From: Flavobacterium lacus
GTDB taxonomy: Bacteria > Bacteroidota > Bacteroidia > Flavobacteriales > Flavobacteriaceae
Assembly: GCF_003268815.1 (NCBI RefSeq)
Contig: NZ_QLSV01000003.1
Coordinates: 62,001 to 126,000 of the forward strand
Direction: 5' to 3'
Length of the DNA stretch: 64,000 nt
The position numbers and the translations under genes were made by a program. A model generated the notes under the pieces. The model saw only the letters and a list, made by a program, of their open reading frames with translations, was not told the DNA's origin and ran no database searches. Below, piece after piece: positions 1 through 64,000 of the stretch (its first letter is position 1; each line of letters opens with the position of its first letter).

Positions 1-1
1 C

Positions 2-169
2 CAAACAAACTACGACATTTTAAAACTCTCTAATCAAAGTACGCAGAAAAAATTGGCTATTTATAATTTGCTAAAATCTTATGAGTTGGGAAATAAAAAT
101 GATATCGAAAGAATAACTGAGATGTTCCCAAATGGAATACCTAAAGCTGTTGAATATTTTGATAAATAA
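2..169 (+). CDS. C-terminal fragment of an unrecognised protein
   Basis: An open frame runs in from the left edge of the window and ends at a TAA at 167-169, giving about 55 residues of a protein that begins outside the window. The visible tail is Lys/Asn-rich and looks soluble and helical, ending in AVEYFDK. I recognise no family. It converges on the toxin gene that follows on the minus strand and no clear terminator separates them. Its coding status rests only on the open frame and plausible amino-acid composition. Confidence 0.5.
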   Translation, partial: QTNYDILKLSNQSTQKKLAIYNLLKSYELGNKNDIERITEMFPNGIPKAVEYFDK

Positions 170-200
170 AGTAAATTTTCTTTTAAAAATCTAAATGATA

Positions 201-500
201 TTACAGCTTTTCTATTTTATCAGGATTTTGATGCGTATTAAAAACCGCATTCAGAAAAACTGTTTTTGAAGGTTCATCCACAATAAAAAAAGCGATGTAA
301 GGAAACTTTTTAAACGGTAAGTACCTGTAATTACTGTCGTGAAATTGATAGAAAGGATTTTTCTGAAGAGCTTTATATACTTTTTGATAATCATCTAAAA
401 AAGCAAGAGCTACTTTTTTATTAGTTTTTTCGATATAATATTCTACAGCATTATCAATATTTTTCAACGCAATAGGAGAAACAATAATCTTATAAGCCAT
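201..500 (-). CDS. ParE/RelE-family toxin of a type II toxin-antitoxin module
   Basis: This 99-residue protein has the size and layout of the RelE/ParE superfamily: an N-terminal beta strand (YKIIVSPIA), two helices carrying AVEYYIEKTNKK and the FLDDYQKVYKAL segment, then the strand pair around YRYLPFKKFPYIAFF and a C-terminal strand with FLNAVFNTHQNP. Members either cleave ribosome-bound mRNA or poison gyrase, and sequence alone does not decide between these. It overlaps the upstream antitoxin gene by 11 bases (490-500), the usual translational coupling of such modules. The likely shared promoter box is at 740-747. Confidence 0.8.
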   Translation of the reverse strand: MAYKIIVSPIALKNIDNAVEYYIEKTNKKVALAFLDDYQKVYKALQKNPFYQFHDSNYRYLPFKKFPYIAFFIVDEPSKTVFLNAVFNTHQNPDKIEKL

Positions 501-717
501 ACTTGCTTTTTAAATCACTATAGACTGTTTCAGCATCGGTATAGTATTTTTTATCTAAACCAACTTGGTCATCCAATTGCTTTTTTTGCTCACCACTTAG
601 AGAAAATGGCTTTTCTTTAGAAATCTCAAACTTAATTTTCAAGGCTTTCATAAATGCTTTTACAGCTTCTATTTGTGCATCATCTAGTGGGTGAATGGTT
701 ATATTAAGTGGTGTCAT
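490..717 (-). CDS. Antitoxin partner (DUF2683-like) of the ParE/RelE toxin
   Basis: A 75-residue protein encoded just upstream of the toxin and overlapping it by 11 bases. The N-terminal half has a strand-like stretch (LNITIHP) followed by a helix (AQIEAVKAFMKALKIKFEI). The C-terminal half is charged and probably unfolded until it binds the toxin (SEQKK-like region, then YSDLKSKYGL). The layout resembles the small Bacteroidota antitoxins of the DUF2683 group found next to ParE/RelE toxins. The expected role is to neutralise the toxin and repress the operon. The family name is from memory; the antitoxin role is inferred from position and coupling. Confidence 0.7.
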   Translation of the reverse strand: MTPLNITIHPLDDAQIEAVKAFMKALKIKFEISKEKPFSLSGEQKKQLDDQVGLDKKYYTDAETVYSDLKSKYGL

Positions 718-739
718 ATCTAATTTAATTTAGGCATTA

Positions 740-747
740 CAAATATA
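740..747 (-). promoter_or_regulatory. -7 promoter box of the toxin-antitoxin operon
   Basis: On the minus strand this reads TATATTTG, a match to the Bacteroidota -7 consensus TAnnTTTG, and it lies 22 bases upstream of the antitoxin start at 717. Confidence 0.5.
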
Positions 748-759
748 AGAAAAAATTAA

Positions 760-1206
760 CTACTTCCGTTTCATCTCAATATGCGGAATATCATCCTCCA
801 AATAAACCTCACTCGTTTGCTCAAACCCTAAATTTTCATAGAATTTTTGAAGGTATAATTGAGCGGAAATGGTAATGTTGTTTTCGTTTAATTCTGTTTG
901 GGTCGTTGCAATAGCTTCTTGCATCAAATCATAACCCCATTTTTTATCGCGGTAGGATTGCTTGACTACTACTCTGCCGATGGACGCTTCTTCAAAATAA
1001 TCGCCGGGTTTAAAAATGCGGACATAGGCAACGATTTCGTTATTATATGTTCCAATAAGGTGAAGAGCTTTCTCATCTTTGCCGTCGATGTCTTGGTACA
1101 CGCAATTTTGCTCCACCACAAACACTTCGCTACGCAATTGCAGCACATTGTAAAGTTCGATTAGAGAAAGCTCGTTAAATCGCTTTATTTGGAATTGTAA
1201 TTTCAT
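760..1206 (-). CDS. GNAT-family N-acetyltransferase, ElaA-like
   Basis: This 148-residue protein has the ElaA signature near the N-terminus: LRSEVFVVEQNCVYQDIDG at residues 24-42, followed by LIGTYNNEIVAYVRIF. The acetyl-CoA-binding motif A is SIGRVVVKQSYRDKKWG at about 75-91, and the typical late segment FYENLGFEQTSEVYLEDDIPHIEM is near the C-terminus. GNAT enzymes move an acetyl group from acetyl-CoA to an amine; the physiological substrate of ElaA proteins is not established. The gene stands alone between the toxin-antitoxin module and the DUF4837 gene, and full family length is present. Confidence 0.85.
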   Translation of the reverse strand: MKLQFQIKRFNELSLIELYNVLQLRSEVFVVEQNCVYQDIDGKDEKALHLIGTYNNEIVAYVRIFKPGDYFEEASIGRVVVKQSYRDKKWGYDLMQEAIATTQTELNENNITISAQLYLQKFYENLGFEQTSEVYLEDDIPHIEMKRK

Positions 1207-1276
1207 TAAAATAGTTTCACAAGTTCTTCCGGCGAATTTAATAAAAGTTACCGATACATTTTTTAGAAAACGAAAC

Positions 1277-2248
1277 TTATAGCAGTTTCACCGATTTGAT
1301 GATGGATTCTAACTCGTGCATGATGTCGCGTTTAGCCAAGGAAGGGTTGTAGCAAAAACCTTCAATCACCAAATAACGATTGTTTTTTTCGTCTCTGATG
1401 GCATAATTGATGAAAGGACCAGCCATGAAATCGTTTTTCAATTCCCATGTTCCTTTGGTTTCGTATGTTTTCTTACCATTTAGCATGATATTGAACAAAT
1501 AAGGCGAATAAGCTGCTTCAGTAATCATGTAGGTGTTGGGAAGTGTTCCTTCAATGTGCTTTTGCCCAATGGAATCACGCATTTGAATGATAGTGGCAAT
1601 CGTGTTTGTGTCTTTTTGAAATGTATTTAAAGGAACTTCGTAAATCAACACACTAGCATTTCCGGAGGGAAGTTCTTTTCTAATCCAAAAGAATTTATCC
1701 TCTTCGATAATATAACGATAGGCCGTAGGAAGCTTTAAACTGGCTTTGAAATTCTTTTTGATTTTTGCATCGTCAAGCAGCGATTTTGAAATTCTGCGTT
1801 GATTTTCAACAATATCGGTTTGCTTGAACTTATTGATGATTTCCGGAGCATGTTTTTCTAACAAACTCACAATTTCGGCAACAGAACTTCCTGTAATATG
1901 AGCCACGTTTTGTGGTTTGGCAAACTCATTTTCAACTAATTCAAAATCGTTGTTTTCTTTTTTCAAAACCACCAGAATGTTTCGGCTGTTGGTCATGAAA
2001 CCTTCAAATAAATTGGGAGCATATTGTTTTATAGTAAACAATGGTTCTTCCTGTGGCAAACCATCTACCGGTGTGGCAAAAATAGTTCTAATGCTGTCGC
2101 CTACTTCGCCATTCCAAAGTTGATTTTCGATAATAACCGACAAATGATTGATTTTTCCGGAAGATTCTTTTAAAAGATCTTCTCTATTTTCCTCTTTGCA
2201 AGAAATAAATAATAAGGTAACAAACAGTAAAATAACAACTCTTTTCAT
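1277..2248 (-). CDS. DUF4837 family lipoprotein
   Basis: A 323-residue protein starting with a lipoprotein signal peptide, MKRVVILLFVTLLFISC, with the lipid-attachment Cys at residue 17 followed by KEEN, so it is probably held in the cell envelope. The rest is a soluble domain with features I associate with the Bacteroidota family DUF4837: an early segment on nucleotide-like spacing (GEVGDSIRTIF) and a late YLVIEGFCYNPSLAKRDIM segment. No enzyme motif is visible. It starts 29 bases after the lytic transglycosylase gene stops and is probably co-transcribed with it, suggesting a role in envelope maintenance. Function unknown. Confidence 0.75.
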   Translation of the reverse strand: MKRVVILLFVTLLFISCKEENREDLLKESSGKINHLSVIIENQLWNGEVGDSIRTIFATPVDGLPQEEPLFTIKQYAPNLFEGFMTNSRNILVVLKKENNDFELVENEFAKPQNVAHITGSSVAEIVSLLEKHAPEIINKFKQTDIVENQRRISKSLLDDAKIKKNFKASLKLPTAYRYIIEEDKFFWIRKELPSGNASVLIYEVPLNTFQKDTNTIATIIQMRDSIGQKHIEGTLPNTYMITEAAYSPYLFNIMLNGKKTYETKGTWELKNDFMAGPFINYAIRDEKNNRYLVIEGFCYNPSLAKRDIMHELESIIKSVKLL

Positions 2249-2277
2249 GATGGTTTTTTCTGGTGGAATGAACTTTT

Positions 2278-4221
2278 TTATCCGCTGATTTTAAGTTTCA
2301 TTCCCGGTTTAATATTTTTACCACTAATACCGTTCCATTTTTTTAAATCTGATACCGTTACGCCTTTAATTTTTTGCGAAATACTGAATAATGAATCACC
2401 TTTTTGCACAATATATACTTTTTCAGACTTGTAAGGTGATTGTTTTTCAGGCTTTTTCACTTTTATTTCGGCCACAACCACTTCTTCATCGGCTGGAAGC
2501 ATAATTTTTAAAGATGAACCTAATTTGATATTGTTATCCTCTAATTCGTTCCACTCTTTCAATTCATCAATCGTTACACCATATTTTTTTGATAAAGAAC
2601 TCAAACTTTCACCGCTTTGAACGATGTGGTTTTCAGTTTTTTGTTTCACTAAAGCAGTCACAATTAATTTTGAACCGGACTGAATTGTTTCTTCTTCCAG
2701 ACTATTCCACGCTTTTAATTCTTCACTAGTTACATCATATTTTTGAGCAATGCTGAATAAACTTTCGCCTTTTTCAACTACGTGAAATTTAGCAGTTTCA
2801 ACTGATTTTGCTTTTACTTTGATTGTATCGTTTGAAACTACTGCTTTAGAAACAGGAACTTCAACCGCTTTTTTAGGTACATCCGCTACTCTTTCTTCCT
2901 TAACGATTTTTAAACTCCTTCCTGCAGCAATGTTATTCGATTTTAATCCGTTCCAGCGTTTTAATTCGGTGACTGAAACACCATTTCGTTGCGCAATTAA
3001 TCCTAATGATTCACCTCGTTTCACTTTATGATATTTCGTTTTGGAAATCATCGAAACATCGGTAGAAGTAGCTACCATTTCTTGCGATGAGAACGGCTTT
3101 TCACGCTTATTAAAATCATAATCGCAATACGCATAAATTTGATTTTCATTCGATGTAAACACCGCTACTTTATCCAATGGCAAACGAACAAAATGTTTTT
3201 TATCCGCTTGGTACGGAATAAAATCTCTTTTATAAGAAGGGTTTAAAAACTGTAATTGTTCCACCGAAATATCTAATAATTCTGAAATTTGTTTGAAAGA
3301 CATTTTATTTTTAACCAAAATCGTATCGGTTGCAAAATGATTCACAATCGGTTTTTGTGGTGTGATACCGTGTTCTTTGTGGTATTCAAACACATACATC
3401 GTTGCAATAAAAGCCGGCACATAACCTTGCGTTTCTTTTGGTAAAAAAGGTCTGATGTTCCAATAATTTTGCTTTCCGCCCGAACGACGAATTGCTTTAC
3501 TCACATTTCCAGGTCCTGCGTTATAAGATGCTAAAACCAAGTCCCAGTCACCAAATATTTTATACATGTTTACCATGTATTGACAAGCGGCATCAGTTGC
3601 TTTCAGCATATCACTGCGTTCGTCTGTATATGTGGTGATGTCTAAGTTGTATTGTTTTCCGGTTCCGTACATGAATTGCCACAAACCGGTTGCTCCCATT
3701 CTTGAAACGGCTCTTGGATTTAAAGCAGATTCAACAACAGCCAAGTATTTAATTTCCAACGGAACATTGTATTTTGATAACGCTTCTTCAAAAATCGGAA
3801 AATAATATTGTGATAAGGCCATCAAACGTTCGTAAGATCTCTTTCTATTTTTAAGATAATGTTTGATAATATTTTCTAAACCGGGATTGTATTCGATATG
3901 AAAAGCCGATTTTGCGTCTAATGCTTTTAATCGTTCTTTCAGCAATTCGGTTGATAAATCATAGTCAACTTTTTGATCAATATTTGTGTTTTCGATGTCT
4001 GCAATCATTTCGCTGTACAAATCCTGATTGCTCAATTCGGTCATCCAACGTTCTTCTACACAAGCAGCAATGTCGTGTTTTTGAAAGGTTGATTTAATAG
4101 AATCTAAATAGGATAATTTTGGTTCTACAGACAAATTTACATCCGCAAGCGTTGATTCTTGGGCATAAAAAGTAGTCGCAGAAAATAGAACAACGAGGAG
4201 TGTGGTATTTCGTAAATTCAT
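2278..4221 (-). CDS. Membrane-bound lytic murein transglycosylase with four LysM domains (MltD-like)
   Basis: This 647-residue exported protein has a signal peptide (residues 1-20, ending FYAQ) and then a lytic transglycosylase domain. The domain shows the catalytic-Glu motif VVESALNPRA (Glu at residue 164) and the family motifs GATGLWQFM and LASYNAGPGNV. The C-terminal half carries four LysM modules, each with the pattern GESL/GDSL, I-A/S-Q/K, and L-K-x-W-N, which bind peptidoglycan. The enzyme would cleave MurNAc-GlcNAc bonds non-hydrolytically in the periplasm. A TAnnTTTG-type box on the minus strand lies upstream at 4268-4275. The DUF4837 lipoprotein gene follows. Confidence 0.9.
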   Translation of the reverse strand: MNLRNTTLLVVLFSATTFYAQESTLADVNLSVEPKLSYLDSIKSTFQKHDIAACVEERWMTELSNQDLYSEMIADIENTNIDQKVDYDLSTELLKERLKALDAKSAFHIEYNPGLENIIKHYLKNRKRSYERLMALSQYYFPIFEEALSKYNVPLEIKYLAVVESALNPRAVSRMGATGLWQFMYGTGKQYNLDITTYTDERSDMLKATDAACQYMVNMYKIFGDWDLVLASYNAGPGNVSKAIRRSGGKQNYWNIRPFLPKETQGYVPAFIATMYVFEYHKEHGITPQKPIVNHFATDTILVKNKMSFKQISELLDISVEQLQFLNPSYKRDFIPYQADKKHFVRLPLDKVAVFTSNENQIYAYCDYDFNKREKPFSSQEMVATSTDVSMISKTKYHKVKRGESLGLIAQRNGVSVTELKRWNGLKSNNIAAGRSLKIVKEERVADVPKKAVEVPVSKAVVSNDTIKVKAKSVETAKFHVVEKGESLFSIAQKYDVTSEELKAWNSLEEETIQSGSKLIVTALVKQKTENHIVQSGESLSSLSKKYGVTIDELKEWNELEDNNIKLGSSLKIMLPADEEVVVAEIKVKKPEKQSPYKSEKVYIVQKGDSLFSISQKIKGVTVSDLKKWNGISGKNIKPGMKLKISG

Positions 4222-4267
4222 TCTTTCGTGGTTAATGTTTTATTTGTCAATAGGTTAAGCGTACTTG

Positions 4268-4275
4268 CAAACATA
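4268..4275 (-). promoter_or_regulatory. -7 promoter box for the lytic transglycosylase/DUF4837 operon
   Basis: The minus strand reads TATGTTTG, matching TAnnTTTG, 46 bases upstream of the transglycosylase start at 4221. Confidence 0.45.
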
Positions 4276-4323
4276 ATTAAGTTAAACGGTATAAAGCGTT
4301 TATTTATTGTTAAAAAACTTTTT

Positions 4324-5511
4324 TTAACTTAAAATGGCAGCAATACCTGGCAAGGTGCGTCCTTCCAGCATTTCTAACATTGCTCCGCCACCGGTAGAAA
4401 CATAGCTCATTTTTGGCTCCAATCCGAATTGTTTAACGGCTGCAACAGAATCCCCTCCACCCACGAGCGAAAAAGCTCCGTTTGCAGTTGCTTCAGCAAT
4501 ATAATTTCCTAATGTGATGGTTCCTTTGGCAAATGATTCCATTTCAAAAACACCAAGCGGTCCGTTCCACAAAATCGTTTTGGAATTCATGATTACTTCT
4601 TTGAAATTTTCTAATGATTTTGGTCCGGCATCCAAACCTTGCCATCCGTCCGGAATTTCGCGAACATCAACAATTTTGGTATTGGCATCGTTTGAAAAAG
4701 CATCGGCAGCCACAACATCAACCGGAATATGAATATGCACATTTTTTTCTTTCGCTAAATGCAAAATATCCAAAGCCATTTGCATTTTATCATCTTCGCA
4801 GATCGAATCGCCTACTTTTCCGCCTAAGGCTTTCACGAAAGTAAATGTCATTCCACCACCAATAATCATGTGATCTACTTTGTCTAAGATATTCTCGATA
4901 ACCGTGATTTTAGACGATACTTTAGATCCTCCTAAAATGGCTGTAACCGGTTTTTCGCTGTCTTTTAAAACTTTGTTTAAACTTTCAATTTCTTTGGCCA
5001 ATAAGGTTCCGAAACATTTATCCTTTGGAAAAAACTGAGCAATAATCGTGGTTGAAGCATGTGCTCTGTGAGCTGTTCCAAATGCATCATTCACATAAAT
5101 GTTGCCCAAAGAAGCTAATTTTTTAGAAAAATCGACATCGCCGGCTTCTTCTTCTTTATAAAAACGGAGATTTTCTAACAATAAAACTTCACCGGGTTTT
5201 AAATCGGCAGCAGCTTGTTCAGCCACGCTTCCGATGCAATCAGAAGCAAATTTCACCTGAACGCCAAGAACTTCTTCTGTTTTTGAAACGATATGCTTAA
5301 GTGAATATTTTTCTTCAACACCTTTTGGTCTTCCTAAATGCGACATTAAAATCACGCTTCCTCCGTCGGCTAAGATTTTATCGATGGTTGGTTTTGCTCC
5401 TTCAATTCGGTTGACATCGGTTACATTGAAATTTTCATCCAACGGAACATTAAAATCAACACGAACTAATGCTTTTTTATTTTTAAAATTGAAGTCGAAT
5501 AACGTTTTCAT
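4324..5511 (-). CDS. pgk: Phosphoglycerate kinase
   Basis: A 395-residue glycolytic enzyme that transfers the acyl-phosphate of 1,3-bisphosphoglycerate to ADP, giving ATP and 3-phosphoglycerate. The N-terminal substrate-binding half has [13 protein letters not shown] and the basic patch SHLGRPKG. The middle has [12 protein letters not shown]. The nucleotide-binding half has [22 protein letters not shown] and the closing GGGDSVAAV motif. Length is normal for the family and nothing is missing. It is transcribed alone from a promoter box at 5543-5550; its neighbours have unrelated functions. Confidence 0.98.
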
Positions 5512-5542
5512 GGTTTTATAGTTTTTATTTTTTTTGGAAAGA

Positions 5543-5550
5543 CAAATATA
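5543..5550 (-). promoter_or_regulatory. -7 promoter box of pgk
   Basis: The minus strand reads TATATTTG (TAnnTTTG), 31 bases upstream of the pgk start codon. Confidence 0.5.
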
Positions 5551-5594
5551 AAATTTTAGAATTTAAAATGGATTGATAATAATCATGTTTGCAA

Positions 5595-7514
5595 TTATTT
5601 ATTCATATTGACTACTAAAATCCACATTTCTTCGGAATATAAATTATTTAAATTATTCTCAATGAGCTTGTCTGCTTCTTCTTTGGAAGTAATGTATCCC
5701 AGATAAACATACATGTAATTATTAGTTGGATTTACAAAATAATTTGGGTTAAGTCCTCTGTCTCTTAGAACTTTCATAAACCGGGCGGCGTTTACTCTTT
5801 CATTAAAAACATTTACCACCAAATAATAGCCTTTGGGCGTATCGATATCGTTTAAAACTTCTACTGGTTTGTTTTCTTTCTGTTTTTCTGATTTAACTGT
5901 TTCAGAAGCAACAACCGGTTTTGATTCTGGTGTTACCTCGGCTGTTTTAGGAACTTTGGCCACATCCGGCTTTATTGAAGTTTTTGGTTCTTCTGTTTCA
6001 ACAACAGTTTCTTCTGTTTTGGAAGTTAATGGTTTTGAAGCATCTTTTTTAGTATCTGCTTTTGAAGCTACCACCGGTTTTGTTTCTTCTTTCGTTTCTT
6101 TAACTTTTGTTTTCTCTTCTTCAACAATTGGTTTTAATGCAACCAAAGGCTTTGTTTCTTTTGCTTTAGAAATTATTTCATTTTGTTCGGCAATTGGTTT
6201 TGTGTTTTCCTTAGAATCATGAGCTAAACCATCTATTGCTTTTTGAGCTAATGAAGCATACTGAGAATCTTCTAAGGTTTGATTTTGAATAATTTCCTCA
6301 TTCGTGGTTTTATCAACAACTTTGAACTTACTGTCTTCATAAACCAATTTCGTAGTATCATCTTGTAATTCAACCGCTGGTTTTGTTTCAATAGCCATTG
6401 CACTGAAAAAAAGGTAGAAAACATCTCCTGACGACTTAAATCGAACAGTTGCTTCATCTGCATTATTCCCAATAAAACGGTTATTGTAATTTGATAAAGT
6501 GGTTAAAAAGGAGTCGTAACCCAACGTGTTTTTTCCATCAGGAATTCTGTATTTAAAATGCTCGTCTTCGATGGTAATGGAACTATCAAAAAAATTGCTG
6601 TAACGTCGAGTCACCGTTTTAACATTAGTGAAATCTTTGTTTTTTGATGAACCAAACATCAACAAATCGCCATCCACTTTAAAATCACCTTCCAAGGCTG
6701 CACCAGCTAATTTTACTTTAACATCTCCTTGTGGTTGGGTTTTGAAACCTTTGAAAATAACATTTACACTTTCACTTGATGCGCCGGCAAAACCATCGTG
6801 CGATACAATAAATTTTTCACTCATGGATTCGTCTTCATACACAAAAATCATGGTCCAACCCGCAGCAGAACCACCAATAAGCGTTCCTTGTGTGGCACGA
6901 ACATTTCCCACTGTATAAAAACCGTATGGATTTTGCAGGGCCGTCACATATTCTGTAATATCGGCATAAACTGCATAGGGAGCAGCATCTTTAAATTCTC
7001 TGTGTTTTAAACCATCAAAAATAATTTCGCCTTTAATTGTTGTATATTCTTTTTGATCGGGAAATTTCACCAGAACTTCTTCAAAAGGCTCTCTTGTTTT
7101 ATCGAAAGCCACGAAATTATCTTCTCCTTTTTTATAACCGCTTTCATATTTGTAGGTAGCTGACCAATATAATCCGGCATAAACAATTTTTTTGGAGTCT
7201 TCGTTTTTTTGAAATAATGCAGCACTACTAGATGAAAAAGTTTGTTTGTCGGTATCAATATCAATGTATTCCATATCGATTTCATCGTTAGTAATGGCAT
7301 CGATGCTTTGGTCGTTATACGGATCGTTGGGAGCGTATTTTTTATCAATACGATTTAGAATGGAATTAGCAATAATAGTCATATCGCCTTTTAAATTTGC
7401 TTTGTATCGCTCTTTAAAAGGGATGGCCATTTGAGCATGGCTCCAACTGACAGAAATTAAAAAAAATATTAAAAATAGATTTTTACATCTTTTTCGGTTC
7501 ATAAATTTACTCAT
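5595..7514 (-). CDS. SprB N-terminal-module protein with a C-terminal SPOR-like domain
   Basis: This 639-residue exported protein (signal peptide ending SWSHAQ, about residue 28) is built like a splice of two gliding-locus proteins. Residues about 28-375 match the N-terminal module of SprB in this window: ERYKANLKGDMTIIANSI against ERNLKGDMTLISNGI, the shared YIDIDTD/YIDIDSD and SSSSA, and both carry KIVYAGLYWSATY, TVGNVRATQG-type and DGFAG motifs. Residues about 395-555 are a low-complexity Lys/Glu/Pro/Thr/Val linker. Residues about 558-639 are SPOR-like and match the SprD C-terminus (NYFVNPTNN against NYFINPKNN). It has no T9SS C-terminal signal, so it is probably retained in the periplasm and may touch peptidoglycan. 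Function unknown; a gliding or T9SS role is inference. Confidence 0.75.
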   Translation of the reverse strand: MSKFMNRKRCKNLFLIFFLISVSWSHAQMAIPFKERYKANLKGDMTIIANSILNRIDKKYAPNDPYNDQSIDAITNDEIDMEYIDIDTDKQTFSSSSAALFQKNEDSKKIVYAGLYWSATYKYESGYKKGEDNFVAFDKTREPFEEVLVKFPDQKEYTTIKGEIIFDGLKHREFKDAAPYAVYADITEYVTALQNPYGFYTVGNVRATQGTLIGGSAAGWTMIFVYEDESMSEKFIVSHDGFAGASSESVNVIFKGFKTQPQGDVKVKLAGAALEGDFKVDGDLLMFGSSKNKDFTNVKTVTRRYSNFFDSSITIEDEHFKYRIPDGKNTLGYDSFLTTLSNYNNRFIGNNADEATVRFKSSGDVFYLFFSAMAIETKPAVELQDDTTKLVYEDSKFKVVDKTTNEEIIQNQTLEDSQYASLAQKAIDGLAHDSKENTKPIAEQNEIISKAKETKPLVALKPIVEEEKTKVKETKEETKPVVASKADTKKDASKPLTSKTEETVVETEEPKTSIKPDVAKVPKTAEVTPESKPVVASETVKSEKQKENKPVEVLNDIDTPKGYYLVVNVFNERVNAARFMKVLRDRGLNPNYFVNPTNNYMYVYLGYITSKEEADKLIENNLNNLYSEEMWILVVNMNK

Positions 7515-7557
7515 TTATTTAGGAGCAATTTTAGATTTGGGACAACTACTTTGGGTT

Positions 7558-7565
7558 CAAAGGTA
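7558..7565 (-). promoter_or_regulatory. -7 promoter box of the SprB-module/SPOR gene
   Basis: The minus strand reads TACCTTTG (TAnnTTTG), 43 bases upstream of the start at 7514. Confidence 0.45.
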
Positions 7566-7717
7566 CTAAAGCCTTACGACAAAATGCATATTTTACCGAT
7601 TAAAGTGTCTAAATTCGTTTCTTTTTTCATACAAACAATAGTTTTTAACTTAATTTTGTTGAAATTTAATGTTGAAAATCAAAAAAACAAACCTGTTTAT
7701 CAGCAGAAAAAATCATT

Positions 7718-7725
7718 TATATTTG
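7718..7725 (+). promoter_or_regulatory. -7 promoter box of holB
   Basis: Reads TATATTTG, a match to TAnnTTTG, ending only 4 bases before the ATG at 7730. If used, transcription would start at or next to the start codon and give a leaderless or nearly leaderless mRNA. Confidence 0.5.
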
Positions 7726-7729
7726 CTTA

Positions 7730-8878
7730 ATGCAATTTAATCAACTATTAGGCCAAGAGCATATCAAAAATCATTTAACCCGAAGTGTTCAGTTGGGAAG
7801 GATTCCACATGCACAACTTTTTGTTGGTCCTGAAGGCTCAGGAACATTGGCTATGGCGATTGCTTATGCTCAATATCTTTTATGCGGAAATAAAGGAAAT
7901 GAAAATTCTGGTGGTAACGAAGCGTGTAACCTAAAATTTGAACGTTTTGCACATCCGGATTTGCATTTTATTTATCCTACGGTTACTACAACCGAAGTGT
8001 CTTCTAAACCCAAAAGCATTGATTTTATTCAAGATTGGCGAAGTTTTTTAAGTGAAAATGTATATGGTGGTTTGTTTGATTGGTTTAAAATTTTGGGCGT
8101 AGAAAACAAACAAGGTGAAATTCGTGTGGATGATGCCAAAGAAATTCTAAAAACACTTTCGTTAAAATCCTACGAAGGTGGCTTTAAAGTCATGATCATT
8201 TGGATGGCTGATAAAATGAACACGGAGGCTTCAAATAAGCTACTTAAAATTTTAGAGGAACCCACTGATAAAACTGTTTTTATCTTAATCACGGAAAGAG
8301 AGGAAGATTTGATTCAAACCATTCGATCGCGTTGCCAGGTGTTGGATTTTAACGGACTTCCGGAAAGTGTGATTACTGAAGCGTTGATAGAGAAACTAGA
8401 ACTTGACCCAAAAGCGGCAACAAAAATTGCTCATCAAGCCCAAGGAAATTATAACAAAGCGTTGAAATTATTGAGTGACGACAATGAAGATTTACCTTTT
8501 GAACAATGGTTTGTGTTATGGGTTCGTGCCGCATTTAAAGCCAAAGGAAACGCCGCCGCTATTCACGAATTGATTACTTGGAGCGAAGAAATCGCCAAAT
8601 TAGGTCGTGAAACGCAAAAGAAATTTTTGTTGTTTTGTATCGAAATGTTCCGTCAAGCGTTATTGCTGAATTACCAAGCAACTTCGTTGGTTTATTTGGA
8701 ACCGAAAGTGGAAAAATTTAAACTAGAAAATTTTGCTCCGTTTGTAAACGGAAATAACATCCTGGATATTTACAAAGAACTCAACGACGCCATGTATCAC
8801 ATTGAAAGAAATGGCAATGCGAAAATTATTTTAACCGATTTATCTATTAAATTGACCCGTTTAATTCATAAAAAATAA
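7730..8878 (+). CDS. holB: DNA polymerase III subunit delta' (clamp-loader)
   Basis: This 382-residue AAA+ protein opens with FNQLLGQEHIKNHL and RIPHAQLFVGPEGSG, the standard start of clamp-loader subunits. The P-loop is degenerate (GPEGSGTL at about 33-40; Lys replaced by Thr), which fits delta', a subunit that does not hydrolyse ATP, rather than the DnaX ATPase. Later motifs are typical: KVMIIWMADKMNTEASNKLLKILEEP and the SRC motif in QTIRSRCQVLDF. The protein works in the clamp loader that places the sliding clamp on primed DNA. The DoxX-like gene begins 4 bases after the stop, so the two are probably co-transcribed. Confidence 0.92.
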   Translation: MQFNQLLGQEHIKNHLTRSVQLGRIPHAQLFVGPEGSGTLAMAIAYAQYLLCGNKGNENSGGNEACNLKFERFAHPDLHFIYPTVTTTEVSSKPKSIDFIQDWRSFLSENVYGGLFDWFKILGVENKQGEIRVDDAKEILKTLSLKSYEGGFKVMIIWMADKMNTEASNKLLKILEEPTDKTVFILITEREEDLIQTIRSRCQVLDFNGLPESVITEALIEKLELDPKAATKIAHQAQGNYNKALKLLSDDNEDLPFEQWFVLWVRAAFKAKGNAAAIHELITWSEEIAKLGRETQKKFLLFCIEMFRQALLLNYQATSLVYLEPKVEKFKLENFAPFVNGNNILDIYKELNDAMYHIERNGNAKIILTDLSIKLTRLIHKK

Positions 8879-8882
8879 ACGC

Positions 8883-9266
8883 ATGAACAACCCCGCCTCT
8901 TTTTTGATTCTGCTACTTTTAACCGTAACTTTTTTACAATCCGGCTACGATAAATTGTTTTATTGGAAAGACAATTTGGCTTGGTTAAAAGAACATTTTT
9001 CTAAAACCGTCGTCAAGAATATGGTTCCACAAGCCTTGGCTTTTGTATTGCTTTTAGAGTTAGTAACTGTAATTTTAGCCATTGCCGGTATGGTGCAAAT
9101 GCTTTATAACGGCAACCGTGAATATGGTTTTTATGCTGCTGTAATGAGTTGTGTCACTTTACTTTTTTTACTTTTCGGACAACGTTTAGCCAAAGATTAT
9201 GATGGTGCCAGAACGATTGTAATTTATTATATTCCGGCTGTTTTGGCGGTGTATTGGTTGAATTAA
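8883..9266 (+). CDS. DoxX-like small integral membrane protein
   Basis: A 127-residue protein with four hydrophobic segments: about residues 4-20, 48-70, 80-98 and 108-126. The first is followed by SGYDKLFYWKDNLAWLKEHFSKT, the loop typical of DoxX/DoxD-like proteins. Family members are linked to quinone or thiol redox chemistry in the cytoplasmic membrane, but their exact role is usually unknown. The gene starts 4 bases after holB and so is probably translated from the same message. The link to DNA replication is likely only positional. Confidence 0.75.
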   Translation: MNNPASFLILLLLTVTFLQSGYDKLFYWKDNLAWLKEHFSKTVVKNMVPQALAFVLLLELVTVILAIAGMVQMLYNGNREYGFYAAVMSCVTLLFLLFGQRLAKDYDGARTIVIYYIPAVLAVYWLN

Positions 9267-9289
9267 GAGATTTAAAAAACTAAAGCAAA

Positions 9290-11566
9290 TTATAAACTCG
9301 CTTTAAACAACCTTAATTCGTCCCAAGTAAATCGATCGCCTACTTGCTCTTTTAAAGCGTTTAAACTCTCTTCGTTGTAGCCTTTAAATACAGTTGCTAA
9401 TTGCTCTATTTTGTCTTCGGGCAACACTTCTGTAATAGAAATGGTTCCGGCCTGGATAAGCTTGGCTAAATGACCGTAAATCGTTTGTGTGGTTAGAACA
9501 CGAATCTTAGCAATTTCTTTTACAGCGTTTTTCTCTTGCCATAATTCGTAAGTTTCCTGTAAAGTTGATTTCTTTGGTTCTTTTGTTTTTTTCTTTTTGG
9601 GAAGGTAGTGATAGGGATCAAAATCAGGTTCTTCCTCCTCTTCTAATAACGTGCTTTTTATCGTTTTAAAATGTTCTTGAACGGTTTGCACTTTGTTGCT
9701 TCGGTAGTGTTGAATTTCTTCGGAAATCAGGTTTTCTTTATTGATTTCTTTCCCTTCGGATAAAATTTCTACCATTTTAACCGCTTTAAACAATTGAAGA
9801 ATGGCTTTGGTGGTGCTTTCTTCCAATTCGCTTAATTCTGCAAAATATTCTTTCACTCGTTTTTTTCGTTTGACTTCTTCCATTTTCAACAATAAATCAA
9901 ACAAAATTTCATCCAATCTTGGCGAAAAATAGTCTTGGGCGGCTTTTACTCTTTCGGCAATGAAAACAATATTAACTTCGTCGGCATGAAAAAGACGTTC
10001 CAACTGCGAGCGAAATTTTCTTGACGGACCTTCCAATAACGCCATTTTTCCTTCTTGCAGTTCTGCCCAATTTCGATGTTTTGATTTCTCTGATTTTTCG
10101 GCATCAGTTTGATAACTAAACCGATGATTTCGCCATTGTTGTGCTAATTCCTCCCAATCGAAACTGTTTTTAATATACTGAAGAATAAACTGTTGCGTTT
10201 CTTTTTGTAATGCATTCACAATAGTTTGCTCATCTGCCTTATTTTCAGCATATTGCATTACTTCTTGGTCGTTAGAAATCCCATTCATTTGAATTGGTTT
10301 CAACAAAACTAATCCTTCTAACGAACGCAAACGCGAAAGTGCGACATATGCTTGACCAGGTAAAAATACTTGCGAAACATCCAAAACAGCTTTATCAAAT
10401 GTTAATCCCTGGCTTTTGTGAACTGTGATTGCCCATGCTAATTTTATCGGATAATGCACAAAGGTTCCAAGGGTTTCTTCATCAATTTCTTTCGTATTTT
10501 CGTTTACTGAATAACGAATGTTTTTCCATTCATATTTTTCAACTTCGATGGTTTTATTTTCTTCCGGAAAGTACACAATTATTTCAGCTTCTGATAATGA
10601 TTTGATAAAACCCATTTTACCATTAAAGTAATTCTTTTCCGGTGACAAATCATTTTTAATAAACATAATTTGAGCACCAACTTTCAGTTGTAAAACTTCA
10701 TCCACCGGATAAATTTTTTCTGGAAAATCGCCTACTACTTCGGGTTTAAACCGAAAACATTTTCCTTCCAATTCCTCTAATGATTCAGCATTTATCGAAT
10801 CCGCTTTCGCATTATGCGTTGTCAAAGTAATGTATCCTTTGTTGGCTTTGATGTCGAAATTGGGTTTTACAAAATCATTCAACACCACCATATCGTTTTG
10901 TGTAATTGTATTATTACGAAGGTTATTTAAAACTGAAATAAAACGATCGTCTGTTTGACGAAAAATCTTAGATAATTCAATATACAAAGGCGGTCTTTCC
11001 TGAATAACTTTGGCATGAAAAAAGAAAATTCCTCGGTAATAATTGCGTAAAACTTGCCATTCATCATTTTTTACAACAGGTGGCAATTGCAGTAAATCAC
11101 CAATAAAAAGCACTTGAACTCCACCAAAAGGAATGTCTCTCCGGCGTACTTTTCGCAGCATAAAATCGATGGCATCTAATAAATCGGCTCGCAGCATACT
11201 AACTTCGTCAATAATGAGCAATTCCATATTAAGCATTACGGCCTTTTTTTGGCCGCTCATTCGAAAATGCTTAACTAACGTGTTTTTTGTCTCAAATTTC
11301 TGGTATTGCGAAATGCTGGAACCGGCTATATATTCCGGAATAAAACCTCCAAAAGGCAGTTGAAACATTGAGTGAATGGTTACTCCTCCCGCATTCAATG
11401 CAGCGATTCCTGTTGGAGCAACCACAACCGTGTTTTTATATGTAGTTTGAATGATTTTTCGCAACAAAGTAGTTTTTCCTGTACCGGCCTTTCCGGTGAG
11501 AAAAATTGAGCGATGGGTTTGATTGATAAATTGCAAGACTTGGCGTGCATCGTTTGTAATTTCCAT
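9290..11566 (-). CDS. PIF1-like superfamily 1 helicase with C-terminal helix-turn-helix domain
   Basis: This 758-residue protein begins with a PIF1/RecD2-type helicase: Walker A GKAGTGKT at about 25-32, motif Ia VVVAPTGIAALNAGG, and Walker B LIIDEVSM at about 117-124. Later motifs are GDLLQLPPV, IFRQTDDRF, and the late motif AWAITVHKSQGLTFDKAVLD with YVALSRLRSLEGL. A charged middle region leads to a C-terminal winged-helix/HTH_40-type domain (residues about 670-758) with TYELWQEKNAVKEIAKIRVL and IYGHLAKLIQAG. PIF1 helicases unwind DNA 5' to 3' and resolve G-quadruplexes and R-loops; the role here is inferred from the family. It stands alone, convergent with the DoxX gene. Confidence 0.85.
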   Translation of the reverse strand: MEITNDARQVLQFINQTHRSIFLTGKAGTGKTTLLRKIIQTTYKNTVVVAPTGIAALNAGGVTIHSMFQLPFGGFIPEYIAGSSISQYQKFETKNTLVKHFRMSGQKKAVMLNMELLIIDEVSMLRADLLDAIDFMLRKVRRRDIPFGGVQVLFIGDLLQLPPVVKNDEWQVLRNYYRGIFFFHAKVIQERPPLYIELSKIFRQTDDRFISVLNNLRNNTITQNDMVVLNDFVKPNFDIKANKGYITLTTHNAKADSINAESLEELEGKCFRFKPEVVGDFPEKIYPVDEVLQLKVGAQIMFIKNDLSPEKNYFNGKMGFIKSLSEAEIIVYFPEENKTIEVEKYEWKNIRYSVNENTKEIDEETLGTFVHYPIKLAWAITVHKSQGLTFDKAVLDVSQVFLPGQAYVALSRLRSLEGLVLLKPIQMNGISNDQEVMQYAENKADEQTIVNALQKETQQFILQYIKNSFDWEELAQQWRNHRFSYQTDAEKSEKSKHRNWAELQEGKMALLEGPSRKFRSQLERLFHADEVNIVFIAERVKAAQDYFSPRLDEILFDLLLKMEEVKRKKRVKEYFAELSELEESTTKAILQLFKAVKMVEILSEGKEINKENLISEEIQHYRSNKVQTVQEHFKTIKSTLLEEEEEPDFDPYHYLPKKKKTKEPKKSTLQETYELWQEKNAVKEIAKIRVLTTQTIYGHLAKLIQAGTISITEVLPEDKIEQLATVFKGYNEESLNALKEQVGDRFTWDELRLFKASL

Positions 11567-11681
11567 GTGGCGTTGAGTTTAATGGCGGAAATGTACAAAT
11601 TTTTGAATAATTGTGAAAGTCATGTACTGAAAATTTATAATTTGAATTTGTAAAAATAAATATTTAGAACTTCTACAAAAC

Positions 11682-11710
11682 AAAAAAACCTCTCAAAAAG
11701 AAAGGTTTTA
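11682..11710 (-). terminator. Rho-independent terminator after the OmpH gene
   Basis: Inverted repeat AAAACCT (11685-11691) and AGGTTTT (11703-11709), with a run of A on the plus strand at 11682-11688, which is a run of U in the minus-strand transcript. It lies 20 bases past the OmpH stop. Confidence 0.6.
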
Positions 11711-11729
11711 AAAGCAATAAATCTATTAC

Positions 11730-12317
11730 TTATTTTTTTGTCGAATCAACTTTTGTATCAGCTTTTTCATCTATTTTATCATCTGACGAAGTTGATTTGT
11801 ACTTATCATTGAGTAATTTAATCACATCATTGGTAATATCATATTCTTCTTTTGCATACAAAACAGTTGCTGCATCACCAGTTCCGTAGATGTAATTGTA
11901 TCCTTTTTCTTTACCATAATCTTTGATGAATTTTTTCACATCCTTTACTAAGCTGTCCATTTCTTTTCCGCTTTCGTCTTGTAATTGACGAAGAATAGCT
12001 TGTTGAGCATAGGATAATTCTTGTTCTTTTCTTTGTAGTTCAGCTCCTTTTTGTTGAGCCCATTGTGGACCATAAGTTTCTGCATTTTTTTGAAACGCTG
12101 CTGCTTCGGTTCTAAAACGAGCTACTTCCGCTTCTAATTGCTTGCCCATTTCTTCACCTTTTGTTTTATATTTTTCTTCAATATCTTTTGCTTCCGTGTA
12201 TTCTTCCAAAAGTTTAGAAGTATCTACATAAGCGGTTTTGAAATCTTTTTGATTGGCTGCTTTATCACACGATGCCATGGCTAAAAGTAAGCCGAATACT
12301 AAAATTGATTTTTTCAT
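11730..12317 (-). CDS. OmpH/Skp family chaperone, lipoprotein form
   Basis: From the internal ATG at 12317 this is a 195-residue protein with signal peptide MKKSILVFGLLLAMASC and a likely lipidated Cys at residue 17. The upstream in-frame ATG at 12383 would put 22 extra residues before a good signal peptide, so I prefer the internal start. The mature part has the Skp/OmpH pattern: TAYVDTSKLLEEY, then a long charged coiled coil (EEKYKTKGEEMGKQLEAEVARFRTEAAAF in parts), then YNYIYGTGDAATVLYAKEEYDIT. Skp-type chaperones carry unfolded outer-membrane proteins across the periplasm; membrane anchoring of this copy departs from the soluble enterobacterial form. The tail is rich in Lys, Asp and Ser. 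Confidence 0.85.
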   Translation of the reverse strand: MKKSILVFGLLLAMASCDKAANQKDFKTAYVDTSKLLEEYTEAKDIEEKYKTKGEEMGKQLEAEVARFRTEAAAFQKNAETYGPQWAQQKGAELQRKEQELSYAQQAILRQLQDESGKEMDSLVKDVKKFIKDYGKEKGYNYIYGTGDAATVLYAKEEYDITNDVIKLLNDKYKSTSSDDKIDEKADTKVDSTKK

Positions 12318-12555
12318 TATGATTGTCTGATTTATAAAATTTTGGTAAAAGTAATAATTCCTGCGTAATTGGCAAATTTGCATAGTTTTTTCAAAATTGG
12401 TTAGTATAAGAAATTATAATCGTTATTTGTTGTTAAATAGTTTTAACTTATTAATTTTGAATTCACCAGCCTGCATTAAATCAATTAAAATTATTTACAT
12501 GTGCGAATGCTTGGTTTGGGTTGAAATGGTCTAAATTGCCGCTTTAAAATGGTTT

Positions 12556-13401
12556 TTAGCTGTTTTTGAAGATGTAAATATGTGAAGAATACTCTAAACT
12601 CTTCTTCCCTTTTAAATTTGATTGTAAACCAATCCAAAAAGCTTTGATCGGATTCATCTTTCCGGTTTTATATTTTTCAGATAATAAACTCACATAAAAA
12701 CTATCAAACCACATCGGTTGAACTTTTTTGAGTTTTAAATTTTCCTGTGCGAAAAGTTTTTCCATAGCAATTTTAGAAAAATGCCATAGGTGTCGTGGCA
12801 CATCAAAAGCGGCCCAAAATTTTCCGTAATGTTTTGCGTCGAATGATTTGTAATTTGGAACTGCAATGATGATAGTCCCGTCTGGTTTGAGTAAACGTTT
12901 TAGTTCTTTAATTTGAGATTCCAAATCGGGAACATGTTCCAAAACATGCCACATAGTGATCACATCAAAAAAATGATCTTCCAGATCTGGATAGGTGTCA
13001 ATAATACAAATACCTTTTTGTTTGGCTAATGCTTTTGCTTTTTCATTTGGTTCCATCCCAACTGCTTTCCAGTTTTGCTTTTTTGCTTCAGCTAAAAAAT
13101 CGCCGGTTCCTGCTCCAATATCTAAAACAGAACCTTTTTCACTTTGCCAATAATCAATTAATTGCACTTTATCTCGAATGGCTTTTCGCTTAACCGATTG
13201 ATAGATTTTTTCAAACCATGAACGAGCCGAATCGGTGTGAGAAATATAATCTTCACTTTCGTAATAATTCGGCAAATCTACTAAAGCGGGTTGCGGATAC
13301 GTTTTTAATAATTGAAGATTTTCATCCATCAACAATTCAAATTGTTCTCCCGAAACGGAGTAATCTTTTACTTTAATATACGGTTCTTTTGAAAAATTCA
13401 T
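12556..13401 (-). CDS. Class I SAM-dependent methyltransferase
   Basis: A 281-residue protein when started at the ATG at 13401 (MNFSKEPYIKVKDYS); an in-frame ATG at 13434 would add 11 residues. SAM-binding motif I is VLDIGAGTGDFLAEAKKQNW, motif II VITMWHVLEHVPD, and motif III LLKPDGTIIIAVPNY. The later KFWAAFDVPRHLWHFS segment is typical of methyltransferases found with polysaccharide or wall genes in Bacteroidota. The substrate cannot be told from sequence. It lies 127 bases downstream of mnmG in the same direction, and a parS-like site sits in that gap. Confidence 0.8.
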   Translation of the reverse strand: MNFSKEPYIKVKDYSVSGEQFELLMDENLQLLKTYPQPALVDLPNYYESEDYISHTDSARSWFEKIYQSVKRKAIRDKVQLIDYWQSEKGSVLDIGAGTGDFLAEAKKQNWKAVGMEPNEKAKALAKQKGICIIDTYPDLEDHFFDVITMWHVLEHVPDLESQIKELKRLLKPDGTIIIAVPNYKSFDAKHYGKFWAAFDVPRHLWHFSKIAMEKLFAQENLKLKKVQPMWFDSFYVSLLSEKYKTGKMNPIKAFWIGLQSNLKGKKSLEYSSHIYIFKNS

Positions 13402-13460
13402 TAGATATAAAATGCTTTTTTGTTGCTTGAACAAGCTGTCTTTGTACGGATTTTTGAAAT

Positions 13461-13476
13461 AGTTTCACGTGGAACA
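13461..13476. promoter_or_regulatory. parS-like ParB-binding site 1
   Basis: The 16-mer AGTTTCACGTGGAACA matches the palindromic parS consensus TGTTNCACGTGNAACA at every position except the first. It lies in the gap between the methyltransferase gene and mnmG. Confidence 0.65.
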
Positions 13477-13528
13477 ATTAAATGATTAGAATTAAACTGA
13501 ACACTTTAATCTGCCAACTGAAGACTTC

Positions 13529-15400
13529 TTACCTTCCCATATAAATTAATAATATTGAAATATCACTTGGGTTTACACCACTGATTCTGGATGCTTGAGA
13601 AACTGTAACTGGTCGAATTTTTTTGAACTTTTCTCTCGCTTCATATGACAATGATTTGATTTTATCAAAATCATAATTATCCGGAATTCTGACATCTTCT
13701 AATCGTTTTAATTTGTCTGCATTGTTCCGTTCTTTTTCAATATAACCATTATATTTTACTTGAATTTCTGCTTGTTCAACAGTTTCTTCATCCAATCCAT
13801 TTACTGCGATATATTCTTTTACTTTATCAAATAAAACAATGTCTTCCAAATCAATTTGAGGTCGCGAAAACACTTTATACATTTTATCCGATTGAACCAT
13901 TGGAGAGCTCCCTTTTATTTCCAAAACAGGATTTGCTTCTTCAGGTGAAATACTGGTTTCTCTAAAAAATGAAACCATTTTTTCGGCTTCATTAAACTTA
14001 TGATTCATTCGGATTAAGCGTTCTTCTGCAGCCAATCCTAAGTCAAATCCTTTCGGAGTTAATCGTTCATCGGCATTATCTTGACGTAATAATGTTCTAT
14101 ATTCTGCTCTCGAAGTAAACATACGATATGGTTCTTCTGTACCTTTTGTAATTAAATCATCTATCAAAACGCCGATATAAGCTTCGTCTCTTTTCAACAC
14201 AAAAGGATCACGTTCTTGCACTTTTAAAGCTGCATTTATTCCTGCCATTAAGCCTTGTGAAGCAGCTTCCTCGTAACCAGTAGTTCCGTTGATTTGACCC
14301 GCAAAAAATAAACCATCAACCAACTTCGTTTCTAAAGTATGTTTTAATTGCGTTGGCGGAAAATAATCATATTCAATGGCATAACCAGGGCGGAAAAACT
14401 TCACTTTTTCAAATCCTACTACCGAACGTAATGCTTTAAACTGTACTTCTTCAGGTAGCGAAGTTGAGAAACCATTAACATATACTTCTACAGTATTCCA
14501 GCCCTCTGGCTCTATAAACAATTGATGCCTGTCTTTATCGGCAAAACGGTTAATTTTATCTTCAATAGACGGACAATAACGCGGTCCGGTGCTTTGGATT
14601 CTTCCATTAAACATGGGTGAGCGATCAAAACCTTCTCGTAACAAATTATGAACCGTTTCTGAGGTGTAAGTCATCCAACACGATCGCTGATGAATTAGTG
14701 GTTTTGAAGAGTCTAAATAAGAGAATTTGTGTGGTTTCTCATCCCCTTTTTCTTCTCTCATTTTGGTATAATCCAATGAACGACCATCTACTCTTGGTGG
14801 TGTTCCGGTTTTCATTCGCCCTGATTCAAATCCGAGTTTGACTAAATCTTCGGTAATTCCGTAAGCTGCACTTTCTCCTGCTCTTCCTCCTCCGAACTGT
14901 TTTTCGCCAATATGAATTAATCCGTTAAGGAAAGTTCCATTCGTTAAAACAACGGTTTTGGCTTTGATTTCGATTCCTAACGATGTTTTAATTCCTTTGA
15001 TAACATTATTTTCGATAATTAAACCGGCAACCATTTCTTGATAGAAGTCCACATTCGGAGTGTTTTCCAACATCAAACGCCACTCTTCTGCAAATCGCAT
15101 CCGATCACTTTGAACTCGTGGCGACCACATTGCTGGTCCTTTTGATTTATTAAGCATTTTAAACTGTATGGCTGTCTTATCGGAAACAATTCCTGAATAG
15201 CCTCCCAACGCATCAATCTCACGCACAATTTGCCCTTTTGCAATTCCGCCCATAGCAGGATTACACGACATTTGCCCAATAGTTTGCAAGTTCATTGTGA
15301 CCAACAACGTTGAACAGCCCATATTAGCGGCAGAGGCGGCAGCTTCTGAACCAGCGTGACCGGCACCCACCACAATTACATCGTATTTATCTTGAAACAT
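13529..15400 (-). CDS. mnmG: tRNA uridine-5-carboxymethylaminomethyl synthase subunit MnmG (GidA)
   Basis: This FAD enzyme works with MnmE to build the carboxymethylaminomethyl group on wobble U34 of tRNAs. The start at 15400 (MFQDKYDVIVVGAGHAG) gives 623 residues, the normal length, with FAD-binding GAGHAG at 12-17. Other family blocks are present: SCNPAMGGIAKGQIVREIDALGG, TGTPPRVDGRSLD, FAGQINGTTGYEEAA, FTSRAEYRTLLRQDNAD and the C-terminal RIPDNYDFDKIKSLS and GVNPSDISILLIY. An upstream ATG at 15430 would add MFHVEQSNKT, but that stretch is simply a parS-like site read through as codons, so I reject it. The gene lies downstream of ybeY. Confidence 0.97.
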   Translation of the reverse strand: MFQDKYDVIVVGAGHAGSEAAASAANMGCSTLLVTMNLQTIGQMSCNPAMGGIAKGQIVREIDALGGYSGIVSDKTAIQFKMLNKSKGPAMWSPRVQSDRMRFAEEWRLMLENTPNVDFYQEMVAGLIIENNVIKGIKTSLGIEIKAKTVVLTNGTFLNGLIHIGEKQFGGGRAGESAAYGITEDLVKLGFESGRMKTGTPPRVDGRSLDYTKMREEKGDEKPHKFSYLDSSKPLIHQRSCWMTYTSETVHNLLREGFDRSPMFNGRIQSTGPRYCPSIEDKINRFADKDRHQLFIEPEGWNTVEVYVNGFSTSLPEEVQFKALRSVVGFEKVKFFRPGYAIEYDYFPPTQLKHTLETKLVDGLFFAGQINGTTGYEEAASQGLMAGINAALKVQERDPFVLKRDEAYIGVLIDDLITKGTEEPYRMFTSRAEYRTLLRQDNADERLTPKGFDLGLAAEERLIRMNHKFNEAEKMVSFFRETSISPEEANPVLEIKGSSPMVQSDKMYKVFSRPQIDLEDIVLFDKVKEYIAVNGLDEETVEQAEIQVKYNGYIEKERNNADKLKRLEDVRIPDNYDFDKIKSLSYEAREKFKKIRPVTVSQASRISGVNPSDISILLIYMGR

Positions 15401-15413
15401 AGTTTTATTAGAT

Positions 15414-15429
15414 TGTTCCACGTGAAACA
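15414..15429. promoter_or_regulatory. parS-like ParB-binding site 2
   Basis: TGTTCCACGTGAAACA fits the bacterial parS consensus TGTTNCACGTGNAACA at all fixed positions. It is just upstream of the mnmG start and 50 bases (start to start) from site 3. Confidence 0.8.
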
Positions 15430-15459
15430 TTTCACTGAAACTTCATTAAATTCATTTAT

Positions 15460-15879
15460 TTATTGTTCCACGTGGAACATCATCATTTTTTCTTCTTCTT
15501 TTTGACGCATTAGTTTTTCGTCAGCTTCCGATTTATCTTTATAGCCGCAATAATGCAAAACACCATGAGCCATCACTCGTTTTAACTCCTCTAACCAAGA
15601 AACATTATAGTGTATGGCGTTTTCTTGAACCCTTTCCACAGAAATGAATATATCACCGTGTAAAAAATTTCCTTCACTGTAGTCAAAACTAATAATATCG
15701 GTTAAGGTGTCGTGATTAAGATATTCCATATTGATTTTGAGCAAATACTCATCATCACAAAAGATATAACTGATTTCACCTTCTCCTTTGTCTTCCGATA
15801 AAATTACCGCAGAAATCCAATTGGAAAACAACTTTTCGTCTTCTAATTCAAAATCGGTTTGATAGTTAAAACTAATCAT
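15460..15879 (-). CDS. ybeY: Endoribonuclease YbeY (rRNA maturation factor)
   Basis: A 139-residue member of the UPF0054 family, a single-strand endoribonuclease involved in 16S rRNA 3'-end maturation and ribosome quality control. The diagnostic region is LNHDTLTDIISFDYSEG, then GDIFISVERVQENA, then the metal-site motif AHGVLHYCGYKDKSEAD. In the E. coli protein the third zinc-ligand position is His; here the aligned residue is Asp, after a Lys. The last residues (FHVEQ) are encoded by parS-like site 3, so the C-terminal tail is a by-product of that DNA element. The start overlaps the DUF4175 stop by 8 bases, which suggests coupled translation. mnmG follows. Confidence 0.92.
   Translation of the reverse strand: MISFNYQTDFELEDEKLFSNWISAVILSEDKGEGEISYIFCDDEYLLKINMEYLNHDTLTDIISFDYSEGNFLHGDIFISVERVQENAIHYNVSWLEELKRVMAHGVLHYCGYKDKSEADEKLMRQKEEEKMMMFHVEQ
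15464..15479. promoter_or_regulatory. parS-like ParB-binding site 3 inside the end of ybeY
   Basis: TGTTCCACGTGGAACA is a perfect 16-base palindrome and a full match to TGTTNCACGTGNAACA. It occupies the last codons of ybeY (read as FHVEQ). Confidence 0.8.
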
Positions 15880-18800
15880 TGTTCTTAAAGTATTGCTGAA
15901 CCTTTTGGTTATAATTTGGCCGCAAAGGTAAGCTTTGTCGATTTAAAATCTCAACACTATTTAAATATTGTTGTAATTCTGGTGATAATGGTTTAACCGA
16001 ATTATTGAATTCTTTCTTGTTTGTCTCCGATTGCCGCTTGGTATCTTCACCTTGTTGTTGAACTGCTTTTTCCAACTTCAGCATTTCATAATTGATATTC
16101 AACATCCGCTGCAGCACCTCGTTTTTAAAACCTTTATTCAAAATTTGCTTCTCGGCATCTTTCATTTGATCCAACACTTTTTGACCGCCGGGCGTTAAAC
16201 CTTGCTTCTTTAATTCATCTTCTAATTGTTGTCGCAAACGACGCTGTTCTTGGTAAATTTCCATTAATTCCCGAGCGTTTTCTTCACCATCATTACTGCC
16301 TTGACCGCCACCGCTTCCTTCCCCGGGTTTATTTCCTTTTTGATTACCTTTACCTTTTTCTCCTTCTTTTCCGCCTTCTTTACCGCCGGGCTTTTCGCCT
16401 TTTTCACCTTCTTTTCCTTCACCAGGTTTCTCGCCTTTTTCTCCGTCGCCGGGCTTTTCCCCTTTCTCCATTCCTTCTTTCATCTTTTCAGCAAGACCTT
16501 TTTGTTTCTGAATAATATCGGGCAGCTGCCCTTCGCCTTGACCCGGCTTTGGTTTTCCGCCACCCGCACCCATTCCGGACATCGACATTTGCATATTATT
16601 CATGACATCCGAAAGAAAATCAGCTAGACGATTGGACGCTGATACCGTATATTGTTGGTGCGAAACTCCTTTGGAAATAATTGCTTCTGCCAACGATTCA
16701 AGTGCTTTGTCAACGTTGTAATGCACATTCCCAATTTCTTCCGTAACTTTTTCTGTAATCATTGCATTTCTTAGCGACATTGCAAACAAACTGTCATCAA
16801 CATGTTTAAATTGCTGTTTCAAATCTTGTTGCGTTTTTAAATATTTATTATACGAAGGAGCACCTTTTTTTAATCCTTTGAATTGCTTCATTAAATCTTC
16901 TTGCGAAAAAGAAAAAGCCAATAAGTTATCTAAAATCTGCCGCATCATTTTGATGTCTTCTTCCATTTGTTCCATCTCTGCACCAGCCATGGCTTGTTGC
17001 ATCTGCATGCTCATTTGCTTCATTTTTTGAGCCGCACTTTTTTGTTTTGGTTTGGCTTTGTCTTTCTTATCTTTATTTAGCTCATCAGAAGCTTTCTCCA
17101 TATCTTCTTCGATACTTTTTTCCTGTTTCTCATCAGATGGAATATCGATCGGCGACTTCAATTCTTTATTGTCTTTTTCCAACTGACGTAATTCTTCCTG
17201 AATTTTATCAAATTCTTTGTTGATTTCCTCTTGCTTTTCAGCCGTGTTTTCTTTCTCTTCTTTTGATAATTTATCTTGTTTGTCGGCCAATTTGTCTAAT
17301 TTCTTGATTAGTTGTTCGGCCTTCTTTTCAACATAATATTTCTTGGTCAATTCAACCAACTGTTCTAAATTTTTCGCCTGATTTTTAGAATTTTGTTTGA
17401 TTTTGTCTAACTTTTCTTCAATATCTAAATCCTGAATTTTCTCTGAAAGCTTTTGAAGTTCATCTAGTAATTTCTGATTTTCTTCGGATTGCTTTTCAGC
17501 ATTTTCAGCACGTTTTTCAAGTTGTTCTTTGAATTCGTCCTTTTCTTCTTTATTAAATTCTTTTAAATTCTCTTTCAAATCCTTTGTAAATTCTTTCATC
17601 ATCTCCTCTTGTCGCTTTTGGCGTTTGATGAAATCATTTATTTTTTGTTTGTCTTTAAATTCTAAGCTTTCTTTTTCTTTACTCATTTTCTGCAACTTTT
17701 CTAACTCAGATAGCTGCTTATCCTGATTCTTTAAAGACTTTTGAATGCTATTAATATTATCATTTTGTTGTTTGAGTTGCTCGTCTTCACGTTCTTCTTC
17801 AGTACTGATTCGATCGGAAAAAACAGAAGATTTTGAACTTTTAAAGTTGTGAATCGGATCATTATCAAAAACTTCAAAATAATATTCGTACGAAACACCT
17901 TCTTCTACGGGAAGATTTCCGGGAAACGTATAGATAAATTGATCAAAAACATCCCTCTTCACGGGAATAGACGATTTTAAAGCAGCTTTTTCATTATTCT
18001 TCGGATAATAGACGATTTGTAATTTAGAAAGCCCAATGTCATCCGAAACTTGACCAATTAAAATATTCTTTTGAACTCGCAAACTATCCGGTGCATTATT
18101 GACCGTAATCGTAGGGAATTGATCTTTGATAGTTGCGATTTGATAGTTTAATTTCTCGTAGTGTTTTACTTTATTATTTGAAGTAAGTATTTGATATTCG
18201 GTATTTTGAAGAACATTTTTAGACAATTTAAATTCATTATTCTCCTGAATAAAATTGGTAAAACCCGAACCATCAGCATATTCAATTTTTGATGTGGCAA
18301 TAGCACTAATTTTCCAACTCACTTTCGTTCCTTCGGGAACAATCGCATTACCTGAGCCTTTGATTATTTCGGCTTTTCGATTTAGATAAGATGGAAATTG
18401 CAGCACCATTTCGAAATTAGAAACGGTAGGAACTGCCACGACTGAAAGTTCATAATCATCCGATGAAACCGCATTCGCTTCAATATGAAATGCAACATTT
18501 TTGGAAGGTTTTGTGAAACGATATTCAAAAACGCCGGGTTTGGTGGTTTCCATAAAATAACTTTCGTCACCAATAAAAATCATAGCATTTTCTGGGACAA
18601 CTTTTCCTTCCGATTTTACTTGAAGAACGTAATCCAACCCTTGCTCTGTTTGTAACTTTTCGTTTAAAACCACAAAAGAAAACGGAGCCGGTGGGGAAAA
18701 TTTTTCATTATATCGCACTACTCGATTCATACTGTCAGCGATAATGTCGCTGTTTCCGGATAACATAAAGAAGCTCAAAAACAACAACGGAACAATCGCC

Positions 18801-19264
18801 CACGGGAGATATTTGGTATTCTTTTTAAAATTGATGGCGTTACTAAACGGAATTGGTTGCAAACTTTTTCCTTTTTGTTCGATGGAAGCCAAAAGCAACT
18901 CTGATTGCTGATTATTTTCGGCTAATTGAAGAAAGTTGGTTAGTTTGTCATTCACTTCAGTGAAATGACTTCCAATAATTTGAGATGCTTGTTTGTAATC
19001 AATTCCTTTTTGAAGTTTAACCAACTTGAAAAGCGGAAACAATATAAATCGTGACAAAAGAACTAGTTGAACGGCGATAAATAACCAAAATAATATCGTT
19101 CTTCCTACTGGTTTTAACCATAGAAAATATTCTACAAAAAGCGTAAAAAAGAAATACAACAACCCAAAACCAACAAATAAAATGACTCCTTTGAGCAGTT
19201 CGTTAGTATAATATTTCTTTATAAATGATTCTAACTTTTGATAAATCAGTGACTTTGTTTCCAA
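15872..19264 (-). CDS. DUF4175 family membrane-anchored coiled-coil protein
   Basis: This 1130-residue protein has two or three hydrophobic segments in the first 175 residues (around 23-45, 53-78 and 150-170). An extracytoplasmic part rich in beta strands runs to about residue 480. A very long Lys/Glu/Gln coiled coil follows from about 490 to 790, with methionine-rich stretches (MKQMSMQMQQAMAGAEM). Residues about 930-990 form a Gly-Glu-Lys-Pro low-complexity block with repeats such as GEKGEKPG. It matches the Bacteroidota DUF4175 family, whose function is unknown; the architecture suggests a scaffold or tether across the periplasm. ybeY overlaps its end by 8 bases. Confidence 0.85.
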   Translation of the reverse strand: METKSLIYQKLESFIKKYYTNELLKGVILFVGFGLLYFFFTLFVEYFLWLKPVGRTILFWLFIAVQLVLLSRFILFPLFKLVKLQKGIDYKQASQIIGSHFTEVNDKLTNFLQLAENNQQSELLLASIEQKGKSLQPIPFSNAINFKKNTKYLPWAIVPLLFLSFFMLSGNSDIIADSMNRVVRYNEKFSPPAPFSFVVLNEKLQTEQGLDYVLQVKSEGKVVPENAMIFIGDESYFMETTKPGVFEYRFTKPSKNVAFHIEANAVSSDDYELSVVAVPTVSNFEMVLQFPSYLNRKAEIIKGSGNAIVPEGTKVSWKISAIATSKIEYADGSGFTNFIQENNEFKLSKNVLQNTEYQILTSNNKVKHYEKLNYQIATIKDQFPTITVNNAPDSLRVQKNILIGQVSDDIGLSKLQIVYYPKNNEKAALKSSIPVKRDVFDQFIYTFPGNLPVEEGVSYEYYFEVFDNDPIHNFKSSKSSVFSDRISTEEEREDEQLKQQNDNINSIQKSLKNQDKQLSELEKLQKMSKEKESLEFKDKQKINDFIKRQKRQEEMMKEFTKDLKENLKEFNKEEKDEFKEQLEKRAENAEKQSEENQKLLDELQKLSEKIQDLDIEEKLDKIKQNSKNQAKNLEQLVELTKKYYVEKKAEQLIKKLDKLADKQDKLSKEEKENTAEKQEEINKEFDKIQEELRQLEKDNKELKSPIDIPSDEKQEKSIEEDMEKASDELNKDKKDKAKPKQKSAAQKMKQMSMQMQQAMAGAEMEQMEEDIKMMRQILDNLLAFSFSQEDLMKQFKGLKKGAPSYNKYLKTQQDLKQQFKHVDDSLFAMSLRNAMITEKVTEEIGNVHYNVDKALESLAEAIISKGVSHQQYTVSASNRLADFLSDVMNNMQMSMSGMGAGGGKPKPGQGEGQLPDIIQKQKGLAEKMKEGMEKGEKPGDGEKGEKPGEGKEGEKGEKPGGKEGGKEGEKGKGNQKGNKPGEGSGGGQGSNDGEENARELMEIYQEQRRLRQQLEDELKKQGLTPGGQKVLDQMKDAEKQILNKGFKNEVLQRMLNINYEMLKLEKAVQQQGEDTKRQSETNKKEFNNSVKPLSPELQQYLNSVEILNRQSLPLRPNYNQKVQQYFKNND

Positions 19265-19371
19265 AATAATATGGCTTTTACTTGTAACCGATAAAAGTAC
19301 AATTTTATTTTTTAGTCAAAAGTTAAAAGTTTTTAAAAGAATTTTATAATTTTAGAGAAACAATTTGAATC

Positions 19372-20400
19372 ATGAAATACTTATGGGCATACAGCATTCC
19401 TGTAGTTGGAATTTTATGTATATTTCAACAAGGTTTGTGGTCGTATTTTTTATTGGTTTTTGTGTTTATTTTAATTCCTATTCTTGAATACATTCTACCG
19501 CTCGATCATTCCAATTATTCAGACGAAGAAAAAGAAAAAAGACTTAAAAATAAGCTTTTTGATTGGTTGTTGTACCTAAACGTTCTAATTGTATATGTAA
19601 GTCTCTTTTTTACGTTTACAATCGTTCAAACAAAGTCGTTACAACTGTATGAACTAATAGGAATAGTGCTCAGTTTAGGAATTATTCTGGGTTCAAACGG
19701 AATAAATGTTGCTCATGAATTGGGACATCGAAAAAAACGTTATGAACGAATTCTGGGTAAACTATTGCTTATTCCGAGTCACTATACTCACTTTTTTATT
19801 GAACACAATCACGGTCATCATTTGGATGTTTCTACTCCGGATGATCCTTCTACGGCGAAATACAATCAAAGCTTGTATTCTTTTTGGTGGCAATCCGTTA
19901 GCGGAACATATTTAAAAGCCTGGAAAATTAAGAAAAAAATCAATAAAATCGATACCATTTCTTTTTTCTCTCCAAAAAATGACATGTTTTGGTTTACAAT
20001 TATCCAAATCACCTATTTGATAAGCTTATATGCTTTTTTTGGTTTAAAAGTCTTATTTGTGGGGATTTCAGCCGGAATAGTAGGTTTTCTTTTGTTGGAA
20101 ACCATCAATTATATTGAACATTATGGTTTGAAAAGAAAAAAAATGCCTTCCGGACGATATGAACGCGTTTCTGAAAAACATTCTTGGAATTCCAATCATA
20201 TTTTAGGAAGAATCATTTTATATGAACTAACAAGGCATAGTGACCATCATTACAAATCAACGAAAGAATATCAAATTTTAGAATGTCATGAGGAAAGTCC
20301 ACAATTGCCTTTCGGCTATCCCACTTCAATGGTTTTGTCTTTTATTCCTCCACTTTGGTATTCAATCATGAACAAAAGAATTCCGGAAGAAATGAAATAA
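19372..20400 (+). CDS. Alkane 1-monooxygenase-like integral-membrane di-iron hydroxylase (AlkB type)
   Basis: This 342-residue membrane protein has the histidine boxes of the AlkB/fatty-acid hydroxylase superfamily: HELGH at about 115-119, EHNHGHH at about 144-150, NYIEHYG in the middle and RHSDHH at about 289-294. These would bind two irons. Hydrophobic segments at about 4-42, 65-110, 205-225 and 228-250 form the membrane part. AlkB enzymes put an oxygen on terminal carbons of alkanes using electrons from rubredoxin; the real substrate here could be another lipid. No rubredoxin or rubredoxin reductase gene is nearby, so the electron donor must come from elsewhere. Length is slightly shorter than classical AlkB. 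Confidence 0.82.
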   Translation: MKYLWAYSIPVVGILCIFQQGLWSYFLLVFVFILIPILEYILPLDHSNYSDEEKEKRLKNKLFDWLLYLNVLIVYVSLFFTFTIVQTKSLQLYELIGIVLSLGIILGSNGINVAHELGHRKKRYERILGKLLLIPSHYTHFFIEHNHGHHLDVSTPDDPSTAKYNQSLYSFWWQSVSGTYLKAWKIKKKINKIDTISFFSPKNDMFWFTIIQITYLISLYAFFGLKVLFVGISAGIVGFLLLETINYIEHYGLKRKKMPSGRYERVSEKHSWNSNHILGRIILYELTRHSDHHYKSTKEYQILECHEESPQLPFGYPTSMVLSFIPPLWYSIMNKRIPEEMK

Positions 20401-20445
20401 ATAATTTACTCACTTTTATTCAACATAAAAAAGCAAACTAAATCT

Positions 20446-20453
20446 TATCTTTG
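20446..20453 (+). promoter_or_regulatory. -7 promoter box of gltX
   Basis: Reads TATCTTTG (TAnnTTTG), 17 bases before the gltX ATG at 20471. Confidence 0.55.
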
Positions 20454-20470
20454 CCAAAATTTTTACACAA

Positions 20471-21976
20471 ATGTCAAGACCTGTTCGCGTTCGTTTTGCA
20501 CCCAGTCCAACCGGACCATTGCATATTGGTGGAGTGAGAACCGCTTTGTTCAATTATTTATTTGCGAAAAAAAATAACGGCGTTTTTTATCTGCGTATTG
20601 AAGATACTGACCAAAATCGCTTTGTTCCCGGAGCGGAACAATACATTTTTGAAGCGTTGGAATGGTTGGGAATTTCACCTTCTGAAACGGTTGGAAAAAA
20701 CGAAAAATTTGGTCCATATCGTCAGAGTGAACGTAAACATTTATATAAACAATATGCCGATCAATTGATCCATTCAGGTTGGGCGTATTATGCGTTTGAT
20801 ACTCCGGAAGCTTTGGATATGCATAGAAAACAACACGAAGAACAAGGAAAAACATTTATTTATAATTGGCATAACCGTGAAAAATTAGATACTTCGTTGG
20901 TGTTGTCAATTGAAGAAACGAACAAAAGAATTGCTGCCGGCGAAGATTTTGTGATTCGCTTCAAAACACCTGTGAATGAAGTTTTAGAATTGAAAGACAT
21001 CATTCGTGGCGATATAAAATTTGACACTAACTTATTGGATGACAAAGTTTTATTTAAAAGTGATGGAATGCCAACCTATCATTTGGCCAACATTGTAGAT
21101 GATCATTTGATGGAAACCTCACACGTAATTCGTGGTGAAGAATGGTTGCCTTCACTCCCACTTCACCATTTGTTGTACAAAGCTTTTGGTTGGGAAGCAC
21201 CTGAATTTGCACATTTACCGTTGATACTAAAACCCATAGGAAACGGAAAATTATCCAAACGAGATGGTGATAAAATGGGATTTCCGGTTTTTCCGTTGGA
21301 ATGGAAAACAGAAGAGGGAATTTCATCCGGTTATCGAGAAACAGGTTATTTTCCGGAAACAGTAATCAACTTTTTAGCCTTATTGGGTTGGAATGACGGA
21401 ACCGACCAAGAATTATTTTCATTAAACGAATTAGTAGAAAAATTCGATTTAAATCGTGTTCACAAAGCTGGTGCTAAATTTGATCCGGATAAAAACAAAT
21501 GGTTTAATCATCAGTATTTACAAAAGAAAAGTGATGTAGAATTAACAGAAATCTTTTCTTCTGTTTTAACAGAAAAAGGAATTTCTATTGAAAATGATAA
21601 ACTAATTAAAATCGTTTCTTCCATAAAAGAACGAGCGAATTTTGTGTCTAATTTTTGGGAACTATCCGATTACTTCTTCGAAGCTCCTACTTCATATGAT
21701 GAAAAAGCATCCAAAAACTGGAAAGAAGAAACGCCGGCTTTGATGAAACAAGTGATTGCCGTTTTAGAATCGATTGACGATTTTACTTCTTTAAACATCG
21801 AAACGATTTTGAAAGATTGGATGACCACCAACGAAATTGGTATGGGAAAAGTAATGCAGCCACTTCGATTAAGTTTGGTTGGAGCTCTAAAAGGCCCACA
21901 CCTGTTTGATATTATTGAACTGATTGGTAAAGAAGAAACAGTTAAAAGAATACTAAAAGCAATAGAAAAAATTTAA
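20471..21976 (+). CDS. gltX: Glutamyl-tRNA synthetase
   Basis: A class I aminoacyl-tRNA synthetase of 501 residues that charges tRNA-Glu. It shows the HIGH-type motif in PSPTGPLHIGG (residues 11-21), the KMSKS-type loop as KLSKR at 260-264, and family blocks YLRIEDTDQNRF and YHLANIVDDHLM with VIRGEEWLPSLP. The C-terminal anticodon-binding region (about 330-501) is complete. A separate glnS at 26601-28283 implies that tRNA-Gln is charged directly, so this enzyme is probably of the discriminating type; that is inference. It has its own promoter box at 20446-20453. Confidence 0.97.
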   Translation: MSRPVRVRFAPSPTGPLHIGGVRTALFNYLFAKKNNGVFYLRIEDTDQNRFVPGAEQYIFEALEWLGISPSETVGKNEKFGPYRQSERKHLYKQYADQLIHSGWAYYAFDTPEALDMHRKQHEEQGKTFIYNWHNREKLDTSLVLSIEETNKRIAAGEDFVIRFKTPVNEVLELKDIIRGDIKFDTNLLDDKVLFKSDGMPTYHLANIVDDHLMETSHVIRGEEWLPSLPLHHLLYKAFGWEAPEFAHLPLILKPIGNGKLSKRDGDKMGFPVFPLEWKTEEGISSGYRETGYFPETVINFLALLGWNDGTDQELFSLNELVEKFDLNRVHKAGAKFDPDKNKWFNHQYLQKKSDVELTEIFSSVLTEKGISIENDKLIKIVSSIKERANFVSNFWELSDYFFEAPTSYDEKASKNWKEETPALMKQVIAVLESIDDFTSLNIETILKDWMTTNEIGMGKVMQPLRLSLVGALKGPHLFDIIELIGKEETVKRILKAIEKI

Positions 21977-21992
21977 TTTTGTTAAAAGGTTT

Positions 21993-22000
21993 TACTTTTG
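21993..22000 (+). promoter_or_regulatory. -7 promoter box for the 22.0-23.3 kb gene pair
   Basis: Reads TACTTTTG (TAnnTTTG) and ends 4 bases before the ATG at 22005, so a transcript from it would be leaderless or nearly so. Confidence 0.45.
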
Positions 22001-22004
22001 CAAC

Positions 22005-22394
22005 ATGTTAAATGTACTTCGGCATTCTAAAATAACAACTTTTGTTTGGGGATTTATGGCGTTCTACCTGCTTAATATCAGTGTAGATGTCACTTCTTTA
22101 TTTGATGAAAAAGAGCAAAAAAACAAAAATTACAACGAACAAGAAAGTATTATCGAATTAGTTTTTGAAAAAGTTTTAGGTTTTGAAGAGGCAATTCCGG
22201 AAAATAACGCAAACGACAGTGAACATAATCCGACTATGAAAAAGGGGTTTTCAATGGACAAATTTGTGTTACCCTTTTATGAAATAAATACCAAACTAAT
22301 TGTTTTTAATCCCATTAAAAAGAGTTTTTACTATTCTAAAAATAGCTGCCTAAAACCTTCACTAGAAATTCATTCTCCTCCGCCGGAAGTTTAA
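22005..22394 (+). CDS. Small protein with one N-terminal membrane segment, unknown function
   Basis: I do not recognise this 129-residue protein. It has a hydrophobic segment at about residues 8-27 (FVWGFMAFYLLNISVDV), which could be a signal anchor. A charged, poorly structured middle follows (EKEQKNKNYNEQES), then a C-terminal part ending in the proline-rich HSPPPEV. A promoter box lies directly upstream, and a predicted outer-membrane protein gene begins 78 bases downstream in the same direction, so the two may form an operon. The Pro-rich end resembles short tails on small envelope proteins I recall beside Bacteroidota transport genes, but I do not assign a family. Confidence 0.6.
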   Translation: MLNVLRHSKITTFVWGFMAFYLLNISVDVTSLFDEKEQKNKNYNEQESIIELVFEKVLGFEEAIPENNANDSEHNPTMKKGFSMDKFVLPFYEINTKLIVFNPIKKSFYYSKNSCLKPSLEIHSPPPEV

Positions 22395-22472
22395 TTTATT
22401 TTATTCGACAAACTTGTTTTCTACTTAGAAACAGGTAAAATCATTCGTATAAATTTTTAAAATTAAACAATT

Positions 22473-23327
22473 ATGTACACATTTAATTTGAAGCAAATTC
22501 TGTGCTTCTTTTCAATGCTTTTTTTAAGTCAAATTTCCTTTTCACAAACCGAAAATACAACAAAAGACAGTTTGTATATCAAGGAGGTTTTAACTAAAAC
22601 AGAAAAACCTAAAGTGCTTCACGCCGAGCCTTTGTATATCGATTTAATTCGTGACTTAGGAGCCAGAAAAGGCGAAAAAGAATGGAATCTTGGTTTCGGA
22701 ATTACCGACAATAATGACTATGATGAATATTTAGCATTGGTAGAATATGAATGGGCTCCAATCGACCGATTAGGTTTAGAAGTCGAATTGCCCTTCACCA
22801 TCTATCCATCCAACAAAAACGGAATGGCTCCCGGAAGCAAGCTAAACAGCATAAAATTAGCCGCTCAATATTCCTTTTACGTATCCGAAAAACAAAAAAC
22901 TTCGTTAGCTCTTGGCTATATTCAAGAGTTTGAAATGAATGAATTTAATAATTACCAAAACGGAAAATTGTTTGTCGGCAATGTTTACAATCCGTTTTTT
23001 GTCGCAGCCAAACGTTGGGGAAATAATTTTCATACCCTACTCTATACCGGGCCTTTATTTATTCATCATTTTGAAGACAACTCAACGGATACCAACTGGC
23101 AAATTAACAGCAACCTACATTATATGATCCCGGGTACTAGAAATTTTATTGGTATTGAATTCAATAAGGAAGTCACCAAAACTGATTTTGATATGACCAT
23201 TCGTCCACAAATGCGAGTTGGAATTGCCGATAACTTATTGATAGGCATTGTAACAGGAATTCCGATTAGTCGCGAAAATGAACGATTTAGCACATTTTTG
23301 AGATTGATTTATGAGCCCGGACATTAA
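22473..23327 (+). CDS. Predicted outer-membrane beta-barrel protein with an HAEPLYIDLIRDLG motif
   Basis: This 284-residue protein has a signal peptide (residues 1-24, ending SQISFS). A short spacer leads to the motif HAEPLYIDLIRDLGARKGE, which I recall as a conserved start of a Bacteroidota family often annotated vaguely. The rest alternates polar and hydrophobic residues with aromatic girdles (LALVEYEWAPIDRLGLEVELPF, KLAAQYSFYVS, FHTLLYTGPLFIHHF) as in an outer-membrane barrel, and ends in a strand rather than a secretion signal. It lacks a plug or TonB box. The role is unknown; transport of a small solute or metal is only a guess from the topology. Confidence 0.65.
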   Translation: MYTFNLKQILCFFSMLFLSQISFSQTENTTKDSLYIKEVLTKTEKPKVLHAEPLYIDLIRDLGARKGEKEWNLGFGITDNNDYDEYLALVEYEWAPIDRLGLEVELPFTIYPSNKNGMAPGSKLNSIKLAAQYSFYVSEKQKTSLALGYIQEFEMNEFNNYQNGKLFVGNVYNPFFVAAKRWGNNFHTLLYTGPLFIHHFEDNSTDTNWQINSNLHYMIPGTRNFIGIEFNKEVTKTDFDMTIRPQMRVGIADNLLIGIVTGIPISRENERFSTFLRLIYEPGH

Positions 23328-23375
23328 TTAAATGGTTGTCGTGCTGAATTTTAGAATTGATCATTAAATTTTCTA

Positions 23376-23383
23376 TACCTTTG
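23376..23383 (+). promoter_or_regulatory. -7 promoter box of the CNNM/CBS gene
   Basis: Reads TACCTTTG (TAnnTTTG), 34 bases before the ATG at 23418. Confidence 0.5.
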
Positions 23384-23417
23384 AGCCTTGATTTCAATTG
23401 TTTTTTAAATACCAAAC

Positions 23418-24482
23418 ATGACACTTTTATTTGTTTATTTGTTTATCGCCTTATTTACCTCTTTCATTTGTTCAATATTGGAAGCTGTTTTACTCTCCAC
23501 ACCACTCTCTTTTCTCAAAGCAAAGGTAGAACAAGGTGATAGTGATGCGATAACTTTTATAAAGCTGAAAGAAGATATAGACAAACCGTTATCGGCTATT
23601 TTATCGCTCAACACAGTTGCTCATACAGTTGGAGCGGCAGGAGTTGGAGCACAAGCCACTATTGTTTTTGGTGAAGCTTATTTTGGAATTGTTTCGGCAA
23701 TTCTTACCATTTTGATTTTAGTTTTGACGGAAATAATTCCAAAGACGTTAGGAGCAAACTACAGTAGAGAATTAATGGGAATTGCAGCAAAATCTATCAA
23801 TATAATGATTTTTATTACTTATCCCTTGGTCGTTATTTCTGCTGTTTTAACCAAAATGCTTTCGAGAAGTGAAAAAGAATTAACAACCAGTAGAGAGGAA
23901 ATTTCTGCTTTAGCAAGTATTGGTACAGAAGAAGGTATTTTTGGAGAGAAAGAAAATAAAATTATTCAGAACCTAATTAAACTAAAAGGGATAAAAATTT
24001 CTGAAATTATGACGCCAAGAATTGTCGTTGTGGTTGCGAATGAAGAAATGACACTACAAGAGTTTTTGAATAACAAAGATTTTCTTCATTTTTCACGAAT
24101 TCCAATTTATGAAGGAAACCGCGATAACATTACTGGATATATTTTTAGAGAATTAGTATTTGAAAAATTGGCCGAAGATCAATTTGATTTAAAACTAAAA
24201 GACATCCGAAGAGATATTGTAACTTTTCCTAAAATAACTACCTTATTTGATGCTTGGGAAGAATTACTTCATAACAAAGAGCAAATCTCATTAATTTCAG
24301 ATGAATATGGTGGAATGGACGGAATCGCAACACTCGAAGACATTATCGAAACGCTTTTAGGCTTTGAAATCGTAGATGAAAAAGACAAAGTGGAAGACAT
24401 GCAACAATATGCTATGGAGCGTTGGAAAACAAAGCAAAAGAAATATGAGATATTAAAAAATATTTCGAGAGATGAAGATTAA
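23418..24482 (+). CDS. CNNM-type (DUF21) transporter with paired CBS domains
   Basis: This 354-residue membrane protein has a CNNM/DUF21 transmembrane region (about residues 1-140) containing SFICSILEAVLLSTPLSF, ILSLNTVAHTVGAAGVGAQ and ILTEIIPKTLGANYSR (VLTEIIPKT core). A cytosolic pair of CBS domains follows (about 190-325) with GIKISEIMTPRIVVV and SLISDEYGGMDGIATLEDIIETLLG. CNNM/CorB proteins move or sense Mg2+. The C-terminal CorC_HlyC domain of longer members is absent, so this is the short form. A strong bidirectional terminator separates it from the converging gene. Confidence 0.88.
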   Translation: MTLLFVYLFIALFTSFICSILEAVLLSTPLSFLKAKVEQGDSDAITFIKLKEDIDKPLSAILSLNTVAHTVGAAGVGAQATIVFGEAYFGIVSAILTILILVLTEIIPKTLGANYSRELMGIAAKSINIMIFITYPLVVISAVLTKMLSRSEKELTTSREEISALASIGTEEGIFGEKENKIIQNLIKLKGIKISEIMTPRIVVVVANEEMTLQEFLNNKDFLHFSRIPIYEGNRDNITGYIFRELVFEKLAEDQFDLKLKDIRRDIVTFPKITTLFDAWEELLHNKEQISLISDEYGGMDGIATLEDIIETLLGFEIVDEKDKVEDMQQYAMERWKTKQKKYEILKNISRDED

Positions 24483-24491
24483 ACTCATACA

Positions 24492-24525
24492 AAAAAGGGT
24501 TTCTCACGTTAGAGAAACCCTTTTT
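24492..24525. terminator. Bidirectional Rho-independent terminator
   Basis: A 14-bp perfect stem (24492-24505 with 24512-24525) around a 6-base loop, built on GGGTTTCTC/GAGAAACCC with A and T tracts on either side. It sits between the convergent CNNM gene (stop 24482) and the barrel gene (stop 24529), so it can serve both. Confidence 0.9.
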
Positions 24526-24528
24526 CTG

Positions 24529-25185
24529 TTAAAAATAAAAGATAATATTACCGGCAAAAACACCCAAATTTCCTTTTAATTTACCATCTACTTTAAGAGC
24601 AACTTCTTCTTGCTTATTCAGATTATTTAAAATATTAGTCACACCATATTGATAACTCAAACTCAAGCGAATATTTTCAAAACCACCGGAAATTCCGGCG
24701 TAAACATTAAAATTAATTGGATTGATGTCTTCAATGTCTTGCACACGAAGCAATTCGTTACCTACGATAAAATTATTTTCATCAGAATCGTTGAATTTTA
24801 ATTTACTATTAACTTGCAAAACCGGACCAAAATCTAATGAAACCGGACCACCATCAATTTTGTAACACAACAATAAATGAATTTGAACAGCCATCATTTT
24901 TAAATCCACTTCTTTTTGAGAAATGCCTGAAAATGTTTCAATAGCAAATTTATTTTCGGAGAAATTCATTCCGTAAATCATCGAAAAATTGTTGTAATAA
25001 TTTCCCCGCATAGATAAACCTGCGGTCCAATTCATTGCGGGTGTAATATTAAAATTGTCAGTATATAAATTGGTTTGATTTATTCCTAAACTTATCCCAA
25101 TATGGTTATAATCACCTTTGCCATATTGAGCCGAAATTGTGTTTGTACAAGCAAGCAAAACCAATGCTAAAAAATATCTTTTCAT
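24529..25185 (-). CDS. Outer-membrane beta-barrel protein (PorT-like size)
   Basis: From the ATG at 25185 (MKRYFLALVLLACTNTISAQ) this is a 218-residue protein with a cleavable signal peptide. The upstream ATG at 25209 would add eight residues before the signal and is less likely. The mature part alternates strands with aromatic residues (YNHIGISLGINQTNLY, FSMIYGMNFSENKF, INFNVYAGISGGFEN, IRLSLSYQYGVTNIL) and ends LGVFAGNIIFYF, a C-terminal aromatic residue as in many barrels. It resembles small PorT/OmpA-type barrels of Bacteroidota. No specific function can be read. It converges on the CNNM gene. Confidence 0.7.
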   Translation of the reverse strand: MKRYFLALVLLACTNTISAQYGKGDYNHIGISLGINQTNLYTDNFNITPAMNWTAGLSMRGNYYNNFSMIYGMNFSENKFAIETFSGISQKEVDLKMMAVQIHLLLCYKIDGGPVSLDFGPVLQVNSKLKFNDSDENNFIVGNELLRVQDIEDINPINFNVYAGISGGFENIRLSLSYQYGVTNILNNLNKQEEVALKVDGKLKGNLGVFAGNIIFYF

Positions 25186-25258
25186 GAAATGTGTGTAAAG
25201 TTGTAACAAACGTACGAGAAATTTCGTATCATTACATATAACCTAAAACTATTTTTCT

Positions 25259-26227
25259 ATGTTTACTTACATTTTTATTGCTATTGCAGTCTTGTTACTG
25301 TTAGCTTCCTTTTTCACCGTCAAACAACAATCGGCTGCGGTGATTGAACGTTTTGGAAAATTCAGTAGCACCAGACAATCCGGTTTACAACTTAAAATCC
25401 CAGTGATAGATAGAGTTGCCGGACGATTAAACTTGCGAATTCAACAATTGGATGTTATCATTGAAACCAAAACGAAAGACAACGTGTTCGTGAAAATGAA
25501 AGTTTCCGTACAGTTTAAAGTTATTCAGGAGAAAGTATATGAAGCTTTTTATAAATTAGAATACCCGCACGATCAGATTACCTCGTATGTATTTGACGTT
25601 GTGCGTGCAGAAGTTCCAAAATTAAAATTAGATGATGTTTTTGAACGTAAAGATGATATTGCCGTTGCTGTAAAACGAGAGTTAAACGAAGCAATGACCA
25701 CGTATGGATACGACATCATCAACACATTAATTACCGATATTGATCCGGATATTCAAGTAAAAAATGCGATGAATAGAATTAATGCAGCCGACCGTGAAAA
25801 AACTGCTGCAGAATATGAAGCAGAAGCAGGAAGAATCAGAATTGTAGCGAAAGCGAAAGCAGAAGCGGAAAGCAAACGTTTACAAGGTCAAGGTATTGCC
25901 GATCAACGAAGAGAAATTGCCAGAGGTTTGGTAGAAAGTGTGGATGTATTGAACAAAGTAGGAATCAATTCACAAGAAGCTTCTGCACTAATTGTAGTTA
26001 CACAACATTATGATACCTTGCAAGCCATTGGAGCTGATGCAAATTCGAACTTAATTTTGTTACCTAATTCTCCACAAGCAGGAAGTGATATGTTGAATAA
26101 TATGGTTGCGAGTTTTACTGCAAGTAACCAAGTAGGGGAATCAATGAAAAGAGCAAACAGCACAAAACGGTTAAACAAACCAAATAAAAAAGATGAATTC
26201 GGTTCAATCGAAGAAGATGAAGAATAA
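25259..26227 (+). CDS. SPFH/Band 7 family protein (stomatin/prohibitin-like)
   Basis: This 322-residue protein has an N-terminal membrane anchor (residues 1-20) followed by the SPFH domain: VKQQSAAVIERFGKFSS, GLQLKIPVIDRV, VSVQFKVIQ and VFDVVRAEVPKL. A helical coiled coil rich in Ala/Glu/Lys follows (AAEYEAEAGRIRIVAKAKAEAES), and a charged tail ends in EEDEE. Such proteins assemble into large cage-like membrane domains that hold proteases or other partners. The usual NfeD partner gene is not adjacent: the gene is followed at once by a terminator and faces the barrel gene divergently. Confidence 0.9.
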   Translation: MFTYIFIAIAVLLLLASFFTVKQQSAAVIERFGKFSSTRQSGLQLKIPVIDRVAGRLNLRIQQLDVIIETKTKDNVFVKMKVSVQFKVIQEKVYEAFYKLEYPHDQITSYVFDVVRAEVPKLKLDDVFERKDDIAVAVKRELNEAMTTYGYDIINTLITDIDPDIQVKNAMNRINAADREKTAAEYEAEAGRIRIVAKAKAEAESKRLQGQGIADQRREIARGLVESVDVLNKVGINSQEASALIVVTQHYDTLQAIGADANSNLILLPNSPQAGSDMLNNMVASFTASNQVGESMKRANSTKRLNKPNKKDEFGSIEEDEE

Positions 26228-26233
26228 AATGAG

Positions 26234-26259
26234 AGAGACCTTCGGGTCTCTTTTTTTTT
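26234..26259 (+). terminator. Rho-independent terminator of the SPFH gene
   Basis: Stem AGAGACC (26234-26240), TTCG tetraloop (26241-26244), GGTCTCT (26245-26251), then a T tract to 26259. It begins 7 bases after the stop codon. Confidence 0.92.
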
Positions 26260-26550
26260 GGTTTTAATGGAACCCGGATTTTTAAAATTTGGGAAATCTA
26301 GAAAATCAAAATTTATTTCTCACAGAAAACTCAGAAAATACAGAAATTTTAGTTTTAGGATTTTATGTTTGGAAAAATGGTTGAAATTTCATCAAAAACG
26401 AATTAGAAGCGTTCAGTTTAATTTTAATTGAAGGTGCTATAAAATCACATTGCCTTTTATTTTTTTAGTCTGAAAACAGCTCTAAAAAAGTCATTTTTAA
26501 TTGATTTTGCTGATAGAAATTACAAATTAATAGAAATTACAAATAATAGA
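26260..26550. other. Non-coding spacer with a 15-bp direct repeat
   Basis: About 290 bases between the SPFH terminator and the glnS terminator hold no credible reading frame. The only structure I see is ATAGAAATTACAAAT at 26513-26527, repeated exactly at 26530-26544 (17-bp period), with a third partial start (ATAGA) at 26546. The rest is AT-rich and unremarkable. Confidence 0.6.
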
Positions 26551-26576
26551 AAAAGCCACAGCAATTTGTGGCTTTT
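26551..26576 (-). terminator. Rho-independent terminator of glnS
   Basis: AAAAGCCACA (26551-26560) pairs with TGTGGCTTTT (26567-26576) around a 6-base loop, 24 bases beyond the glnS stop. The stem is flanked by A and T tracts and may work in both directions. Confidence 0.85.
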
Positions 26577-26600
26577 ATAGTTTTCGATTATTGTCGTGAT

Positions 26601-28283
26601 TTACTCTTTCGCTTCTACTTTTGCCCAAGTATCTCTCAAGCCAACTGTTTTATTAAAAACCAATTTTTCTGCAGAAGAATCTTTATCCACACAAAAATAG
26701 CCTAATCGTTGAAATTGAAATTTATCTTCCGGTTGAGCAGTTTGTAAATTCGGTTCAACATATCCTGTAATTACTTCTAATGAATTCGGATTGATATATT
26801 CTTTAAAATCGACCTCTTTATCACCATCCGGATTTTCGTGCGTAAATAATCGGTCATAAATGCGAACCTCTGCTTGAACGGCGTGCGGAACAGAAACCCA
26901 ATGAATGGTTCCTTTTACCTTACGTTGACTGGCTTCTGTGCCGCTACCTGACTTAGAGTCCACATCATACGTAGCGTGAATTTCGGTGATATTTCCATCA
27001 ACATCTTTAATAACATTTTCACCTTTGATGATATAGGCATTTTTCAAACGCACTTCGGTACCTAACGTTAATCGGAAAAATTTCTTATTGGCCTCTTCTT
27101 GAAAATCTTCTCTTTCGATGTATAATTCTTTTGAGAAAGGCACTTTTCTGTACGTCAAAATTTCTTCTTCGGGATTATTTTCGGCATCCAACCACTCTTC
27201 TTGACCATCAGGATAATTGGTGATTACTAGCTTTACAGGATTTAAAACCGCCATAACTCTTGGTGCTGTTTTATTCAAATCTTCGCGAACGCAGAATTCC
27301 AATAATGAAACATCAATTAAATTAGTTCGTTTAGCGATTCCAATCGTATTAGCAAAGTTTCGGATGGAAGTTGGCGTATAACCACGTCTTCTCATACCGG
27401 AAATTGTACTCATTCGCGGATCATCCCAAGAAGTTACATGCTTTTCTTGAACCAATTGCAACAATTTTCGTTTACTAACAACGGTGTGCGAAAGGTTTCT
27501 TCTTGCAAACTCACGTTGTTTCGGACGAACTTTAGTGCTATCATAAATTTGGTCTAAAAACCAATCGTATAATTCTCTGTGTGGTAAAAATTCCAGCGTA
27601 CAAAGTGAATGCGAAATTCCTTCGATATAATCACTTTCGCCGTGAGCCCAGTCGTACATTGGATAAATGCACCAATTGTCGCCTGTTCTGTGGTGATGCT
27701 TGTGTAAAATTCGATACATCAACGGATCACGCATTAACATATTGGTAGAAGCCATATCAATTTTAGCCCGCAAAACGTGTGTTCCTTCCGGAAATTCGCC
27801 GTTTTTCATACGTTCAAAAAGATCTAAATTCTCTTCTACCGAACGATTTCTATATGGGCTATTAGTTCCAACTTGCGTTGGCGTTCCTTTTTGCTTAGCC
27901 ATTTCTTCCGATGATTGGCTATCTATGTAGGCTTTATCTTTTTTGATAAATTCAACCGCCCAATCATACAACTCTTGAAAATAATCAGATGCATAGCGTT
28001 CTTCAGCCCATTGATAACCAAGCCATTGCACATCACGTTTGATGGCATCAACAAATTCTTGTTCTTCTTTGGCGGGGTTGGTATCATCAAAACGCAAATT
28101 TACCGGCGATTGGTAATCAATTCCTAATCCGAAATTTAAACAAATAGAACTCGCGTGACCCACGTGAAGATATCCGTTTGGTTCCGGCGGAAAACGAAAA
28201 CGAAGTTTATCCTTGGCAAAACCGTTCTTTAAATCTTCTTCGATAATTTGTTCTATAAAATTGAGCGACTTTTCTTCTGACAT
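26601..28283 (-). CDS. glnS: Glutaminyl-tRNA synthetase
   Basis: A 560-residue class I synthetase that charges tRNA-Gln directly. Motifs: FPPEPNGYLHVGHA with HVGH at 40-43, the KMSKS-type loop VVSKRKL, and the GlnRS blocks RFDDTNPAKE, PMYDWAHGESDYIEGI and SLCTLEFLPHRELYDWFLD. The two-part C-terminal beta-barrel that reads the anticodon is complete. The start at 28283 (MSEEKS) is preferred to one at 28304 because the latter falls inside a promoter-like -7 box (28302-28309). It is divergent from the spr operon, which begins 372 bases upstream. Confidence 0.97.
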   Translation of the reverse strand: MSEEKSLNFIEQIIEEDLKNGFAKDKLRFRFPPEPNGYLHVGHASSICLNFGLGIDYQSPVNLRFDDTNPAKEEQEFVDAIKRDVQWLGYQWAEERYASDYFQELYDWAVEFIKKDKAYIDSQSSEEMAKQKGTPTQVGTNSPYRNRSVEENLDLFERMKNGEFPEGTHVLRAKIDMASTNMLMRDPLMYRILHKHHHRTGDNWCIYPMYDWAHGESDYIEGISHSLCTLEFLPHRELYDWFLDQIYDSTKVRPKQREFARRNLSHTVVSKRKLLQLVQEKHVTSWDDPRMSTISGMRRRGYTPTSIRNFANTIGIAKRTNLIDVSLLEFCVREDLNKTAPRVMAVLNPVKLVITNYPDGQEEWLDAENNPEEEILTYRKVPFSKELYIEREDFQEEANKKFFRLTLGTEVRLKNAYIIKGENVIKDVDGNITEIHATYDVDSKSGSGTEASQRKVKGTIHWVSVPHAVQAEVRIYDRLFTHENPDGDKEVDFKEYINPNSLEVITGYVEPNLQTAQPEDKFQFQRLGYFCVDKDSSAEKLVFNKTVGLRDTWAKVEAKE

Positions 28284-28301
28284 AATCATTAAAATGAGGG
28301 A

Positions 28302-28309
28302 CAAAAATA
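28302..28309 (-). promoter_or_regulatory. -7 promoter box of glnS
   Basis: The minus strand reads TATTTTTG (TAnnTTTG), 18 bases upstream of the preferred glnS ATG; this also argues against the upstream ATG at 28304. Confidence 0.45.
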
Positions 28310-28655
28310 CGGAAAAAAATGCCTTTTCATTAAAAATGATTTATTAAAAAAATTAAGCCAAAATGTTAGTCTCTTTCTAAATAATCGACCAACTACATTC
28401 GGGTTTACGGTTTTCAATACAAGCTATTACGGTTTTCCGCAAACCTGTATGTCATTCATCGATTTTAATGTTAAAGTTACTCTCTCCTCTAAATAAATAT
28501 ATACTTTTAGTGAAACAAATATCAAGAACAAGCAGAAAAAAGAAATCCATTTATCATTTTTTTTCGTAATTAAATGTAGTGTAGTGCCTATTTAAATTAC
28601 AAAATAACAATCGATTGCTTTTGGGGTAAAAGCGGTCCAACATAAAGAGTGTTTT
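28310..28655. other. Intergenic region upstream of the spr operon
   Basis: About 345 bases separate glnS from sprC and contain no gene. Within it, TTACGGTTTTC occurs at 28405-28415 and again at 28427-28437, 22 bp apart. The pair is enclosed by imperfect inverted arms (28402-28410 with 28437-28445, 8 of 9 pairs). I see no full TAnnTTTG box for sprC; the nearest is TACTTTTA around 28502, one base off. The operon promoter must be here or upstream. Confidence 0.5.
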
Positions 28656-31619
28656 ATGGTTTGGAAAATTACCTCAAGAAAATTATTTTTTTCTTCTTTG
28701 CTTTTGATGCTTCTGAGTAGCATTGGCAGCGGGTATGCTCAAACGATTGTAATTGGCACACCTTCTTTAGGATTCACTCAGGCTTGTGCTTCGCAAGGAT
28801 TTAATTCATACAACCTTAGTTTTACTTTTTTTCCTGTTTCCAATGTTCAGGCCGGAAATCAATTTATTGTGGAACTTTCTGATCCGTTTGGAAATTTTAG
28901 TTCGCCAACTACTTTAACCACTTCTACTAGCACAACATCACCAGTTAATGTTTCGTTTGCAATGCCAACAACGGTAGCTGGTGAAGCGTATAGAATTCGT
29001 GTTAGGAGCACCGCTCCGGCAGTTACAAGTCCGATCAGTGTTGCTTTTTCTGCTTTTTATGCTGTTCATAACCAACCGTTTTCCATCAATAATAATTCTG
29101 GAACGGTTTCTTTTTGCGAAGGCGGAAATACTACATTACAAGTAGATAATTCTGGAACGCCAGCCTCTCCTCTATTCTATTCCGGTTTAATATATAAATG
29201 GTACCGCAATTTTGCTGAAGTTTCCGGAGCAACCGGACCATCATTAAACGTAACACAATCCGGAAATTATTATGCCATTGTCGATTACGGCAGTTGTGTG
29301 ATGAATTCCTATTCAAACATCGTTTCAGTAAATGTAACTGCCGGAATAAATCTATCCATTTCATCAGCCGGAAATGTGGACTTTATTTGTGATGGAGTGC
29401 CAAGACTTTTAACCTCCTCCCACCAAAATACAAATTACGTTTACCAATGGTTTAAAGATAATGTGGCTATTTCAGGAGCAACCGCTCCAACATATAATGC
29501 TTTACAAGAAGGAATTTACAAATTAAGAATCACGTTTGGTGGTTGTGTTTTTGAATCAAATACGCTCTTTTTAGAACTGATTGAATTGGAAGCCGATTGG
29601 AATGTGAATACAATTGAAGTGATTATTCCGGGTGAACAACTTCAAGTAAATTCGATTACCAATGCAGTATCGCCAACATATCAATGGCGAAAAGACAATG
29701 TGATTATTCCATCTGCAACCACAGCAAATTATACGGTTACTCAACCCGGCACGTATCAATTAACCATTACCGAAACGCAAGGTTGCACATTTTCTGAGCA
29801 ACTAACTGTAGTGGTTCAATATCCAATTGGATTTACAGTAGCTATTCAGAATTCTGGTGATTATCAGGCGTGTAATGCAACGACTTCAACGTTATCGTTA
29901 AGTTCGATTGTTGCACAAACTTCTTCAGGAAATAGTACGGTTTCTCTTCCAAATTCAAATTTTTCGTATCAATGGTTATTGAATAATTCGCCAATTGCAG
30001 GTGCTACCGGAACTTCATATACCATCAATAATGCAACTCAAAATGGTTCGTATAAACTTCGGGTAACGGTTTCAACTTTTGCTCCAATTGAATCGAATGC
30101 AATTTCAATTGCGATTCAAATTCAAACACCGGTTATATCGGCGATAGGAAGTTTGTGTGGCACGAATACCGTTCAATTAAACAGTTCTGTTACGAGTTCT
30201 GTTTTCACCTACAAATGGTACCGAAATAATTTGTTAATCACTGGAGCAGTTCAACCAAGCTATACAACCAATCAAGCCGGAAATTATCATTTGGTAATTT
30301 CCTACGGAAGTTGCTCTGTTACCTCAAATACAATTAATTTAGAACAAAATAGCATCACGGCCAGTTTGAATTTACCTTTAACCAGCATCATAATTCCCGG
30401 TGAAACTAAAACCTTAACCGCCACAACAAATGCTGTTAATCCATCTTTTGAATGGTTTAGAAATAACACCATCATTTCAGGTCAAACTAGTGCATCAATT
30501 AATGTAACACAAAATGGCGTTTACAAAGTAATTGTTACACAAACTACAGGTTGTAATGCAACGCAAGAAGCAGTTACCGAATTAATTTATCCGGATTCTT
30601 TCAATATTACTATTGCAGCAAATGCGGGTTATTTGCCGTGCGAAAGTGAGCAAGCAACTTTGTCAATCACGAGTTTTAATGCGGTAACTTCCTCTGAAAC
30701 ATTATCGATATTAAATAATTCCTTTGGTTATGTGTATGAATGGTTTAAAGATGGAACATTGGTGCTTTCTTCATCCAACACAACATACAACGTTGCTTCT
30801 TATTTAGAAAATGGTTTGTATGAATTACGCATTACTATTCCGAATTTTAATGGTGTAATTTCAAATGCTGTAACCATTAAGTTAGGCATCTCAGATGATT
30901 TTGTATTGTCATCCGAAGGTGTTTTGTGCGAATCGGGTGGAAGCGTAACTTTATCATCCAATGCTACAAATCCTAACTACATTTTAACATGGTTTTCCAT
31001 TGAAAATAATGCAGAAATAGGAACGGGAAATTCAATCACAGTAAATGAGCCCGGAAATTATTTTATGACAATTGATTTTGATGGATGTTCATATTCCTCG
31101 AACACAATTGCAGTTGAAGTCATCACAACAGAAGGAATTACTTTAAACATAGCCGATGCGATTACGGTTATTCAAGGCGGTTCAACCGAAGTGTTTGCCA
31201 GCGGCGTGGATAATTATACGTGGTATTTGAACGGTGAAATCATTGGAACAGGAAATTCTTATTCTGTTTCTCAAGCTGGAACCTACACGATCATCGGTAG
31301 CATTGGCGAATGTGAATTTACCAAAACATTCACCGTTACTTTGGTTGAAAACACAAGTTTTGTTGTGCCAAACGTAATTACGATGAACAACGACGGAATA
31401 AACGATTATTGGTCTATTCCGAATGAATATGTGAACAAAGAAGCTGTTGAGGTTATCATCTATTCACCAAAAGGGAAAGTGGTTTTTAGAGCTCGAAATT
31501 ATCAAAATAATTGGCCAAATACCGCTTTAGAATATGCCAAAACAGAGCCTGTTTTTTATTATACAATTTCTGAAAACGACGAAATTATCAAAAAAGGATC
31601 CATCACCGTAATCGACTAA
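28656..31619 (+). CDS. sprC: SprC, gliding-locus surface protein with Ig-like repeats and T9SS C-terminal domain
   Basis: This 987-residue exported protein (signal peptide 1-28, ending GSGYAQ) consists of repeated Ig-like domains. Each has the pattern of an early Cys, then Y-x-W-(Y/F)-(R/K)-(D/N)-N, then G-x-Y-x-(L/V), as in FTYKWYRNNLLITGA and FEWFRNNTIISGQ. Residues about 902-987 are a gliding-motility-type T9SS C-terminal domain (type B), with VPNVITMNNDGINDYW and a final strand. The protein should be exported by the T9SS to the cell surface. In F. johnsoniae sprC heads the sprCDBF operon needed for normal gliding. sprD starts 2 bases after its stop. Confidence 0.9.
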   Translation: MVWKITSRKLFFSSLLLMLLSSIGSGYAQTIVIGTPSLGFTQACASQGFNSYNLSFTFFPVSNVQAGNQFIVELSDPFGNFSSPTTLTTSTSTTSPVNVSFAMPTTVAGEAYRIRVRSTAPAVTSPISVAFSAFYAVHNQPFSINNNSGTVSFCEGGNTTLQVDNSGTPASPLFYSGLIYKWYRNFAEVSGATGPSLNVTQSGNYYAIVDYGSCVMNSYSNIVSVNVTAGINLSISSAGNVDFICDGVPRLLTSSHQNTNYVYQWFKDNVAISGATAPTYNALQEGIYKLRITFGGCVFESNTLFLELIELEADWNVNTIEVIIPGEQLQVNSITNAVSPTYQWRKDNVIIPSATTANYTVTQPGTYQLTITETQGCTFSEQLTVVVQYPIGFTVAIQNSGDYQACNATTSTLSLSSIVAQTSSGNSTVSLPNSNFSYQWLLNNSPIAGATGTSYTINNATQNGSYKLRVTVSTFAPIESNAISIAIQIQTPVISAIGSLCGTNTVQLNSSVTSSVFTYKWYRNNLLITGAVQPSYTTNQAGNYHLVISYGSCSVTSNTINLEQNSITASLNLPLTSIIIPGETKTLTATTNAVNPSFEWFRNNTIISGQTSASINVTQNGVYKVIVTQTTGCNATQEAVTELIYPDSFNITIAANAGYLPCESEQATLSITSFNAVTSSETLSILNNSFGYVYEWFKDGTLVLSSSNTTYNVASYLENGLYELRITIPNFNGVISNAVTIKLGISDDFVLSSEGVLCESGGSVTLSSNATNPNYILTWFSIENNAEIGTGNSITVNEPGNYFMTIDFDGCSYSSNTIAVEVITTEGITLNIADAITVIQGGSTEVFASGVDNYTWYLNGEIIGTGNSYSVSQAGTYTIIGSIGECEFTKTFTVTLVENTSFVVPNVITMNNDGINDYWSIPNEYVNKEAVEVIIYSPKGKVVFRARNYQNNWPNTALEYAKTEPVFYYTISENDEIIKKGSITVID

Positions 31620-31621
31620 AG

Positions 31622-33601
31622 ATGATAAAAATGTACGTAATACTAATTACAGGATTTGTGTTTGCTAATTTGCAAGCACAAGATGCTCCCGTATTGACGT
31701 TTACGATACCCACCCAAAACACCTTGTTATTGAATCGGTTTTTGATGAATCCAACATTTTCTGCGGTGCGTGAAAACGATTCTTACCTCACACTTTACCA
31801 TAGAAATCAATGGATTCAATTTGATGATTCACCAGAACTTTACATGCTTTCGTATTCAGGAAAATATGGGGAAAGAGCAGGAGTGGGGATTGGAATTTAT
31901 CAACAAAATTTAGGAATAATTACCAGTTTTGGTGGCGTTGGAAATTATGCGTATCAAATTCCGATTCGTGAAAAAATAAAGTTAACATTAGGTTTCAACA
32001 TTGCGTATTACAACAGTGGCGTGGACCGAAACAGAGCAGTAACTAACGAACCTGATCCGGCCATTATGGCGTTGCGAAACAATTCAATTCTAACGCTAAA
32101 ACCCGGTTTAAATTTAACTTGGGGAAGTTTTGATTTTGGAGTTTACGCCGAAAATTTTGTGGATTATGATTTTAAATCCAGCGAAATGGTTCAAGACTAT
32201 TCGCAAAAAACATACACCGGTCATATAATGTATCATCATCAAATGCAAAATCAGGAAGGGTTGTTTGAAAATGGTTTTTTCAGATTAATTGCTCGAGGAA
32301 AAATGAATCAGACGGATGATTTTGTGTATGGTGGTTCAGTGATTACCAACTTTCCAAATTTAGGTTGGGTGCAAGCCGGAGTTGATGATTTTTTTGGAGT
32401 GAATATTGGCGTTGGAGCTCATTTTACCAAAAAATTGTCCTTAGGTTACACGTATGAAAGAGTGATAAACGATGGTTTAGTAAATTTTGGTCCAACCCAC
32501 GAAATCACACTTTCGTATCGATTTGCAGGAAAAGAGAACGAAGAAACATACAACATAAAATCATCAAAAAAAAAGCCTACAGCAGTTGTTAGAAAGCCAA
32601 AAGTGTTGAAAAAAACAGAAGAGTTTGAAGAAGAATACGAAGATGATTTTGCCGAAGAAGAATATGAAGATATGGCCGAAGAACCTATCATCATTGAGCC
32701 GGCTCCAAAGAAGAAAAAATCGATTTTGAAAAAGAAAAAACCATCAAAAACCATTGCTGATGTTGAAGCGGAAGAAGAATATGAAGAAGTGGCAAACGAA
32801 GAAACGAAATCCTATAACAAAGACATTGAAATTGAAAAATTAAAAATGACGTTGGATGAAAATAATTTAAAACTATTGGAAATCATTGTCAAACAAGATT
32901 CGCTTGAAAATATGAAGAAAGCCGATTTTGAAAAACGTATTGAAAATATGATGCAATACATCGAACGATTAGAAGTAACCATTGCCGAAAAAGATTGCAA
33001 TTGCGATCCGAAAACAACAGTGGTTACCGAAGAAAAAACGGTTGAAACCACAACAAAAACAACTGTAAAAAATGCTGAAACCCCTGTAGTTAAAGAAGAC
33101 AAAAATGATTTGAACAGCAAGTTATCAGCGATGAAATCATCAACTAAAAAAGAAGAAAATGAATTACCATCAACTAAAAATAATTCAAAAAATACTGATT
33201 TGGAATCTAAAATTTCCAAACTCAAAAAAGAAGAACCAAAAACAAATACCAACTCAAAATTTTCCTTAACCGATGAAGAAATCAAAGCGTATTATTCCAG
33301 ACTGACCGACAAAAAAAGAGCCACTGCCAAAAAGGGAAACTTTTTGCAAGTAGACAATCAAGAACCCGGATTTTACATTATTTCCAATGTATTTTCTGAC
33401 CCTGCTTTTGCGGATGATTTTATCAAAAAACTAAAAAAGCGCGGAATTAAAGCCAATTATTTTATTAACCCAAAAAACAATTTCAGGTATGTTTATTTAA
33501 AAAAACATTCTGATTGGAGTGAAGCCCTAATCTCCTATTACACGAATGTGGAAAACACCTATTTTGATGAAATTTGGATTATGAACATTAACATAAAATA
33601 A
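31622..33601 (+). CDS. sprD: SprD, PorP/SprF-family outer-membrane protein with SPOR-like C-terminus
   Basis: A 659-residue protein with three parts. A signal peptide (ending NLQAQ) and a PorP/SprF-type barrel run to about residue 298 (LNRFLMNPTFSAVREND, GVGIGIYQQNLGIIT, ITLSYRF). A long Glu/Lys-rich linker with coiled coil spans about 300-575. The SPOR-like domain is at about 580-659 (PGFYIISNVFSDPAFADDF, NYFINPKNN, WIMNINIK). PorP/SprF proteins hold partner T9SS substrates on the outer membrane, here most likely SprC. The SPOR-like end would face the periplasm. sprB follows after 10 bases, so sprC-sprD-sprB are clearly one transcription unit. Confidence 0.9.
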   Translation: MIKMYVILITGFVFANLQAQDAPVLTFTIPTQNTLLLNRFLMNPTFSAVRENDSYLTLYHRNQWIQFDDSPELYMLSYSGKYGERAGVGIGIYQQNLGIITSFGGVGNYAYQIPIREKIKLTLGFNIAYYNSGVDRNRAVTNEPDPAIMALRNNSILTLKPGLNLTWGSFDFGVYAENFVDYDFKSSEMVQDYSQKTYTGHIMYHHQMQNQEGLFENGFFRLIARGKMNQTDDFVYGGSVITNFPNLGWVQAGVDDFFGVNIGVGAHFTKKLSLGYTYERVINDGLVNFGPTHEITLSYRFAGKENEETYNIKSSKKKPTAVVRKPKVLKKTEEFEEEYEDDFAEEEYEDMAEEPIIIEPAPKKKKSILKKKKPSKTIADVEAEEEYEEVANEETKSYNKDIEIEKLKMTLDENNLKLLEIIVKQDSLENMKKADFEKRIENMMQYIERLEVTIAEKDCNCDPKTTVVTEEKTVETTTKTTVKNAETPVVKEDKNDLNSKLSAMKSSTKKEENELPSTKNNSKNTDLESKISKLKKEEPKTNTNSKFSLTDEEIKAYYSRLTDKKRATAKKGNFLQVDNQEPGFYIISNVFSDPAFADDFIKKLKKRGIKANYFINPKNNFRYVYLKKHSDWSEALISYYTNVENTYFDEIWIMNINIK

Positions 33602-33611
33602 ACACCCCAAA

Positions 33612-36600
33612 ATGAAAACGCCCCAAATGCCACACTTAAAAACAATCTTCCTACTCGGTTGTTTTTTACTACTCAACTTGGCTGCCTATGCCCAAGTTCC
33701 GGTTCCTTTTACGGTTCGCTATGAACGAAATTTAAAAGGAGATATGACTTTGATTTCAAACGGAATTGTTAACAGACAAACCAATTCCGACAGCCCGAAT
33801 GTTCCGTACAATGAAGTTGGAAATTCATCTGAATTCAATGATAACCTTAACATGCGTTACATCGATATTGATAGCGACCCAAGTACGTTCAGTTCCAGTA
33901 GTGCATCTCTACTTTTGCCTGCCAGCGGATGCAACAAAATTGTGTATGCCGGATTATATTGGTCAGCCACGTATCGATTCAATAACGGGTTTTCTACTTC
34001 TCCGGGAGAAGGTGATAATGTGCGTGAAAATGATTTTAATCAAGTGCGATTAAAATTGCCCGGAGGTGCTTATCAAAACATCACCGGACAATTGCTATTT
34101 GACGGATTTACAGACCCTAATTTTATAGCAAACAGTCCATACAGTTGTTTTGCAGACATTACTTCTTTGGTAACCGGTTTAGCCAATCCGGAAGGAGAAT
34201 ACACAGTGGCAAATATTAGAGCTACGCAAGGACAAATAAATGGGGGAGGAGTTTCGGGAGGATGGACTATTTTCTTTGTATACGAAAATCCAACCATGAC
34301 GGGAAAATACATTACGGCTTATGACGGTTTTGCAGGCGTTCGTGCCACAATTGGTCAAACGGATATTTCTTACTCCGGATTTACGACTTTGCCTCCGCCA
34401 TTTCCGGTAAGAGCAAAATTAGCTTCGGCCGCCTTAGAAGGTGATAATAGAATTACGGGCGATCAGTTGTTATTTAGAGCTGACTCAAACGCTACTTTTA
34501 CCGCGTTGGGCAATACATTAAATGTAACCAACAATTTTTTTAATAGTCGATTAACGCTTAACAACACTGACTTTGTAGATCGAGTTCCAAACAGTTTAAA
34601 TACGTTGGGATACGATGGAGATATTATTACAGTAGCGAATCCGCTTAACAGTGTAATTCCGAATAATGAAACCGGAGCAACACTTCGGATTACCTCAACA
34701 CAAGACACTTACTTTATGTTCTTCAATGCATTTAATATTGAAGTCATAGAACCGGATATTAAATTAGTAAAAACAGTCGAAGATTTAGCAGGAAACGACA
34801 TCGGTGGGGCTGATGTGAACCTAGGGCAATTCTTAGATTATGTTATTACTTTTCAAAATGTAGGTAATGATGATGCTACCAACGCCACAATACGAGATAT
34901 TTTACCGATTAACACCACGTTTATTTCAGTGGATTTAAGTGGAGCTCCTGGGGTGACTTTCACTAATGATCCTGCTTTTGATGAACTGATTTTTAATTTA
35001 CCAAATAATTTGGTAGAAATGGGCGATCCTATTTATACCATTCGCATTCGCGTTCAAGTGGCAACAACTTGCAGTGAGTTGGAAGATGCTTGTTCAAATT
35101 TAATTCAGAATCAAGCCTATGCTACTTATCGTGGAGTTTTAAACAGCAATTGGATATCAAATGACCCAAGTTTTGCCGGACTAGACAGTTGTGGATTTGG
35201 TCAACCGGGTCCGGCGAATTTCTTGGTCGATATCGATGATTGTATTTTTGAAAATGAAGCCTATTTATGTGGTAGTGATATAACGCTTACCGCAGCTAAT
35301 GGGTACGAAACGTACACTTGGTACAATAGTTCCAATGTAGTAATTGGAAATACGCAAACCATTACTGTTTCCAATGTGGGAACGTATACAGTTGTGAATA
35401 CAGCAACTCCTCCGTGCATCGGAATTACTCAAACGTTTAATGTATTATTATTTGGAGCAACACAAACCAATCCGGTGATTCCTTTTGCCGATGAGGTGGT
35501 GATTTGTCCGAATAATGGAGAACAATTGCCTTATATATTCTTATGTGGAACCAATGATAGTCAGCTTATTCAAACCGGAATCAGTGATGCAACCAGTATT
35601 GTTTGGGAGGTGTTGAATGAAGCAAGTTGTCCAGCGGTTGGTATTGATACATGTGCTAATAATAACCCGTCTTGTTCATGGAATCAAGTGGGAACGGGTG
35701 CCAATTTTAATGTAACAACGGCAGGACAATATCGCTTGACAATCAATTATCAAGATGGCTGTTTTACTCGTTTCTATTTTAATGTGTATACGAATTTATT
35801 AGACATTCAGTATGTAACAACAAACATACTTTGTAATACACCTGGAAGCATTACGATAACGAATCTTCCGTCGGATTATCAATTTCAATTAGTTGATCAA
35901 ACAACAGGAAACATTTTAGTTCCTTATCAAAATAATCCGGTGTTTACAATTACAAATGCGGGAGTTTACACCGTTCAAGTTACACAAATTGGTGTGACTG
36001 ACGGATGTGTTTTCGAATTGCCAAACATCGGAATTCAACAAAATAATTTTCAAGTTAATTTGATTCCACAAAACACCAATTGTAATGGTTTTGGAAGTAT
36101 TCGTGTGCAAGCAACAGGAGCACAGCCGCAATATCAATTTAACATCACTAATCCAATTTCTGCAACAAGCGGATGGGTTGTTGATAACGATTATACCTTC
36201 AATAACCTAAATCCGGGAACTTATACCGTTACAGTTGTTACAGAAGATGGTTGTTCATTTACAGGAGCAGTGACCATTGTAGATCAAAATGATTTGGCTT
36301 TAGTAGCAACTGTTTCTCAAAATATCACTTGTAATCAAGGCAACATTTTAGTAAATCCTTCTGGTGGACAACCACCACATTCTTTTGCTATTTATAGTTA
36401 CAATGGAATCTTGCAAAATCCAACAGCAGCAGATTATCAAACCAGCGTTATTTTTGACATTGAATTTGGTCAACAAGGAACCTATGTTTTTATAGTTGTA
36501 GATGCAAATAATTGTACTGCTTTATCCAATCCCGTAACAATTGAGTTAGTTCCCAATGTTCAATTCACGACAACTATTCACGACATAAATTGTTTTGGTC

Positions 36601-39600
36601 AGAATGATGGATCAATTATCTACAATTTAACTTCATCAAATGGCTTTCAAGTTTCTTATCAATTATTAGATGAAAACGGAAACATCATTAGCACTAATAA
36701 TTCGGGCATTTTCAATAATCTGCCTGCTGGAAATTACACTGTTGTTTTGGTTCAATCACAAGGAAATCGGGTGTGTGAATTCCCAACCGATTTTACCATT
36801 ACTGAACCAACACCAATGACCGGTGTGGCTGTGATTACTGAAAATTATACTTGTATAACCAACGCAGGAACAATCGGAATTCAACCGGGAAGTGTCTCCG
36901 GCGGAACTGCTCCGTATTTGTATAGTATTGATGGTGTTAATTTCATCTCAGCATCTGAATTTGCTAATTTAACATCCGGAAATTATACGATTTATATTCA
37001 AGATGCCAACGGCTGTGTTTTTATAACTAATACCATTGCATTAGTTGCACCTAATCAATTAACCGATTTAACGTTTAGTGCAACTGCTTTAACGTGTCCG
37101 TCACAAAATGCAACAGTTACAGTTACCACCGTTGGCGGAACTGCTCCGTTTACCTTTCAAATTATCGCTCCAGCCGGACAAACGGTTAACAACGGAACTA
37201 ATCCTGTTTTTGCAGGATTAACTGCCGGAACTTATACGTTTCAAGTAACCGACAGCAATGGGTGTACGTATCAAGAAACCTACACTATCAACCCGTTACC
37301 AATTATTGATGTAATTGGTCAAACGATAAGCAATGTGGTTTGTTTTGGAGCTTCAAATGGAGAAATTTCATTTTCGGTAACCAATTCAAATCCGTACAAT
37401 TATCAAATTGTGAATAGTGCGAATGCAATTGTTGCATCAGCGAATAATTCAAATTTAGCGACTATTTCTTTAACCGGATTAACAGCTTCAGCTTATACGA
37501 TATCGGTTACAGACACCATTACTAATTGTACAGACACCACGACAGCTATAATTGAAGCACCAAGTAGTGCGTTGGGTTTTACATTTGTTACCAATCAAAT
37601 TAGTTGTAATTCTAACGGAAGTGTAATCATTACAGCTACCGGCGGGTGGGGAAGTTATCAATACCAACTAACGCAACCAAATGGGGTAGTGGTTGGACCT
37701 CAATCAAATGCCACGTTTACAAATTTAACTCAAGCCGGAACCTATACGATTTCGGTTAATGATATCAATGGTTGTGTTGTGAGCAACACATTCAACCTAA
37801 CTACGCCAACAAATCCTGTTGCTGTAATTGCATCGTCATCCGATTTATGTTTTGACGCTAATGGGGCTACATTAGTAATTGCAGTGACGGGTGGTGTAGT
37901 TCCTTATACCTACAGTATCAATGGAAATCCATCACAAAATTCAAACACATTTGCCAATTTAACTCCGGGAAGTTATACGGTAATTATTACGGATGCCAAT
38001 GGATGTACCTCAACTGTTTCGCAAACCATTCAACCTGAATTAACAGGCGATTTATCGTTAACCAAAGGTTTGGATTGTACGGCGTCGCCAAACGCTCAAA
38101 TTTCAGCTGCAATCGCTGGCGGATTAGCGCCGTTTACCTATCAAGTTTCTTTTAACGGGGGAGCTTTTGGAACATCCACGAATGTGGTTGGAACTAACTT
38201 TGTGTATTCTACTGCGAACTCCGGAAATTATCAATTTTTGATAACCGATGCACAAGGCTGTACTTTTACAAGTCAAATTGTTACTGTTGACCCGTTGACA
38301 TTGCCGGAAATTACCTCGGTTGTAGAATTACAAGGAATTTTATGTCATGGAGGAAACGAAGGAGAAATTCAAATCAATACCAATAACGCAGTTGGATTGG
38401 CTCCTTTTGTTTTAGAAGTAATCAATACCACAACCGGTATAAATTACGGAACGCAAACGTCGGGATTAACAGCCGGAAATTATCAAATTACGTTAACAGA
38501 TGCTAATTCGTGTACCGATACAGCATCTATTACATTAACTGAACCTAATCCGATTGCTTTCACAATTACTACGGTAGATATTACGTGTAACAATCCGGGT
38601 GGTACTTCTTATGGTGAAATAATCGTGCAAGGTGTAGCCGGTGGAACAGCTCCATATACTTATATTTTAAATAATAACTTCGGATTTATAGATTCATATA
38701 CTCCGGTAACCAATGAAAATCATTCCTTCCAAATTCTTAATTTCGGAATTTATAATGTAGAAGTAATTGATGCCAACGGATGTGTATTTATAGTGGATGA
38801 AATCATCATTGCTTCACCTCCAAGTGATTTGATTATTGATGTTTCTGCTTCCACTTCTAATTGTGTGAACGGTGGAACGGCGGTAATTACAGTAACTTCT
38901 GCAGTAAGTAGTGGTTCGTATGAATTTGCTATTTTAGAAACCAACACCTTACCTTATTCCACAAACTACCAACCGGCTGATGTTGGAACTCCTGAAACTT
39001 CTACTTTTACAGGATTAGTTCCGGGTGTAACGTACACTTTTGTAGTACACGATTTAATAACCGATTGTTATTATTTTAAAACTGCTGATACACCAATTAA
39101 CACCCCATCCAATTTAACTTCGGTGATAGATATGGTTGGAAATGTTAGTTGTACGGGAAGTAATGATGGTTTTGTGAATTTTACATTTGATAATTATGAT
39201 GCTACAGCGACGAGTGTATCCTACGAAGTATTTAATTCTCAATCGAATATTTCCACTGGAATTACGGGAATGTCATCACCGCTTGGCGGACCAATTTCTG
39301 TTACAAATCTTGGCCCATTAGCTCCCGGAATTTATTACATTTTGTTTACTGAAAATGGAGGAACATTAACCGGATGTAGTAGTGCATCAATACCATTTAC
39401 CATTTCACAATCAACTAATTTATTGCAAGTAACTGCGAATGTTACCAGAAACGACAACTGTTTAAACAACAGAGGACGAATCACTGCAACAGGTCAATTT
39501 GGAACAGCTCCTTATCAATATCAATTGGTTTTAGCAGGCAACCCTGCACCAACTGTTGCCACGTGGGCGGGCAGTGCAACCAATGTTTTCAATGTGGAAG

Positions 39601-42600
39601 GCGGAAATTATGTAGTATATATTCAAGATGCCAACGGATGTATTCAATCAGCACCTGTATTTGTTCCAACAGATCCTTCTCCGCAAATTTCAGCTACTGT
39701 AACCAATTTATGTACAGCTGCTCAAGGCGATTTCACCATTGAAGTAACGTTAACAACGGCCGGAATTGCTCCTTATACGTTCAGTTTAAACGGCGGAACA
39801 TTCCAAGCACAAACGGTTCCAACATTTACTTATACCAATTTGAATTCAGGAAATTATTCAATTGGAGTGAGAGATTTTAACGGATGTATTCATACTGTAA
39901 ACCTTACTATTCCTGCTCCTTTGAATTTAACTCCGGCAATTACAGCTCAAACTTCTTGTGCTAATAACGATGGAATTATTACCGTAACACCTTTCGGCGG
40001 AAGCGGAACTTTTACTTATGAACTACAAAACAATGTAGGCGGTGTAATTGTTGCTGCTCAAGCTTCTCCAATATTCAACGGATTGGCTTCAGGAAATTAT
40101 GTGGTGGTAATCAATGACACAACCACAGGTTGTTCTGCTCAAGCTCCAATTGAATTAGAACCTGCAACTCCTGTAACTTTTACCACTGTTCATAATGATG
40201 TAAGTTGTAATGGCGGAAATGACGGAAGTATTACCGTGACTTTACCATCATCAAATGATAACCCGATTTACACGTATGTTTTAACAGATGGTGTAAATGC
40301 CCCAATTTCTCAAAATAATGGGGTTTTCACCGGATTAGCGGCTGGAACTTATACGATTGCTGTGACTTCTGCCAGAGATTGTTCGTTACAAGAAATCATT
40401 GTAATTGATGAACCGGCTTTATTAACAGTTGCTGCAACAGCTACCGATTTTGCTTGTGATGCTTCTAATGTGGTTCAAACATCAACCATTACAGCCACAG
40501 CCAATTTTGGAACAGCTCCTTATGTTTACAGCATTAACGCAACGAATTTCTTCGCTTCCAACACATTTACAATTGTAGATAATGGAAGTGTTCAAAACAT
40601 TACTGTGACTGTTCGTGATGCTAATAACTGTTTGGCAACTACGGTCGTTAACATAAATCCGCTACCAACCATTACTGCAGTTACTGCAACAACGGTAACG
40701 AATTTAACGTGTACAAATGACGGAACCGTTCAAATTAATGTAACCGGTGGTTCTGGTGATTTTACGTTTGAATTATTACCACAAGGAAGTCGGCCTGCCA
40801 TCACACCGGGAAGTGGAGTCTTCAGTGCCAACTTTACGTTGACTGAACCTGGAGCTTATACATTCCAAGTAACTGATAATGTTACAGATTGTTATTTTAT
40901 AACAGCTCCTTACGAAATTGCTCCTTTTGATACCATCGAAGCAACTATAATCAACTCATCTGCTGTAACGTGTTTTGGCGATACGGATGGAACAATCACC
41001 GTGAATGTTTTGGGTTATGTTGGAAATGTTACCTATTATGTAATTGATATTCAAGGAAATACGGTTGCTTCCGGAAGCGGAAATACTGCTATAAATCCAT
41101 TTATCGTTTCTGGATTATCAGGCGGAAATTATCAAGTGGTTTTAACAGCTACCGAAACACCTTTCTGTACAGCTACATCTAACTTTGCAGTTGTTTCTTC
41201 TCCAAGTGAGCCTTTGGTTTTAACTGCTAATGAAACAGCAAATGTGACTTGTACAAATAATTTAGGTGAAATTTTTGCCAATGCAACCGGAGGATGGGGA
41301 ACGTATCAATATGAATTGGTTAACAACACGACTGCTACAACTGTTCAGCCTTTTGGAGCCAATTCTTTATTCTCAGGATTGACTGCCGGAAATTATACAG
41401 TTACTGTGGAAGATGCCGGAGGTTGTTCAGTAAGTTCAACTGTTATTCTGATTCAACCGAGTTTAATTTCAGCGAATCTTACTTCTACCAATACTAATTT
41501 ACTTTGTAATGGTGATACAAATGCTTCTGTAACGGCAGCAAATGTAACAGGAGGTCAAGGAACATATCAATATATTTTGAACACCTATGATTCTACCGGA
41601 ACAACAATTGTAACCAGTTCAGGAGGACAAACGAGTCCAACTTTTGATGGATTAGGTGCCGGAATTTACAGCATCACCATCACAGACGGATGGAATTGTG
41701 ATTTTACAACCAACATTATCACTATCACTGAACCAACAACTGTAGTGGCTTCATTAACCTTAACGAGTTCATTAACCTGTCAAAATGATGCGGTAATCAC
41801 TGTTTCTGCTTCGGGTGGAATGGCTCCGTATCAATACAGCACAGACGGATTCACTTTTACCAACACAACGGTTTACAATGTCGGTCCTGGAACGTATCAG
41901 TTTTTTGTAAGAGATGCAAACAATTGTGCCGTAGTTCAAACCAATCAAATTACGATAGAAACTATTCCTGATTTAGAATTGAATTTGAATCTGAATAGTG
42001 CCACCATCAACTGTTTTGGAGAAAGTACAGCAACCATCATTGCCAACACAACAGGCGGTTTAGGAAATTATAGTTACACGCTTTTAGATGGAGCAAATAA
42101 CGTAATTGCCGGTCCACAAAGTAGCGGAATGTTTACCAATCTTCCATCTAGTAATTATATCGTTGAGGTGGATAGTGTGGATTGTAATGCAGTTTCATCA
42201 GTTATCCAAATCACTGATCCGCAAGAATTGATGATTTCTAACTTGACTGTCAATAATGTTTTATGTAATGGTGGTGAAAACGGAAGTGTTTCCATCCAAA
42301 CTACAGGAGGAACAGGAACAGTTCAATATGCGATTTCGCCTAATTTGAATCAATTTTTCAACACCGGAACATTCAACAATTTAGCTCCGGGGAATTATGA
42401 TATTATTGTTCAAGATCAAAACGGTTGTTTCATTTTATTGGATGTTGAAATCACAGAACCTGCTCCAATAGTAGCCGATGTTGATTTAATATCTGTTGTC
42501 CAAAACTTGTGTTTAGGTGATAATGATGGTTCGTTTACCGTTCTAATCACCGGCGGAACTGCACCATATTCAACCAGTTTGAACAACCAAGATCCAAGTG

Positions 42601-44852
42601 CTTTTGTTGAAGGACAATTATCGTTCTCAGGATTAGCAGGAGGAACTGATTATTTCATCTTCGTAAAAGATGCCAATGGTTGTGAAACAATTGCGTATAT
42701 CTTCTTAGATGCTCCGGTAGAAGTAATTCCAGCTATCGAATCAGTTGTGTATAATTGTACAGGAAATGTGCCGGGTAACATCGTAACTGTTTCTGTCAAT
42801 GCATCAGCAGTTGGAAATGTTCAATATGCTTTGGATGGTGGAACATATCAAGCCTCAAATGTGTTTGTGAATGTTCCAGCCGGAAACCATACTATTTCAG
42901 TTCAACACACAAATGGTTGTACCAAAACTGTTGATGTGAATATCGATGATAATCAACCGTTAAGTGCAACTTTATCAAGTGTTCAAAACGTACTTTGTAA
43001 CGGAGATTCAACCGGAAGTGTAACGGTTGATGTTACCGGAGGAACAGGAACGATTGAATATGCAATTTCACCTAACTTAACCACATTTACAACAAACAAT
43101 GTGTTTACGAACTTAGCTGCCGGAACGTATGACATTATCGTTCGAGATGGAATTGGATGTAATGTTACGCAACAAGTAATCATTACAGAACCAACCGTTG
43201 TGAATTCAAGTGTTTCTGCATTGGTGCAGGAATTATGTACAGACGATGGAAACGCAAGCATCACAATTGCTGTAAACGGCGGCGTTGCTCCTTATTCAAC
43301 AAGTTTGAATAATCAAAATAACTTTGTAGCCAATCAATTTACTTATGCTAATTTAACTGGTGGACAAACCTATACCATTTTCGTTCAAGATGCGAATGCT
43401 TGTATTTCTTCTATTCCGGTAACGTTAGATGCTCCTGTAACAATTTCTCCAACTATTGATGTGACCTATATTTGTGCAGGAAATATCGTTGGAAATACAG
43501 TTACCGTAACTGTAAATTCAGCTATTGAAAATGATGTAACCTATTCATTAGATGGTGGAGCTTTCCAAGCATCAGAAACATTCAGCAATGTTGCGGTTGG
43601 AAACCATACCATCAGAGTAAGACATAGTAATGGTTGTGAGCAACAAGTTCAGTTTACCATCAATCCATCCACACCGGTTCAAGCGGTATTTACACAAGTG
43701 GATGTAACTTGTCATGGTGAATCAACAGGTTCTTTCCAAGTTTCAGCATTTGGCGGTAGCGGACAATTAGAATTTGCCATTTCTCCAAACTTGACAGATT
43801 TTGGTCCAAACCAAACATTTACCAATTTACCTGCCGGAAATTACACGACTATTGTTAGAGATGAGATTGGTTGTACTACCCAGTTAAACATCACTATTAA
43901 CGAACCAAATCCTTTAGATGCTTCCTTAGTAACGATGTTCCCGGATTTGTGTGCAGGTGATAATGTAGGAGCAATTGAAATTTCCATCATTGGTGGAGTT
44001 GCTCCTTATTCAACAAGTTTGAATAATGAAAACAATTACACACCCAACCGTGTTTTGTTTGAAGATTTAGCTGGCGGACAAACCTATACCATCTATGTAA
44101 GAGATGCCAACGGATGTGTAACAACATTGCAAGTGGCAGTTGATGGAGGAATCAACATTTCTCCCGGAGCTGATGTTGTATATGGTTGTGTTGGTGATTC
44201 AGCTTTTAATACCGTTACCATCAAAGTAATGCAGAATGTAGAATCGCAAGTAACCTACTCGTTAGATGGTGGAGCATATCAATCTGGAAATGTATTTACC
44301 AATTTATCAAACGGAAATCATACTGTAACCGTTCTTCATGAAGATGGTTGTTCGGAAACAATTGGATTTACCATTTCGAATTATATTCCGATTACCTTAA
44401 CTTTAACTGAAACCTATCAAAATCAGTTTACTGCAACTACAACCGGAGGAAGCGGAAGTTATACTTATTTCCTTAATGGTGTAAATTATGGATACAACAA
44501 TGTTTTCCAAATACTAGCTACCGGAACCTACACCGTGGTTGTTGAAGATGAAAACGGTTGTACGGCCGAAGCTCAAATTTACATCGAGTTTATCGACATC
44601 GATATTCCGAACTTCTTTACACCAAATGATGATGGTGATAACGATACGTGGGTTCCTGAGAATTTAGAAGGATTCCCAAATGCTCGCGTAGAAGTTTTTG
44701 ACCGCTACGGAAGAATTATTACGCAATTTGGACACAAAGGCGAGTGGGATGGAACCTACAATGGATCACTGTTACCTACCGGTGATTATTGGTACACCAT
44801 CACGCTCGACGGAGGAAGACAATTTGTTGGAAATGTTACGCTTTACAGATAA
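33612..44852 (+). CDS. sprB: SprB, giant mobile surface adhesin for gliding
   Basis: This 3746-residue protein is the cell-surface adhesin carried along by the gliding machinery. A signal peptide (to about residue 28, AAYAQ) is followed by an N-terminal module to about 375 that is shared with the protein at 5595-7514. A DUF11-like domain lies at about 380-495 (EPDIKLVKTVED). The bulk is a chain of roughly 80-residue SprB repeats (each with an early Cys, GG-x-x-PY/YxY, G-x-Y-x-(I/V)-x-V-x-D-x-x-GC). Three copies of a larger unit of about 240 residues sit near the C-terminus (Cys anchors at 2885, 3129 and 3367). Residues 3664-3746 are a type B T9SS C-terminal domain. The start could also be the ATG five codons later. 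Confidence 0.95.
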   Translation: MKTPQMPHLKTIFLLGCFLLLNLAAYAQVPVPFTVRYERNLKGDMTLISNGIVNRQTNSDSPNVPYNEVGNSSEFNDNLNMRYIDIDSDPSTFSSSSASLLLPASGCNKIVYAGLYWSATYRFNNGFSTSPGEGDNVRENDFNQVRLKLPGGAYQNITGQLLFDGFTDPNFIANSPYSCFADITSLVTGLANPEGEYTVANIRATQGQINGGGVSGGWTIFFVYENPTMTGKYITAYDGFAGVRATIGQTDISYSGFTTLPPPFPVRAKLASAALEGDNRITGDQLLFRADSNATFTALGNTLNVTNNFFNSRLTLNNTDFVDRVPNSLNTLGYDGDIITVANPLNSVIPNNETGATLRITSTQDTYFMFFNAFNIEVIEPDIKLVKTVEDLAGNDIGGADVNLGQFLDYVITFQNVGNDDATNATIRDILPINTTFISVDLSGAPGVTFTNDPAFDELIFNLPNNLVEMGDPIYTIRIRVQVATTCSELEDACSNLIQNQAYATYRGVLNSNWISNDPSFAGLDSCGFGQPGPANFLVDIDDCIFENEAYLCGSDITLTAANGYETYTWYNSSNVVIGNTQTITVSNVGTYTVVNTATPPCIGITQTFNVLLFGATQTNPVIPFADEVVICPNNGEQLPYIFLCGTNDSQLIQTGISDATSIVWEVLNEASCPAVGIDTCANNNPSCSWNQVGTGANFNVTTAGQYRLTINYQDGCFTRFYFNVYTNLLDIQYVTTNILCNTPGSITITNLPSDYQFQLVDQTTGNILVPYQNNPVFTITNAGVYTVQVTQIGVTDGCVFELPNIGIQQNNFQVNLIPQNTNCNGFGSIRVQATGAQPQYQFNITNPISATSGWVVDNDYTFNNLNPGTYTVTVVTEDGCSFTGAVTIVDQNDLALVATVSQNITCNQGNILVNPSGGQPPHSFAIYSYNGILQNPTAADYQTSVIFDIEFGQQGTYVFIVVDANNCTALSNPVTIELVPNVQFTTTIHDINCFGQNDGSIIYNLTSSNGFQVSYQLLDENGNIISTNNSGIFNNLPAGNYTVVLVQSQGNRVCEFPTDFTITEPTPMTGVAVITENYTCITNAGTIGIQPGSVSGGTAPYLYSIDGVNFISASEFANLTSGNYTIYIQDANGCVFITNTIALVAPNQLTDLTFSATALTCPSQNATVTVTTVGGTAPFTFQIIAPAGQTVNNGTNPVFAGLTAGTYTFQVTDSNGCTYQETYTINPLPIIDVIGQTISNVVCFGASNGEISFSVTNSNPYNYQIVNSANAIVASANNSNLATISLTGLTASAYTISVTDTITNCTDTTTAIIEAPSSALGFTFVTNQISCNSNGSVIITATGGWGSYQYQLTQPNGVVVGPQSNATFTNLTQAGTYTISVNDINGCVVSNTFNLTTPTNPVAVIASSSDLCFDANGATLVIAVTGGVVPYTYSINGNPSQNSNTFANLTPGSYTVIITDANGCTSTVSQTIQPELTGDLSLTKGLDCTASPNAQISAAIAGGLAPFTYQVSFNGGAFGTSTNVVGTNFVYSTANSGNYQFLITDAQGCTFTSQIVTVDPLTLPEITSVVELQGILCHGGNEGEIQINTNNAVGLAPFVLEVINTTTGINYGTQTSGLTAGNYQITLTDANSCTDTASITLTEPNPIAFTITTVDITCNNPGGTSYGEIIVQGVAGGTAPYTYILNNNFGFIDSYTPVTNENHSFQILNFGIYNVEVIDANGCVFIVDEIIIASPPSDLIIDVSASTSNCVNGGTAVITVTSAVSSGSYEFAILETNTLPYSTNYQPADVGTPETSTFTGLVPGVTYTFVVHDLITDCYYFKTADTPINTPSNLTSVIDMVGNVSCTGSNDGFVNFTFDNYDATATSVSYEVFNSQSNISTGITGMSSPLGGPISVTNLGPLAPGIYYILFTENGGTLTGCSSASIPFTISQSTNLLQVTANVTRNDNCLNNRGRITATGQFGTAPYQYQLVLAGNPAPTVATWAGSATNVFNVEGGNYVVYIQDANGCIQSAPVFVPTDPSPQISATVTNLCTAAQGDFTIEVTLTTAGIAPYTFSLNGGTFQAQTVPTFTYTNLNSGNYSIGVRDFNGCIHTVNLTIPAPLNLTPAITAQTSCANNDGIITVTPFGGSGTFTYELQNNVGGVIVAAQASPIFNGLASGNYVVVINDTTTGCSAQAPIELEPATPVTFTTVHNDVSCNGGNDGSITVTLPSSNDNPIYTYVLTDGVNAPISQNNGVFTGLAAGTYTIAVTSARDCSLQEIIVIDEPALLTVAATATDFACDASNVVQTSTITATANFGTAPYVYSINATNFFASNTFTIVDNGSVQNITVTVRDANNCLATTVVNINPLPTITAVTATTVTNLTCTNDGTVQINVTGGSGDFTFELLPQGSRPAITPGSGVFSANFTLTEPGAYTFQVTDNVTDCYFITAPYEIAPFDTIEATIINSSAVTCFGDTDGTITVNVLGYVGNVTYYVIDIQGNTVASGSGNTAINPFIVSGLSGGNYQVVLTATETPFCTATSNFAVVSSPSEPLVLTANETANVTCTNNLGEIFANATGGWGTYQYELVNNTTATTVQPFGANSLFSGLTAGNYTVTVEDAGGCSVSSTVILIQPSLISANLTSTNTNLLCNGDTNASVTAANVTGGQGTYQYILNTYDSTGTTIVTSSGGQTSPTFDGLGAGIYSITITDGWNCDFTTNIITITEPTTVVASLTLTSSLTCQNDAVITVSASGGMAPYQYSTDGFTFTNTTVYNVGPGTYQFFVRDANNCAVVQTNQITIETIPDLELNLNLNSATINCFGESTATIIANTTGGLGNYSYTLLDGANNVIAGPQSSGMFTNLPSSNYIVEVDSVDCNAVSSVIQITDPQELMISNLTVNNVLCNGGENGSVSIQTTGGTGTVQYAISPNLNQFFNTGTFNNLAPGNYDIIVQDQNGCFILLDVEITEPAPIVADVDLISVVQNLCLGDNDGSFTVLITGGTAPYSTSLNNQDPSAFVEGQLSFSGLAGGTDYFIFVKDANGCETIAYIFLDAPVEVIPAIESVVYNCTGNVPGNIVTVSVNASAVGNVQYALDGGTYQASNVFVNVPAGNHTISVQHTNGCTKTVDVNIDDNQPLSATLSSVQNVLCNGDSTGSVTVDVTGGTGTIEYAISPNLTTFTTNNVFTNLAAGTYDIIVRDGIGCNVTQQVIITEPTVVNSSVSALVQELCTDDGNASITIAVNGGVAPYSTSLNNQNNFVANQFTYANLTGGQTYTIFVQDANACISSIPVTLDAPVTISPTIDVTYICAGNIVGNTVTVTVNSAIENDVTYSLDGGAFQASETFSNVAVGNHTIRVRHSNGCEQQVQFTINPSTPVQAVFTQVDVTCHGESTGSFQVSAFGGSGQLEFAISPNLTDFGPNQTFTNLPAGNYTTIVRDEIGCTTQLNITINEPNPLDASLVTMFPDLCAGDNVGAIEISIIGGVAPYSTSLNNENNYTPNRVLFEDLAGGQTYTIYVRDANGCVTTLQVAVDGGINISPGADVVYGCVGDSAFNTVTIKVMQNVESQVTYSLDGGAYQSGNVFTNLSNGNHTVTVLHEDGCSETIGFTISNYIPITLTLTETYQNQFTATTTGGSGSYTYFLNGVNYGYNNVFQILATGTYTVVVEDENGCTAEAQIYIEFIDIDIPNFFTPNDDGDNDTWVPENLEGFPNARVEVFDRYGRIITQFGHKGEWDGTYNGSLLPTGDYWYTITLDGGRQFVGNVTLYR
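42220..44390 (+). repeat. Three tandem ~720-bp coding super-repeats in sprB
   Basis: Each unit encodes three sub-repeats in a fixed order: one with TGGTGT-like/YAISPNL, one with APYSTSLNN, and one with a TV-x-V core and LDGG(T/A)(Y/F)Q. Corresponding Cys codons are at 42264, 42996 and 43710, giving periods of 732 and 714 bases. The units are clearly related but diverged. Confidence 0.8.
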
Positions 44853-44867
44853 AAATTTATAAAAATG

Positions 44868-44899
44868 CCAACTCCAAATCGCCACAAGTTTGGAGTTGG
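44868..44899 (+). promoter_or_regulatory. Intercistronic hairpin between sprB and sprF
   Basis: Perfect 11-bp arms CCAACTCCAAA (44868-44878) and TTTGGAGTTGG (44889-44899) with a 10-base loop, in the 69-base gap after sprB. The hairpin is followed by TTTAACC rather than a T run, so it is not a typical terminator. It could stabilise or mark processing of the message, or partly attenuate transcription into sprF. Confidence 0.7.
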
Positions 44900-44921
44900 T
44901 TTAACCCAAAAACCTACAACC

Positions 44922-45860
44922 ATGAAAAAAATAGCCCCATTTTTCATTTTGCTGGCCTTTCTAAACGGAAAAGCCCAGGAATTAAACCTACCATCTTTTA
45001 CGCAATATTTAGCCGATAATCCTTTTTTGATTTCTCCGGTATATGCCGGAATCGGTGATAATGTAAAAATCAGAGCCAACGGATTTACACAATGGGTTGG
45101 AATCAAAGACGCACCCGAAAATATGTCGCTTGCTGCCGATATGCGAATTCACGATCAATCAGGAGTGGGTTTGTATTTGTATAGCGATAAGAACGGAAAC
45201 ACCCGTCAATCAGGAGCAAAAGTGAGTTTTGCCCATCACATTGTAATTGATAAATATGCTGAACAATTTGTTTCGTTTGGTATATCCTACGCATTGAATC
45301 AGTTTAGAATTGAAATTGAAAATTTTACCGGACAAGATATGGCGGTTGTTGACGATAGAAGATTAACCAATCACAATGTTGATGTTGGTTTTTTATATCG
45401 TAAAAACGGTTTCTACGGAAGTTTTACCGTTGCGAATTTATTAAACAAAAATTTAGATGTTTTTAATGATATTGAACCGCTTGAACTTCGTAATTATCAA
45501 GTGTTTTCAGGTTATAAATGGCGAAGCAGTTCAAACAGTGATTTTGAAGTGGAACCATCAGGATTTTTTCAATATTTTGAAAGTGATCAAAGATCTACTA
45601 CCGATTTGAATTTGAAGCTTCGTTTTTATAACTTTGATGATTATTACTGGGCAGGTGTTTCCTATCGGTTTTTAAATGATCAATTGTTGGAACCTTTGAA
45701 CATTGGACCGATGTTGGGATTAAAGAAGAGTAATTTTTACTTCGCTTATTCCTATCAAATCACGCTCAACAAATTGGTGAATTACAATTCGGGTACGCAC
45801 ATGGTTACGCTTGGTATAGATATTTTCCAAGGCATCAGCAACTGTCCGTGCACCTATTAA
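44922..45860 (+). CDS. sprF: SprF, PorP/SprF-family outer-membrane protein needed for SprB surface display
   Basis: From the ATG at 44922 this is a 312-residue protein with signal peptide MKKIAPFFILLAFLNGKAQ. An in-frame ATG at 44865 would add 19 residues and lies within the intercistronic hairpin, so I reject it. Family features: SFTQYLADNPFLISPVYAGIGDNVKIRANGF (in part), QSGVGLYLYSDKNGNT, and the final barrel strand HMVTLGIDIFQG. In F. johnsoniae SprF is required for SprB to reach the surface, and PorP/SprF proteins are usually encoded directly after their large CTD partner, exactly as here. folB begins 9 bases downstream. Confidence 0.93.
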   Translation: MKKIAPFFILLAFLNGKAQELNLPSFTQYLADNPFLISPVYAGIGDNVKIRANGFTQWVGIKDAPENMSLAADMRIHDQSGVGLYLYSDKNGNTRQSGAKVSFAHHIVIDKYAEQFVSFGISYALNQFRIEIENFTGQDMAVVDDRRLTNHNVDVGFLYRKNGFYGSFTVANLLNKNLDVFNDIEPLELRNYQVFSGYKWRSSSNSDFEVEPSGFFQYFESDQRSTTDLNLKLRFYNFDDYYWAGVSYRFLNDQLLEPLNIGPMLGLKKSNFYFAYSYQITLNKLVNYNSGTHMVTLGIDIFQGISNCPCTY

Positions 45861-45869
45861 AAACAACAA

Positions 45870-46229
45870 ATGGGAACAATTAAATTACAAAACATCCGAA
45901 CATTTTCGTTTCACGGCTGTTTGATGGAGGAAAGCAAAATCGGCTCAGATTATTCAATAGATTTGGAAATTAAAACTGATATGCGAAAGTCGGCTACTTC
46001 AGATGAATTGCACGATACAGTTGATTATGTTCACCTAAACAAAGTAGTGGTGGAAGAAATGGCTATTCGCTCCAAGTTATTGGAGCACATTGCTCATCGT
46101 ATTATCAAACGTATTTTTGATGAAATCCCTGCTGTTTCACGCGTGATCGTTTCGGTTTCTAAACTTAATCCGCCTATTGGTGGTGATGTGGAAGCGGTTA
46201 CGGTGGTAATGGAGGAGTATAGGAGTTGA
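45870..46229 (+). CDS. folB: Dihydroneopterin aldolase
   Basis: This 119-residue enzyme of folate synthesis cleaves 7,8-dihydroneopterin to 6-hydroxymethyl-7,8-dihydropterin and glycolaldehyde. It carries IRTFSFHGCLMEESKIGSDY (in parts), the LHDTVDYVHLNKVV segment, LLEHIAHRIIKRIF and the closing SKLNPPIGGDVEAVTVVMEE. Length is normal. It starts only 9 bases after sprF and is therefore probably at the end of the spr transcript, although its function is unrelated to gliding. Confidence 0.95.
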   Translation: MGTIKLQNIRTFSFHGCLMEESKIGSDYSIDLEIKTDMRKSATSDELHDTVDYVHLNKVVVEEMAIRSKLLEHIAHRIIKRIFDEIPAVSRVIVSVSKLNPPIGGDVEAVTVVMEEYRS

Positions 46230-46309
46230 TTTTGTTTCAGGTTTCAAGTTTCAGGTTACTTTTACAAAAGTTTTTTAGCGAATAGCTTTTTAACTTTAAA
46301 CTTTTTATT

Positions 46310-46317
46310 TACATTTG
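46310..46317 (+). promoter_or_regulatory. -7 promoter box of tRNA-Cys
   Basis: Reads TACATTTG (TAnnTTTG), 14 bases before the tRNA 5' end. Confidence 0.5.
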
Positions 46318-46331
46318 CCATCCGATTATAA

Positions 46332-46402
46332 GGCGTCGTGGCCGAGCGGCTAGGCACCGGTCTGCAAAACCGTCTACCCCGGTTCGAATCCGGGCGATGC
46401 CT
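46332..46402 (+). tRNA. tRNA-Cys (GCA anticodon)
   Basis: A 71-base cloverleaf. Acceptor arms GGCGTCG and CGATGCC pair over 7 bp (one G-U), with discriminator U at 46402 as usual for tRNA-Cys. The anticodon GCA is at 46364-46366 in the loop CTGCAAA. The T arm CCCGG-TTCGAAT-CCGGG is intact. No CCA is encoded. It is the only complete tRNA in the window. A terminator with a GAAA tetraloop follows at once. Two degraded copies of its 3' half occur downstream. Confidence 0.95.
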
Positions 46403-46409
46403 CAAAATT

Positions 46410-46437
46410 AAAGCTTCTTGAAAAAGGAGCTTTTTTT
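46410..46437 (+). terminator. Terminator of tRNA-Cys
   Basis: A 10-bp stem (46410-46419 with 46424-46433, one G-U pair) with a GAAA tetraloop, followed by a T tract to 46437. The same design recurs downstream at 46528-46557 and, degraded, at 48090-48118. Confidence 0.85.
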
Positions 46438-46473
46438 GTTTTAAATTTTTATAAAAAATTAATTAAAGATAAC

Positions 46474-46525
46474 GCAAAACCGTCTACTCCGGTTCTCCCG
46501 ATTGCTATCGGGGGGGCGATGCCTC
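46474..46525 (+). pseudogene. Degenerate 3' half of tRNA-Cys, copy 2
   Basis: GCAAAACCGTCTACTCCGGTTC repeats the tRNA from the anticodon through the start of the T arm with one substitution, and CGATGCCTC at 46517-46525 repeats the 3' acceptor strand. Between them the T loop is replaced by a palindrome, CCCGAT-TGCT-ATCGGG (46497-46512). The 5' half is missing, so it cannot be a functional tRNA. It marks the left edge of the islet. Confidence 0.85.
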
Positions 46526-46527
46526 TG

Positions 46528-46557
46528 AAACCTTCGAGGAAACTTGGAGGTTTTTTT
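46528..46557 (+). terminator. Terminator-like hairpin after tRNA copy 2
   Basis: An 11-bp stem (46528-46538 with 46543-46553, two G-U pairs) and a GAAA tetraloop, then a T tract. It is the counterpart of the functional tRNA-Cys terminator and may also act on the GldM-like gene from the other side. Confidence 0.75.
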
Positions 46558-46577
46558 ATTGTAAATTTTTAGAAAAA

Positions 46578-47228
46578 TTAATCAGAAATTCTAACATTAA
46601 TCACACCGGCTTTCTTAAAATAACCTCCTAAACCTTTAGTATAGTTTATGTTATTAATTTTTAATTCACTATTCTTTTTTAACCTTTTAAGTTGATTAAA
46701 TGTATTTTCATCGATTCTATTTCCATTAACATCAATATTTTTATTATCTGAAAATTCAATACTGAAACTTGATACATTAAATTTTAAACCAGTTAATAAA
46801 TTTTCAAAATAAACTGTAATTTCTGCATTTTCCAATTCAGATAATTTCATTAAAACTATACAGTCGATGCAATTTCTATTATTTATTCTTCCTAAAACTG
46901 GTGGAAAATTTAAAATTCTTAGTAGATGTTCTTCAATTATTTTAGAATCATCTTCCAAAATTATTTCTAATTTAACAACCACTTCATTTCCTTGTCCGGG
47001 AGAAATGGAATAATGTCCATTATTATAAGTTAAACCTAAACCAGAAGCTTTGAATGATTTTGCGTTTGGTACAGCAATAGAAATTGGATTTTGAATTCCT
47101 CTATAAACCACATTCAATTTATCAACAGAAATTACTCCTATTTTTGGTTTTGAAACTAATGTAGTATCATTTTGTGCCAATAAAAATTGACAGAAAAGCA
47201 AAGAGCATATAAGTTGAAATTTATTCAT
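46578..47228 (-). CDS. Secreted orphan resembling the C-terminal periplasmic domains of GldM
   Basis: This 216-residue protein has a signal peptide (MNKFQLICSLLFCQFLLAQ) and then two domains that look like the third and fourth periplasmic domains of the T9SS motor protein GldM. Residues about 34-110 read GVISVDKLNVVYRGIQNPISI followed by YSISPGQGNEVVV. Residues about 112-216 read PVLGRINN, then SSFSIEFS, IDVNGNRIDENTFNQLKRLKK and a final KKAGVINVRISD. GldM has the matching VSADKMNVVYRG, NPGAG, RIKDIPAPVG, SGFSFKVSG and LRRAKRG blocks (from memory). The GldM transmembrane helix and first two domains are absent. It lies in the tRNA-flanked islet with higBA. Whether it binds GldK/GldN or SprA, or serves another purpose, is unknown. 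Confidence 0.72.
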   Translation of the reverse strand: MNKFQLICSLLFCQFLLAQNDTTLVSKPKIGVISVDKLNVVYRGIQNPISIAVPNAKSFKASGLGLTYNNGHYSISPGQGNEVVVKLEIILEDDSKIIEEHLLRILNFPPVLGRINNRNCIDCIVLMKLSELENAEITVYFENLLTGLKFNVSSFSIEFSDNKNIDVNGNRIDENTFNQLKRLKKNSELKINNINYTKGLGGYFKKAGVINVRISD

Positions 47229-47248
47229 TCAAAATTTTAAAATAAAAA

Positions 47249-47548
47249 CTATGCAGCATCCGTATTCATAGGTTGAATAGTATCTAATTCATCTTTTTTA
47301 GCCATTTCCTCTTCTTCAATATCATAATCATCTTGTAATCCTAACCAAAACTTAGCAGTAGTACCAAAGTATTTTGATAATCGCAAAGCTGTATCTGCCG
47401 TTATTCTTCTGTTTCCTTTAATAATTTCACTTATGCGAGTTTGAGGAATAAACGTTTCTTTTGATAAACGGTATGCCGATATTTCAAGCGGAACAAGAAA
47501 TTCTTCTTTTAATATTTCACCGGGATGTATGTTTTTTAAAGTTGCCAT
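47249..47548 (-). CDS. higA: HigA-family antitoxin
   Basis: A 99-residue XRE-type helix-turn-helix protein with the HigA signature: IHPGEILKEEFLVPLEISAYRLSKE, then IPQTRISEIIKGNRRITADTALRLSKYFGT and FWLGLQDDYD. HigA binds the HigB toxin and represses the operon promoter. It is the second gene of the module, 11 bases after higB, the inverted toxin-first order typical of higBA. The Asp/Glu-rich C-terminal tail is probably flexible. Confidence 0.93.
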   Translation of the reverse strand: MATLKNIHPGEILKEEFLVPLEISAYRLSKETFIPQTRISEIIKGNRRITADTALRLSKYFGTTAKFWLGLQDDYDIEEEEMAKKDELDTIQPMNTDAA

Positions 47549-47559
47549 AATTTCAATAT

Positions 47560-47841
47560 TTAATGATAATCTATAATTTCTACTTCAAAAGCATTGTCAT
47601 TTTCCCACCTAAAAATTATTCGCCATTGTTTATTAATTCTGATACTATGAAATCCTTCAAGATTTCCGCTTAATTTTTCTAAATGATTTGCCGGTGGAAT
47701 CCTTAAATCATTTATATTTTGAGCATTATTTATCATTCTTAATTTTCTTCTGGCAACATTTTGAATGTCAGAAGGAAGTTTTCTGGATTGATTTCCATGC
47801 CAAATTTTCTCCGTTTCTTTACAGGTAAAACTTTTAATCAC
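47560..47841 (-). CDS. higB: HigB-family toxin (mRNA interferase)
   Basis: A 93-residue RelE-superfamily toxin with the HigB layout: MIKSFTCKETEKIWHG at the start, LPSDIQNVARRKLRMINNA, the LRIPPANHLEKLSG motif and the closing HSIRINKQWRIIFRWENDNAFEVEIIDYH (in parts). HigB toxins cleave mRNA on the ribosome. higA follows after 11 bases. The box on the minus strand at 47867-47874 fits a shared promoter that HigA would repress. Confidence 0.93.
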   Translation of the reverse strand: MIKSFTCKETEKIWHGNQSRKLPSDIQNVARRKLRMINNAQNINDLRIPPANHLEKLSGNLEGFHSIRINKQWRIIFRWENDNAFEVEIIDYH

Positions 47842-47866
47842 AAAACAATAGATTATATACTAACGT

Positions 47867-47874
47867 CAAAGGTA
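47867..47874 (-). promoter_or_regulatory. -7 promoter box of higBA
   Basis: The minus strand reads TACCTTTG (TAnnTTTG), 25 bases upstream of the higB ATG. Confidence 0.5.
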
Positions 47875-48036
47875 AGTGTTTTTTTGTTCACAACAAAATC
47901 GTATTAATACTCAAGGCTTTCTATCTTATTCATAATCATTTCCTTTTCCTTTGGAAAAAAGCCTTGAATACTTAATAGGCTATTCTGAATTCATTTTAAA
48001 GAAAGCTTACGAGGTCTTTTTAACAGAATATTTTTC

Positions 48037-48118
48037 AACATCGTTTACCCCAATTCTTCGAATTGTTATCGGGTAAGGGATGCTATTGGAAGAGTTATTG
48101 AAAAGCTGCTCTTTTTTT
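48037..48118 (+). pseudogene. Degenerate tRNA-Cys 3' fragment plus terminator, copy 3
   Basis: ATCGTTTACCCCAATTC (48040-48056) and GGGATGCT (48077-48084) line up with the tRNA 3' half, and ATTGTTATCGGG in between matches the insertion found in copy 2 but not in the real tRNA. The hairpin at 48090-48113 again has a GAAA tetraloop and a T tract. The copy is more decayed than copy 2 and marks the right edge of the islet. The rest of the 298-base gap (47842-48139) shows nothing further beyond the higBA promoter. Confidence 0.65.
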
Positions 48119-48139
48119 GTTTGTAAATTTTTTAGAAAA

Positions 48140-49375
48140 CTAATCAAAACGGATTGCTTTTACCGGAGATATCTTTGTAATAATATAAGATGGAATAAGT
48201 AAAACTAGTAAACTAACGATAATTGTTCCGAGGTTGAGTAGAAGGATATAAAACCAATTGAAATAGACCGGCGCCTCACTTACATAATAGTTTTCGGGGT
48301 TTAATTTTACAATACCAAATTGTTGCTGCACAAGCATTAATACAATTGCGATGACATTACCCCAAAGCAATCCACGAAGAATAATATGGAATGCGTTGTA
48401 AAGAAATATTTTTCTAACAGTCCAATTATTTGCACCAAGTGCTTTGAGGATTCCAATCATTTGGGTACGTTCAAGAATAAGGACCAAGAGTGCTACAACC
48501 ATGTTAATTGTTGCCACAACAATCATGATGACCAAGATAACGATAATGTTGAAATCAAAGAGTTGCAACCACTCGAAAATGAAATAGTATTTTTCGACAA
48601 TAGTTTTGCTATCGAGCATATAGGAAGTTTGTTCATAGACTTCTTCTCCTTTTTGTTCAATTTTATTGAAATCATCGATAAATATTTCAAAGGCTCCTAC
48701 TTCGTCCGGTTGCCATTTATTGATTCGTTGAACGTGGCGTATGTCTCCCAATATATAAGTAGCATCGAATTCTTGAAATCCGGAGTTGTAAATTCCGGTT
48801 ATGGTGAAAACGCGGAGGTTTGGCATTTCGTTGCTATCTTCTTTCATGAAGAAGGTGTTGAATTTATCGCCCACTTTGAGAAAAAGACGGTTAGCCAAAT
48901 ACTTAGAAATGAGTACTTCAGGGTTTAATTGGTCTTTTACATTTGGCATATTTCCTTCGACAATGTATTCACTTATATTGTCCCATTTGTAATCACTTCC
49001 GACACCTTTGAAAATGACTCCTTCGAAGGATTTTTCAGTTCGGATGATTCCGGCTTTACTGGCTACGGCTTGAATGTGATTGACTCCTTCAACCGTTTTG
49101 AACTCAGGATAAAAATCTTGTTTTGTTGAGACGGGCACTTTGCTGACTTCAGATTGATTATCATCGAAATTAGAAACAATAATATGTCCGTTGAAAGCCG
49201 AAACTTTTTGGCGTATTTTTTGTTGTAAACCCAAGCCGGTTGCTACGGAAACAATCATCATGATGATTCCGATTGCAATGGCAGTTATTGCAATTTTTAT
49301 TATTGGTTTGGATATACTACTTTTATGGTGTTTTGCCGTAGTTAATCGTTTGGCTATGAAATATTCTAATTTCAA
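48140..49375 (-). CDS. FtsX/LolE-like ABC transporter permease
   Basis: This 411-residue protein has the plan of LolC/E and MacB permeases: an N-terminal transmembrane helix (about 26-48, IAITAIAIGIIMMIVSVATGL), a large periplasmic domain to about 270, then three more helices in the FtsX domain. The loop RTQMIGILKALGANNWTVRKIF is the usual site of contact with the ATPase. LolE-type permeases release lipoproteins from the inner membrane. No ATPase gene is adjacent, so the partner is encoded elsewhere, as is common in Bacteroidota. Its stop lies next to the islet boundary and has its own promoter box at 49398-49405. Confidence 0.85.
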   Translation of the reverse strand: MKLEYFIAKRLTTAKHHKSSISKPIIKIAITAIAIGIIMMIVSVATGLGLQQKIRQKVSAFNGHIIVSNFDDNQSEVSKVPVSTKQDFYPEFKTVEGVNHIQAVASKAGIIRTEKSFEGVIFKGVGSDYKWDNISEYIVEGNMPNVKDQLNPEVLISKYLANRLFLKVGDKFNTFFMKEDSNEMPNLRVFTITGIYNSGFQEFDATYILGDIRHVQRINKWQPDEVGAFEIFIDDFNKIEQKGEEVYEQTSYMLDSKTIVEKYYFIFEWLQLFDFNIIVILVIMIVVATINMVVALLVLILERTQMIGILKALGANNWTVRKIFLYNAFHIILRGLLWGNVIAIVLMLVQQQFGIVKLNPENYYVSEAPVYFNWFYILLLNLGTIIVSLLVLLIPSYIITKISPVKAIRFD

Positions 49376-49397
49376 TGTTTATAATTTGAATTCACGA

Positions 49398-49405
49398 CAA
49401 AGATA
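49398..49405 (-). promoter_or_regulatory. -7 promoter box of the LolE-like permease
   Basis: The minus strand reads TATCTTTG (TAnnTTTG), 22 bases upstream of the start at 49375. Confidence 0.5.
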
Positions 49406-49459
49406 CACAAAGTTTTTTGCCACAGATTCCACGGATTTTTACAGATTAAAAAAATAATT

Positions 49460-50725
49460 ATGAAACACAAAATAAGTACATATTTAATTTTAATAGGATG
49501 TTTAATTGTTGCTGTTTCTTGTAAAAGCAACACAAAATTGAATATAGACGAGCAAAGCAATACGGTTTTGGACACTACTACATTAAAACTTTCAATTCAA
49601 ACCGGAGCAGAAAATATTACGAGTTATTTGCCTTTATTAAAAAACAAAAAGGTAGGAATAGTAACTAATCAGACTGGGTTTGTTAGAAAAATTAAAATTA
49701 ATGCTACGGCAGTTCCTCAAAACACAACCTCTGAATTAACAAAAGAAAGTTTGGTGGATTTTTTGTTGGAAAAAAACATCAATCTCCAAAAAATTTATGC
49801 TCCCGAACACGGTTTTCGTGGCACGGCTGATGCCGGAGAATTAATTAAAGACGGAAAAGATACTAAGACCGGATTACCGATAATTTCGCTTTATGGTGAT
49901 AATAAAAAACCGAAACCGGAGCAATTAATTGGTATTGATATGATGGTTTTTGATTTGCAAGATGTAGGTGCGAGGTTTTACACCTATATTTCTTCTTTAC
50001 ATTATGTAATGGAAGCTTGTGCGGAAAACAATATTCCCCTAATCGTTTTAGATCGACCTAATCCGAATGGTGGTATTGTTGATGGCCCTATTTTAGAAAA
50101 AGAATTTACGAGTTTTGTTGGCATGCATCCGATTCCCGTTTTACACGGCATGACGATTGGCGAATATGCCAAAATGATTAATGGCGAAAAATGGTTAAAA
50201 GATGGGATTCAATGCAATTTAACGGTTGTTCCGAATATGAATTATACACACGAAATGGCTTATAGTTTACCCGTAAAACCATCGCCGAATTTACCTAATG
50301 ACCAATCGATTAATTTGTATGCGAGTTTGTGTTTTTTTGAAGGCACGAATGTGAGTGTGGGTCGCGGAACGGAAAAACAATTTCAGATTTATGGTTCACC
50401 TTTTTTAACTAAAAGTACTTTTAGTTTTACACCCAAACCTAATTTAGGAGCCAAAGATCCGGTGCACAATGGCAAACTTTGTTATGGGGAAGATTTGAGT
50501 AACATTGCAAAAGTAAATCGTTTAGAATTGAAATGGTTAATCAAAGCATATAATTCAACTGCTGACAAAAAAGCGTTTTTTAATTCGTTTTTTGTGAAAT
50601 TGGCCGGAACAAAAAAATTGCAAGAACAAATTGAAAAAGGTCTCTCTGAGAATGAGATTAGAAAGAGTTGGGAGAAAGGATTGGATGAGTTTAATTTGGT
50701 TAGAGGGAAGTATTTGATTTATTAG
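49460..50725 (+). CDS. namZ: DUF1343 lipoprotein, NamZ-type exo-beta-N-acetylmuramidase
   Basis: This 421-residue lipoprotein (signal MKHKISTYLILIGCLIVAVSC, Cys 21) carries the DUF1343 domain now known as NamZ, which removes terminal MurNAc from peptidoglycan fragments. Key blocks: KNKKVGIVTNQTGFV, IYAPEHGFRGTADAGE, DLQDVGARFYTYISSLHYVMEA, VLDRPNPNGGIVDGP, SPNLPNDQSINLYASLCFFEGTNVSVGRGTE (in parts) and GSPFL. Length fits the family. It would work in the periplasm in wall turnover, the same broad process as the lytic transglycosylase at 2278-4221. Divergent from the LolE-like permease. Confidence 0.88.
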   Translation: MKHKISTYLILIGCLIVAVSCKSNTKLNIDEQSNTVLDTTTLKLSIQTGAENITSYLPLLKNKKVGIVTNQTGFVRKIKINATAVPQNTTSELTKESLVDFLLEKNINLQKIYAPEHGFRGTADAGELIKDGKDTKTGLPIISLYGDNKKPKPEQLIGIDMMVFDLQDVGARFYTYISSLHYVMEACAENNIPLIVLDRPNPNGGIVDGPILEKEFTSFVGMHPIPVLHGMTIGEYAKMINGEKWLKDGIQCNLTVVPNMNYTHEMAYSLPVKPSPNLPNDQSINLYASLCFFEGTNVSVGRGTEKQFQIYGSPFLTKSTFSFTPKPNLGAKDPVHNGKLCYGEDLSNIAKVNRLELKWLIKAYNSTADKKAFFNSFFVKLAGTKKLQEQIEKGLSENEIRKSWEKGLDEFNLVRGKYLIY

Positions 50726-50758
50726 CAAAGGCTGGAAGATGGGAGCTGAAGGAAAAAT

Positions 50759-51256
50759 CTACAACGGTAGCTTCTCCTTCATTCGTTCTACAATATTATA
50801 GGCCGCTGGACATATTGCCACATTTAGTAACGTTAAATCAGTAATTTGATTGAATTTTTTTCGGTCAGTGTGTGGGAATTCTCGACAAGCTTTTGGACGA
50901 ACATCATAAATAAAACATTTATTGTCAGCTTCTAAAAACGTACACGGAACCGATTTTAAGACATAATCATTCTCCTCATCAATTCGCAAGTACTGATCGA
51001 TGAATTGCTGTGGTTTTTGTCTGAGATGTTTAGAAATTCGTTCAATATCAGCCGAAGTAAAAAGCGGTCCGGTTGTTTTGCAACAATTAGCACAATCTAA
51101 ACAATCGGTTTTTTTAAATTCAGCTTCGTGCAAATCTTGCATTACATAATCTAAATTTTTGGGCGTTTTCTTTTTTAACTTATCAAAATACTTTTTGTTT
51201 TCGATATGCTTATCTTTGGCAAGTTTAGCCAATGTGTCAATTTGAAAATGTGCCAA
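50759..51256 (-). CDS. YkgJ-family cysteine-cluster protein
   Basis: A 165-residue protein with the family motif CxxCxxCC at residues 52-59 (CLDCANCC), followed by ISKHLRQKPQQFIDQYL, then SVPCTFLEADNKCFIYDVRPKACREFP. Two further Cys clusters complete a probable metal or FeS site. The role of this family is unsettled, with Fe-S or zinc binding proposed. The gene converges on namZ and is divergent from the methyltransferase that follows. Confidence 0.88.
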   Translation of the reverse strand: MAHFQIDTLAKLAKDKHIENKKYFDKLKKKTPKNLDYVMQDLHEAEFKKTDCLDCANCCKTTGPLFTSADIERISKHLRQKPQQFIDQYLRIDEENDYVLKSVPCTFLEADNKCFIYDVRPKACREFPHTDRKKFNQITDLTLLNVAICPAAYNIVERMKEKLPL

Positions 51257-51277
51257 TGTATCAATTTTAGATTACTG

Positions 51278-51285
51278 CAAAGTTA
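51278..51285 (-). promoter_or_regulatory. -7 promoter box of the YkgJ-family gene
   Basis: The minus strand reads TAACTTTG (TAnnTTTG), 21 bases upstream of the start at 51256. Confidence 0.45.
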
Positions 51286-51326
51286 AAAACTTTTAAACGC
51301 TTAAACCTCTAAACTCTTAAACTTTT

Positions 51327-52034
51327 ATGAAAGACCTTTTTGGAAAAGCCATTTTAGACTATCAAACCGGTAATGATCCGCAGGATTTGATAACCGAAAC
51401 TTCAATTTCTGAAGCCGATGAAATGAGTGTAGCTTATTTGTTTCGGGATTTTGATGAAATGCCTAAAATTGAACAAAAAGCTTTAGAAATTTCCAAAGGA
51501 AGAATTCTGGATGTGGGCTGCGGTGCCGGAAGTCATTCAATTTATTTACAAGAGAAAGGATTTGATGTTACTTCGATTGATATTTCACCTAATGCTATCA
51601 AAGCTTGCGAATTAAGAGGTTTGAAAAAAGCACAAGTGCAAGATGTGATGCAATTAGAAAATGGAAAATTCGATACGATTTTACTTTTGATGAATGGTGC
51701 CGGAATGTGCGGAAGACTAAAAAACATCACTCAATTTCTTCTAAAGCTAAAAAGTTTATTGACTGAAGACGGTCAGGTTTTAGTAGACAGTTCAGACATC
51801 ATTTATATGTTTGATGACGATGAAGATGGTGGAAAATGGATTCCGGGTGATTCTGAATACTACGGAGAAGTAGAATTTAAAGTAGCCTATAAAGGTCAAG
51901 CTGAAAAACCTTTTGATTGGATGTATATTGATTATAATACGTTGCAAAACGCAGCGTTAGCAAATGGCTTGTCTTGTGAATTAATTAAAGAAGGAGAGCA
52001 TTATGACTATTTGGCCAAATTAAAATTGCTTTAA
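51327..52034 (+). CDS. Class I SAM-dependent methyltransferase
   Basis: A 235-residue protein with SAM motif [21 protein letters not shown], the acidic end of beta-2 [18 protein letters not shown], and motif II-like [17 protein letters not shown], then [15 protein letters not shown]. Residues about 1-50 form an N-terminal helical lid. No substrate can be assigned. The gene ends 1 base before the converging TonB-C gene, so terminators are not visible between them. Confidence 0.85.
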
Positions 52035-52035
52035 T

Positions 52036-52404
52036 TTAGTTAAAAATAATCGGGATTTTTATTTCAACACTTATTGGATTTCCATTTTTGTGGGCAGGCT
52101 TCCATTCGGGAAAATTTTTCAATGCTCTGAGGATTTCAACTGCGGTATCCATGTCATCAAATTTTAAGAGCTTTACTTTTTCCATTCTGCCCTCTTTATT
52201 TATAAAAAAAGAAACCAATAATTTTTCTCCGTTTTTAATTTTACTTTTATCAAGTCTTGCCATCAAATAAGTATAAAACATATCCATGCCACCCGGAAAT
52301 TCCGGATCTATGACATCTGAGTTTAAATAGACCTCGTCTTCACCTTGAATTTGAGCGTGTACAGAAGAGATTTGAAAAAACAAAAGTAAAAACAAAAATC
52401 GCAT
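52036..52404 (-). CDS. Small periplasmic protein with a TonB C-terminal-like domain
   Basis: This 122-residue protein has a signal peptide (MRFLFLLLFFQISSVHAQ) and then a TonB_C-like fold: DPEFPGGMDMFYTYLMARLD, LLVSFFINKEGRMEKVKLLKFDD and the final EWKPAHKNGNPISVEIKIPIIF. In Bacteroidota this domain often appears alone in small secreted proteins. Without the N-terminal anchor and proline spacer it cannot energise receptors as a normal TonB would. The function is unknown. Confidence 0.8.
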   Translation of the reverse strand: MRFLFLLLFFQISSVHAQIQGEDEVYLNSDVIDPEFPGGMDMFYTYLMARLDKSKIKNGEKLLVSFFINKEGRMEKVKLLKFDDMDTAVEILRALKNFPEWKPAHKNGNPISVEIKIPIIFN

Positions 52405-52430
52405 CGAGAAAAATTATTGATTTTTGAAAA

Positions 52431-52832
52431 TTATTGCATGTATTTCATCATCATTGTTTGCAAGCCCATTCCCCATTCTTGACCAACAGTTTGTCCTTTG
52501 TTATAAAGCACTTCCGTTTTATCTGTTAATTTTTTTCCAGCTGGAGATTCGTAGAATTTTAATAGTGCTTTTACATCATCATGAGTAAATTCCGTCATGT
52601 ACATATCTGCCATTTTACCCATCAAATCATTAATTGAAGCATCTAATTCTTTTTGGAATTCAGCTTTTTTGGCTTCTGGAATATTACTAGCTAAATCTTT
52701 TGTAATCATTTTAAATGTATTCGATTGACCACTCACTTCAAGGTACTTAACTACGTCATTTTTAAATGCATCTTGAGAAAAACCAAGTGTTGTAATCAAT
52801 AAAAGGGCAAAAGTTAAAACTGTTTTTTTCAT
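52431..52832 (-). CDS. DUF2059 family secreted protein
   Basis: A 133-residue protein with a signal peptide (MKKTVLTFALLLITTLGFSQ). The helical body matches DUF2059: VVKYLEVSGQSNTFKMI, LMGKMADMYMTEFTHDDVKALLKFYESPAGKKLTDKT (in parts). The family occurs in the periplasm of many Gram-negatives and has no firm function. It lies between the TonB-C gene and queE in the same direction and may be co-transcribed with the former. Confidence 0.85.
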   Translation of the reverse strand: MKKTVLTFALLLITTLGFSQDAFKNDVVKYLEVSGQSNTFKMITKDLASNIPEAKKAEFQKELDASINDLMGKMADMYMTEFTHDDVKALLKFYESPAGKKLTDKTEVLYNKGQTVGQEWGMGLQTMMMKYMQ

Positions 52833-52862
52833 AATTTTTTTGTTTTGATTTATAAAATAATT

Positions 52863-53495
52863 TTAAGGAATATTCAAATATTTGTGCGTTTGTAAAGATA
52901 CTCGCCATTTTGGATTTTTCATAACGTAATCCACAATTAATGGGGTCATTTCCTCTTTTTTACTCCATTCCGGTTGTAAAAAAAGAATGGCATTCGCATT
53001 TACTTTTACTGCTTGTTCTTCGGCAAAAATAAAATCGTGTTTATTATAAATAATCACTTTTAATTCATTAGCCATATCATAGGCACTTTGAACAGGTAAT
53101 TTATTTTTCTTTGGCGAAAGACAAAACCAATCCCATTGACCGGTTACATCGTAACAACCGGAAGTTTCAATATGGATTTTTAACTGAGCCTCTTTTAATT
53201 TTTGTGTTAAAACCGACATGTCCCAAGTTAAAGGCTCTCCACCGGTGACAACAACTGTATCCGCATAGGCTTTCGCATGTTCAACAATAACATCTGTTTG
53301 TGTTGGCGGATGCAACTCGGCATTCCAACTTTCTTTTACATCACACCAATGACAACCTACATCGCAACCGCCAATTCGAATAAAGTAAGCTGCTGTTCCT
53401 GTATGATAGCCTTCGCCTTGAATGGTGTAAAACTCTTCCATTAGCGGCAGCATCTCGCCTTTTTCAACCGCTAATTGTATTTCTTTTTGAAGCAT
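52863..53495 (-). CDS. queE: 7-carboxy-7-deazaguanine synthase
   Basis: This 210-residue radical-SAM enzyme of queuosine synthesis converts 6-carboxytetrahydropterin to 7-carboxy-7-deazaguanine. The FeS-cluster motif is CDVGCHWC, with Cys at 44, 48 and 51 (CX3CX2C). EFYTIQGEGYHTGTAAYFIRIGG (in parts) precedes it and VVVTGGEPLTWD follows, the usual GGEP motif. A late segment, FLQPEWSKKEE, fits the family. No other queuosine gene is adjacent. The gene has its own promoter box at 53515-53522 and is divergent from the HerA-like gene. Confidence 0.93.
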   Translation of the reverse strand: MLQKEIQLAVEKGEMLPLMEEFYTIQGEGYHTGTAAYFIRIGGCDVGCHWCDVKESWNAELHPPTQTDVIVEHAKAYADTVVVTGGEPLTWDMSVLTQKLKEAQLKIHIETSGCYDVTGQWDWFCLSPKKNKLPVQSAYDMANELKVIIYNKHDFIFAEEQAVKVNANAILFLQPEWSKKEEMTPLIVDYVMKNPKWRVSLQTHKYLNIP

Positions 53496-53514
53496 TTTTA
53501 ATTAAAATAGGCTA

Positions 53515-53522
53515 CAAAGGTA
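53515..53522 (-). promoter_or_regulatory. -7 promoter box of queE
   Basis: The minus strand reads TACCTTTG (TAnnTTTG), 19 bases upstream of the queE start. Confidence 0.5.
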
Positions 53523-53589
53523 ATCAATTTGAAAATGAAGCAATTTGAAAATTTGAAAATCATACCTTTTGATTTATAAATGCTTTTAT

Positions 53590-53597
53590 TACATTTG
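53590..53597 (+). promoter_or_regulatory. -7 promoter box of the HerA-like gene
   Basis: Reads TACATTTG (TAnnTTTG), 19 bases before the ATG at 53617. Confidence 0.5.
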
Positions 53598-53616
53598 AGA
53601 GTTAAATCTAAAAATC

Positions 53617-55167
53617 ATGAGTAAAGCCGAAGAATTTAGTCAGCACATTATTAACGGATATGCTACCAAAGGAGATTTTATAACCTTAGGAGGAGCAATG
53701 TTAGACGGTGTACCCGTTGGTGGAAATGCCCAAGTAAACATTGCTTTAAAAACCCTAAACCGACACGGATTAATTGCCGGAGCAACCGGAACGGGTAAAA
53801 CCAAAACCATTCAAGTGCTTTCTGAGCAACTTTCCAAAAATGGAATTCCGGTTTTGATGATGGATATTAAAGGTGATTTTTCCGGAATTGCAATGCCCGG
53901 AATAGAACAACCTTTTATAACTGAACGACACGGAAAAATTAATTTACCTTATGAAATAAAAAGTTTTCCGGTGGAATTAATGACCATTTCCAAACAAAAT
54001 GGTGTTCGCTTACGAGCTACTGTTTCAGAATTTGGTCCGGTTTTATTTTCCCGTATTTTAGATTTGAACGATACGCAAGGTGGCGTTGTTGCTGTGATTT
54101 TTAAATATTGTGACGACCATCATTTACCCCTTTTGGACTTAAAAGATTTTAAAAAAGTTTTACAATATATAACTGATGAAGGTAAAGCCGAAATTGAAAA
54201 AGAATACGGTCGCATTTCAACGGCTTCAACAGGATCCATTTTACGAAAAATCATCGAATTGGAACAACAAGGAGCCGATGTATTTTTTGGTGAATTATCC
54301 TTTGATATTGACGATTTAATGCGAATTGATAAAAATGGAAATGGTTATGTGAACATCATTCGTTTGACCGATATTCAAGATAAACCAAAATTATTTTCGA
54401 CGTTTATGTTGAGTTTGTTGGCGGAAATTTACAGCACCATGCCCGAACAAGGTGATGCGGGACGACCAGAATTGGTGATTTTTATTGACGAAGCTCATTT
54501 AATTTTTGACCAAGCCAGTAAAGCCTTGCAAGATCAAATTGAAACAATCGTAAAATTAATTCGTTCTAAAGGAATTGGCATTTATTTTATCACACAAAAT
54601 CCACAAGATATTCCGGCGGGTGTTTTGAGTCAGCTAGGTTTGAAAATCCAACATGCTTTAAGAGCTTTTACAGCCAATGACCGAAAAGCGATTAAAATGA
54701 CTTCTGAGAATTATCCTCTATCCGATTATTACAAAACCGATGAAGTGATCACACAACTCGGAATTGGAGAAGCTTTTGTTACCGCTTTAAATGAAAAAGG
54801 AATTCCGACCCCACTTGTTGCCACGATGCTTCGGGCTCCGATGAGCCGAATGGATGTGTTAACTTCACAAGAAATTGACAGTTTAATTTCTGAATCTAAA
54901 TTAGCGAAAAAATACAACGAAGAAATTGATCGCGAAAGTGCTTTTGAATTATTAGATAAAAAAATTACCGCAGCAGAGGAACAAGCTGCTAAAAAAGCGG
55001 AAGAAGTAGCAAAACAAAAAGAAGCTGATCGACAAGCAAAACAAGCTCCAACTCGAACAACTTCAACCCGAAGAAGCACGGCACAAAATCCGGTTGTGAA
55101 GGTGTTGACGAGTGCGACTTTTATAAGAGGTGCTTTGGGGGTATTGAGTAAGATGTTTAAGAAATAG
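53617..55167 (+). CDS. HerA-like ATPase (DUF853 family)
   Basis: A 516-residue P-loop ATPase of the HerA/FtsK group. Walker A is GATGTGKT at 55-62 and Walker B is VIFIDEAHLIF with Asp 291 and Glu 292. GVVAVIFKYCDDHHLPLLDLKDF, SKGIGIYFITQNPQDIPAGVLSQLGLKIQHALRAFT (in parts) and the closing alanine/lysine-rich coil match the DUF853 family. HerA proteins form hexamers that pump DNA, but DUF853 members have no established job. The tail (about 445-495) is a charged coiled coil rich in Ala, Glu and Lys followed by TRTTSTRRST. No NurA nuclease is adjacent, so a classical HerA-NurA pair is not present. Confidence 0.88.
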   Translation: MSKAEEFSQHIINGYATKGDFITLGGAMLDGVPVGGNAQVNIALKTLNRHGLIAGATGTGKTKTIQVLSEQLSKNGIPVLMMDIKGDFSGIAMPGIEQPFITERHGKINLPYEIKSFPVELMTISKQNGVRLRATVSEFGPVLFSRILDLNDTQGGVVAVIFKYCDDHHLPLLDLKDFKKVLQYITDEGKAEIEKEYGRISTASTGSILRKIIELEQQGADVFFGELSFDIDDLMRIDKNGNGYVNIIRLTDIQDKPKLFSTFMLSLLAEIYSTMPEQGDAGRPELVIFIDEAHLIFDQASKALQDQIETIVKLIRSKGIGIYFITQNPQDIPAGVLSQLGLKIQHALRAFTANDRKAIKMTSENYPLSDYYKTDEVITQLGIGEAFVTALNEKGIPTPLVATMLRAPMSRMDVLTSQEIDSLISESKLAKKYNEEIDRESAFELLDKKITAAEEQAAKKAEEVAKQKEADRQAKQAPTRTTSTRRSTAQNPVVKVLTSATFIRGALGVLSKMFKK

Positions 55168-55177
55168 TAAACGATAC

Positions 55178-55540
55178 ATGAAAAAATTCAAAATACAAAA
55201 ATCCCCATTCATCGTTCCAACAACAGATGGAAAACTAATCGAAGAACATTTTGGTAAAGCTTCTGATGGTAACAATGACATTTCCATTGCTCACATGATT
55301 GCACCTCCGCATTGGAGCGAACCTTTTCAAACACCGGAATTCGACGAATATACTTATATCATTAAAGGTAAAAAACAATTTATTATTGAAGACGAAGTAA
55401 TTGTTTTAGAAGCGGGTCAATCGATTAAAATTGAGAAAAACACTCGTGTTCAATATTCCAATCCGTTTGATGAAGTATGTGAATACATTGCTATTTGTAA
55501 ACCTGCTTTTGATTTTGAGAAGGTGCATCGGGAGGAATAA
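55178..55540 (+). CDS. Cupin-domain protein
   Basis: This 120-residue protein folds as a single cupin: EYTYIIKGKKQFIIEDEVIVLEAGQSIKIEKNTRVQYSNP (in parts) contains the two conserved motif regions around residues 50-92. The metal-ligand His of motif 1 is not clearly present, so it may bind a ligand rather than act as an oxygenase. It starts 10 bases after the HerA-like gene and is likely co-transcribed. No substrate is predicted. Confidence 0.8.
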   Translation: MKKFKIQKSPFIVPTTDGKLIEEHFGKASDGNNDISIAHMIAPPHWSEPFQTPEFDEYTYIIKGKKQFIIEDEVIVLEAGQSIKIEKNTRVQYSNPFDEVCEYIAICKPAFDFEKVHREE

Positions 55541-55541
55541 A

Positions 55542-56756
55542 CTACTTTTCCTTCATGTCTTTCAACAATCCTAATGCAAAATAACTTACAGCCAATCCGC
55601 CAATAACAATACAAATCCATAAAAACCATTTGGTTTGCCAAAATTTTTGCTCCTGGCTTTGAGATTTTACTAAGTTATATTTTTTGAAATTTTCAATCGT
55701 AAGTACTTTCAACTCTTTGCTGTTTTCAAATTCAAAATTTTGTAAATCATAATTTGGTTTAGAAAGAGTTGAATCAATAATTACTGTGTAATTCTCAGTA
55801 GATTTCAGATTTGCCAACACATATTCCGGTGATTGAAAAAATGAAATTTTATTGATTTCTAAGGGTTGATTGTCTTGATTATCAATTTCGATGATGAATT
55901 CCTTTTCAAAAAAATCATCTAAAATAAATTGATTGTTGGTTTTAGAATTAATAACAAACGAACTGATTTCTTCTTGATAATTTTCGGACCGTTTCTTGAT
56001 TCTTCTTGATTTATTCACCAAAATTCGAACATTTCTGTAATACAAATCAGAACGAATATCAAAATCTATTTTTGAAATTACTTGAGGCGTTTTAAAACGA
56101 ATGCTGATTTGCGTTTTCTTTTTTTCTTTATTTGAAATGACATTTTGTGTAATATCGGTTAGCTCCAATTGACTTACATAATTTATTTCCGATTGGTAAA
56201 TGCCCACTTTCATCAGATTAATTGGCAATGATTTTTTATCAGAAAAATCAATTCGCAAAAAAGAATAGTTGTTCAATGGAAAAGAAATAGTTTTTTCAAC
56301 TTGCTTCTCCTTTTCACTATACAAATTACTCAATTGTTGATTCTGAACCAATCCAAACCAATTTTCACCATCATTGCTTCCGCTAACATTGTAGTTTTTT
56401 ACAACCGAAGTATTGGCAATCACAACCACCAAACTATTTAATGAACGTTCACTCTTATTTTCAACTTGAATCGATGTTACGGAATCGTTCAAAATTCGCT
56501 TTGAAACAATTGGTAATTCGATAAAATCGAACTTATTTTCATTTTTAGGTTTGTAATTTACAAAGGCAACTTCATTTTTATTTTCATCCAAAATTCTGAA
56601 AAAATTAGTGTTGGAATTTGTCGCCGAACGCACTTCCGGATTCAACAAAATCAAATGTAAACCATCTTGATTTATGGTAGAAAGTGTTCCGTTATAGTTT
56701 TGAGCAAATCCTTGAAATGCTATTAAAATCAATAAAAAAGCGAATTTATTTTTCAT
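55542..56756 (-). CDS. DUF3999-like membrane-anchored protein
   Basis: From the ATG at 56756 (MKNKFAFLLILIAFQGFAQ, a clear signal peptide) this is a 404-residue protein. The in-frame ATG at 56789 would add 11 residues and destroy the signal. The body is a beta-rich extracytoplasmic region with discoidin-like and carbohydrate-binding-like patterns (YNVSGSNDGENWFGL, SFLRIDFSDKKSLP). A single C-terminal helix (about 378-398, WFLWICIVIGGLAVSYFALGLL) anchors it. It matches DUF3999, which is normally paired with DUF2339, the gene just upstream that overlaps it by 11 bases. Confidence 0.75.
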   Translation of the reverse strand: MKNKFAFLLILIAFQGFAQNYNGTLSTINQDGLHLILLNPEVRSATNSNTNFFRILDENKNEVAFVNYKPKNENKFDFIELPIVSKRILNDSVTSIQVENKSERSLNSLVVVIANTSVVKNYNVSGSNDGENWFGLVQNQQLSNLYSEKEKQVEKTISFPLNNYSFLRIDFSDKKSLPINLMKVGIYQSEINYVSQLELTDITQNVISNKEKKKTQISIRFKTPQVISKIDFDIRSDLYYRNVRILVNKSRRIKKRSENYQEEISSFVINSKTNNQFILDDFFEKEFIIEIDNQDNQPLEINKISFFQSPEYVLANLKSTENYTVIIDSTLSKPNYDLQNFEFENSKELKVLTIENFKKYNLVKSQSQEQKFWQTKWFLWICIVIGGLAVSYFALGLLKDMKEK

Positions 56757-59235
56757 CAATGGCTGAATTTGTGTGAGAATCATCGACAACTAATTTTTTA
56801 ATTTTTTGATAAACAAAAGAAATAATTAAAATTAGCACACCTAATAAGATGAATGCGATTATTTTTCCGGTTTCCGAAACATTATTAATATCATAAATAA
56901 ACAGTTTAAGAATAGTTATTCCTAATAACGAAAGAGCAATAATTCGCAGTTGTTTCCAATTTCTTCGAATCCCGATAATTAAAATAATAAAAGACAACGT
57001 TCCCCATAAAACCGGATAACCAATTTTGATTACTTGTCTTTTAATTCTATCTAATTCAGCATCATAAAGGAAACTACTGTAATAATTATCTGTTGGATAA
57101 GTAGATTCGACCATCTTCTTATTGACATCACTTATCAATTCATTTCTGTCTGTAAAAAATAAACTGTGCACAATTAGTTCATTACTCAAAATATAAACCC
57201 CACAAAAAACTAAAACCCAAATTGCAAATTTTGATTTTAAAATTCCAAATACGGCTTCGCCCTTAATTTGTTTAGCAAGAACAATGACAAAATAAATTAA
57301 ACACAACAAAATGATGTAATGAAAATAAAAAGCGATACTAGAATTGAGTTTTATATATAATCCTTCGGCGAATTCTTTTGTTGGAATAGCATAATATACA
57401 ATCACATAAAGCACTACATTAGCGATTGCCAAAATAGTTGTTGCTTTGACTGACAAACTGTTTTTAGTTTTCAAACTGAAATAAACCAACAAGGCTGAAA
57501 ACACAAAATGATAGGCTAAAGCAAGCGATTGAGCACTGTAATAATTTGAAATTGATTCAAATGAATGGTAATTAATTTCGAACATTCCAACAAAATAAAT
57601 CACAACAACTGAAATCCAAATTAATACGTTTCTATAAAGATTTGGATTAAATGTAAATGAAAAAATAGCTGAATTTTCAGTCTCTTTTTTCAATAAAAAT
57701 AGGGTTGCTAATAAAGAGCCGAAAACAACGATTCCTGTGATAAAAATCGGATTTAAAATAATACTTAACTTTTCTTCATTGTAAAAGTTATAGTGAATTT
57801 CCCAATCCATAATCAAACTAAGAAAGGCTAGACCTTGTACTAAAACCGCTCCGATTTTAAACGAATTGATTTTTGATTTTTGTGATAACCAAAATAACAA
57901 AACGGCTTCGGCTGCCCAAAATAAGGTAATTTGATTTCCTTCAAATTGTAATGGAATCGTGAGTGTGGCAAAAGTAAGTGTAAGTCCGATTAACAAGTAA
58001 ATTGTATTCTTTTCTAAGCCAAATTTTCGGTATAGAATTGAAGCATAAATTAAATTATAAATTGCCAGAATTAATGTGAACAAACCTTTCAAATCAATTC
58101 CCCAATTGTGAATAATTCCCATTCCCAATCCGAAGAAAACAAAATTATTGGCGATTAAAATGACGTATTCAATTACTGAGAAATTACCTTTATTTCTAAT
58201 ATTATTCAGCACTAATTGAATGCTAAAAATAAAATAAAACAACGACACAAACAGTAAAGCTCCTTTGTGTGGTAACGAATTAGCAAAAAGTTCTTTGATG
58301 TACCATGACGTAAACAATAAATACGTAAACACAAACGATAAAATAGAAACAATTTTCCACTTTTTAAAATAAGCTATTGCAAGAATACCACTATTTAAAA
58401 TGGCGATATACGTAAACAAAACCACATAATTTCCTTCGCCGGTACTCACCATAAAAGGTGCGGCAAAACCGCCAATCAATGTGAGAACTGCTAACTCCTG
58501 ACGATTATATGCAACCGAAATAAATGCACTAAAAGCAGTGATTATCACCATAATTATAAACGCAACTGTTTGACTAAACAATTGATATTCGTGAAAAGCA
58601 ATGGCTATGGTAAAATAAAAAACACTGATTGCTCCGGCAACAATTACAGAACTAAATGCGGCGTAATTTTTCTTGAGTTTGTGGGCGATTCCCATTAAAA
58701 AGGAACCGCACAAAATTCCTATTCCAACGCGAGCGGGTTCGTTAATCCAATCTTTATCGATGGCATATTTTACAAAGAAACTGATGCCGAGCACTAAAAT
58801 TAAAATTCCAATTTTGTTAATCAGATTCTCTCCAATGAATTTTTCGATATCCGGATTTTTCTCTTTGAAACTTTCAAACCACGATTTTTGAGGAACAAAG
58901 GTTGGTTTTGGTGCTTCTTTTCTTTGAAAAGTGACCACTTCCGGTTCTTTTGGTATTTCAAATTTTGGAGATGGGATCGTTTCTTTGACTTCCTGAACTA
59001 CTTTTGGAATTTCCGTTTCAATGATTGGCGTTGGAATTTCAACTTTTGGAGGAATCACTTCTTGTTTTGATGAAGCCACTTCTTTCCCTTCAAAAGATTG
59101 AAGTTGCTTTTGAAGTTGTTCCACTTTATGCAATACTTTGTTAAGATTGTCTTGCGAAGCTTTGAATTTCGAATTGATATTGGAAATTATGGCAACTAAT
59201 AAAACGAGAACCATCATCAATAAAAAAACTTCCAT
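56746..59235 (-). CDS. DUF2339 family polytopic membrane protein
   Basis: An 829-residue membrane protein with an N-terminal helix (1-20) and a coiled coil (SQDNLNKVLHKVEQLQKQLQSF). A Pro/Glu/Val-rich linker runs to about 115. Some two dozen hydrophobic segments follow, from FIGENLINKIGILILVLGISFFVKYAID onward. It matches DUF2339, a family of unknown function in the cytoplasmic membrane. The gene overlaps the DUF3999-like gene by 11 bases, so both are translated from one message. Its promoter box is at 59258-59265. Confidence 0.85.
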   Translation of the reverse strand: MEVFLLMMVLVLLVAIISNINSKFKASQDNLNKVLHKVEQLQKQLQSFEGKEVASSKQEVIPPKVEIPTPIIETEIPKVVQEVKETIPSPKFEIPKEPEVVTFQRKEAPKPTFVPQKSWFESFKEKNPDIEKFIGENLINKIGILILVLGISFFVKYAIDKDWINEPARVGIGILCGSFLMGIAHKLKKNYAAFSSVIVAGAISVFYFTIAIAFHEYQLFSQTVAFIIMVIITAFSAFISVAYNRQELAVLTLIGGFAAPFMVSTGEGNYVVLFTYIAILNSGILAIAYFKKWKIVSILSFVFTYLLFTSWYIKELFANSLPHKGALLFVSLFYFIFSIQLVLNNIRNKGNFSVIEYVILIANNFVFFGLGMGIIHNWGIDLKGLFTLILAIYNLIYASILYRKFGLEKNTIYLLIGLTLTFATLTIPLQFEGNQITLFWAAEAVLLFWLSQKSKINSFKIGAVLVQGLAFLSLIMDWEIHYNFYNEEKLSIILNPIFITGIVVFGSLLATLFLLKKETENSAIFSFTFNPNLYRNVLIWISVVVIYFVGMFEINYHSFESISNYYSAQSLALAYHFVFSALLVYFSLKTKNSLSVKATTILAIANVVLYVIVYYAIPTKEFAEGLYIKLNSSIAFYFHYIILLCLIYFVIVLAKQIKGEAVFGILKSKFAIWVLVFCGVYILSNELIVHSLFFTDRNELISDVNKKMVESTYPTDNYYSSFLYDAELDRIKRQVIKIGYPVLWGTLSFIILIIGIRRNWKQLRIIALSLLGITILKLFIYDINNVSETGKIIAFILLGVLILIISFVYQKIKKLVVDDSHTNSAIDEK

Positions 59236-59257
59236 GTGCTAGCGGTTTGGTTACTAA

Positions 59258-59265
59258 CAAATATA
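59258..59265 (-). promoter_or_regulatory. -7 promoter box of the DUF2339/DUF3999 operon
   Basis: The minus strand reads TATATTTG (TAnnTTTG), 22 bases upstream of the start at 59235. Confidence 0.5.
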
Positions 59266-59299
59266 GTAGAAATTCCGTATGATTCTAAAAGAAATTGAT

Positions 59300-60649
59300 T
59301 TAGCGTTTTGATTGAAGAAGCTGAATAATCTTCTCTTCCACTTCTAAACTATTCCAAATTGTTTCAATGTTTTCCATTTGCATCACTTCCTCCATAATTC
59401 TATTTTGGAAATCGCCGATGGCAAGAGCTTCCGAATACGGTTGCAAACTAAAGGTTACTCGACTGTACAGTGGCATCCATTTGTCTGGATGTTTATCGGA
59501 AAACCATTTTTCAATTTTCTTTTGCAATAAAAATTTCTCATCGGCAGTTTTGGCACTCATTTCCATGAAATTGCGATAGGAAAGTTCGGCAATTGCATCA
59601 GCATTGGGTTTGCGTGATTTTTGGTATTCTTCAAAAATGGTTTCCCAATCATTTCCGTATTTTGAAATCATTTCGTTCAACACCGTAATATCTTCAAAAC
59701 CGGCATTCATTCCGTGTCCGTAAAACGGGACGATGGCATGACATGAATCGCCAATTAACGCTACTTTGTCATTGAATGTCCAAGGATAACATTGCATGGT
59801 GACCAAATAACTTTTGGGATTTTTAAAGAAATCTTCCACCAAATCGGGTATCACTTCTTTGGTGTCGGGGAAATAGTTGGCAAAAAATTCAACTAATGTT
59901 TTTTCGTCGTGCAAACTTTCAAATGAATTTTCCCCCTCAAAAGGCATAAAAAGCGTACAAGTAAACGAACCATCCAAATTAGCCAATCCCATCAACATAA
60001 AATTGCCGCGAGGCCATATATGTAAAGAGTTTTTGTCAATTTTATAACTTCCGTCTGCGTTGGCCGGAATATGTAATTCTTTATAACCAACACTTAAAAA
60101 CTTTTGAGAATAATCAAACATGCTTTGGCGTTGCATGCGGTGGCGAATTCTCGAAAACGCACCATCAGCACCAAAAACTTTATCATATTTTAAATCGGTC
60201 CACTCACCTCTTTCGGTTTCACCAATGTGCAAAGTAGCATCAGATAATGTAACATCCCAAATTCGATGTTCAAAAAAGAACTCAACACCTTCGGCTTCCG
60301 CCAAATCAATCATTTTTCGATTTAAAACACCACGGGAAAGTGAATAAATTGCTTCGCCTTCTTTGCCATAATTTTGATAGGTAAGTTTGGAATCTTGCAA
60401 ATGAATGGCTCGTTTATCAACTGGGATACCGATTTTTTTGATTTCCTCGGTCAAGCCGATATCGTCCAACGCTTTCCAACCCCGATTAGACATGACCAAA
60501 TTAATGGAACGCCCAGAAAATTCAACCGTTCGAATATCCGGACTACGGTCGAAAACATGAACAGTATGTCCTAATTTTTTGAGGTATATCGCCAATAATG
60601 TGCCGACTAATCCGGAACCAACAACGGCAATTTTTTGAGGAGTTTGCAT
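59300..60649 (-). CDS. kmo: Kynurenine 3-monooxygenase
   Basis: This 449-residue FAD enzyme hydroxylates kynurenine to 3-hydroxykynurenine in the tryptophan-to-quinolinate route to NAD. It has the FAD-binding GSGLVG at 11-16, FDRSPDIRTVEFSGRSINLVMSNRGWKAL (in parts), FGADGAFSRIRHRMQRQ and the late flavin-binding GDSCHAIVPFYGHGMNAGFED. The C-terminal segment is membrane-associated in the family. No other kynurenine-pathway gene is in the window, so the pathway is split. The promoter box at 60674-60681 lies divergent from the flavin reductase. Confidence 0.94.
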   Translation of the reverse strand: MQTPQKIAVVGSGLVGTLLAIYLKKLGHTVHVFDRSPDIRTVEFSGRSINLVMSNRGWKALDDIGLTEEIKKIGIPVDKRAIHLQDSKLTYQNYGKEGEAIYSLSRGVLNRKMIDLAEAEGVEFFFEHRIWDVTLSDATLHIGETERGEWTDLKYDKVFGADGAFSRIRHRMQRQSMFDYSQKFLSVGYKELHIPANADGSYKIDKNSLHIWPRGNFMLMGLANLDGSFTCTLFMPFEGENSFESLHDEKTLVEFFANYFPDTKEVIPDLVEDFFKNPKSYLVTMQCYPWTFNDKVALIGDSCHAIVPFYGHGMNAGFEDITVLNEMISKYGNDWETIFEEYQKSRKPNADAIAELSYRNFMEMSAKTADEKFLLQKKIEKWFSDKHPDKWMPLYSRVTFSLQPYSEALAIGDFQNRIMEEVMQMENIETIWNSLEVEEKIIQLLQSKR

Positions 60650-60673
60650 GAATGAATATCAAAAATTCAAGCA

Positions 60674-60681
60674 CAAAAATA
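60674..60681 (-). promoter_or_regulatory. -7 promoter box of kmo
   Basis: The minus strand reads TATTTTTG (TAnnTTTG), 24 bases upstream of the kmo ATG. Confidence 0.4.
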
Positions 60682-60776
60682 AGGATTATAATAGGATTTT
60701 TAAGTTTTAAAGAAAATATATTTTATTTGAATTGAATATTTTGTTTAACAATAATTGATTTTAATTAAACAAAACT

Positions 60777-60784
60777 TATCTTTG
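60777..60784 (+). promoter_or_regulatory. -7 promoter box of the flavin-reductase/photolyase operon
   Basis: Reads TATCTTTG (TAnnTTTG), 13 bases before the ATG at 60798. Confidence 0.55.
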
Positions 60785-60797
60785 TAAAAATTATTTT

Positions 60798-61433
60798 ATG
60801 CTTCATTATTCAAAAAACGCGATTCAAAACCTCTCGAAGGTTCCTCGTTTGAATTTAATCAATAGTTGTACGGGTTATAAATCGGCCAATTTAATTGCAA
60901 CCAAAACCAGTAATGGTATTTCCAATGTTGCCGTATTCAGCAGCATTACGCATTTGGGAAGTGATCCTGCAATGTTAGGATTTATACTTCGTCCGACAAC
61001 TGTACCGAGAAACACGTATAAAAACATCAGAGATTTGGGCTATTTTACAGTTAATCATATTACAGAATCTATGATTATTGATGCTCACCATACTTCGGCG
61101 AATTACGATGAAAGCATTTCAGAATTCAACCAAACCAATTTGGAAGAGGAATTTTATGAGGGCATAGAAACGCCTTTTGTAAAGGGAAGTCCAGTTCAAA
61201 TTCTCTGTAAATACCTCAACGAATACGAAATCAAAGAAAATGGAACGATTCACATTATTGCTTCGATTGAAGAATTATTTGTGAAAGAAAATCTAATTCA
61301 GAAAGAAAATTGGTTACGATTAGATTTAGAAAATGTGGTTTCTATAAACGGCTTGGACGCTTATTGTGTTCCAACAGTTGTGGATCGTTTTGAATATGCT
61401 CGCCCGAATATTCCAACAAAATCAATGTTGTAA
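60798..61433 (+). CDS. Flavin reductase-like FMN-binding split-barrel protein
   Basis: A 211-residue protein of the flavin reductase superfamily with FMN-binding segments [27 protein letters not shown] (in parts) and [18 protein letters not shown], and the downstream [13 protein letters not shown]. Members reduce free flavin or carry FMN as a redox cofactor. It heads a run that continues with DUF2256 (2 bases later), CRY-DASH and a second photolyase-family gene, all in the same direction. That makes supply of reduced flavin to photolyases an attractive but unproven idea. Confidence 0.85.
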
Positions 61434-61435
61434 AA

Positions 61436-61579
61436 ATGGCTCATAAAAAAGTTAATCTCCCTGAAAAAATTTGCAAAACGTGCGGCTTATCATTTGCATG
61501 GCGAAAAAAATGGGAGAAAAATTGGGCAGAGGTTTTGTATTGCAGTGAACGGTGTAGAAGAAATAAAAGTATTCATTAA
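61436..61579 (+). CDS. DUF2256 small zinc-ribbon-like protein
   Basis: This short frame begins 2 bases after the flavin reductase stop and encodes 47 residues: a basic start (MAHKKVNLP), CKTC at about 13-16, [14 protein letters not shown], and LYCSERCRR at about 35-43. The four Cys in two CxxC-like pairs and the WxKKW-type core match DUF2256, a family I recall as commonly encoded beside cryptochromes and photolyases. It probably binds zinc. No function is established. Coding is supported by its codon pattern, its position in the operon and the match to the family. Confidence 0.85.
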
Positions 61580-61641
61580 ACAGTTGTAAGTGTTCAGCAA
61601 AATCTTTTACCTACTACCATTAACCCATTACCTTTAAAAAA

Positions 61642-62940
61642 ATGAACAATCTCGTTTGGTTTCGAAATGATTTAAGAGTGAACGATAATACTTCACTTTT
61701 TAAGGCTTGTAAAAAGTCAGGTAAAGTAGTTGGTGTTTACTTTTTAGACCCAAGACAGTTTGAAACAAATAAATATGGTTTCAAGAAAACCGAAAAATAT
61801 CGAGCTAAATTCCTTTTGGAAACGCTTCGCAATTTGAAAAATAATTTAGCAGAAAAAAATATCTCCTTGCATATCTATCACGATTTGCCGGAAAATATAA
61901 TGCCGACATTGATTGCAGACTATTCCATTTCAACTATTTTTCTTCAGAAAGAATGGACAAAAGACGAAATCAAAGTCAATTGCAATGTCAATGACAATTG
62001 CAATTTCAAAAATCAAAATTCAAAAGTTGAATGGGTGGAATCGTACGACCAACTTTTATTTCATCCCGACGATATTCCTTATACTGATTTTTCGAAAATA
62101 CCTGAAGTTTTTACAGAGTTTAGAAAAAAATGTGAAAAAGAAAGTAAAATTCGTACTTGTGTAGAAATTGCGTCAAAACCGATTGAAAACCTGATTGAAA
62201 CTTCCAATCTGATTCCGAGTTTAGAAGAGTTGGGGTTAGAATCATTTAAACTGCATAAAAATACTGCCTTCCCTTTCCGAGGTGGCGAAACTGCAGCTTT
62301 AAAAAGAATGGAGCAGTACTTTTTTGAAACCGAAAATTTATCGCAATACAAAAAAACACGAAATGGTTTGATTGGTTCTGATTACAGTTCGAAATTTTCA
62401 GCTTGGTTGGCCAATGGTAGTATTTCTGCTCGAACCATTTACTGGGAAGTTCAAAATTACGAGCGTGAAATTTGTAAAAATGAAGATACGTATTGGTTAA
62501 TTTTCGAATTAATTTGGCGAGATTATTTCAAATATATTTCGCTAAAACACGGTGAAAAGATTTTCAAGTTAGAAGGAATTTTAGGAAAAGACTACGAATG
62601 GAAATTCAACGACAAAGCATTACGCCAATGGATTAATGGCAATACACGCGAACCTTTTGTGAACGCCAACATGATTGAATTGCAGCAAACCGGTTTTATG
62701 AGCAATCGCGGCCGACAAAATGTGGCGAGTTATTGGGCCAAAGAATGGGAACAAGATTGGCGAGTAGCGGCAGCTTACTTTGAAAGTATGTTGATTGATT
62801 ATGATGTACATTCGAATTATGGGAATTGGATGTATAATTCAGGCGTTGGAAATGATCCAAGAGATCGAAAATTCAACATCCAACGACAAGCGGAAATGTA
62901 TGATGCAGATGGAAAATATCAAAAACTTTGGCTAAAATGA
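61642..62940 (+). CDS. Cryptochrome/photolyase of the DASH type
   Basis: This 432-residue flavoprotein starts LVWFRNDLRVNDNTSL, the photolyase N-terminal signature. The FAD domain has AFPFRGGETAALKRMEQYF, TRNGLIGSDYSSKFSAWLANGSISARTIYWEV (in parts), WRDYFKYISLKHG and the C-terminal block GFMSNRGRQNVASYW. The late DYDVHSNYGNWMYNSGVGNDPRDRKFN is characteristic of CRY-DASH. These use blue light and FAD, with MTHF as antenna, to repair single-stranded cyclobutane dimers. The stop codon overlaps the next start as ATGA at 62937. Confidence 0.93.
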   Translation: MNNLVWFRNDLRVNDNTSLFKACKKSGKVVGVYFLDPRQFETNKYGFKKTEKYRAKFLLETLRNLKNNLAEKNISLHIYHDLPENIMPTLIADYSISTIFLQKEWTKDEIKVNCNVNDNCNFKNQNSKVEWVESYDQLLFHPDDIPYTDFSKIPEVFTEFRKKCEKESKIRTCVEIASKPIENLIETSNLIPSLEELGLESFKLHKNTAFPFRGGETAALKRMEQYFFETENLSQYKKTRNGLIGSDYSSKFSAWLANGSISARTIYWEVQNYEREICKNEDTYWLIFELIWRDYFKYISLKHGEKIFKLEGILGKDYEWKFNDKALRQWINGNTREPFVNANMIELQQTGFMSNRGRQNVASYWAKEWEQDWRVAAAYFESMLIDYDVHSNYGNWMYNSGVGNDPRDRKFNIQRQAEMYDADGKYQKLWLK

Positions 62941-64000
62941 AGCAACTTCGATTACTTCTCGGCGACCAACTAAATTATAACCATACTTGGTTTCAACAAA
63001 CCGATGAAAATATAATTTATCTGATGGCAGAAATGCGTCAGGAAACCGATTATGTGAAACATCACATTCAAAAAGTGGTTGCTTTCTTTTTGAGTATGCG
63101 AAATTTTGCTTCGGATATAGAAAATAAAGGTCATCGCGTCATTTATTTTGAGATTGATGATGCTAATAACCCTCAAAATTTAGAAGTATTAATTCAACAC
63201 ATAATCAAGGAACATTCCATTAAAAAATTCGAGTATCAATTGCCGGATGAATATCGGTTGGATGAACAATTAAAGCAAATTTGCCAAAAACTTACCATCT
63301 CAACCGAGGTTTTTGATACTGACCATTTTTATACGACAAGAACCGAATTAGCCGAATTTTTTCAAGGCAAAAAAATGCTTTTAATGGAAAACTTCTACCG
63401 AATGATGCGAAAAAAGCATGATATTTTGATGGTTGGAGCGAACCCCGTTGGAAATCAATGGAATTTTGATCACGATAATCGAAAAAAGTACAAAGGCGAA
63501 GTTCCGATTCCAAATGCGAAAATTTTTCCCAAAAAAGTGACAGAAATTATTCATCAATTAAACAAAATGGAAGTCAAAACCTTTGGTTCGATTGATGTGG
63601 AAAAATTTAATTGGCCAACTTCAAGACTAGAATGTTTGGAACAATTGGATTATTTCTGTCGCCATTTATTAAAACACTTTGGCGATTACGAAGATGCAAT
63701 GCACACGGATGAAAAATTTTTATTTCATTCGCGTTTGTCGTTTGCAATGAATTCCAAAATGGTTTCGCCGAAGGAAGTGGTTGAACAGGTTGTGAAATAT
63801 TTTCACCAGAACGAAAACGAAATCACCATTTCACAAGTGGAGGGTTTCGTACGACAAATTTTAGGTTGGCGAGAATATATACGTGGAATTTATTGGAAAG
63901 AAATGCCTAAATATTCGGAAATGAATGCATTGGAAAATTACAATAAACTACCTGATTTTTATTGGACGGGAAATACGAAAATGAATTGCATGCAAAAAGC
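62937..64000 (+). CDS. Deoxyribodipyrimidine photolyase-related protein (FeS-BCP type), 3' end cut by the window
   Basis: The ATG at 62937 overlaps the CRY-DASH stop (ATGA), and the frame stays open to the window end, so about 354 residues are visible. The N-terminal part, LRLLLGDQLNYNHTWF, then MAEMRQETDYVKHHIQKVVAFFLSMRNFA (in parts), matches the DPRP family of photolyases. FLFHSRLSFAMNSKMVSPKEVV and GFVRQILGWREYIRGIYW belong to the FAD domain. In this family the C-terminal domain carries a 4Fe-4S cluster and lies beyond the window. The likely job is (6-4) or CPD photoproduct repair. Confidence 0.88.
   Translation, partial: MKQLRLLLGDQLNYNHTWFQQTDENIIYLMAEMRQETDYVKHHIQKVVAFFLSMRNFASDIENKGHRVIYFEIDDANNPQNLEVLIQHIIKEHSIKKFEYQLPDEYRLDEQLKQICQKLTISTEVFDTDHFYTTRTELAEFFQGKKMLLMENFYRMMRKKHDILMVGANPVGNQWNFDHDNRKKYKGEVPIPNAKIFPKKVTEIIHQLNKMEVKTFGSIDVEKFNWPTSRLECLEQLDYFCRHLLKHFGDYEDAMHTDEKFLFHSRLSFAMNSKMVSPKEVVEQVVKYFHQNENEITISQVEGFVRQILGWREYIRGIYWKEMPKYSEMNALENYNKLPDFYWTGNTKMNCMQK

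Follow-up and report, generated by a model that had tools for sequence, protein, structure and literature searches.

Gene, domain architecture and genomic setting

The gene analysed here lies at 5595-7514 on the reverse strand of the window, by which is meant the whole stretch of 64,000 nucleotides of Flavobacterium lacus DNA that was analysed. The window's list of open reading frames and the translation give an ATG start and a product of 639 residues; the extent of the gene had been recorded correctly in the initial annotation, from which the strand was missing. The names SprB, SprC, SprD and SprF are based on that annotation, on the domains found and on gene order rather than on comparison with reference sequences. 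The features of the gene and the homologous segments elsewhere in the window are collected in Table 1.

Table 1. Features of the gene and of the homologous head and tail in the window
Feature	Position	Strand	Basis
Whole gene, SprB-head/SPOR-tail protein, 639 aa	5595..7514	-	Open reading frame, Pfam, alignment to window proteins
Predicted Sec signal peptide (residues 1-27), cleaved between SHA and QMAIPF, without lipobox cysteine	7434..7514	-	Read from the sequence by eye
Head, residues 28-380, two-lobed beta (jelly-roll-like), common to SprB	6375..7433	-	Alignment, models, fold comparison
Disordered Lys/Glu/Thr-rich linker, residues 381-548	5871..6374	-	Model, composition, dN/dS
SPOR-like tail, SprD type, residues 549-639	5598..5870	-	Pfam, alignment, fold, tail tree
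Homologous head at the SprB N-terminus (ORF 33612-44852)	33699..34760	+	Alignment
Homologous SPOR-like tail of SprD (ORF 31622-33601)	33344..33598	+	Alignment

Residues 25-394 of the product were aligned with the window's SprB with identity in 164 of 378 columns (43%, E 2e-81), and the motifs NLKGDMT and KIVYAGLYWSATY occur in both proteins, so that the homology to the SprB N-terminal module described in the initial annotation stands. The same is true of the homology to the SprD tail, as residues 562-637 align with the SprD C-terminus, 31/76 positions being identical (41%, E 7e-14), and Pfam SPOR (PF05036) is found at residues 560-619 with 25.6 bits, above its cut-off of 21. The match of the 639-residue protein to the SprB head and the SprD-type tail is far beyond chance. 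In an AlphaFold2 model calculated with 46 family sequences, the head was modelled confidently (residues 31-378) and the tail was folded (residues 551-638); a helix at residues 7-24 corresponds to the signal peptide region. Nearly all residues of the linker between 385 and 547 have a pLDDT below 50, and the spacer of about 160 residues noted previously is a Lys/Glu/Thr-rich segment modelled as disordered.

No T9SS C-terminal domain (CTD) was found in the protein with Pfam or NCBIfam at E-values up to 1, in agreement with the initial annotation, whereas the window's SprB gives TIGR04131 at 2.7e-27 as a positive contrast. At the same threshold, SprB repeats and a type B CTD (PF13573, PF13585, TIGR04131) were not matched, and the PorP_SprF barrel domain, present in SprD and SprF, is absent from the Pfam and NCBIfam results for the protein. 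The mature protein contains no cysteine. Because a T9SS export signal is not recognised, the sequence suggests that the protein is probably retained in the periplasm; another export route without a recognised CTD is possible.

The gene pgk lies 83 bp downstream, and the starts of sprC and sprB are approximately 21 kb and 26 kb away, consistent with the earlier placement beside pgk and about 20 kb from the spr operon; at 21 kb, the gene does not share an operon with sprC, sprD and sprF. A lytic transglycosylase with LysM repeats is encoded two genes away. Upstream of the gene, TACCTTTG at 7558..7565 on the reverse strand is a possible Bacteroidota -7 promoter element, although sites of this type are no more frequent in the whole window than in shuffled sequence.

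A second complete member of the family was identified in the same genome (in the region L009:148-10054 of contig C1), with a length of 596 residues and a head 49% identical to that of the first. It stands behind two T9SS type B sorting-domain proteins (TIGR04131, over cut-off) and an esterase. The order adhesin, esterase, family gene recurs at five further loci (L066, L067, L072, L080 and L081), and the contigs of another two (L073 and L089) show just the esterase and the family gene; this recurrence would fit an adhesin-linked role. Elsewhere, among the loci from the best 80 of 558 matches scanned, the family gene directly precedes pgk in 23 of 48 family loci, in a window-like order, and in other genera it adjoins trpS and dprA. 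With the exception of the second-gene locus with its T9SS proteins and esterase, the neighbours (pgk, holB, trpS, dprA and other housekeeping genes) were considered uninformative as to function. The same genome also contains another large head-bearing frame of at least 1298 residues, with a very divergent head, that runs off the contig end (L010:9162-13055), and a separate SPOR protein beside a dprA-like gene (L011:8827-9780), whose tail is only distantly related. This last protein is presumably HU-like and cytoplasmic, and NCBIfam gives no match for it.

Distribution, descent and selection of the family

The architecture is conserved across genera. A total of 20 loci from other genera of Flavobacteriaceae were inspected, of which 19, picked for short head-bearing frames, all hold family genes, and the remaining one, picked for a frame cut by the contig end, is a sprCDB operon. 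Among 25 aligned proteins, two of them from the window's genome, 24 have a signal peptide, a head, a linker of variable length and a SPOR-like end; the exception, L053, has lost the tail. When named genomes were scanned, 558 matches were obtained, and the best 80 of them fall at 79 loci, comprising 48 with a head and SPOR protein (53 open reading frames), 29 with SprB-type heads beside SprD and two with neither (L083, at a contig end, and L126). Carriers were found in Flavobacterium, Capnocytophaga, Lacinutrix, Aequorivita, Xanthomarina, Formosa, Flaviramulus and Aestuariibaculum. The term chimera, used in the initial annotation, is therefore misleading, as it suggests a one-off product.

Presence was counted using a family profile, for which the weakest member (467.7 bits) is clear of the best SprB head (394.0 bits). 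With 8-11 candidates scored per genome, which makes the counts lower bounds, at least 21 of the 149 Flavobacteriaceae genomes sampled (including the decayed copy of G142) and at least 10 of 120 genomes of the genus Flavobacterium (including the window's own) carry the gene. In a sample of 392 genomes from the phylum, with three candidates scored per genome, at least two carriers were found, both from the window's genus, and at least four genomes outside Flavobacteriaceae have the head in frames of 722-1458 residues with no match to the tail. The family is thus conserved and patchily distributed in Flavobacteriaceae, and its patchy presence (10/120 in the genus) implies a role that is dispensable in most species. 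Some copies depart from the common form: the copy beside pgk in G142 (L053:8518-9768) lacks the SPOR tail and its match crosses several stops, so that it appears decayed, the L122 copy is truncated at the start, and at L059:5965-9963 two family genes stand in tandem, of which one has a linker of unusual length (762 residues for the whole protein). In the literature searched, outside which subscription papers and preprints lie, no description of this protein family was found and no paper was found that brings SprD together with a SPOR domain.

In a quick, unrooted tree without bootstrap of 86 heads (thinned from 139), a branch with an SH-aLRT of 100 separates 33 adhesin heads (17 from SprB and 16 from other adhesins) from 51 family heads and two tail-less ones, of which L053 is truncated and L083 is cut by the contig end. 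The split implies that the architecture did not arise several times over from local sprB genes; repeated or recent fusion at the local sprD-sprB junction is not supported by this tree, and a single origin of the family appears likely from the sequences. With a midpoint root, used for drawing only, the adhesin heads come to lie nested next to the family heads of Flavobacterium (branch 95).

A quick tree built from 103 SPOR domains, left after thinning of 175, also without bootstrap and based on 82 columns, so that its inner order is weak, shows the tails of the family and of SprD intermingled, with five other flavobacterial SPOR domains set apart by a branch at 100. A second and quite different SPOR subtype (branch 100) ends the SprD homologues, or the frames upstream of the head, at L140, L142, L145 and L157. 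Of the 48 family loci, 10 have tandem SPOR copies; among SprD proteins, once 17 partial rows were dropped, 24 of the 34 full-length ones have them as well.

Comparison with the closest relative (L061) yielded dN/dS values of 0.047 for the head, 0.084 for the tail and 0.37 for the linker; the values come from this one close pair, and a second pair (L062) is saturated at synonymous sites in two segments. These ratios point to strong purifying selection on the head and tail and to much weaker constraint on the linker, which appears to drift more freely. Both ends are thus kept by selection.

Fold of the head and altered glycan positions of the tail

The head alone, aligned with SprB heads, was modelled at a mean pLDDT of 94.2. 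Across 46 heads, drawn from the family and from SprB-type proteins, 33 positions never vary, so that both kinds may have kept one mode of ligand binding. Beyond this shared N-terminal head the two proteins differ: SprB, the gliding adhesin, has 3746 residues, SprB repeats and a type B CTD, both of which the 639-residue protein lacks, and the heads fall on opposite sides of the SH-aLRT 100 branch. The window's head is matched by no Pfam family, and the matches seen among the 46 heads are isolated ones, such as that of one head to DUF3344 at 3.4e-4; no solved chain in the PDB matches the heads by sequence at E-values up to 0.5. Structural matches to the head are weak (best Z 7.9, TM about 0.2), jelly-roll-like and name no ligand. 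Resemblances to GH86, furin/Kex2 and CBM15 (Z 8 or less), and to double-jelly-roll viral capsids and PNGase F in Foldseek (low TM), were not used to assign a function, as they may reflect a common arrangement only.

The tail has a SPOR fold, with CwlC retrieved by Foldseek at a probability of 1.00 (E 0.027; Z 6.1) and the DedD SPOR domain aligned over 82 residues (Z 7.0, rmsd 4.0). The modelled tail follows the RNP-like beta-alpha-beta-beta-alpha-beta order, and 26 of 42 tails match Pfam SPOR at E-values up to 0.01. A PDB sequence search with the whole 639-residue protein gave no match, and three matches for tails at E-values of 0.05-0.09 were taken as chance.

As described in PMC6895207 for the complex of RlpA with denuded glycan, the ligand is contacted by Gln Q270 (FtsN Q251) and by an arginine patch of R302, R309 (FtsN R285) and R311, with most other contacts made by the backbone. 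In an alignment of low identity anchored in beta1 and beta3, in which FtsN, DedD and E. coli RlpA are in the expected register and from which the misaligned DamX was excluded, 42 tails of the family and of SprD have Ile (23), Val (18) or Leu (1) in place of the glutamine and Tyr (40) or Ser (2) at the FtsN R285 position; Tyr is also found two positions further on in 37/42 and Trp at the I313 position in beta4 in 40/42. Among eight other flavobacterial SPOR domains the glutamine is likewise absent from all eight and the beta4 Trp is present in seven, and these two traits are therefore not special to the family and SprD. The distinctive feature, among the domains aligned, is the Tyr-x-Tyr common to the family and SprD. 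The tail may still bind glycan through the backbone, and may equally well have a protein ligand.

The tail thus resembles that of SprD in SPOR subtype, in its replaced glycan positions and in the tandem copies of some members; unlike SprD, a PorP/SprF-family barrel, the protein has no outer-membrane barrel and carries the head in place of the PorP domain. With FtsN, DamX, DedD, RlpA and CwlC it has in common the tail fold and a disordered linker before a C-terminal SPOR domain, and it differs from them in its signal peptide and large N-terminal domain, and in the replacement of the denuded-glycan Gln by Ile/Val and of the Arg by Tyr.

Candidate roles of the family

We infer a role that can be tested directly, to which we assign about an even chance of being right: a conserved, patchy Flavobacteriaceae family of periplasmic tethers, each with a docking tail of SprD type, a flexible arm and a head with a ligand of its own. 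Following the signal peptide, the protein would be exported to the periplasm by Sec and would stay there. The tail would dock where that of SprD docks, because the SPOR subtype is shared, that is, on the periplasmic scaffold used by the tail of the SprD barrel, either cell-wall glycan or an envelope protein; we infer in addition that SprC is carried by SprD, the barrel whose gene adjoins its own. With an arm of about 160 residues, the head would be free to explore the region beneath the outer membrane and to engage a ligand there, either glycan or protein. PorE-type tethers offer an analogy only, as periplasmic proteins in which one end anchors and the other binds a partner; as described in PMC9143113, PorE is an OmpA-like peptidoglycan anchor of the T9SS with different domains, an outer-membrane-associated lipoprotein that binds PorP. 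Outside the gliding operon, the SprB head, of which no Pfam model matches the window copy, is found repeatedly in combination with the SPOR subtype of the SprD tail, and the members of this family could be deleted and tagged with SprB left intact. The family offers a handle on two questions, the head ligand of the main gliding adhesin and the partner that holds the periplasmic tail of SprD.

A SPOR protein of division or of the cell wall, recruited to the division site together with its head through binding of the tail to denuded septal glycan, was judged rather unlikely. The tail does have a SPOR fold, a LysM lytic transglycosylase is encoded two genes away at the pgk locus, and in the account of PMC6895207 those SPOR proteins whose function has been established serve division or morphogenesis, and glycan is contacted mostly through the backbone. 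However, the key Gln is Ile, Val or Leu in 42/42 tails and the Arg corresponding to FtsN R285 is Tyr in 40/42, the same tail is found on SprD, and a patchy distribution (10/120 in the genus) is ill-suited to a division gene.

Exposure at the surface, or secretion without a recognisable CTD, would make the protein a small adhesin. The other head-bearing frames listed are longer (at least 667 residues), four among them with a visible end (L147, L148, L150 and L151) have a T9SS-type C-terminus according to our own small profile, and the second gene of the genome adjoins T9SS type B proteins. Against this reading, which we hold to be improbable, stand the lack of any CTD in Pfam or NCBIfam at E-values up to 1 and the description in PMC6895207 of characterised SPOR domains as acting on the cell wall.

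The initial annotation had proposed that the protein guides, decoys or anchors SprB during export by means of the shared head. In favour of this are the head, 43% identical to that of SprB over its whole length, the tail held in common with SprD, the neighbour of SprB, and the T9SS translocon SprA, found in 30 of 30 carriers in a search that covered carriers alone and hence offers no contrast. However, the presence of the gene is independent of SprD and of SprB-type heads, which speaks against such a function as a general role. In the family sample, SprD-like proteins occur in 13/21 carriers and 78/128 non-carriers (Fisher p = 1.0, kinship ignored), where presence was defined by an E-value up to 1e-12 alone, some matches cover the barrel part only and the G055 match, being the family's own SPOR, was removed from the count. 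SprB-type heads, defined by our own cut of 230 bits outside family members, occur in 4/10 carriers and 38/110 non-carriers of the genus (p = 0.74, kinship ignored), and any other head-bearing protein in 16/21 carriers and 85/128 non-carriers of the family sample (p = 0.46, kinship ignored).

SprD was undetectable in 14 of 30 carriers (19 searched separately and 11 judged from the family-sample search, the decayed G142 included), which gave just their own SPOR tail or weak matches to barrel-only frames. With up to 11 candidates scored per genome, no SprB-type head was detected in 6 of the 10 genus carriers; five of these have no other head at E-values up to 1e-40, and one has a distant head only (190 bits). 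Conversely, 38 of the 42 genus genomes with a SprB-type head lack the family gene. It follows from the carriers with no detected SprD or SprB-type head that the family persists without SprB in many species. Wide occurrence in non-gliding bacteria lacking SprB had been named beforehand as evidence against the proposal; the absence of SprB from carriers was largely borne out, whereas neither GldJ, over cut-off in 148 of 149 family genomes, nor SprA, found in all 30 carriers, separates carriers from the rest, and GldJ was set aside as a marker of gliding. Aequorivita carries the family gene, and SprD was undetectable in a sampled genome that is probably of this genus (G024), but according to PMC5167729 gliding may be either present or absent in the genus, so this genome decides nothing on a link to gliding.

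A general SprB-assisting role was accordingly judged very unlikely, although a role for SprB is possible in genomes with both genes. The gene is probably not a helper of SprB and probably encodes a separate periplasmic tether, and its kinship to SprB is best read from the sequences as a shared domain, not a shared job, which corrects the tempting inference that sharing the SprB head must mean serving SprB. A decaying, functionless relic of domain shuffling, suggested by the patchy presence, by the tail-less copy beside pgk whose match runs through stops (L053/G142) and by the truncated start of the L122 copy, is hardly credible and is contradicted by the purifying selection on both head (dN/dS 0.047) and tail (dN/dS 0.084) and by the 53 frames with this architecture at 48 loci.

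A variant on the docking partner of the tail, which we consider a long shot, is that the SprD-type tail no longer reads denuded glycan and docks on the moving gliding track. On this view the protein would ride on the track within the periplasm and move a head of adhesin type along beneath the outer membrane, in species lacking SprB as well. A track-docking tail would be the non-covalent counterpart of the Cys-x-Cys hook that bonds SprF to GldK. Of the 34 full-length SprD proteins, 28 lack Cys-x-Cys, and a tandem SPOR is present in 24 of those; none of the six with Cys-x-Cys has a tandem, all having a single SPOR. These six are the window's SprD, in which residues 459-461 are Cys-Asn-Cys, like the Cys-x-Cys of SprF, together with L091, L093, L095 and L155 (Flavobacterium) and L092 (Flavobacteriales), and in that lineage the motif could be a second disulfide hook to GldK.
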